Positions 1 to 25,628 of a stretch of 25,628 nt of DNA are shown one piece after another. The stretch is from a virus: IMG/VR virus record IMGVR_UViG_3300031976_001113, positions 1 to 25,628 of that record, one strand, 5' to 3'. Positions within the stretch are counted from its first letter, which is position 1. Each line of letters starts with the position of its first letter. The notes under the pieces were generated by a model that was not told the origin of the DNA, searched no databases, and saw only the letters and a list, made by a program, of their open reading frames with translations. The position numbers were made by a program, and so were the translations under genes.

Positions 1-278
1 GATTTGGCGGCTTCGCCTGCCTGCTTTTGGGCACGCGTCTGCGCCTCCGATTGCTCGGAGAGGTGGCTCAGGTTGAAGGCGGCCTTGCGCGCCTCAACGG
101 AGGTGTTGGCCAAGCCCGACGCCGCCTGCCCGGTCGCGGCAGATACATCCCGCGCGCCGTCAGCCACGCCTTTCTCTGCCGCACGAAGGCGGTCAAACTC
201 GCTGGACGAAACTCGGAGCTGCCCGACCAGGCCGGACCCGTCGCCATTGAGGCGAACGCCGACGACGACATCGCTCAT
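1..278 (-). CDS. Tail tape measure protein, N-terminal fragment (cut by window edge)
   Basis: The first 92 residues of a protein that runs off the left edge. It opens MSDVVVGVRLNGDGSGLVGQ and continues into an alanine-, glutamine- and glutamate-rich stretch that looks helical and coiled-coil forming. This is the usual beginning of a phage tape measure protein, which sets tail length and is threaded inside the tail tube. The ATG at 278 overlaps the stop of the upstream chaperone frame by four bases (ATGA), as expected for the gene after the tail assembly chaperone pair. The position after tail tube and chaperone genes is the main support; the conserved core of the family lies outside the window. 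Confidence 0.75.
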   Translation of the reverse strand, partial: MSDVVVGVRLNGDGSGLVGQLRVSSSEFDRLRAAEKGVADGARDVSAATGQAASGLANTSVEARKAAFNLSHLSEQSEAQTRAQKQAGEAAK

Positions 279-661
279 CGCTTGGCCCTCGCAAACTCAT
301 CCAGGGCAGCGCCTTCCATGATGCGCAGATCGAGGAACATGGGCGGTGTGAGGGCAATGCCCATCATCTGGGCCACTGACGGGATAACCGAATAGTCGAG
401 GCCGAGGCGCACGCCGGTCATGGCATGGCGAGCCCATTGCGTTCCGAGCGACAGGAAGAGGCTGAAGGGCGTGGCCTCATCGGGCGCAAGTTCCAACTCA
501 CGACTCTCTGCCGCCATCCGCTCTTCCATCCATGCGGGCATGATCGCGGCCTGGGTCAAAATATCGTCAGCCTTCTTCCTGACGCCGCCACGCCCGCTCG
601 CCCAGGCGCGCGCAGCGGCTTTCAGTTTCCCGCGCGAACCTCGGCGCGGCCGGCACGGCAT
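275..661 (-). CDS. DUF1799-like tail assembly chaperone, frameshift extension
   Basis: An open frame of 128 codons between the chaperone and the tape measure. The block with QWARHAMTG and GLDYSVIP followed by a hydrophobic segment resembles DUF1799 phage proteins, which occupy this tail-gene position. The first ATG (661) lies inside the upstream chaperone gene, overlaps it by 40 bases and has no convincing ribosome site. The frame is -1 relative to the chaperone and joins it exactly at a GGGAAAC heptamer. It is therefore probably made as the C-terminal half of a chaperone fusion (about 245 residues), like lambda gpG-GT. Independent translation from 661 is the alternative. Confidence 0.7.
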   Translation of the reverse strand: MPCRPRRGSRGKLKAAARAWASGRGGVRKKADDILTQAAIMPAWMEERMAAESRELELAPDEATPFSLFLSLGTQWARHAMTGVRLGLDYSVIPSVAQMMGIALTPPMFLDLRIMEGAALDEFARAKR

Positions 662-1011
662 GCGCCATAAGCCTTCATCACGCCGTTGAAGGCGTTGGGA
701 ACATTCAACAGCTGACGCAGATGCTCATCGCTGAACTTCAGCGGCTCGCCATTTTCGGCCCCGACACCGCGCCAGTCCGCTGCGATCCGCAGCACGACCT
801 TGGCCGCTTCCTCGCTGGGCGCCGACACCGTGCCATTGGCCACGTCCAGCTTCTCGTTCGCGCCGACTGACAGGATGAAGGCCTGATGCTCGTCTTCCGT
901 GAGGATACGGAACCGCATCTCGAACCGGTTTTCGACGACTTCGCCCTCTTCGGACACGCCGGGGAAAGTGACCGGCCACCAGACCAGAGGCGCGGCGGTA
1001 ATTTTGAACAT
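622..1011 (-). CDS. Tail assembly chaperone (gpG-like)
   Basis: A 129-residue protein beginning MFKITAAPLVWWPVTFPGV. The ATG at 1011 is chosen because AAGGGA lies eight bases upstream; a longer frame to 1080 has no such signal and an unphage-like N-terminus. The pattern (beta-rich start, acidic middle, short helical end) and its place between tail tube and tape measure match phage tail assembly chaperones, which bind the tape measure during tail assembly and are not part of the virion. The 3' end carries a -1 slip site, so two products are expected: the short form here and a roughly 245-residue fusion. Sequence similarity within this family is weak, so the call rests mostly on context and the frameshift. 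Confidence 0.75.
   Translation of the reverse strand: MFKITAAPLVWWPVTFPGVSEEGEVVENRFEMRFRILTEDEHQAFILSVGANEKLDVANGTVSAPSEEAAKVVLRIAADWRGVGAENGEPLKFSDEHLRQLLNVPNAFNGVMKAYGACRAGRAEVRAGN
625..631 (-). promoter_or_regulatory. Programmed -1 ribosomal frameshift site (GGGAAAC)
   Basis: On the minus strand the chaperone frame ends GCG GGA AAC TGA. The last G of GCG plus GGA AAC forms G GGA AAC, a canonical X XXY YYZ slippery heptamer in the correct register, immediately before the stop. A -1 slip gives GGG AAA CTG AAA and enters the downstream DUF1799-like frame. GC-rich sequence follows; GCCGC (615-619) could pair with GCGGC (584-588) about five bases after the heptamer, which is a plausible stimulator. 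Lambda uses the closely related GGGAAAG in its tail chaperone. Confidence 0.8.
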
Positions 1012-1124
1012 GCTGTGGTCCCTTGGTGCTGGTGGATAGGCAAGGGTCGCGGCCCCGCCGATCCGATGTCTTGGCTCCACCAGCCGGCCCGGACGCCGGT
1101 ATTGGCTTCATGGCCTCTCGGTAT

Positions 1125-2063
1125 TCAGGTTGCGGTGATGGTCAGGTCGGCCGCGCCGCCGTCAACGGTGTGGATCAGCGACAACGTCCACATGAGGATG
1201 TCATTTTCCTCGCTTTCGGCGATATCCGCGATCTGGACCTTGGCTGAGGCGAGGTTGAGGATATTGCCCGCACCCAGCCCATGGGTAAGGCTGAAGGCGA
1301 CAAGATCATTGGCGCGCAGACGAGAAATATAGTCCTTCGCCGCAATGTCGGGAGCCTCGATCACCAAGGTCGATGTCATGGAGTGATTGCCGCGTCGCAC
1401 ATAGCGCGAACCGACCAGATTGCGCAGCGCGACATCGACGCCCGCTTCCGCGCGCCAGCTGCGCGTCACGGCCGAATAGCCGTCGAGCGATACGGTGGTG
1501 TTGTCGACATTTACTTCTTGCGGCCGCTTCCAGCGCGTCAGAACCGGCGCGGTTGGGGCGCTTTTGTCGAACGGCGTGGCCGTGGGAATAAGGCCGGTGA
1601 ACTGAAGCGTGGCAAAGGGATAAGCGCCAGCGGTGTAATCGAGCGAGAACGTCCCGACAGCGCCGACCGTCTTGCGGCGCTGATCAGCCATGTAATCATG
1701 CTGGGTCAGCGAAGTGCCCGCAACACCGGGCGCGGCGAAGTTCTGAACGGCACTGGCGCCGGCCGACAGCACGGCCGCCGCCATGCCGCAGGCTTCCAAC
1801 AGTTCCATCCAGGCGGGCGCGGTGCCTGCCGTGCCAGAGCCGGCCAGCTCAACTTCATAGCTCATCGTGCGGCGTTCGTTCGTGGCGGCCGACGCCCGCG
1901 CGCCAAAGACGCGCTGGTCAAGGTTGCGCTCCAGCCGGTCACTCTCGACCGGCTTGGTCGAAAAGTTCCGGGTGAGAATGGCATTCGCCGCAGCCGTGGG
2001 GGCGGCGTCGGTGCCATATGTCGTTTCCTTTTTGGCCAGCAGTACCTTGGTGGCATCAACCAT
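1125..2063 (-). CDS. Major tail tube protein
   Basis: A 312-residue protein starting MVDATKVLLAKKETTYGTDA, the typical opening of tail tube proteins of non-contractile Mu-like and related siphophages (the KKETTYG block is characteristic). The start at 2063 is preferred over the ATG at 2072 because AAGGAGG sits nine bases upstream of 2063 but directly abuts 2072. The body is rich in predicted beta strands with motifs such as ERRTMSYEVELAGSG and a central ACGM segment. It should polymerise around the tape measure to form the tail tube. There is no sheath gene in view, which fits a flexible siphovirus tail. The 113 bases downstream of the gene contain only GC-rich sequence before the chaperone. 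Confidence 0.85.
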   Translation of the reverse strand: MVDATKVLLAKKETTYGTDAAPTAAANAILTRNFSTKPVESDRLERNLDQRVFGARASAATNERRTMSYEVELAGSGTAGTAPAWMELLEACGMAAAVLSAGASAVQNFAAPGVAGTSLTQHDYMADQRRKTVGAVGTFSLDYTAGAYPFATLQFTGLIPTATPFDKSAPTAPVLTRWKRPQEVNVDNTTVSLDGYSAVTRSWRAEAGVDVALRNLVGSRYVRRGNHSMTSTLVIEAPDIAAKDYISRLRANDLVAFSLTHGLGAGNILNLASAKVQIADIAESEENDILMWTLSLIHTVDGGAADLTITAT

Positions 2064-2295
2064 TTGCGTCATCCTCCTTGTCCGACGCGACCGACGCGCC
2101 GCTGGCGTCGCCGGTGCCGGCAGAGGCCCACGCCTCCGGCTCTACATTGGGATCGGTCTTCTTCAGTTCGGCCAGTCGAGCAGCCCGCAACGGACCGGCG
2201 ATGGGCAGTCCCCACTGGTCCAGTTCGTTGCCCGCAGCGTCTCGGGGGCGCGGCTGCGTCGGGTTTGCCTGAGAAACCTTCGCCTGGCGGGTCAT
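2056..2295 (-). CDS. Small hypothetical phage protein before the tail tube gene
   Basis: A 79-residue protein beginning MTRQAKVSQANPTQ. The start at 2295 overlaps the previous stop (ATGA) and has AGGAAGG upstream; a longer frame to 2343 runs back into the gp37-like gene. It is hydrophilic, with a basic, proline-rich N-terminus, a central QWGLPIAGPLRAARLAELKK helix and an acidic tail, and has no cysteines or membrane segment. It overlaps the tail tube start by eight bases, so the two are probably translationally coupled. I do not recognise a family. A small tail accessory protein is an inference from position only. Confidence 0.6.
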   Translation of the reverse strand: MTRQAKVSQANPTQPRPRDAAGNELDQWGLPIAGPLRAARLAELKKTDPNVEPEAWASAGTGDASGASVASDKEDDANG

Positions 2296-2714
2296 TGACT
2301 TTCCTTCCTGATGTGCCGAGATGTCGTAAGCCTCACAAGCCAAGCGACGCGGTATCCCTCAGCGGAAAGCAGCCGGCCGCCGCCATATTGCGTAGGCGCA
2401 CTCGCCTCCGGGTGCGTCCACAACACCAGCGCATCGATCACCTTGTCGACCTGCTCCTTCAGCGCATCATCGACCATGTTGTCGCCTCGCGCCCGCGCCT
2501 CGACCACGACGATGACACCGAACTGCTCTGCCAGCTTCTGGTCCAGCGCCCGCGTGCCAAGCCCGTTCGGCGCCGCCGAGTCGGCTTCCGGCACCACGAA
2601 GAACGAGGGGGAGGCGCGCGGGGCCTCCGCAAGGCTGGCCCATTCGAGCAAGCCGGATACGTTCCGAAGGCCCGCCTGTTCGAGCCGTGCGACGATGGGC
2701 TTTTGAGAAATCAC
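2292..2714 (-). CDS. Gp37-like tail terminator / head-tail joining protein
   Basis: A 140-residue protein with the gp37-family pattern: an N-terminal helix (VARLEQAG), a hydrophobic beta segment (SFFVVPEAD), a second strand (FGVIVVVEARAR) and a terminal strand (YRVAWLVRLTTS). In Mu-like phages this gene follows the virion morphogenesis gene and precedes the tail tube gene, as here. The role assigned to the family is capping the tail tube or completing the head-tail connection. It overlaps both neighbours by four bases. The family call is made from pattern and order rather than strong identity. Confidence 0.7.
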   Translation of the reverse strand: MISQKPIVARLEQAGLRNVSGLLEWASLAEAPRASPSFFVVPEADSAAPNGLGTRALDQKLAEQFGVIVVVEARARGDNMVDDALKEQVDKVIDALVLWTHPEASAPTQYGGGRLLSAEGYRVAWLVRLTTSRHIRKESQ

Positions 2715-3238
2715 GCCGGGCCTCCAAACAGACCGCGCAGAAAGTCGGTCATCACTTCAATCACGGTGCGGCGCTCATCCGGGCCAAAGCCCACATATTG
2801 GCGCTTGGGCATCACCACCTTGGCGACCAGGCGCCCGCCAAAGGACAGGGCCTTGCCTTTCCGGGGCGTGATGGTGCCGCCTTCATTGTGGATGCGTGCA
2901 TATTTGGCCGGTCCCGCCGTTTTCAGCACCCCGACCTGGGCGAAGTTCGATCCGAAGTCGGGCACGATCGCGTTGAAGAGAAAACCTTCCTTGCGGAGCA
3001 GCGGACGACTCGCATCCTTGACATTGATCGGCGCATCCGGGTCGATGCGACGCTTTTTCCAGGGCACGCCGAAGGGGTCGCGCTCCTGGGCAAAGCGGTC
3101 GCGGACATGGTCCATCCACTCCTCTGCAATTTCGCCCATCGGTTGGCGCAGGTCCGTACCGGCCTTCACCGCGCGGGATAGCGCCGCGTCGAGTGCGGCA
3201 TCATCCATCTGGATGGTGACGTCGAAACCCGCGCCCAT
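2711..3238 (-). CDS. Phage virion morphogenesis protein (gpG/tail completion family)
   Basis: A 175-residue protein matching the phage virion morphogenesis family (PF05069-like). Features seen: an N-terminal helix with alternating charge, EEWMDHVRDRFAQERDPFG followed by PWKKR, a central SRPLLRKEGFLFNAI segment, a YARIHNEGG motif, and a C-terminal QYVGFGPDE motif followed by a helix. The blocks W, LRKTG-like, IHNEGG and R-x-Y-VG are hallmarks of the family, which takes part in head completion or head-tail joining. The ATG at 3238 overlaps the upstream TAA (TAATG). Confidence 0.85.
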   Translation of the reverse strand: MGAGFDVTIQMDDAALDAALSRAVKAGTDLRQPMGEIAEEWMDHVRDRFAQERDPFGVPWKKRRIDPDAPINVKDASRPLLRKEGFLFNAIVPDFGSNFAQVGVLKTAGPAKYARIHNEGGTITPRKGKALSFGGRLVAKVVMPKRQYVGFGPDERRTVIEVMTDFLRGLFGGPA

Positions 3239-3960
3239 TAGTAGCCCTTCAACCCATCCGGGTAGGCGCGCCGACCCGGCGCGACCAGAATATCGTCCTG
3301 ACTGGGCGCTGCGGTCGGGGCTGTTGCAGCCGGCACCGGCAGCGCGCCGGACTGGATGCGTTCCAGCATCTTCATCGACGCCTTCGCCTGCGCATCGACG
3401 CCATCGGGCGCGCCGCGAGGATAGAGTTCAGCCCGCGCGAGGTCACCCACGATCTTCTTGATGATCAGCGGCACATCGAGCAGCGGCACGGTGTAGCGGG
3501 CGGCGATATGCGCGTCCGCCACCGCCTGCGCGTTGATCAGCGCACCGACCAGCAACCCCCGATCGATGAAGCCTTTGCCGGTGTCGGTCATCGTCATGAC
3601 CTCTTCCAGGGTGAAGCGCTCGATGAAATCCGCGATCGACAGATAGGGCGCACCGCCGTCGGGCATCGCCCAGGCCATGTCGATGACCGCGATCTCCAGC
3701 TCGGTTTCCACCCGCTGCCCATCGGCATCGTCGGCGATGGCGGTGATGAGGTAACGCTCGCCATCCGTTCCCCCGGAGATGGCGAGCGTTACGGCGCCGA
3801 CAAAAAGCTGGGGCACGACTCCCAGCTCCGCCGCACCCGCGACCAGCCCTCTGGCCGCGACCTCAACCGAGTGCAACTCCGTCACGGTCGACACCCCGCT
3901 GAAGGTGATCGGACGGTGCAGCACCTCGGAAGGCTGTTTCAGGATCGTTTCAGGGCGCAT
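3238..3960 (-). CDS. Gp36-like protein (DUF1320) with an extra N-terminal beta domain
   Basis: A 240-residue protein in two parts. Residues from about 100 to 240 look like Mu gp36/DUF1320: PYLSIADFIERFTLEEV, then a helical region with VADAHIAARYTVPL and LARAELY. DUF1320 proteins are typically near 140 residues. The first 95 or so residues form a separate beta-rich unit with LAISGGTDGERYLITAIAD and RVETELEIAV, which resembles small Ig-like fibre or tail adaptor domains found beside head-tail connectors. gp36-type proteins act at the head-tail junction. The start at 3960 has GAGGG upstream and lies nine bases after the preceding gene. The domain fusion is unusual; the identity of the N-terminal part is tentative. 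Confidence 0.75.
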   Translation of the reverse strand: MRPETILKQPSEVLHRPITFSGVSTVTELHSVEVAARGLVAGAAELGVVPQLFVGAVTLAISGGTDGERYLITAIADDADGQRVETELEIAVIDMAWAMPDGGAPYLSIADFIERFTLEEVMTMTDTGKGFIDRGLLVGALINAQAVADAHIAARYTVPLLDVPLIIKKIVGDLARAELYPRGAPDGVDAQAKASMKMLERIQSGALPVPAATAPTAAPSQDDILVAPGRRAYPDGLKGY

Positions 3961-3969
3961 GTCAGCCCT

Positions 3970-4512
3970 CTACTTGCCCGCCGTCTTTCTGCGGGTCGGC
4001 TTGGCCTCGGCTTCCGGCTCGGCCTGCTGCCCCTCGCTGGCGGTTGCCGCGTCGTCACCGTCATCGGACTGCGTTTCACCTGCCGGCCGCTTCGCTTCGG
4101 CCTCCGGCGCTTCGGGGCGCTGCGCCAGCCGCCCCTCTGCGCGGCGAATATCCAGTTCGGCCAAAAGCTGATCGTTCGAGAAATCGGCCAGCACGACCGT
4201 CGCATTGTCCGGCAGCCCTTCGCCGACGAAGAACACTATACCGCCGAGCGCCTCGATCGCGCCGGTCAGGGCGTAACGATCGGTCACCGCCACCACGGAA
4301 ATCGGCGGATTGACCATGCCCAGAGCGCTCAGCCCTTCCCAATTCAGCGGGCAAGTCACCTCCGCACCGCTCGGTTCGATCGCTTCCATGCGCAGCAGTT
4401 CAGCGGCGCGATCGACCGGCAGCGCAACCACCGCGCCAACGCCAATCGGTTTGCGCTGCCCGTCCGCACGGGGCAGGCCGCGCACCGGCATCTTCAGTTC
4501 ATAATTCTGCAT
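3970..4512 (-). CDS. Hypothetical structural-region protein with acidic/basic tail
   Basis: A 180-residue protein beginning MQNYELKMPVRGLPRADG. The ATG at 4512 has GGAG seven bases upstream; an in-frame ATG at 4524 lacks a site. Residues 1 to about 120 are mixed alpha/beta with a RYALTGAIEALGGIVFFVGE segment. The last 50 residues are low complexity, rich in Glu, Ala and Lys, and end in a basic TRRKTAGK. The gene lies just downstream of a strong terminator behind the capsid gene, so its expression may need read-through or its own promoter. I do not recognise the family; head or connector accessory is only suggested by position. Confidence 0.6.
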   Translation of the reverse strand: MQNYELKMPVRGLPRADGQRKPIGVGAVVALPVDRAAELLRMEAIEPSGAEVTCPLNWEGLSALGMVNPPISVVAVTDRYALTGAIEALGGIVFFVGEGLPDNATVVLADFSNDQLLAELDIRRAEGRLAQRPEAPEAEAKRPAGETQSDDGDDAATASEGQQAEPEAEAKPTRRKTAGK

Positions 4513-4529
4513 CACAAACTCCATTCAGG

Positions 4530-4564
4530 AGAAAACTGGCGGAGGCAGGGCAAGCCTCCGCCAG
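4530..4564 (-). terminator. Rho-independent terminator after the capsid gene
   Basis: On the minus strand an 11-bp perfect stem, CTGGCGGAGGC with GCCTCCGCCAG, encloses a seven-base loop and is followed by TTTTCTCCT. The arms are 4536-4546 and 4554-4564 on the plus-strand numbering. It starts 17 bases after the capsid stop codon. It is the clearest intrinsic terminator in the window and probably limits transcription beyond the capsid gene. Confidence 0.85.
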
Positions 4565-4580
4565 CCAGGGCCGCGAAGGA

Positions 4581-5510
4581 TCAGCGCGCGCCCTGGAACA
4601 GGAAGCCAGCATCGGCGCCGACCAGCTCGGCCGAGAACTCGTCCAGGACGTCATTCTTCCAGCTGCGAATGTCGCCGTCCCAGCGGGCCGGCTCGACCAG
4701 CGGATGGCCGCGCAGGCGATAAGTGTAGCCATAGCTGGGCAGCGGCATCTGGCGCTGACCGGCAGGCGGCACCCAGGCGAGGATGGCTTCGGTCCCCCAG
4801 ATGTCGACCGTGGTCCCGTCCGCCTGGTCGTAGATACCATCGCCCGCCACGACATTCTGCACATCGAAATAGGTCTGCAGCATGGGGATGGTGATGGTGG
4901 AAGAGGTCGTGTGCTTGAAATGCTCGCGGATGCTCTCGTTCTTCTGCAGATCGGTTGCGAGACCGCCGGTCAACACCAGCGTATTGGGCCGACGACCGAT
5001 GCGGGCGCGGATGGTTTCCTTGGCATCCAGCACCTGGACCAGCGTGTCGCAGGTCGGATCGGACCACTTGTCGGCGCCCGTCAGCGCGGCTTTGTTGGTT
5101 GCGGCATAGGAGGCGGCATTCCGTGCCACCTCGGCCTGCTGGATTTCCTTTTCCATCGCGATCACCGCCAGGACCGTATCGACACCGACCTGAAGGAGAT
5201 CGATGCCAGGAACCTCGCCGGCTTCCTGCTGATGCTCGATCGGCGTGACGGCCGACAGCGCTTCCTGATGAAGGCTGACCGCCTTCCCTTCATAGCCGAA
5301 CTCGAGCGCTGCAATCTGCGCGCCGGGCGCGCGGCGGGTCCGACGACGACGGAAGGAGGAACGGTCGAATTCGATCCGCTTGGCCGCGCGGGTCGGCATA
5401 TCGACCTCGGGAAAGAGGATATGGCCGATAAAGCCGGCATTGGTGTAACCGCGCGCGTGCTGGGTCAGGATCGGGTCGACGACGCGCAGCTGAGAGCCAT
5501 TCATGGACAT
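4581..5510 (-). CDS. Major capsid protein
   Basis: A 309-residue protein with the layout of the major capsid proteins of B3/D3112-type transposable siphophages: the opening VDPILTQHARGYTNAGFIG, a LFPEVDMPTRAAKRIEF block, an arginine-rich loop, a central EIQQAEVARNAASY helix and a C-terminal domain with YTYRLRGHPLVEPARWD. It should form the HK97-fold icosahedral shell. It lies after protease/scaffold and decoration genes in the conserved order and is followed by a strong terminator, consistent with high expression and separate control. The start at 5510 (ATG TCC ATG) could instead be the second ATG at 5504. Confidence 0.85.
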   Translation of the reverse strand: MSMNGSQLRVVDPILTQHARGYTNAGFIGHILFPEVDMPTRAAKRIEFDRSSFRRRRTRRAPGAQIAALEFGYEGKAVSLHQEALSAVTPIEHQQEAGEVPGIDLLQVGVDTVLAVIAMEKEIQQAEVARNAASYAATNKAALTGADKWSDPTCDTLVQVLDAKETIRARIGRRPNTLVLTGGLATDLQKNESIREHFKHTTSSTITIPMLQTYFDVQNVVAGDGIYDQADGTTVDIWGTEAILAWVPPAGQRQMPLPSYGYTYRLRGHPLVEPARWDGDIRSWKNDVLDEFSAELVGADAGFLFQGAR

Positions 5511-5593
5511 AAGGGTAGACCTTTCACTGGAAACAGGGTGGGAGGCCGTTGCGCCGCCTGTGCAAGGTCAGGCCGCCTCCCTTGGGCAGTATC

Positions 5594-5616
5594 CGGGCGG
5601 CCATCATCGCCGCCCG
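5594..5616 (-). other. Hairpin between decoration and capsid genes
   Basis: Perfect inverted repeat CGGGCGGC / GCCGCCCG with a seven-base spacer, beginning five bases after the decoration-gene stop on the minus strand. No T-run follows, so it is more likely an RNA-stabilising or processing hairpin, or a weak attenuator, than a full terminator. Confidence 0.5.
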
Positions 5617-5620
5617 ACCT

Positions 5621-5956
5621 TCAGAACTTGAGGAGCACCTCGATCTTCTGGCCGTCCGCCGTGGCGGCGGTGACCGCGTAACCGAGGATTTCACCGGCAC
5701 CGGCCTGGGCGATGGCCTTGCCATTGGCGTCCGACTTGACCGGCCCCCAGGCCGCGATGGCACCACCCACCTCGACAATGGCGGTGCCGACGACATCGAC
5801 GGCCAAAGCCTCGCCTGCGGCGGCAGGCGTCTGCGAAACGCCGAGCGCCTTGGCGCCGGCCGCACAATGCGCGCCGGTTCCAAGACCCACGAACCGGGCT
5901 GCCGCGACGGCCACCGTGGCGATGGCGGAAAAGGTGAAGATTGAATTTTTCTGCAT
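5621..5956 (-). CDS. Capsid decoration protein (DUF2190-like)
   Basis: A 111-residue, Ala/Gly/Val-rich protein starting MQKNSIFTFSAIATVAV. It has the profile of DUF2190-type head decoration proteins: an N-terminal strand pair, a GAHCAAGAKALGVSQTPAAAG segment, a DVVGTAIVEVGGAIAAWGPV beta core and a C-terminal DGQKIEVLLKF strand. Such proteins bind the outside of the capsid lattice and stabilise it. Its place between protease/scaffold and major capsid protein is the standard one. AGGA eight bases upstream supports the start. The hydrophobic beginning is not read as a signal peptide, because the family shows the same composition. Confidence 0.8.
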   Translation of the reverse strand: MQKNSIFTFSAIATVAVAAARFVGLGTGAHCAAGAKALGVSQTPAAAGEALAVDVVGTAIVEVGGAIAAWGPVKSDANGKAIAQAGAGEILGYAVTAATADGQKIEVLLKF

Positions 5957-5992
5957 GGTTCAGTCCTGCTGGAAGGTGAGCGAAGGGAGGCT

Positions 5993-6493
5993 TTAGCTGT
6001 CGGCCTGGGCGCGCTTGACAGCGTCGAGCCATGACAGGCCGGGATTGGCCTGCTGCAAGACGACGGCGCGGGCGTGGAGATCAGCCTGCTCGGGATCGAC
6101 ATTATAGCCTTCCGGCGCGGCGAAGCTGACATAGGACTTGTCGCCGCCGGGCTTCTTGCCATGCTCGCCGAACGAGACGAGCGGCACAGCACTCTCGAAC
6201 AGCTTTTTGAGCGCGATGGCGGGAGCCATCTCACCGGCCTCGCCGAAACTTACGACAGCGGTGGCATCGAGATGGTCGAGAACCCCGATCAGCAGCCCCT
6301 TGCCAGCCGGGGCAAGCTTGCCGGCGGCGGCCAAGCCCTCAGCGAAGCTGACATTACCGTCATGGACGGCCTTCAAGGCAGAGGCCTTGGTCGCCTCTTC
6401 CCGCTCGGCGATGGCCGCCTCGCGCTGCGCCAGCGACTGTTCACGATCATTGAGCGCGGTTTCCCGCTCGGCGAAGCTCGCTTCTTTCGACAT
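5993..6493 (-). CDS. Internal-start scaffold protein (Mu gpZ-like)
   Basis: An in-frame ATG at 6493 inside the protease gene begins MSKEASFAERETALND, exactly where the protease domain ends and the coiled coil starts. GAAGAGG lies six bases upstream, a better ribosome site than the one before the full-length start. This would yield a 166-residue scaffold alone, as known for Mu gpI/gpZ. It is supported by sequence position and the known Mu precedent, not by direct evidence of expression. Confidence 0.6.
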   Translation of the reverse strand: MSKEASFAERETALNDREQSLAQREAAIAEREEATKASALKAVHDGNVSFAEGLAAAGKLAPAGKGLLIGVLDHLDATAVVSFGEAGEMAPAIALKKLFESAVPLVSFGEHGKKPGGDKSYVSFAAPEGYNVDPEQADLHARAVVLQQANPGLSWLDAVKRAQADS

Positions 6494-6967
6494 ATCTGCC
6501 TCTTCGGTGGATGGAAAATCGATGGTGGCGACGCCCCGGTCATCGCCTTCGGAAAACTGGACCGTGCCCAGCCCCTTGATGCCGGGCGCGGCCGCACCCA
6601 GGAAACCGATATGCTTCAGATACCAAACGCCAGGCTTCGGATTGGCGGGGTGCGCAGGCGGGTAGAAGCGGGCCGACACCTTGGGAAAGCGGCGCGCCCG
6701 CACCATTTCCGCGAAGCTCGGCTCGATATCGGAAGGCGTGGCGACCAACTCGCCACCCTGAAGGGCAAGCCCTGCAACCCAGCCATAAGCCGGATCATCA
6801 AGACGCGGATGGCCGACTACCAGCGGCGCCGGATCAGCGGAAGCATCATAGGCGGCAGCTGTCGCCGCCATCATTTCTTCGGTGAAGGAAACCTCGACAC
6901 CTTCGTTCGAGGTGAACTTGCCAACACGAGCAAGGCGAATGGTGGGGGGCGTCTGATCCATGACCAC
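5993..6967 (-). CDS. Mu gpI-like head maturation protease with C-terminal scaffold
   Basis: A 324-residue protein. Residues 1 to about 150 match the Mu gpI-type protease domain, with the blocks VVGHPRLDDPAYGWV (around 50-64) and VSARFYP (around 97-103), the likely active-site region. Residues from about 159 onward are scaffold-like: a long charged coiled coil (ERETALNDREQ, AQREAAIAEREE), then a helical C-terminus with PGLSWLDAVKRAQADS. In Mu the protease and scaffold share one gene and the scaffold is made from an internal start; the same arrangement is visible here. The protease processes the prohead. The ATG at 6967 is followed by a second ATG at 6961; neither has a strong ribosome site. 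Confidence 0.85.
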   Translation of the reverse strand: MVMDQTPPTIRLARVGKFTSNEGVEVSFTEEMMAATAAAYDASADPAPLVVGHPRLDDPAYGWVAGLALQGGELVATPSDIEPSFAEMVRARRFPKVSARFYPPAHPANPKPGVWYLKHIGFLGAAAPGIKGLGTVQFSEGDDRGVATIDFPSTEEADMSKEASFAERETALNDREQSLAQREAAIAEREEATKASALKAVHDGNVSFAEGLAAAGKLAPAGKGLLIGVLDHLDATAVVSFGEAGEMAPAIALKKLFESAVPLVSFGEHGKKPGGDKSYVSFAAPEGYNVDPEQADLHARAVVLQQANPGLSWLDAVKRAQADS

Positions 6968-6991
6968 CGGATAGGCGGGGCGGACCAGGGC

Positions 6992-7030
6992 AATGGTTAT
7001 CCGCAGGCGGAAACCAAGCCGGCAACCATT
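6992..7030. promoter_or_regulatory. Dyad upstream of the leftward late operon (possible activator site)
   Basis: AATGGTT (6992-6998) and AACCATT (7024-7030) form a 7-bp inverted repeat in the 107-bp gap upstream of the protease gene, with an inner TCCGC-AG-GCGGA dyad. This is where the promoter of the minus-strand late operon should lie. A Mor-type activator site is a guess; a 10-base match (CGGAAACCAA) also occurs upstream of the plus-strand late operon at 17198. Confidence 0.3.
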
Positions 7031-7074
7031 AGATCGACTTCAAATTGCAGGAGCTTGGCCGGAAAGCAAGAGCG

Positions 7075-7215
7075 TCAGATCAGTCCTGTGAACAACTGCC
7101 AGAGAAAGACCAGCGTTCCACCCGCCACGACCAGGGCGACACTCCAGCGGCCAATGATCGACCAGGCAGATCGATGACTATCGACACCGTCGCGATCAGA
7201 CCACTCGTTCAGCAT
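7075..7215 (-). CDS. Small single-pass membrane protein
   Basis: A 46-residue protein: a charged N-terminus (MLNEWSDRDGVDSHRS) and one hydrophobic segment of about 20 residues (from WSVALVVAGG to FLWQLF) near the C-terminus. The start is supported by GGAGG seven bases upstream of the ATG at 7215; the longer upstream frame is unlikely. It lies just upstream of the late operon on the same strand. Possible roles are a holin-like or spanin-like accessory, or a membrane exclusion protein; nothing in the sequence decides between them. Very short genes can be chance frames, hence moderate confidence. Confidence 0.45.
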   Translation of the reverse strand: MLNEWSDRDGVDSHRSAWSIIGRWSVALVVAGGTLVFLWQLFTGLI

Positions 7216-7279
7216 CCTCCCACCTCCGCTCAACCGCCGTGCAGACCCTGCATCACATTGGCGAAGGATAATAGCCCCT

Positions 7280-7297
7280 GAATGCCCGTGGGCATTC
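7280..7297. repeat. Palindrome GAATGCCC-GT-GGGCATTC
   Basis: Perfect 8-bp arms around a two-base centre. The short centre favours a dimeric protein-binding site over an RNA hairpin. It lies in the gap between the structural operon and the lysogeny cargo genes. Confidence 0.5.
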
Positions 7298-7315
7298 TGC
7301 CCATGGGGTTCGAGG

Positions 7316-7346
7316 GGCGTTTTGGTAGTTGGATGGCCAAAACGCC
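7316..7346. repeat. Inverted repeat GGCGTTTTGG / CCAAAACGCC
   Basis: Perfect 10-bp arms with an 11-base spacer, lying between genes. There is no T-run on either side, so a classical intrinsic terminator is not supported; a bidirectional hairpin-type terminator or a protein site is possible. Confidence 0.5.
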
Positions 7347-7542
7347 ACCTCACCGCTTGACGGGCCTTAAAACGGTCCAATCCAATGAGCCATATCAGAG
7401 CGGGGCAATGTCCACCTTGGCCTGGGGAAAAAGCAGGCCCCAATTTACGGCATAGGCATCCGTTGGCAGGGGCATTAGCTCAGCGCATCGAGAATCAGTT
7501 TCGAACCAGCCTTTTCTCCGCATAGACCGAAGAGACACCTCA

Positions 7543-7776
7543 TCAGTATGCCAACCATTCCAGCTCGGCATCTTCCAAGGCGCAGTGCATATCTGGATCT
7601 GCTTCGAGCTTACTCAGGCGCGCGGCGACAGCCTTCACGTCGCCATTGATCGGAAATTTAGGGTCACGATGCGCCGCTTTTGCTAGCTCGCCGATTGCAT
7701 CATCCCGTTTTTGTTGCGCTAATAACCAAGGGCCAAAATCGATCTTTGGCTGAAAATCCGGTTTGAAATGCTTCAT
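7543..7776 (-). CDS. YozE SAM-like domain protein
   Basis: A 77-residue protein. The segment FGPWLLAQQKRDDAIGELAK, followed by RDPKFPINGD and a C-terminal acidic WLAY, matches the YozE SAM-like domain pattern (short tryptophan motif, then R-DD-IGDLA, then D-FP). Members are small helical proteins of poorly known function. AAGGGAG seven bases before the ATG supports the start. It is the third gene in a leftward set behind the repressor, so it may be expressed in the lysogen. The surrounding DNA is clearly more AT-rich than the phage backbone, suggesting separate acquisition. Confidence 0.7.
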   Translation of the reverse strand: MKHFKPDFQPKIDFGPWLLAQQKRDDAIGELAKAAHRDPKFPINGDVKAVAARLSKLEADPDMHCALEDAELEWLAY

Positions 7777-7845
7777 TGCTCACTCCCTTCATCGACTCGA
7801 CAATGAGCGAATGTTAGAACAAAACAAGAACAACCTGAAGCCAGT

Positions 7846-8349
7846 TTAGGGTGCTGCAGCCACTGACGAGCACGCCTTCTGCAACTCTCCTATGATGGAG
7901 CCAGCACCCTTAACATCGATCACCCGAACCACGGGGCGGGCGTTCCGGTCGAAGGTATCTGACTGCACCGCAAGCCTATCGGCAGCTTTCAACCCTTCGA
8001 TCAGATGAAGCCCTGTCGCGCGCGTTGGATATATTGTCGTGCCATCACCCTTCGTCGTGGAATGCCAGTATGACGACACCGGCTGTCCACTATCCAACCT
8101 ATAAAACACACGATAGCTATCGGCCGCGCCTAAATAATCATCGATGTTAACCTCAACTCGGACATCGGAAGGCGTTGTTTGCGCGCACCAAAGGGTGAGC
8201 TTGGCTCCTTGCGTTCTCTTCTGTGCAGCAACCTGGATCACGCCCGATATAGGATCTTGCGTAGCCTGTATGAACCAACCATTTTCGCGCGCTGCAGGCG
8301 ATGCGCCCAATGCCACAGCCGCTGTTAGGACCACGAGTGACAAGCTCAT
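7846..8349 (-). CDS. Exported protein, VasI/IalB-like pattern
   Basis: A 167-residue protein with an N-terminal hydrophobic signal (MSLSLVVLTAAVALGASPA, probable cleavage near residues 19-20), so the product should be periplasmic or surface-located. The mature part is beta-rich with two cysteines (LWCAQ and KACSS) that could pair, plus a YRVFYRLDSGQP strand and a SYWHST motif. This pattern (C, R-V-x-YR-D, W, late C) recalls VasI-type and IalB-type exported proteins, but the match is loose. It starts 15 bases after the repressor stop with GGAAGGG upstream, so it is probably co-transcribed with the repressor and made during lysogeny. Superinfection exclusion or lysogenic conversion are inferences. 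The DNA is AT-rich (about 43-45% GC in lines counted by eye). Confidence 0.65.
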   Translation of the reverse strand: MSLSLVVLTAAVALGASPAARENGWFIQATQDPISGVIQVAAQKRTQGAKLTLWCAQTTPSDVRVEVNIDDYLGAADSYRVFYRLDSGQPVSSYWHSTTKGDGTTIYPTRATGLHLIEGLKAADRLAVQSDTFDRNARPVVRVIDVKGAGSIIGELQKACSSVAAAP

Positions 8350-8364
8350 CGATTCATCCCTTCC

Positions 8365-9093
8365 TCAAAGTCCTCGACCGACCCAAACCACACGACCAAT
8401 CAATTGGAAACCATCTCGAGCCGCATCACTTTCCAAATCAATCATTCGATCCCAGCGGTCGTAGTCTCGATTGTCACTGGTGACGAGCACACGCCGAGAG
8501 GAAGGGAAAAGAACGCGCTTGACCATCAACTGATCATCCACTCGCAAAACAAAGATACCATCCACCGGGTCGCGACGGTTCAAGTCAATCATTGCAAGAT
8601 CACCGTCACCCAGGGTCGGCATCATACTGTCGCCTTGCACGTGAAGCACTCTTAGCTGCTTCGAGTCGCCAAATCGACGGCGCAACCAACGCAAAGGGAA
8701 CCCCAAACTTTCTGGCGAAACGCCTGCCTCTACAGCCTGCGCCCCATGACCTGCCGACACAGCGACATCATGCATCGGCACCAAAATCATATCGCCTTCG
8801 GACGGGGGAGCCGGCCCAACACCCCCTTCCCCCGTCAGCAACAACTCTAGCCCCATGTCGAGAGCTTTGCCGATCGCCAACGCAGCATCAGTCTTCGTGA
8901 TGCCGCGATGAATATAATCTCGCAAGGTGTTTGCCGGAATCTGCGCAGCCTCGCTTAGCCAAGCAACATCACGATTTTTCGTCGTCAGAGCTTCGAGAAT
9001 TCGCGCACCAACCGAATTTTCGGTTTTAATGGCTTGACCGCCCCTTCGGCCCCGTCTATCCGAATTTTCGTTACGAATTTTCGGATTGATCAT
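8365..9093 (-). CDS. Lysogeny repressor, HTH plus S24 (LexA/CI-type) peptidase
   Basis: A 242-residue protein. Residues about 30-80 form a helix-turn-helix domain (AWLSEAAQIPANTLRDYIHR). Residues about 105-240 are an S24 peptidase domain with GDSMMPTLGDGD (Ser156) and MVKRVLF (Lys192) as the catalytic pair and an Ala114-Gly115 (VSAGHG) candidate self-cleavage site. Such repressors hold lytic promoters off and cleave themselves when RecA is activated, so the prophage should be SOS-inducible, unlike Mu itself. The ATG at 9093 has GAGG upstream and touches the ner start codon. No other start exists before the HTH, so the first 28 codons contain three operator copies. The exported and YozE-like genes follow on the same strand. 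Confidence 0.85.
   Translation of the reverse strand: MINPKIRNENSDRRGRRGGQAIKTENSVGARILEALTTKNRDVAWLSEAAQIPANTLRDYIHRGITKTDAALAIGKALDMGLELLLTGEGGVGPAPPSEGDMILVPMHDVAVSAGHGAQAVEAGVSPESLGFPLRWLRRRFGDSKQLRVLHVQGDSMMPTLGDGDLAMIDLNRRDPVDGIFVLRVDDQLMVKRVLFPSSRRVLVTSDNRDYDRWDRMIDLESDAARDGFQLIGRVVWVGRGL
9010..9025. promoter_or_regulatory. Operator O1 (AACCGAA-TT-TTCGGTT)
   Basis: Perfect 7-bp arms. It is the best copy of a CCGA-N4-TCGG motif found five times between 9010 and 9386. It lies within the repressor coding start and just upstream of the rightward early promoter candidate. Confidence 0.7.
9034..9062 (+). promoter_or_regulatory. Candidate early promoter for ner and the transposase
   Basis: TTGACC (9034) and TATCCG (9057) at 17-bp spacing. 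The -35 is good and the -10 is poor. The -10 end touches operator O2, and O3 would cover the transcription start, a geometry suited to repression. Other placements are possible. Confidence 0.4.
9060..9084. promoter_or_regulatory. Tandem operators O2 and O3 (CGAATTTTCG)
   Basis: Two copies of CGAATTTTCG, centres 13 bp apart: CCGAATTTTCGT (9060-9071) and ACGAATTTTCGG (9073-9084). They lie between the promoter candidate and the touching repressor/ner start codons, so binding here could block both directions. Confidence 0.7.
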
Positions 9094-9321
9094 ATGAACC
9101 TCGCGGACATGGACCCGCACGATATCAAAGCCGAGATTCGCAAGCGTTTTGGAACGCTTGCGGCCTTTGAGCGTGCGTTCAAACTACCCGCCAAATCTGT
9201 GACTGACGTCTGCCGATCGCGCGCGAGTTCTCGTGTCGAGCACGCAATAAAGATGGTCATCGCTCGCCCTGTCTCCGAGTTTTCGGAACAGGCTACTCCC
9301 ACCGTGGGAGTAGCCGCGTGA
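9094..9321 (+). CDS. Ner-like DNA-binding regulator
   Basis: A 75-residue protein, the length of Mu Ner. It starts MNLADMDPHDIKAEIRKRFG and contains a helix-turn-helix (LAAFERAFKLPAKSVTDVCR) followed by SRVEHAIKMV, the pattern of the Ner/Nlp family. Ner represses both the repressor promoter and early transcription once lytic growth begins. The ATG at 9094 directly abuts the repressor start on the other strand; no good ribosome site precedes it, so translation may be weak or leader-poor. A 10-bp inverted repeat (9139-9162), operator O4 (9274-9287) and a perfect 25-bp palindrome (9291-9315) lie inside the gene. Confidence 0.8.
   Translation: MNLADMDPHDIKAEIRKRFGTLAAFERAFKLPAKSVTDVCRSRASSRVEHAIKMVIARPVSEFSEQATPTVGVAA
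9139..9162. repeat. Inverted repeat CGCAAGCGTT / AACGCTTGCG in ner
   Basis: Perfect 10-bp arms with a four-base centre (TTGG). It lies about 46 bp upstream of the repressor start codon on the minus strand, where the repressor leader or promoter must be. Either a binding site or a leader hairpin in the repressor mRNA. Confidence 0.55.
9274..9287. promoter_or_regulatory. Operator O4 (TCCGA-GTTT-TCGGA)
   Basis: Fourth copy of the CCGA-N4-TCGG motif, inside the 3' part of ner, four bases before the 25-bp palindrome. Confidence 0.55.
9291..9315. repeat. Perfect 25-bp palindrome at the end of ner
   Basis: GGCTACTCCCAC, a central C, then GTGGGAGTAGCC: 12-bp arms with no mismatch. As RNA it gives an 11-bp stem with a three-base loop just before the ner stop. 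No T-run follows. It could be an attenuator between ner and the transposase, or a protein site. Confidence 0.65.
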
Positions 9322-9374
9322 GTGCCGCCTATCATAGACGCTTGGCGGAGTCTTGTTTACTCTGCGTTCACACC

Positions 9375-9386
9375 CCGAAAAATCGG
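9375..9386. promoter_or_regulatory. Operator O5 (CCGA-AAAA-TCGG)
   Basis: Fifth copy of the motif, in the gap between ner and the transposase, 36 bases before the transposase start. It suggests direct control of transposase expression or an enhancer-like function. Confidence 0.5.
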
Positions 9387-9421
9387 TGCAGCGTCAAATC
9401 GGCACGTTTCGGAGGCGCATC

Positions 9422-11236
9422 ATGAGCGCCATCGAGGGGCGAACCAAACATCTGAGCGCCAAGGAAATCGCCGAGCTGCGTCTGACAGGTCTGCCGACGA
9501 CCAAGAAGGGCGTTCAGCTTCGCGCCGATCTGGAAGGCTGGCCGTTCGAGTTGCGCACCGTGCGCGGCGGCGAGGCTCACTTCTATGACATCATAGGCCT
9601 GCCGGAGGCGGCGCGCGCCGATCTGATTGAAAGGCGAGCTGACGCCGCCCTGTCCGCCATGCGCCCGGTTGGCCGCCCCAAGGGCGACTGGTTCGATCGC
9701 CATCCCGAAGTCGCCGATGCGGTGTTGGTCATTCTGGCCGAACACAAACACGCGTCTACCCGCGTCATGGAACTCCTAAATGCGCAATTTGACGAGCTAC
9801 CGTCCCTGCGCAGCTTGAAGCGCTACATACAGCGGGTCGAGAAGGAGCATAAGGTTCTCCTCGCCGCCGAACGCGATCCCGACAAATACAAGTCGATGTA
9901 CCGCCCGGCGCTCGGCCGTATGGATGCCACCGTCTCCTACGCCCACGAAATGTGGGAGATCGACACCACCAAGGCTGACGTGATGTGCACCGATGGCCGG
10001 AAGGCGATCCTGGGCATCATCGACCGTTGGTGCCGTCGCACGCGCTTTTTGGTGGTCGAAAGCGAAAGCGCACAATCGGTCCGCACCATGCTGGTCAGTA
10101 CAATGCTGGCCTGGGGTGTCATGCCTGCGGTGCTGAAGGTCGACAACGGCTCGGGCTTCATCAACGCTTCGATCATCGCGTCGCTCGACGCTGTCGGCAT
10201 CAAGCTCGACGCCTGTCTTCCCGGTCACCCGGAGGACAAGCCGCACGTCGAGCGCGTGTTTGGCACCTTCAACCGCGAACGCGCTTCGATGCTAAAGGGC
10301 TTCGTCGGCCACAATGTGGCCCAGGCGCAGCAGCTGCGCGCCCGCGCAAAGAAGAAGACCGGCCGCGCCGTTATCGAAGCCGGGATCGACAGCATCGAGC
10401 TGCAGCGCATTCTCGATGCCTGGGTCGATGGCACCTACCACCAGCGCAAGCACAGCATGATCGGCATGTCGCCAATGGAGAAGTGGCAGCGCTCTCCCGA
10501 ACCGGCGCGGTCAGCGCCACCCGAAAGTCTCCTGAAGATCGCCTTCAGCGCGGTTATCGGCCCCGCTACCGTCACCAAGCGAGGCGTGCGCTGGAAGAAT
10601 GGCCGTTACTGGTCGGACACGCTTGTCCCGCTGATGGGCAAGCAGGTCATGCTTCGTTGGGATGAAGGCGACCTGGGCGCCCTCTACATCTTCGACGAGG
10701 CAGGCAACTACGTCGACACTGCCGTCAACGTCGAGCGCAAGGGCTTCTCCCAGCAGGCGATGGCGCTTGCCGCCCGCCGCGAAATGACAAAGTTCCTCAA
10801 CGAACAACGCACCGAGCTGCGGCAAAAAAAGGCATCCTTCTCGATCGAGAAGGCCATGGACACCGTCCTTCGCGACGAAGCCGAACGCGCTGGCAAGCTC
10901 GCTCATTTTCCCAGGCCAACCGAGGCGCGGGCGACACCGGCCATGGACAGCATCGCAAATGCGCCCGCCCCAGCCGTGCCCGACACTGCGCAGTTGGAGG
11001 CCATGCTCGCCAAACCTGCCGCACCCCGGCAGGCGCTCCGCACCCCCGCCGAGAAGATGGCGGAAGCCGACGCGATCATCGCCGCCCACAAACGGGGCGA
11101 GAGCGTCGACGCTGAGGCCCTGCGTCGGGCGCAGCTCTACGCCACCACCGCCGAATATCGTGCCGAGAAGATGATGGTCATCGCCTTCGGCGCGCCCGCC
11201 GCAGCCCCGGCTGATCGCCGCCAGGGGGCCGCATGA
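9422..11236 (+). CDS. MuA-like DDE transposase
   Basis: A 604-residue protein (Mu A is 663). The N-terminus (LSAKEIAELRLTGLP, EGWPFELR) is the Mu-type winged-helix DNA-binding domain, followed by a second helical DNA-binding region. The catalytic core has WEIDTTK (Asp181), KVDNGSGF (Asp241) and HVERVFGTF (Glu277), giving the DD35E triad of the retroviral-integrase superfamily. A C-terminal beta-barrel domain follows (around PLMGKQVMLRWDEGD), then a helical tail that in Mu contacts the B ATPase and ClpX. It cuts and joins the phage ends for integration and replicative transposition. The ATG at 9422 has GGAGG seven bases upstream; an upstream frame from 9353 is not supported. Confidence 0.95.
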   Translation: MSAIEGRTKHLSAKEIAELRLTGLPTTKKGVQLRADLEGWPFELRTVRGGEAHFYDIIGLPEAARADLIERRADAALSAMRPVGRPKGDWFDRHPEVADAVLVILAEHKHASTRVMELLNAQFDELPSLRSLKRYIQRVEKEHKVLLAAERDPDKYKSMYRPALGRMDATVSYAHEMWEIDTTKADVMCTDGRKAILGIIDRWCRRTRFLVVESESAQSVRTMLVSTMLAWGVMPAVLKVDNGSGFINASIIASLDAVGIKLDACLPGHPEDKPHVERVFGTFNRERASMLKGFVGHNVAQAQQLRARAKKKTGRAVIEAGIDSIELQRILDAWVDGTYHQRKHSMIGMSPMEKWQRSPEPARSAPPESLLKIAFSAVIGPATVTKRGVRWKNGRYWSDTLVPLMGKQVMLRWDEGDLGALYIFDEAGNYVDTAVNVERKGFSQQAMALAARREMTKFLNEQRTELRQKKASFSIEKAMDTVLRDEAERAGKLAHFPRPTEARATPAMDSIANAPAPAVPDTAQLEAMLAKPAAPRQALRTPAEKMAEADAIIAAHKRGESVDAEALRRAQLYATTAEYRAEKMMVIAFGAPAAAPADRRQGAA

Positions 11237-11277
11237 CAACCGCCTTTCAACTCCATTGCACGAACGGAGAAGAACCG

Positions 11278-12051
11278 ATGAATAGCCTTGCCTCTCAGCC
11301 GCGCCTTGACCTTGGCGACGGACCACGCGGCCACGCGCCACTGACCAATATGAGCCTTGCCCTGCGCACCATCATGGAGTGCGAGGAGGCCGGGCCGGAC
11401 AGCTCGACGCGCATCGGTCTGCTCTACGGCTTCTCGGGCTACGGCAAGACGGTATCCGCTGGCTTCGTGGCGGCCCGCACCGGCGCCGCTTACGTAGCCG
11501 CCCAATCGGTCTGGTCGCAGCGAACGCTGCTGGAGGCCATCGCCGAGGAGTTGGGCATCACCCGCCCCGCGCGCACGGCACCCAACCTGTTGCGCCAGAT
11601 CATCGACCAGCTCAACCATGAGCCACGCCACCTGATCATCGACGAAACCGACCATCTGGTGAACAAGCGATCGGTCGAGATCATCCGCGACATTCACGAC
11701 AGCACGCCAATCGCGATCATGCTGATCGGCGAGGAGGCGCTGCCCTCGAAGCTGAAGGAATGGGAGCGGTTCGATAACCGCGTTCTCATCGCGACGCCGG
11801 CCCAGCCCGCTTCGATCGCAGATGCTCACAAGCTGCGCGACCATTATTGCACCCGCGTCCGCATCGCAGATGATCTGGCCGAACTGTTCCAGGCGCGCTG
11901 CAAGGGCATCACCCGCCGTATCGTCACCAACCTGCGCGCCGCTCAGCGAGCGGCTGCGGAAGAGGGCGTTGGCGAGATCGATGCCCGCTGGTGGGGTAGC
12001 CGCCCGATCCTCAACGGCGACCTGCCCGTCCGTCGGCGGGAGATCGCGTGA
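11278..12051 (+). CDS. MuB-like transposition target ATPase
   Basis: A 257-residue AAA-type ATPase. Walker A is GFSGYGKT (51-58) and Walker B is HLIIDETDHL (Asp122, Glu123). Downstream motifs VEIIRDIHDS and IAIMLIGEEALP resemble sensor regions of MuB and IstB relatives. MuB binds target DNA, forms ATP-dependent filaments, stimulates the transposase and gives target immunity. The start at 11278 has GGAGAAG five bases upstream; an in-frame ATG at 11233 overlapping the transposase stop (ATGA) is an alternative adding 15 residues. The C-terminal DNA-binding part is shorter than in Mu B (312 residues). Confidence 0.9.
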   Translation: MNSLASQPRLDLGDGPRGHAPLTNMSLALRTIMECEEAGPDSSTRIGLLYGFSGYGKTVSAGFVAARTGAAYVAAQSVWSQRTLLEAIAEELGITRPARTAPNLLRQIIDQLNHEPRHLIIDETDHLVNKRSVEIIRDIHDSTPIAIMLIGEEALPSKLKEWERFDNRVLIATPAQPASIADAHKLRDHYCTRVRIADDLAELFQARCKGITRRIVTNLRAAQRAAAEEGVGEIDARWWGSRPILNGDLPVRRREIA

Positions 12052-12245
12052 TGCCGAGCAACATCATCACCCTGACGCTTGATCGGGACGAGGTAGCGTT
12101 CCTCCATCGACAGGCGGCCGCCGAAACCCTGACCTATCTTGGCCATGCAATGCGGGGCGCGCTCAAGCCGGCCGAACTGGTCCGAAAGGACTGGCTGGTC
12201 GCCCTGAGCGACAAGCTCGCAGCCGCTCAGGACATCGGCCGATGA
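12051..12245 (+). CDS. Small hypothetical early protein
   Basis: A 64-residue protein (MPSNIITLTLDRDEVAFLHR opening) that is mostly helical, with a charged surface and an LVRKDWLVALSDKLAAA C-terminal helix. Its ATG overlaps the stop of the ATPase gene (TGATG); a GTG directly before it could also serve. No family recognised. Position directly after the transposition genes suggests an early replication or regulatory accessory, but nothing in the sequence shows a function. Confidence 0.6.
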   Translation: MPSNIITLTLDRDEVAFLHRQAAAETLTYLGHAMRGALKPAELVRKDWLVALSDKLAAAQDIGR

Positions 12246-12856
12246 ACACCGCGCCCACCGCGCGAATGCGCGATCCTGCGTTGGCCACTTGGACGGCCCT
12301 GCGGTTCGCGCAGCAGCCGCTTCGCCTCGCGGACATCATCTTCGCCAACGACGACACCGCACATCGCGCGCGTGTCTCGATCGCGGAAACCCGCCTCCTT
12401 CTCGATCGCTGGCGCGGGGCTGGCCTGATCGAGCGGATCGACAAGCCGGAGTCCTACATCATGCAAGCCAAGGCGCGGGATTTCCGCGACCCTCCCGCCG
12501 TTGGGGAGACGGCACGGAAACCCAAACCCCGCTCCACACGCCAGCGCATCTGGTCGGCGGTGCGGGTTATGAAATCTTTCGACCTGGTCGAGATCTGTTT
12601 TGCCGCCACGGTTGAGAAGCGAGCGGCACGACGCATTCTTAACCAACTGACGCGCGCAGGCTTTCTCTCCCGCACCGATCGGGCCGGAGACGATCAACCG
12701 CGCTGGCGCCTCGCGCGTCCCTCGGGGCCGCACCATCCCGGTGTCGAATATGAAGGGCGCACCGTGGTCGCGTTGGTCGATCGCAATAGCGGCCGGCGTT
12801 TCCCCCTCTCTCCGACCCAAAAAATTTTAGCCGCGGAGATTCACCATGTCTCTTAA
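12242..12856 (+). CDS. Early protein with two predicted winged-helix regions
   Basis: A 204-residue basic protein. Two stretches look like winged helix-turn-helix units: residues about 15-75 (RLADIIFANDDTAHR, LLLDRWRGAGLIERID) and about 98-155 (IWSAVRVMKSFDLVEIC, ARRILNQLTRAGFLSRTD). The tail is basic. A DNA-binding role is likely from this layout; the target is unknown. The gene overlaps its neighbours by four and eleven bases and belongs to the early operon. Confidence 0.65.
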   Translation: MNTAPTARMRDPALATWTALRFAQQPLRLADIIFANDDTAHRARVSIAETRLLLDRWRGAGLIERIDKPESYIMQAKARDFRDPPAVGETARKPKPRSTRQRIWSAVRVMKSFDLVEICFAATVEKRAARRILNQLTRAGFLSRTDRAGDDQPRWRLARPSGPHHPGVEYEGRTVVALVDRNSGRRFPLSPTQKILAAEIHHVS

Positions 12857-13226
12857 TGCCTCCAGTACAAACACAGAACGAGCGGTGGCCGCATGGGGCG
12901 AGGACATGCCCGCATGGGTCCGCCTGCTGGCGAGCGCCTGCGACACCGACAATCAGCGTATCGTCGGCGAGCGGCTGGGCAAGTCCAGCGGCTACATCAG
13001 CCGCCTGATCAACCGCAGCTACGCCGGCAGCTACCCGGAGGCCGAGCGCATTGTTCGGGCCGCCTATGGGGGCGAGGACGTTAGCTGTCCGCTCTTCGGC
13101 CCCATCCCGCTGGCAAGCTGTCTGCGCGCGCGCCGCCGCACGGGGCCGCCGCGTAACCAGCTCCACCATCAATATGCGGGCACCTGCCCGACATGCCCGA
13201 ACAATAGCGACGGAGGCGACATATGA
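12846..13226 (+). CDS. Early HTH regulator with cysteine-rich tail
   Basis: A 126-residue protein. Residues about 24-60 form a helix-turn-helix (LASACDTDNQRIVGERLGKS then GYISRLINRSY), which resembles regulators that occur in early regions of alphaproteobacterial Mu-like prophages. The C-terminal part carries Cys81, Cys92, Cys114 and Cys117 (the last two as CPTCP), which could bind zinc. GGAG eight bases before the ATG supports the start. Probably a transcriptional regulator of the early operon; its operators are not identified. Confidence 0.7.
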   Translation: MSLNASSTNTERAVAAWGEDMPAWVRLLASACDTDNQRIVGERLGKSSGYISRLINRSYAGSYPEAERIVRAAYGGEDVSCPLFGPIPLASCLRARRRTGPPRNQLHHQYAGTCPTCPNNSDGGDI

Positions 13227-13387
13227 TCGCCCGCCTTCAACGTCTCGCATCCACCGGGCGCCGCCTGCTGTCCGATCGCGATGTGCAGGACGGGGTGGTG
13301 GAGTTCCGCATCGCCCTTGCCCAAGCGCTCCTTATCGGCGCGCCGATCGTCCTGATCAGCATCGGCATCATGGCGGTGCTGCCATGA
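13223..13387 (+). CDS. Small single-pass membrane protein in the early operon
   Basis: A 54-residue protein: a basic N-terminal half (MIARLQRLASTGRRLLSDRD) and a C-terminal hydrophobic segment of roughly 23 residues (ALAQALLIGAPIVLISIGIM). The start overlaps the previous stop (ATGA), and its stop overlaps the next start, as in a tightly coupled operon. Orientation with the basic end in the cytoplasm is likely. The function is unknown; small membrane proteins in phage early regions may modulate the host envelope or exclude other phages. Confidence 0.6.
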   Translation: MIARLQRLASTGRRLLSDRDVQDGVVEFRIALAQALLIGAPIVLISIGIMAVLP

Positions 13388-13596
13388 AGCCCGGCCCGCA
13401 CACCGACTATCGGGCGCTCCCGGCCGAGCGCGGCTTCGTCGTCCTCTACCGCCAGACGGAGACGAACACCTGCCCTGGTTGCGGCGCCAGCCAGTGGCTG
13501 GTCGGCCGCACCATGGCCGAATGCGCCCTCTGCTCAACCGCCATCCCCCTCATGTCGCCGGTCGGACCCGGCATCACCACGGAAGGACAATATTGA
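13384..13596 (+). CDS. Small zinc-ribbon-like protein
   Basis: A 70-residue protein with two CxxC pairs (Cys30/Cys33 in CPGC and Cys47/Cys50 in CALC) 13 residues apart, the spacing of a minimal zinc ribbon. The rest is a short N-terminal beta region (GFVVLYRQTE) and a flexible tail. It overlaps both neighbours. Nucleic-acid or protein binding is a reasonable inference; no specific family is recognised. Confidence 0.6.
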   Translation: MKPGPHTDYRALPAERGFVVLYRQTETNTCPGCGASQWLVGRTMAECALCSTAIPLMSPVGPGITTEGQY

Positions 13597-14156
13597 TGTC
13601 ACGACGCAAGGCACCCAAGCTGGAGGCGCCGCAGACGATCGACGAAGCGGTTGCACTGATCGCTGAATATCGCGACCTGCTCGACAAAACCGATGAGCTG
13701 AAGCTCGATGCAGACAGCGCCATCGCCAAAGTCCTGGCCGCCCGCGATGAATTCGTCGCGCCTCTCGACCAACGGGCGAAGGATATCTTCCGCCAGCTTC
13801 GCGCATGGTGGGGCGTCGCCGCCCAGGCGCTCACTGAGGGCAAGCGCAAGTCCGTTGCCCTCGCCGGCTGTAAGATCGGCGAACGGACCACGACGCCTGC
13901 GCTCAAACATGACGGCATCAAGGTCGATACGCTGATCGAAGAACTTGCCGACCTCGGGCTGTCCGAGTTGCTGCGCATCTCGACCAAGCTCGACAAGCAG
14001 GCATGTATTGCCGCGATCACCGACAATACGGAGCTGGGGCAGGTGCTAGTCTGGCTTGGCGCGCGGAACCAGCAGTTGGAGGAATTCTTCATCGACCGCG
14101 TCGAGCGCAAGGACACCGCGCCCCAGGCCGTCGCGGTCGAGGAGGAAGCGGCATGA
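13596..14156 (+). CDS. Gam-like host nuclease inhibitor
   Basis: A 186-residue protein close to Mu Gam in length (174). It begins MSRRKAPKLEAPQTIDEAVA, then a long helical pair (ALIAEYRDLLDKTDELKLDADSAIAKV), then the strand KRKSVALAGCKIGERTTTP, the Gam hallmark, and a C-terminal helical part. Mu Gam is a Ku-like dimer that binds free double-stranded ends and blocks host exonucleases such as RecBCD. The GGAAGGA ribosome site and the TGATG overlap with the previous gene fix the start at 13596. A longer upstream frame is not used. The last residues are acidic. Confidence 0.85.
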   Translation: MSRRKAPKLEAPQTIDEAVALIAEYRDLLDKTDELKLDADSAIAKVLAARDEFVAPLDQRAKDIFRQLRAWWGVAAQALTEGKRKSVALAGCKIGERTTTPALKHDGIKVDTLIEELADLGLSELLRISTKLDKQACIAAITDNTELGQVLVWLGARNQQLEEFFIDRVERKDTAPQAVAVEEEAA

Positions 14157-14416
14157 CGCCCGTGATGCTCGCCCGCCTTCAGGCGGCTTCGGACTATGTC
14201 CTGACCGAGCTGACCAAAAAGACGCCGGCCCCCGACATCATCGCCGGCCTCGTTGCCGACCACCGCGCCTTCTATCGGCGCGGTGACCCCAACACGCTGC
14301 GTGTCGCGGGCGTAACCGCCAGCTCGACCAGTTCGGCAGACAAAGGCTTGCTCGACCGCTGGAAGGGCAACGCTACGGTCAAGATCGCGACGGAGAATTC
14401 CAATGCCCGTCCTTAA
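14153..14416 (+). CDS. Hypothetical early protein
   Basis: An 87-residue protein (MTPVMLARLQAASDYVLTEL opening) with an N-terminal helical region, an ADHRAFYRRGDPNTLR segment and a Ser/Thr-rich linker. The ATG overlaps the gam stop and has GAGGAGGAAG upstream, a strong ribosome site. The family is not recognised. Placement between gam and a Lar-like gene suggests a counter-defence neighbourhood but not a function. Confidence 0.6.
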   Translation: MTPVMLARLQAASDYVLTELTKKTPAPDIIAGLVADHRAFYRRGDPNTLRVAGVTASSTSSADKGLLDRWKGNATVKIATENSNARP

Positions 14417-14603
14417 CCGCTGCACCTGCGGACGAATGCCACGCCTCCGCGCGCGCAAGACGCGGGAGGGAACCATCGTCACCCAGGTGACCTGCCCCGG
14501 TCTGACTTGCGAGGCGCAGGGCCTGCCCATCGAAGATTTCGAGCGCAACGACATGGTCGCTGCGGAGCTGTGGAACCGCCACGGCGGGAGGAAAGCCGCA
14601 TGA
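14403..14603 (+). CDS. Lar-like restriction alleviation zinc protein
   Basis: A 66-residue protein with Cys7/Cys9 and Cys31/Cys36 and a closing AAELWNRH (57-60). Two cysteine pairs around a central beta hairpin followed by an A-x-x-WN-R motif is the pattern of the Lar restriction-alleviation family, small phage or prophage proteins that reduce type I restriction. Here the first pair is CTC rather than CPFC, a departure from the family. GGAG eight bases upstream supports the start. The match is by motif only, and other zinc-ribbon families can show this ending. Confidence 0.55.
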   Translation: MPVLNRCTCGRMPRLRARKTREGTIVTQVTCPGLTCEAQGLPIEDFERNDMVAAELWNRHGGRKAA

Positions 14604-14791
14604 CCCGCACCCAGCGCATAGAAGAACTGGAGCGCTTGGCGACGCAGCGTTCCTTCACCGAAGCCGAGTTGGACGAATGGGAGCGGCTTCAGAACTGGCG
14701 TGGCGTCCGCCTCTGTCGCCTCCCCCGTCAGATCGAGGCCTGCGAAACTAAGCTGCGGCGGCTGCGGCAAGAACTGGCGGTGCTGTCATGA
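14600..14791 (+). CDS. Small coiled-coil protein
   Basis: A 63-residue, highly charged protein made of two likely helices (RIEELERLATQRSFTEAELDE and RQIEACETKLRRLRQELAVL) with a tryptophan pair between them. The heptad-like spacing of leucines suggests coiled-coil self-association. It overlaps both neighbours by four bases (ATGA). Function unknown. Confidence 0.55.
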   Translation: MTRTQRIEELERLATQRSFTEAELDEWERLQNWRGVRLCRLPRQIEACETKLRRLRQELAVLS

Positions 14792-15105
14792 GCTTCGTCT
14801 ATGACATCCCGACCGATACGATCGTCGATGGGCAGGATGGCGGCCTGATCGCCACTCCGGCCGAAACGGTCGATCCAGAGGACGTCCTCAAGATGGCGGC
14901 GGCGCTCGAACTGTTCGATGCCCTGTCGGCGATCATCTATGCCCACCAGATCGGTGAGCTGCCGCTGCCCGCCGCACTTGTCGAGCCGTCGATACGGGCG
15001 CTCGCCAAGGCGACGCCCCCGGAGTTTTGCGGCCCGGAGGCGCGCGCCTTCCTCACTCATTTCCTCATGAGCGAGGGCCGGCAGGGGGAGGCACTGCCGC
15101 AATGA
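14788..15105 (+). CDS. Hypothetical early protein
   Basis: A 105-residue acidic protein (MSFVYDIPTDTIVDGQDGGL opening) with an N-terminal beta hairpin and a helical middle and end (DVLKMAAALELFDALSAI, EARAFLTHFLMSEG). No cysteine clusters and no membrane segment. It overlaps both neighbours by four bases. The family is not recognised. Confidence 0.6.
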   Translation: MSFVYDIPTDTIVDGQDGGLIATPAETVDPEDVLKMAAALELFDALSAIIYAHQIGELPLPAALVEPSIRALAKATPPEFCGPEARAFLTHFLMSEGRQGEALPQ

Positions 15106-15299
15106 TCCGCGTCTATATCATCGCGGCCGACAGCCCCGAGCGGCTCAGCTTTGCCCTGAACCGCAACGGCCGCGAACGCGTCCGCTCCGTCGAGGCGCTG
15201 CAGGAAGTGATCGAGATACGCGACCTCGCCGATCCGGCCCGTATGCGCGCCCTGGCAACCGAATTTCACCAGCACTTCAAGGAGAAGAGCCGTGGCTAA
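15102..15299 (+). CDS. Hypothetical early protein
   Basis: A 65-residue protein starting MIRVYIIAADSPERLSFALN with a short beta-alpha-beta pattern and a helical basic end (RALATEFHQHFKEKSRG). Probably a small soluble globular protein. It overlaps the preceding gene by four bases and the following GTG-started gene by eight. The function is not shown by the sequence. Confidence 0.55.
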   Translation: MIRVYIIAADSPERLSFALNRNGRERVRSVEALQEVIEIRDLADPARMRALATEFHQHFKEKSRG

Positions 15300-15544
15300 T
15301 ACGCATTATGCCCGCGCCAACGGAATTTCAACACGCGTCGGTAATGTGACGGCGCCGGACGGCCAGACCGGCATCGGGTTCACCGTGATCGATGGCGCCG
15401 TCATCATCTCCATCACGATTGATGGCGTGGGCCTGGTCGCAGCATTGGTGGGGGGACGACATCGATATCGCTGGCGGCATGTTCGCCAACGCGGTGCTGG
15501 AAGCCACTCGCCAAGAAGCGCCGAGCCTACGGAGCGTGCAATGA
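15292..15544 (+). pseudogene. Early gene frameshifted in a G6 run
   Basis: Starts at GTG 15292 with AAGGAG eight bases upstream, giving MANTHYARANGISTRVGNVT and a hydrophobic ITIDGVGLVAALVG segment. A run of six G at 15450-15455 then puts the ribosome in the wrong frame. Skipping one base restores a natural-looking C-terminus (DDIDIAGGMFANAVLEATRQ and onward) ending at TGA 15542-15544, which overlaps the next ATG exactly as elsewhere in this operon. The restored protein would be 83 residues. Unshifted, the frame runs on and fuses in frame to the next gene through an arginine-rich, unnatural linker. It may be a real mutation, a sequencing error in the homopolymer, or slippage control. Confidence 0.65.
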
Positions 15545-15729
15545 GCGAGCGGGATATCTGCATTTTCGCTCCGCGCGCCCATGTGAAGGTCAAGTCATTC
15601 GCCACCGCTTCGCGAGCCAAATGCACCGCCGTGAAGGTGGAATTCGAAGTGACCAACAGTTGGGCGCTCGAAGACCTGATGCGCCAGCTCCACTCGGCAA
15701 AAACCCCGGATCAGGATCAAACGTCATGA
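15541..15729 (+). CDS. Small hypothetical early protein
   Basis: A 62-residue protein (MSERDICIFAPRAHVKVKSF opening) with a beta-rich core (CTAVKVEFEVTNSW) and a helical end (ALEDLMRQLHSAK). The ATG overlaps the restored stop of the upstream gene (ATGA) and its own stop overlaps the next ATG, which supports an independent gene rather than the C-terminal half of a fusion. The family is not recognised. Confidence 0.55.
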   Translation: MSERDICIFAPRAHVKVKSFATASRAKCTAVKVEFEVTNSWALEDLMRQLHSAKTPDQDQTS

Positions 15730-15998
15730 CGCCCGAAATGCGCCGAACCTTGACCAATTTCCAAACCTATTATGCCGCGCATGGCGTCGGACCATCGATG
15801 CGCGAGCTTGCAACGATAGAAGGCCTGGCATCGCCGGCCGGCGTCCTGCGTCGTGTCCATGCCCTTGCCGCCGCCGGTTATCTTGTCCGCGTCCATGGAC
15901 ATAGCCGCGCCTATGCTCCGGCGGGGACGGACCTTTCCATGGTGTCGATTGACGAGTTGCGCGCCGAACTGGAGAAACGGGAGGCGCGGCATGGCTGA
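15726..15998 (+). CDS. Winged-helix protein, LexA DNA-binding-domain-like
   Basis: A 90-residue protein. MTPEMRRTLTNFQTYYAAHG and PSMRELATIEGLASPAGVLRR then HALAAAGYLVRVHG follow the LexA-type winged helix pattern (helix, P-S-x-REL-A, recognition helix with S-x-x-V, wing). There is no peptidase domain, so it is a stand-alone DNA-binding protein. It ends in a charged helix. It is the last small gene before gemA and overlaps it by eight bases. Possible roles are modulation of early or SOS-type promoters; the target is unknown. Confidence 0.65.
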   Translation: MTPEMRRTLTNFQTYYAAHGVGPSMRELATIEGLASPAGVLRRVHALAAAGYLVRVHGHSRAYAPAGTDLSMVSIDELRAELEKREARHG

Positions 15999-16698
15999 AG
16001 CGCGTCACACTGTCACCGAACAGGCCCGGAGGACCGGCAAGACGGAAAATGGTCGCCGCCGGCTTGTCATCGCCGTGCGCGCCGCTTGCAAGCGGCAGGG
16101 GATCGATGACGACATGCGAAAAGACGTTCAGGCGAGCCTGATCGGCAAAGCCAGTATGTCCGATATGTCGCTGGCGGAGCTTGGTCGCCTGCTCGACCAC
16201 TTCAACAAGGGCTGGAAAGGTCCGATGGGCCATCGTGCCCACATCGGCAAGATCAAGGCGCTGTGGTGGTCGCTTTACTGGTTCGGCGCTGTCGATGATC
16301 CAGGTGACCGTGCCATTTCCGCCTTTGTCGAGCGGCAAACCGGCATATCGACGCTGAAGTTTCTTGACCACCGCAAGGCGGCCAGCGTCATTGAGGCGCT
16401 GAAGTCCTGGCTCGAACGCCAGGGCGTCACATGGCCGGCAGCGGATGCGGTCCAGCGCGTCGCCAATCATACGCCGGACTATTCCGACCTCCATGCCGAC
16501 CGTCATGCCATCCTGCTTGCCCTGGGCGACGCGTTGCGCGCCGGTGATGCGCTTCGCGGCCATTATGTTCACTATCTGGAGCGGGCGCTCGGCCTCCTGC
16601 CCAATCATCACTATTGGACGACGGCAGAGCTGGACACCGGCATTCGGCTGCTGGGCCGAAAGCTACGCCGCCTGAAGGGGAAGGAGGCGCGCGATTAA
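15991..16698 (+). CDS. gemA: GemA-like regulatory protein (DUF1018)
   Basis: A 235-residue protein. Its N-terminal two thirds match the GemA/DUF1018 pattern: basic helical start (RRRLVIAVRAACKRQGIDDD), ASMSDMSLAELGRLLDHFNK, then GKIKALWWSLYWFGAVDDPG and an ERQTGISTLKFLD block with a C-terminal helical region. Mu GemA influences host gene expression and DNA supercoiling; the mechanism is not well defined. The gene directly precedes mor, the same order as in Mu (gemA-mor). The ATG at 15991 overlaps the upstream stop and lies close to the first conserved helix. Confidence 0.85.
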   Translation: MAEARHTVTEQARRTGKTENGRRRLVIAVRAACKRQGIDDDMRKDVQASLIGKASMSDMSLAELGRLLDHFNKGWKGPMGHRAHIGKIKALWWSLYWFGAVDDPGDRAISAFVERQTGISTLKFLDHRKAASVIEALKSWLERQGVTWPAADAVQRVANHTPDYSDLHADRHAILLALGDALRAGDALRGHYVHYLERALGLLPNHHYWTTAELDTGIRLLGRKLRRLKGKEARD

Positions 16699-17174
16699 TG
16701 GCGCACCAGTTCACAACCCGGCCCGAGGCGTTACCGATCCCCGAGGAGGCACGGCCCCACAAGAGCTGGCCGCCGCTCATGCTCGACATGGCCGCCCATA
16801 TCGGCGCCTATGCCACGCTGCGCATCGTCGACGCCTTTGCCGGGCAGTATATTTATGTGCCGCTCGATCCAGCGCTCAGCCCGTTCCGCGAGGTTATCGG
16901 AAACGAGAAGGCGGCAGTGCTGGCGCATGTCTATGGCCGTGAACGCCTGCCGATCCCGTCGGGCCGAAATGCACTCATGCGGGCGCGACGCGCGGGCGTC
17001 ATCGCGTTGGTCAGGGCGAATAAGATGACGGTGAGCGAGGCCGCTGCCCGGCTCCGAATGCCGGTGCGCCATCTGTCCACCTTGATTAACAAGACCGATG
17101 AAGGCACAGATGCCGAGCCGCTGCTTCTGCTAGAACGGCCGCACGATCCCCGCCAACTCGATATGTTCGGGTAA
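16698..17174 (+). CDS. mor: Mor-family middle/late transcription activator
   Basis: A 158-residue protein. The core from about residue 27 (MLDMAAHIGAYATLRIVDAF, then YIYVP, GREVIG-like FREVIGNEKA) leads to a C-terminal helix-turn-helix (VIALVRANKMTVSEAAARLR, VRHLSTLINK). This is the Mor/C activator fold: dimerisation domain plus HTH. In Mu, Mor turns on the middle promoter, and C then activates the late ones. No separate C gene is visible, so this protein may drive both late operons directly. It starts at TAATG overlapping the gemA stop. Confidence 0.85.
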   Translation: MAHQFTTRPEALPIPEEARPHKSWPPLMLDMAAHIGAYATLRIVDAFAGQYIYVPLDPALSPFREVIGNEKAAVLAHVYGRERLPIPSGRNALMRARRAGVIALVRANKMTVSEAAARLRMPVRHLSTLINKTDEGTDAEPLLLLERPHDPRQLDMFG

Positions 17175-17308
17175 AATGGCAGCCCCGTCTCCATGGACGG
17201 AAACCAAATCCAACGGCCGCCAGCAGGCAGTTTGATCCGGCTTTTCAACGCCGTTTCAACCTGGGGGCATCGTGTCCATTCGACATTACAACCAGTCGGA
17301 GGCCTTCG
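17175..17308 (+). promoter_or_regulatory. Leader region of the rightward late operon
   Basis: A 134-bp gap after mor and before the DUF2730 gene, the largest gap since the transposase. It contains a CCGTC/GACGG dyad around TCCATG (near 17184-17200), directly followed by CGGAAACCAA (17198-17207), which also occurs upstream of the leftward late operon (7008-7017). A Mor-dependent promoter is expected here by analogy with Mu, but no -35/-10 pair is convincing. No lysis genes lie in this interval. Confidence 0.4.
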
Positions 17309-17665
17309 GTGCCTGACTGGATTTCTCTTCTCATCCAATTGTGGCCGATCGCATCGACCATCACGCCCGTCATCCTGCTGGCCGGCTTCCTTTGGCTGCG
17401 CCAGAAGTTTCCGTCGAAGGAAGACTTCGACGCGCTGAAGCTCACGGTTGACCAGCTCAAGACCGATCAGGCGAAGACGTCCGAAACCATAAAGGAGCTG
17501 AAGGGCGAGCGGGATGATCCGCCGACGCGCGTCCAACTAATGGCGGAAATGGCCGTGCTTGCCTCCCGTGTAAGCGGAATGGAAGCGGGACTGGAGGGCG
17601 TCAGAGGCCAGTTGGAAACGTCCAACGACTATCTGCAAATCCTCATTGAGCGGGGCGTCCGCTGA
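17309..17665 (+). CDS. DUF2730 family membrane protein
   Basis: A 118-residue protein started by GTG at 17309, with GGAGG upstream. It has an N-terminal transmembrane segment (IASTITPVILLAGFLWL), then a basic turn and a long coiled coil (FDALKLTVDQLKTDQAKTSE and beyond) to the C-terminus. This is the DUF2730 pattern, a gene found just before gp26/gp27 equivalents in Mu-like phages. The membrane anchor plus periplasmic or cytoplasmic coiled coil has been linked to lysis or packaging regions only by position; its role is unknown. Confidence 0.75.
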   Translation: MPDWISLLIQLWPIASTITPVILLAGFLWLRQKFPSKEDFDALKLTVDQLKTDQAKTSETIKELKGERDDPPTRVQLMAEMAVLASRVSGMEAGLEGVRGQLETSNDYLQILIERGVR

Positions 17666-17964
17666 TGATCCCGGCCGCCATCCTGCCTCTCATTCGTCGC
17701 GCAATCCTCGACCTCATCAATGATGTGGGTGGCGAAGAAAATGACGACGTGCTGACCATCATGCTCACCGGCCTCGGCCACCGGTTCCCGCGTCCGGCCG
17801 TGACCGAGCAGATGCGCTGGCTCGCCGATCACGACATGCGGCTTCTCGAAGTCATCGAATGCGGTCCCTACACCGTCGCATCGATCCTGCCCAACGGGAT
17901 CGAAGTCGCAGATGGTCGCCTCAAACTGGACGGCATCTGGCGCCACAAGACGGGCAAGCGCTGA
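17665..17964 (+). CDS. Mu gp26-like (VpaChn25_0724 family) protein
   Basis: A 99-residue protein resembling the VpaChn25_0724/gp26-type family: IPLIRRAILDLI-like opening helix, a winged-helix middle (DVLTIMLTGLGHRFPRPAVT then QMRWLADHDM) and a C-terminal strand (TVASILPNGIEVADGR) ending KLDGIWRH. It occurs just before the small terminase in Mu-like phages. A winged-helix fold implies DNA binding, perhaps in packaging or late control; the role is not established. It overlaps the upstream stop (TGATG). Confidence 0.75.
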   Translation: MIPAAILPLIRRAILDLINDVGGEENDDVLTIMLTGLGHRFPRPAVTEQMRWLADHDMRLLEVIECGPYTVASILPNGIEVADGRLKLDGIWRHKTGKR

Positions 17965-17965
17965 T

Positions 17966-18505
17966 ATGGGGCGCAAATCGTCGATCAAAACCCTGCCGCC
18001 ACAAGTGCAGGCGGCTGTCGTCAAGGCGCTCGAAACAAGTGCGACGATTGATGAGATCGTAGCGAAGCTGGCGGAGCTGGGGCACACGCGGTCGCGCTCG
18101 GCGGTCGGTCGTTATGCCAAAGATTATGCCGAGATGGCTAAACACCAGCGTGATATCCGCGTGGTGGCAGAAGCCTTCGCCTCTGAGTTCGGCAGCGCCG
18201 ACAATGCAGAGGGCAAGTTCATGGTCCAGATGCTGACCAGTATCGGCGCTCGCATGATCCTGCCCATGGCGACGGGCGACGGGGAAGAGCTGGACGCACT
18301 CGATTTCCAACGCTTGGCCAAAGCCACCAAGGACTTGCTGTCATCCGCCAAGCTTGACGCGGAGCGCGACGCGCGCCTGCGCGAAGAGGCCAAGAGGGAA
18401 GCCCAGGAGGAAATGCGCCGGAAGCTCGACGCTGCTGGTCACCAAGGGCGGATCGACCCCACTGCGATGGCCGAGGCGCGGCGCATTCTGGGCTTTGGCG
18501 AGTAA
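17966..18505 (+). CDS. Small terminase subunit (DUF3486, Mu gp27-like)
   Basis: A 179-residue protein starting MGRKSSIKTLPPQVQAAVVK, the DUF3486 signature opening (basic start, LP-x-x-V). It then has a helix-turn-helix (TIDEIVAKLAELGHTRSRSAVGRY read in two parts), a long helical oligomerisation region and a charged C-terminal helix ending ARRILGFGE. The protein recognises phage DNA for packaging and loads the large subunit. The gene precedes the large terminase with a one-base TAATG-type overlap. Confidence 0.85.
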   Translation: MGRKSSIKTLPPQVQAAVVKALETSATIDEIVAKLAELGHTRSRSAVGRYAKDYAEMAKHQRDIRVVAEAFASEFGSADNAEGKFMVQMLTSIGARMILPMATGDGEELDALDFQRLAKATKDLLSSAKLDAERDARLREEAKREAQEEMRRKLDAAGHQGRIDPTAMAEARRILGFGE

Positions 18506-19977
18506 TGGCCGACCGCGCCTTTGGCGATGAGCTGCAACGCCTCATCCACTTCCATCCCTATCAGCAGGCGTGGCTTGCCGATCAGAGCCGGTTCAAGGCC
18601 GGCATGTTCTCGCGCCAGACCGGCAAGACCTTCACCACATGCGCAGAACTGGTCGACGATTGCATCAGCGCGGAACTCACTGGAAAGCGCACACGCTGGG
18701 TCATCCTCTCGCGCGGCGAACGTCAGGCGATGGAGGCGATGACGGAGAACGTCAAGCCAATGACGCGGGCCTTCTGGGCGCTCTACAACGGATTGAAGGG
18801 TGCGCCGCCCGAAGTCGTCGAAGGTGAGTTCCGTGGCGAGACAACCGATGCCACCTATCGCACTTACGAGGTGATGTTCCCTAGCGGCTCGCGTATCACC
18901 GCGCTGCCAGCCAATCCCGACACGGCGCGCGGCTTCTCCGCCAACGCGGTGCTTGACGAGTTCGCGTTCCACCAGAACAGCAAGGCCATTTGGGGAGCGC
19001 TCTTCCCCGTAATTTCCAAGGGATGGAAGCTGCGCGTCATTTCGACGCCCAATGGCAAGAGCAACAAGTTCTACGAGATCATGACCGCGACCAACTCGAT
19101 CTGGTCGCGGCACATGGTAGATATTTATCAGGCGGTCAGGGACGGCCTCGACCGCAATATCGACGAACTGCGCGCCGGCATGAGCGACGCGGACCTGTGG
19201 GCACAGGAATTCGAGCTGAAGTGGCTGGACGAAGCGACGGCCTGGCTCGACTTCGACCTCATCAACAAGGCCGAAACCCCTGGCTACGGCCGGCTGCGCG
19301 TCATCGAATATACCGAGGGCGTCAAGACCAGGGATGACATTACGGGCGAGCCGATCGGGCCGACCAACGCCGAAGTTTTCGTCGGCATGGACATCGCCCG
19401 CAAGAAAGACCTCACCTGCATTTGGGTCGCCGAAAAGTTAGGCGACACCCTTTATCCTCGCGAGATCATTACAATGCGGCGGGCGCCCTTCCAGGCGCAA
19501 ATGCAGATACTTGCCGAGGTCATCCAGCGCGACCGTGTCTCACGCGCCTCGATTGACGAGACCGGCATGGGCCTCCCGTTCGTCGAGCAGGCGAAGGGTT
19601 TGCTCGGCAAATTCAGGATTGAAGGCGTCACCTTCACTCTGCCCGCGAAATTCGCGCTGGCGACGATGCTCAAGGATCGGATGGAGGATCGCAAGTTCCG
19701 CATTCCGGCCGGCGACATCTACCTGCGGGACGATCTGCATTCGATCACCAAGGCGGTCACCGCCACGGGCGCCGTCAGGCTGGTCCATGACGGCGAGAGC
19801 GACGGCCACGGTGACCGCTTCTGGGCGGCCGCACTCTGCGTCAACGCGGCGGGCGAATATGCTGGACCGATCGAAGTGCATCCCCTCGGCCAGATGCGCA
19901 GTGCCGCCTCCGAAACCCTAATCACCACCACCGGCTTCGGCACCATCCGACGCCGGCCCAGCGGACTTTACTTTTGA
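18505..19977 (+). CDS. Large terminase subunit (Mu gp28-like)
   Basis: A 490-residue packaging motor. The ATPase half has a Walker A variant SRQTGKT (36-42, Lys41) and Walker B AVLDEF (Asp151, Glu152). The nuclease half shows the RNase-H-like acidic set: VGMDIARKKD (Asp296), IDETGMG (Asp351) and a late GDRFWAAA (Asp437). The enzyme cuts phage plus flanking host DNA headfully and pumps it into the prohead through the portal. The length is typical. It sits between small terminase and portal, with overlapping starts and stops on both sides. Confidence 0.92.
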   Translation: MADRAFGDELQRLIHFHPYQQAWLADQSRFKAGMFSRQTGKTFTTCAELVDDCISAELTGKRTRWVILSRGERQAMEAMTENVKPMTRAFWALYNGLKGAPPEVVEGEFRGETTDATYRTYEVMFPSGSRITALPANPDTARGFSANAVLDEFAFHQNSKAIWGALFPVISKGWKLRVISTPNGKSNKFYEIMTATNSIWSRHMVDIYQAVRDGLDRNIDELRAGMSDADLWAQEFELKWLDEATAWLDFDLINKAETPGYGRLRVIEYTEGVKTRDDITGEPIGPTNAEVFVGMDIARKKDLTCIWVAEKLGDTLYPREIITMRRAPFQAQMQILAEVIQRDRVSRASIDETGMGLPFVEQAKGLLGKFRIEGVTFTLPAKFALATMLKDRMEDRKFRIPAGDIYLRDDLHSITKAVTATGAVRLVHDGESDGHGDRFWAAALCVNAAGEYAGPIEVHPLGQMRSAASETLITTTGFGTIRRRPSGLYF

Positions 19978-22055
19978 TGGCCCAGCGACCCGCCCCCTAT
20001 CGCTCCACCCGCACGCCCGCCAAGGCACTCAGGCCCTCGGCCGAGCTGCTGACGGAGATCGCGACCACGCGCGATGGCCGCGACATTACGCAGCCGTGGG
20101 TGCGTGGCCTGCGCGAAGCCAAAGACCCTAAGCTCTCTACCTCCGTCGATTGGGGAGCCTACGATGTCGTCTTCAACGACGACCAGGTGAAATCGACGAT
20201 GCAGCAGCGCATCGGCGCCGTCGTGTCGCGGGATTGGAACGTGCTTGCCGGCGACGATGAAGACCCCCGCGCCGGGAAGGCTGCCGAAGCCTTCAACCGG
20301 ACTCTGATGCGGCTGCCCTGGGACCGCATCACTCGCAAGATGCTGATGGCGACTTTCTACGGCTATAGCGTCGCGGAACTGATGTGGGGGTATCGCGATG
20401 GCCTGCTCGACATCACAGACATCAAGGTCCGCCATGCGCGGCGTTTCCGGTACGACGACGAAGATCGCCTGCGGATGCTCACGCCGACGAACATGCAGGG
20501 CGAAATTCTGCCGGAACGGAAATTCTGGGTCCATTCCGTCGGCGCGGCCGATGACGATCAGCCCTACGGTCAAGGCTTGGCCTATTGGCTCTACTGGCCG
20601 ACGCTGTTCAAGCGCAACGGCATCCGCTTCTGGAACGTCTTTCTAGACAAGTTCGGGACGCCCACGGCGATCGGCAAATATCCGCGTGGGGCGACCCGCG
20701 AAGAACAAATGAAGCTGCTCGCCGCCCTCCAGGCGATTGCAAACGACAGCGGCTTCATCGTGCCCGAAGACGTTGCGGTCGACCTGCTTAAGGCCGCCAC
20801 ATCGGGCACGACCGACTTTCACACGCTCTGCCTCTACATGGACTCAGCCATCAGCAAGGTCGTGCTGTCACAGACGATGACCACGGACAACGGTTCCTCG
20901 CGCGCCCAGGGCGAGGTCCATGCCGATGTCAAGTTGGAGGTGGTCAAAACCGACGCCGACGATCTGACCGATAGTTTTACCGATCAGGCGGCGCGCTGGT
21001 GGACCGATTTCAATTACGGTGCAGATGTGGCCGCGCCGATCGTCCGTCGCATCGTCGAGGAACCCCAGGATACTCAAGCCCAGGCGACCACTGATAAGAC
21101 GCTGGCCGATCTGGGCTGGGTCCGCACGAAGGAGAGTTTCGAGGATACCTACGGGGAGGGGTTCGTTCGCCGCGACGACCCCGACGCTCCATCCGGCTCC
21201 CAGCAGCAGCAGACCCAACCTCCTGAACAACTCGGCCACAATGGCGGCCCGCCGCTGGATGATGCAAATTCGCTGCAACCCGGCAAGGTGGTCAGCTTTG
21301 CCGCTGACGATCCCCGTCCGCTTTACGTCTATCGCCAGCTCCTCAACGCCAGTGAATTGCTGGATTGGGCACGCTCGCAGGGCTTCACATCGACCATGCC
21401 GGCCGAGCAGTTGCACGTCACGGTCACCTATTCCAAGCGGCCGGTGAACTGGTTTGCCATGGGCCAGTTCGGCTCCAACAGCGGAGAGGTTATCGTTGGT
21501 CCCGGCGGCCCTCGTTTGATCGAGCGAATGGGCGACGGCAGTGCAGTTGCGCTGCTGTTCCAGTCCACGGACCTGCAATGGCGTCACCGCGAGATGCGCG
21601 ATGCAGGAGCAAGTTGGGATCACCCCTCCTACCTTCCCCACGTCACCCTGACCTATGAAGCCAGCGACCGCGATCTGGCCGAGATCGAACCATATCAGGG
21701 TCGCCTCGTGTTCGGCCCGGAGCGGTTTGAGGCGATCCAGGAGGGCTGGAAGGAATTGGTGGCCGAAACAGCCCCCGCCGCCAGCTTCGCCGAAAGCGAC
21801 GACGATGGCCACGATGACGCAGACAGCGTCGTCGACCGCATGATCGCAGAAGACGGCTATCGCGTGGCCAATGCCATCACAGGCACCATCGTGGATCGCC
21901 TGCTTAGCGCCGACAGTGAAACAGAGGCCCGCGCGATCCTTGCCGGTGCGCTCGGCGTCATGGACGATGTCCCGCTCATCCAGGCGCTGGAGCGGGCCGG
22001 CTTCGCCGTTCAACTCGACGCGGCCGCCCAGCCGGCGGCCGAGGTCGCGGAATGA
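19977..22055 (+). CDS. Portal protein (DUF935, Mu gp29-like) with inserted Acb1-like 2H domain
   Basis: A 692-residue portal, much longer than Mu gp29 (about 510). Residues 1 to about 410 are the DUF935 portal: GAYDVVFNDDQVKSTMQQRI, DWNVLAGDD, FYGYSVAELMW, the FRFD-like RRFRYDDEDR and QTMTTDNGSSRAQG. Then come a Gln/Pro linker and the GHNGGPPLDD motif seen in alphaproteobacterial phage proteins. Residues about 438-590 form a 2H phosphodiesterase-like domain with QLHVTVTYS (His480, Thr482) and LPHVTLTYE (His555, Thr557). The last 90 residues return to a portal-like helical tail. 2H domains include the Acb1 anti-CBASS enzymes, which cleave cyclic nucleotide signals. ATG 19977 is chosen; TTG 19974 is possible. 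Confidence 0.85.
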   Translation: MAQRPAPYRSTRTPAKALRPSAELLTEIATTRDGRDITQPWVRGLREAKDPKLSTSVDWGAYDVVFNDDQVKSTMQQRIGAVVSRDWNVLAGDDEDPRAGKAAEAFNRTLMRLPWDRITRKMLMATFYGYSVAELMWGYRDGLLDITDIKVRHARRFRYDDEDRLRMLTPTNMQGEILPERKFWVHSVGAADDDQPYGQGLAYWLYWPTLFKRNGIRFWNVFLDKFGTPTAIGKYPRGATREEQMKLLAALQAIANDSGFIVPEDVAVDLLKAATSGTTDFHTLCLYMDSAISKVVLSQTMTTDNGSSRAQGEVHADVKLEVVKTDADDLTDSFTDQAARWWTDFNYGADVAAPIVRRIVEEPQDTQAQATTDKTLADLGWVRTKESFEDTYGEGFVRRDDPDAPSGSQQQQTQPPEQLGHNGGPPLDDANSLQPGKVVSFAADDPRPLYVYRQLLNASELLDWARSQGFTSTMPAEQLHVTVTYSKRPVNWFAMGQFGSNSGEVIVGPGGPRLIERMGDGSAVALLFQSTDLQWRHREMRDAGASWDHPSYLPHVTLTYEASDRDLAEIEPYQGRLVFGPERFEAIQEGWKELVAETAPAASFAESDDDGHDDADSVVDRMIAEDGYRVANAITGTIVDRLLSADSETEARAILAGALGVMDDVPLIQALERAGFAVQLDAAAQPAAEVAE

Positions 22056-22285
22056 GCTGGCACGCAAATATGGGCCATGCGCCTGTCTTCTATCCCGATC
22101 AGCCGGACCAGCCGTGCCCGCCGCACCTGCTCGCTGAAAGCGAAGCATCGGGCGCGCGGGTTCGGGTCCGGCTGCGTAATGGCCGTGAGCCGGATGAAAG
22201 TTGGCCCATAGCCGGCCGCCCTATTCCTACTCGTTGGACGCTGATCGGTAGCGACTTCGACATCATCGCATGGAGGCGGGCTTGA
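22052..22285 (+). CDS. Small hypothetical protein after the portal
   Basis: A 77-residue protein (MSWHANMGHAPVFYPDQPDQ opening), proline-rich at the start, then a basic beta segment (GARVRVRLRNGREPDESWPI) and a WTLIGSDFDIIAWRRA ending. It overlaps the portal stop (ATGA) and the next start. The pattern of a short beta-rich domain with conserved Trp residues is like small proteins seen beside phage head genes, but I do not recognise a family. Confidence 0.6.
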   Translation: MSWHANMGHAPVFYPDQPDQPCPPHLLAESEASGARVRVRLRNGREPDESWPIAGRPIPTRWTLIGSDFDIIAWRRA

Positions 22286-22956
22286 CCAGCATGAATGGCG
22301 CGCTCCTGGCGAGGATCAGGAAGTGCCTCGCTCTGGCGAAATCTTCCAACGAGCACGAGGCGGCGACCGCGCTGGCAAAAGCTCGCACGCTCATGGAGGA
22401 ACATGGTGTTTCAATGGACGACATTGCCATGTCGGAAATCGGAGAGGCCAAGGCTAAAGGCTCCACCACCCAACGGCCGCCGCTCTGGGAGACTGCCCTC
22501 TGCATGACCGTTCGGCACGCGCTCGGCTGCAAGGTGATCATCGACGCCGATCTGCACCGCATTTACATCGGCCCCGGTCCCGCGCCAGAGATCGCCTCCT
22601 ACACCTTCGTTGTCCTCTTCCGGCAACTCAAGTCGGCACGGCAGGAATATATCCGCCTGCACCTCAAACGGTGCCGCCCTGGTCGCAAGCGCCAACGCGC
22701 TGATATTTTCTGCGAGGCTTGGGCAAAGGCGGTTTACAGTAAGGTGAAGGCTCTAATGCCAGCCGTTCCCTTACATGCAGCGACCGACCAATATATTGCG
22801 CGCCGGTTCGATAGTCTTGTCGAGGTAGGCAATCGCAGCGCCTCGCTCAAAGGCAGCCGGCTCGAAAATGACTATTGGCGCGGGCACCAAGCCGGTCGCT
22901 CAATCGACCTTTCACAGGGCGTTGATGGCAGCGCCGCTCGGTTGAGGCTCGCATAA
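22282..22956 (+). CDS. DUF2786 domain protein
   Basis: A 224-residue protein. Residues about 5-45 (ARIRKCLALAKSSNEHEAAT then ALAKARTLMEEHGVSMDDI) are a clear DUF2786 domain. The rest is a basic mixed region (YTFVVLFRQLKSARQEYIR, CRPGRKRQRADIFCEAWAKA) that resembles the second domain often following DUF2786, and a C-terminal end with GHQAGRSIDLSQGV. The biochemical role is unknown. TTG 22282 is preferred because GGAGG lies six bases upstream and it overlaps the previous stop (TTGA); ATG 22291 is the alternative. Its place between portal and gpF is not part of the Mu core order, so it is an insertion. Confidence 0.75.
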   Translation: MTSMNGALLARIRKCLALAKSSNEHEAATALAKARTLMEEHGVSMDDIAMSEIGEAKAKGSTTQRPPLWETALCMTVRHALGCKVIIDADLHRIYIGPGPAPEIASYTFVVLFRQLKSARQEYIRLHLKRCRPGRKRQRADIFCEAWAKAVYSKVKALMPAVPLHAATDQYIARRFDSLVEVGNRSASLKGSRLENDYWRGHQAGRSIDLSQGVDGSAARLRLA

Positions 22957-24185
22957 TGGCCGACAGCTTGGGCTATTCGATTTTCCTGAAGCCAGATGAC
23001 GTTGTTCGCGCCTTTGAGACGCGCGACGCACTTCAGCCAACTGTCCGCTGGTCGGAGATGATGCATGAAAATCATGCAGTCGCCTTCACCGTCGCGAAGA
23101 TCGCCAAGCTCGATCTCTTGCGCTCGGTCCAGATGTCGATCGACGATGTGTTGCGCAACGGCGGGACATTCGAGGAATGGAAGGGTGCCATCCTCCCCGA
23201 ATTGAAAAAAGCCGGCTGGTGGGGTTCCGTCACCAATGCCGAACTCACCGGCACGCCCGACACCGTCATAGTCAATAATCGCCGGCTACGAACGATCTAC
23301 AACACCAACGTCCGCATGAGCATGGCGTCGGGTCATTGGGCGCGCATCCAGCGGCAGAAGGATATCTATCCATATCTCCGCTACCTGCCTTCAACTTCCG
23401 AACACAAGCGGCCGCTCCACAAGACGTGGTACGGCATCCTGCTGCCCGTGGACCATCCCTTCTGGCAAACGCATTTTCCGCCCAATGGCTGGGGCTGTAA
23501 ATGTCATTTCGAGCAGGTCAGTGAGCGCAAGATGAAGCGCATGGGCTGGACCGTCACGCCCGATAAAGAACTGCCGCAAGATTCGCGCGTCTTTGTTGAT
23601 GCCACCGGCCGTCAATTGAATGTGCCCGCCGGTATCGATCCCGGCTTCAGCTACAATCCCGGCACCGCGCATCTGCGGGCCGTCGCGGCGAAGGCCGTGG
23701 CATCCCTGCGCGCCGCCACCGACTCGGGCATGGAGGCAGTCGCCGATGCGACGCTGCGCGAAATTGTGGCGGATGCCGCCTTTGACCAATTCCTAGGTGC
23801 CCCCCATGGGGCCTTCCCCGTCGCCATTCTCGATCCGGCGCAACAGGCGGCAATGCAGGCTCGCAGCCGCGTCATCGTTATGCCCGAGGGCGTTTATCGG
23901 AAACAGCGCGGGGACATGCCGGCCATCTCGCGTGGGCACCCGGAACTGACGCCTGACAACTACCGCCTTCTGCCGGACATTGTGGCGCGCGCTTTGATCA
24001 TCGCGCAGCAGGGCGACAGCAAACTGATCTTCTTCGCTGATGCAGCCGGGAACATCTGGAAAGCGGTCGTCCGGCAGGACATTGGAGACGATCTTCCCGT
24101 GCTGGTCAGCTTCCATCGCAGCCGCCCGCGCAACGTCGCCGCTGAGACCCGTAACCTGACCATCCTTGTGGATCGACGTCAATGA
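22956..24185 (+). CDS. Mu gpF-like head morphogenesis protein with C-terminal BECR-type nuclease domain
   Basis: A 409-residue protein. Residues 1 to about 220 are the phage Mu F-like minor head domain: FEEWKGAILPELKKAGWWG, TIYNTNVRMSMASGHWAR, YLRYLPSTSEHKRPLH and the HFPPNGWGCKCHFEQVSERK block with Cys181 and Cys183. This protein acts at the portal vertex during prohead assembly. Residues about 280-409 form a separate domain (HGAFPVAILDP, SRGHPELTPDNYRLLPDIVA, KLIFFADAAGNIWKAVVR, VLVSFHRSRP) that resembles the phage BECR (Barnase-EndoU-colicin-RelE-like) nuclease domains known at the C-termini of such head proteins. The active residues are not assigned with certainty. The gene overlaps its upstream neighbour by one base. 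Confidence 0.85.
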   Translation: MADSLGYSIFLKPDDVVRAFETRDALQPTVRWSEMMHENHAVAFTVAKIAKLDLLRSVQMSIDDVLRNGGTFEEWKGAILPELKKAGWWGSVTNAELTGTPDTVIVNNRRLRTIYNTNVRMSMASGHWARIQRQKDIYPYLRYLPSTSEHKRPLHKTWYGILLPVDHPFWQTHFPPNGWGCKCHFEQVSERKMKRMGWTVTPDKELPQDSRVFVDATGRQLNVPAGIDPGFSYNPGTAHLRAVAAKAVASLRAATDSGMEAVADATLREIVADAAFDQFLGAPHGAFPVAILDPAQQAAMQARSRVIVMPEGVYRKQRGDMPAISRGHPELTPDNYRLLPDIVARALIIAQQGDSKLIFFADAAGNIWKAVVRQDIGDDLPVLVSFHRSRPRNVAAETRNLTILVDRRQ

Positions 24186-24523
24186 TGTGCGGAGCGATGC
24201 GCGGCAGGGACTTCCTGTCCCCTGCTAAGCAGTCAACGGCCAGTAGCCTCGCGCTACGGAGGGAAGAATTCACCGCGTCGCGCGCATCGCTGGCTTTATA
24301 TAGCCCCAACGGCGGCCATTTTCAATTCACCGCCGATGGGCGGGGGATGGGGCGCGCCAACGCCCCAAGCCGACGGTCTCGACCCGTCACGATCTGGCTG
24401 GCCAAAGCCGAAATCATCCCGCCATCCAACGCTGGACGGCGCGATCAAATAGAGAACATTGTGAAAGAGTCGAGTCCGTTTTCAGGGTCGCCGCAGGCGG
24501 CCTGCAATGACCATGCACATCAC
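24186..24523. other. 338-bp region between gpF and the methyltransferase core
   Basis: The frame stays open from an ATG at 24182 that overlaps the gpF stop, but the encoded 114 residues are low in recognisable structure, and the methyltransferase core begins only after 24524. It contains a bulged hairpin GCAGGGAC-TTCCT-GTCCCCTGC (24204-24225) and TTTATATAG near 24295, a possible -10-like element. It is either a leader with its own promoter, or an N-terminal extension of the methyltransferase. Confidence 0.45.
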
Positions 24524-25318
24524 ATGCAGCCCGTTGCGCCGGTGCGCCCTGTCGCCCCGTACATCGGCGGGAAGCGTAATCTGGCAAAGCGAGTTATCGC
24601 CCGCATTAATACCATTCCTCATGAGACCTACGCGGAAGTGTTTGTCGGCATGGGCGGCATTTTCCTGCGGCGCGACCTCCGACCATCGGCCGAGGTCATC
24701 AACGACTGGTCGGAGGATGTGTCGACATTTTTCCGTATCCTGCAGCATCATTATGTCGCGTTCCTGGACATGATCCGTTTTCAGATCGCATCGCGCGCAG
24801 GGTTTGAAAAGCTGCTGGCCACAGACCCTCGCTCGCTCACTGATCTGCAAAGGTCTGCCCGGTTTCTATATCTGCAACGCCTCGCCTTTGGCGGCAAAGT
24901 AGATGGCCGGACCTTTGGCGTCGCACCGACCCGTCCCAGCCGCTTTGATGTCACGAAGCTCGCACCGATGCTGGAGGCCCTCCATGAGCGGCTGGCAGGG
25001 GTCACCATAGAACGGCTGCGATGGCAGGACTTCCTGCTTCGCTATGATCGACCGGGCACGCTCTTCTACCTCGACCCGCCCTATTTCGATTGCGAAGGTG
25101 ATTATGGCTCGCAGATGTTCGGGCAGGACGAATTTGCCGAAATGGCAGAGCGGCTGGCAGGCCTGAAAGGGCGCTTCATGCTCAGCCTGAATGACCACCC
25201 GAAGGTGCGCGAACTGTTCGGCCGGTTCAGCATGGAGGAGGTCCGCACAACCTATCATGTGAGCGGCAATGGCAAGGCTCAGCCAGCCCGCGAATTGATC
25301 ATCAGCGACCCGGCCTGA
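24524..25318 (+). CDS. D12-class N6-adenine DNA methyltransferase
   Basis: A 264-residue enzyme by the preferred start (MQPVAPVRPVAPYIGGKRNL). PYIGGKRNLAKRVIARI is the N-terminal SAM-binding motif of Dam-like D12 enzymes, YAEVFVGMGGIFLRRD is motif I, YLDPPYFD (DPPY at 184-187) is catalytic motif IV, and HVSGNGKAQPARELIISD is the usual C-terminal block. It transfers methyl from S-adenosylmethionine to adenine in DNA; the target sequence cannot be told. A frame to ATG 24182 would add 114 residues without known motifs. No partner restriction enzyme is visible. Like mom of Mu, it is near the right end and may protect phage DNA from host restriction. Confidence 0.85.
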   Translation: MQPVAPVRPVAPYIGGKRNLAKRVIARINTIPHETYAEVFVGMGGIFLRRDLRPSAEVINDWSEDVSTFFRILQHHYVAFLDMIRFQIASRAGFEKLLATDPRSLTDLQRSARFLYLQRLAFGGKVDGRTFGVAPTRPSRFDVTKLAPMLEALHERLAGVTIERLRWQDFLLRYDRPGTLFYLDPPYFDCEGDYGSQMFGQDEFAEMAERLAGLKGRFMLSLNDHPKVRELFGRFSMEEVRTTYHVSGNGKAQPARELIISDPA

Positions 25319-25628
25319 TGCACAAATTCACTTCCCACTTCGCTTCCCACTTCGGTCTCCGCCAGCGGACATCAGAATGCGGCTCTATGCCGCAGAAACC
25401 GGGGCACAGAGCGAAGTGGGAAGTGAAATTTTCGGAAAGTGGGAAGTGCCCACGGATTTCCGCCAATTCTCAACGATCAGGAAGGTCAGCTTGCCGACGC
25501 AACCGCGAAATGCGCCAAAAATTACTCGCCCGGCTCCGATCCGCCGGAAAACCCGCGAAAGGCCCATTTTTCCGGGCATCTCGTCCCGATACGTCCCCAA
25601 ATCGCCTCGCAAAATCCCGCCTCGGGGA
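25319..25628. other. Non-coding right edge with repeats
   Basis: About 310 bases after the methyltransferase with no credible gene. The left half holds four copies of CTTCCCACTT in two orientations. The right half is ordinary GC-rich sequence. If the phage right end or host junction lies here I cannot place it; no TG/CA-type end is evident. Confidence 0.5.
25327..25427. repeat. 18-bp perfect inverted repeat with inner hairpin
   Basis: TTCACTTCCCACTTCGCT (25327-25344) and its exact reverse complement (25410-25427) are separated by 65 bases. A 6-bp hairpin, TGCGGC-TCTAT-GCCGCA (25378-25394), lies near the middle of the spacer. Further single copies of the core CTTCCCACTT occur at 25343-25352 (plus) and 25437-25446 (minus). 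Confidence 0.75.

Follow-up and report, generated by a model that had tools for sequence, protein, structure and literature searches.

An Acb1 phosphodiesterase domain between the core and tail of a Mu-type portal protein, a candidate for delivery with the phage genome

The portal locus and the inserted domain

The window, a 25.6-kb virus record, belongs to a transposable phage as judged by its gene content in Pfam and PHROG profile searches. A Mu-type transposase (9353-11236, plus strand; PHROG 310, E = 4.7e-84; Pfam Mu-transpos_C) marks it as such and is followed by the gene for a DNA transposition protein. The plus strand also carries a late activator, TerS and TerL, and a minus-strand block at about 1-7 kb encodes the head protease, the major capsid protein, a head-tail adaptor, and neck and tail proteins. 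The portal gene (19977-22055, plus strand) encodes 692 residues from an ATG, with a TTG one codon upstream (19974), and overlaps the stop codon of the terminase large subunit gene (18505-19977, plus strand; PF03237/PF17289). The gene downstream (22956-24185, plus strand; PF04233, E = 1.5e-13) encodes a MuF-like minor head protein that is extended at its C-terminus. The TerS, TerL and MuF neighbours fit a Mu-type portal. We regarded an ORF on the opposite strand (20868-22148) as a shadow of the portal's own reading frame.

Several neighbouring features can be observed. A DUF2786-DUF7168 protein (PHROG 421) is encoded between the portal and MuF genes (22270-22956). Effector domains are frequent at the C-terminal extension of MuF proteins; in the window this extension (23640-24182) is without a Pfam match. 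The gene directly 3' of MuF encodes a D12-class adenine DNA methyltransferase (24182-25318), perhaps another counter-defence gene next to the portal. An equally long ORF also follows MuF in loci L004, L005 and L101, the last being a Sphingobium faniae prophage and the closest named relative of the window, with 86% identity in the Acb1 domain.

The portal consists of three parts. Residues 63-394 form the Mu-type core (20160-21155, plus strand; PF06074 Portal_Mu, hmmscan E = 2.9e-102), which also matches the Mu (9khx) and JBD30 (8rka) portals in phmmer searches. It is followed by an Acb1 (2H phosphodiesterase) domain at residues 449-594 (21318-21755, plus strand; PF23474) and by a helical C-terminal tail of 86 residues (21795-22052, plus strand), homologous to the tails of Mu-type portals that lack Acb1. 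Those portals consist of core, linker and tail, and their tail aligns with that of the window portal; because the insert-free relatives read in this order, the Acb1 insertion is, on sequence comparison, optional and placed between core and tail. A sequence-only reading of this DNA had proposed a 2H domain at 21285-21750, between a DUF935 core and a portal-like tail. Both the arrangement and the position, correct within a few bases, hold. Structure prediction for the full-length portal was poor (pLDDT 50).

The assignment of the insert rests on profile, sequence and structure searches. It matches PF23474 with 134.4 bits against a curated cut-off of 27, covering profile positions 2-143 of 144 (142/144), and PHROG 755, the T4-like 57B family (4e-21). 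A sequence search of the PDB returned the Pam3 portal (8hds, residues 471-616; 1e-34) and FBB1 Acb1 (7t26; 3e-9). The AlphaFold model of the domain has a mean pLDDT of 86.5 (39 alignment rows), and Foldseek ranks Acb1 7t26/7t27 and then Acb1 9q2y/9q2g before E. coli LigT, so that the five best matches are all of the Acb1 family. With E = 3e-39 for PF23474 and nearly full-length profile coverage, the 2H fold and the Acb1 family, both claimed in the sequence-only reading, stand far beyond chance, and the structural comparison with Acb1 that it had suggested led to Acb1 itself (7t26/7t27).

Both catalytic motifs are present. The first HVT (21414-21422, plus strand), with H480 and T482 counted from the ATG (H481/T483 if the TTG is counted), aligns with H44/T46 of T4 Acb1; the second (21639-21647, plus strand), with H555/T557 (H556/T558), aligns with H113/T115. 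The HxT/HxT tetrad of T4 Acb1 is thus intact, and the stretches in which it had first been recognized, QLHVTVTYS and LPHVTLTYE, are indeed both in the portal frame with their histidines 75 residues apart. In T4 Acb1 the ligand is bound by the aromatic stackers Y12, W74, F107 and W147, with E141 contacting the adenine (PMC9117128). Y12, E141 and W147 align with identical residues in the window domain; clear counterparts of W74 and F107 were not found in the alignment, where they face E517 (in an uncertain region) and H550.

Across 48 relatives, neither of the catalytic histidines nor the first threonine varies, and the last position is T or S. Compared with near relatives, the Acb1 part has dN of 0.09-0.20 and dS of 1.2-1.5, and the portal core behaves alike; these rates indicate strong purifying selection on the domain. 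Given the fold, the tetrad, the kept Y12, E141 and W147, the invariant positions and a dN far below dS, the insert is a maintained and probably active enzyme, the activity being a prediction from sequence and model. We consider it likely that CBASS signals are among its substrates.

Candidate protease sites around the insert

The insert is bracketed by two similar motifs that we predict to be head-protease sites. SFAA (site 1; 21294-21305, plus strand) lies just before Acb1, and SFAE (site 2; 21783-21794, plus strand) just after it. With a slash for each proposed cut, the borders read VVSFAA/DDPRPLYV and AASFAE/SDDD. Across 13 relatives, conservation is 0.37 for the linker before Acb1 versus 0.89 for SFAADDPR, and 0.26 for the linker after Acb1 versus 0.88 for SFAE. 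In the same comparison of linkers, locus L054 has no clear bracketing motifs. A different linker motif, LGHNGGPPLDD (21231-21263), was considered as a signal and set aside for lack of conservation in the nearest relatives; GHNGGP also occurs close to the beginning of several other ORFs, one of capsid size in each of L010 and L107 and others in L053, L113 and L138.

The head maturation protease/scaffold of the window (5993-6967, minus strand; PHROG 976, E = 2.4e-82) contains six SF[AG][EA] motifs (enrichment P = 0.001): SFAE, the commoner form, three times, SFGE twice and SFAA once. A PHROG 976 match is present in 15 of the 16 related genomes or records; the Pfam Mu-like protease PF10123 gave no match in the relatives, and the protease was recognized instead as PHROG 976 on the minus strand. 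Out of 21 Mu-like phages, 19 show an excess of F[AG][EA] in their protease/scaffold ORF (P <= 0.003). Counted in the portal by itself, the motifs are no more frequent than chance would give (P about 0.2).

The motifs in the portal linker and in the scaffold change together between lineages. EFAE is found in both proteins of JBD18 and of L172 (lineage L172/L176), ALQAQ in both of L171 (L171/L182) and AALSA in both of Mu. Lsp-JY19 pairs EFAA in the linker with xFAA in the scaffold, FAA being the general scaffold motif there. We quantified this with a 4-mer permutation test that names no motif, applied to 12 Mu-like lineages, some of which had been inspected before the test was written. The portal tail and the protease/scaffold of the same phage share 58 4-mers, against 30.3 expected from mismatched pairs (P = 0.00015, a value to be weighed against that prior inspection); in the same lineages the excess is absent for the portal core (P = 0.76) and for MuF (P = 0.47). 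For DUF1073 portals with Acb1 the covariation test was negative (P 0.41-0.62), although it is blind to a motif common to all lineages.

T4 gp21 cleaves after [LI]-x-E (PMC9026906) and SPN3US gp245 after A-x-E (PMC10052503), and by analogy FAE would have a similar cut-site shape. The JBD30 portal has its crown and wing within the capsid, and the scaffold of this phage is cleaved by the prohead protease (PMC11445458). Mu virions are reported to lack the last 124 residues of gp29, a loss that the authors credit to protease I (PMC11915804). The solved portal chains comprise 405 of 526 residues in JBD30 and 369-383 of 512 in Mu, so that about 120-140 are missing. In Mu (L145; 555-2093 and 4057-5142), gp29 has AALSA at residues 427-431, and protein I/Z has LSA six times, AALSA among them. 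AALSA is thereby a candidate motif of the Mu head protease and a candidate boundary of the gp29 C-terminus lost from virions. The motif covariation would in this way also predict cleavage sites of Mu-family head proteases, and the AALSA site bears on the fate of the missing C-terminus.

On their position, conservation and covariation, SFAA and SFAE are probable prohead-protease sites. Cleavage at one or both is somewhat favoured. Site 1, which is FAA and not FAE, may be poorly cut or uncut, leaving Acb1 on the portal. The sequence-only reading had placed the enzyme on every virion, and as worded this is not supported: crown and wing are inside the head, the C-terminal part of gp29 is absent from the Mu virion, and the insert lies between the two probable sites. 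For these reasons Acb1 is more likely an internal cargo that is cut loose than an enzyme on the virion surface.

Acb1 fusions to head proteins

Acb1 occupies the same place in the Mu-type portals of 20 of the collected loci. In a sample of 151 genomes from the family of L101, nine have a strong Mu-type portal match. Frames of the size of the fusion, about 700 codons, are present in 2/9, and Acb1 was confirmed in both (L101 and L170); the remaining portals consist of core, linker and tail without Acb1. No Mu-type Acb1 fusion is among the best matches listed from 50,697 phage records.

Other carriers can be observed. Acb1 is fused to DUF1073 portals (PF06381) in about 100 of the collected loci, at their C-terminus, as the sequence-only reading had stated. 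HK97-type portals (PF04860) carry it in L042 and L013 and, by similarity, in L071, L111 and L112, and an XkdF-type protease domain does so in L032 and its relative L079. In L012 (3566-5110) a MuF/SPP1 gp7-like minor head protein has Acb1 inserted at its middle, and in L129 (2199-4055) a DUF2213 head maturation protease carries it at the N-terminus. Two proteins combine Acb1 with a Gp49/RelE-like toxin domain (L092, 3851-4882; L122, 5851-6882), which puts a toxin on the same chain as an enzyme that destroys signals, and a single chain in L039 (1848-4223) consists of a DUF1073 portal, Acb1 and then a PBECR3 nuclease domain. Nearly all carriers of Acb1 fusions are prohead proteins. A standalone Acb1 gene adjoins the portal in Edwardsiella phage ZHS (L019, 2116-2712), where it is annotated as a prohead protease, as is the Acb1 of DSS3P8 (L018); both are probably misnamed.

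In a tree of the domains, those from Mu-type portals cluster with two from DUF1073 portals (85/94), within a large set of DUF1073-portal domains. Not all branches are firm, and the topology suggests that Acb1 moved between portal families. CD-NTase genes (PF18144, above the cut-off) are somewhat commoner in fusion-carrying genomes than in those of two host families (9 of 32 against 41 of 351; P = 0.014), a comparison that is weak, confounded and only suggestive, as isolates rich in mobile elements may have more of both.

A possible delivery route and its relation to known systems

With the family, fold, catalytic residues, selection, tail position and motif covariation established, we propose that Acb1 is a cargo in the tail of a Mu-like portal that is freed in the head, co-ejected and destroys alarm nucleotides, a reading to which we give a probability of roughly 0.5. 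Portal assembly would place about 12 copies of Acb1 inside each prohead. The head protease would cut at the flanking SFAA and SFAE, as in its own scaffold, yielding a 443-residue portal, a 163-residue Acb1 (18.3 kDa) and an 86-residue tail. The freed enzyme would leave the head with the DNA, like the internal proteins of T4, and hydrolyse cyclic di- or trinucleotide alarm signals, of CBASS or a similar system, in the next host. Copies that are still unassembled could also work in the producing cell. Delivery with the DNA is a tentative step in this sequence. Equally provisional is the broader idea of the portal tail as a cargo slot, in which an anti-CBASS enzyme is held between two cut sites at about 12 per head, matured and injected with the genome; if it is true, the same logic would apply to other Acb1 fusions to head proteins.

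It is possible, if unlikely, that the enzyme acts late in the cytosol, in full-length or unassembled portal and with no delivery by the virion, the flanking motifs serving only to clear the head interior. The evidence for an enzyme (PF23474, residues, fold) is identical, the portal is synthesized late and in the cytosol, and the standalone Acb1 beside the ZHS portal is a case in which timing of expression rather than fusion could matter. However, this leaves unexplained why Acb1 was repeatedly fused to proteins of the prohead interior (three portal families, MuF and head proteases) and why motifs like those of the scaffold bracket the domain.

A quite improbable alternative keeps the fold and changes the substrate to 2',3'-cyclic phosphate RNA ends or 2'-5' oligoadenylate, or makes the domain an RNase effector aimed at the host, the kind of role initially put forward for fusions like this one. 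The chemistry of the 2H superfamily is broad, LigT structures come next after Acb1 in the fold search, and Iyer et al. 2017, in the relevant passage, preferred RNase or 2'-5' oligonucleotide roles (PMC5512222). Against this, the domain matches the Acb1-specific Pfam model and keeps Y12, E141 and W147, and T4 Acb1 and 9/9 further homologues were active on cGAMP and cAAA (Hobbs et al., PMC9117128).

Cleavage at site 2 only would leave 12 copies of Acb1 tethered to the portal crown inside the head, in a role that is structural or linked to the DNA, whether or not catalysis persists. Such an outcome would agree with FAA at site 1 and FAE, the commoner form in the window scaffold, at site 2, and with the DUF1073 portals, which bear Acb1 as their extreme C-terminus. 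We regard it as rather improbable, as FAA is the general scaffold motif in Lsp-JY19 and as the Pam3 portal 8hds, the nearest PDB sequence, is yet not among the best 50 fold matches of the domain. Because it is missing there, the Acb1 part of 8hds appears to be unmodelled in the virion structure, which suggests that it is not rigidly held. Decay to a functionless cargo, for which we found no point in favour, is extremely improbable given the strong purifying selection and the invariance of the histidines and first threonine in 48 relatives.

The idea of the sequence-only reading, a 2H enzyme against CBASS signals carried on the portal, is not new in outline, since the relevant passage of Iyer et al. 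2017 already describes 2H domains fused to MuF or portal, the same kind of architecture as here, with degradation of defence nucleotides as one suggested option (PMC5512222). That passage predates Acb1, leaves the portal family unnamed and does not mention bracketing protease motifs. Relative to the literature surveyed, novelty lies in the assignment to Acb1 of a domain in a Mu-type portal, in its insertion before the tail, in the several head-protein carriers, and in the evidence for bracketing protease sites with the release model.

To our knowledge, the anti-CBASS enzymes studied to date are standalone and made after infection. An Acb1 loaded into the head would act before any phage gene expression and destroy the alarm signal as soon as infection begins, by a simple and countable delivery route through the portal.

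The window domain has in common with T4 and FBB1 Acb1 (PF23474; 7t26, 7t27) the family, the fold, both HxT motifs and Y12, E141 and W147. While those enzymes are standalone proteins of about 150 residues, the domain described here is a portal insert in which E and H align with W74 and F107. The DUF1073 portals (PF06381) of phiPSA1, Pam3 (8hds) and Rhizobium and Synechococcus phages likewise carry Acb1 on the portal, and the Mu-type domains nest among theirs in the tree; they differ in belonging to another portal family, in having the domain at the extreme C-terminus with no portal tail behind it, and in the negative result for cut-site covariation. In MuF polymorphic toxins the effector domain is carried by a portal-associated head protein (Jamet et al. 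2017, PMC5576092). They comprise a toxin on MuF and an immunity gene, whereas the carrier in the window is the portal and the domain is Acb1, a counter-defence enzyme and not a toxin, so that we do not place the locus in that class.

The proposed route has a parallel in T4 IPI and Alt and in the Dar proteins of P1, which are packed in the head, trimmed by the protease and ejected, and which can then act against defences or bring the host under phage control (PMC9026906, PMC12810830). These proteins use their own genes and targeting sequences, while in the window the carrier is the portal and delivery is proposed. As with the T4 internal proteins, the phage encodes its own head protease (PHROG 976), and the likeness lies in the suggested route, from prohead precursor through cleavage by the head protease to ejection with the DNA.
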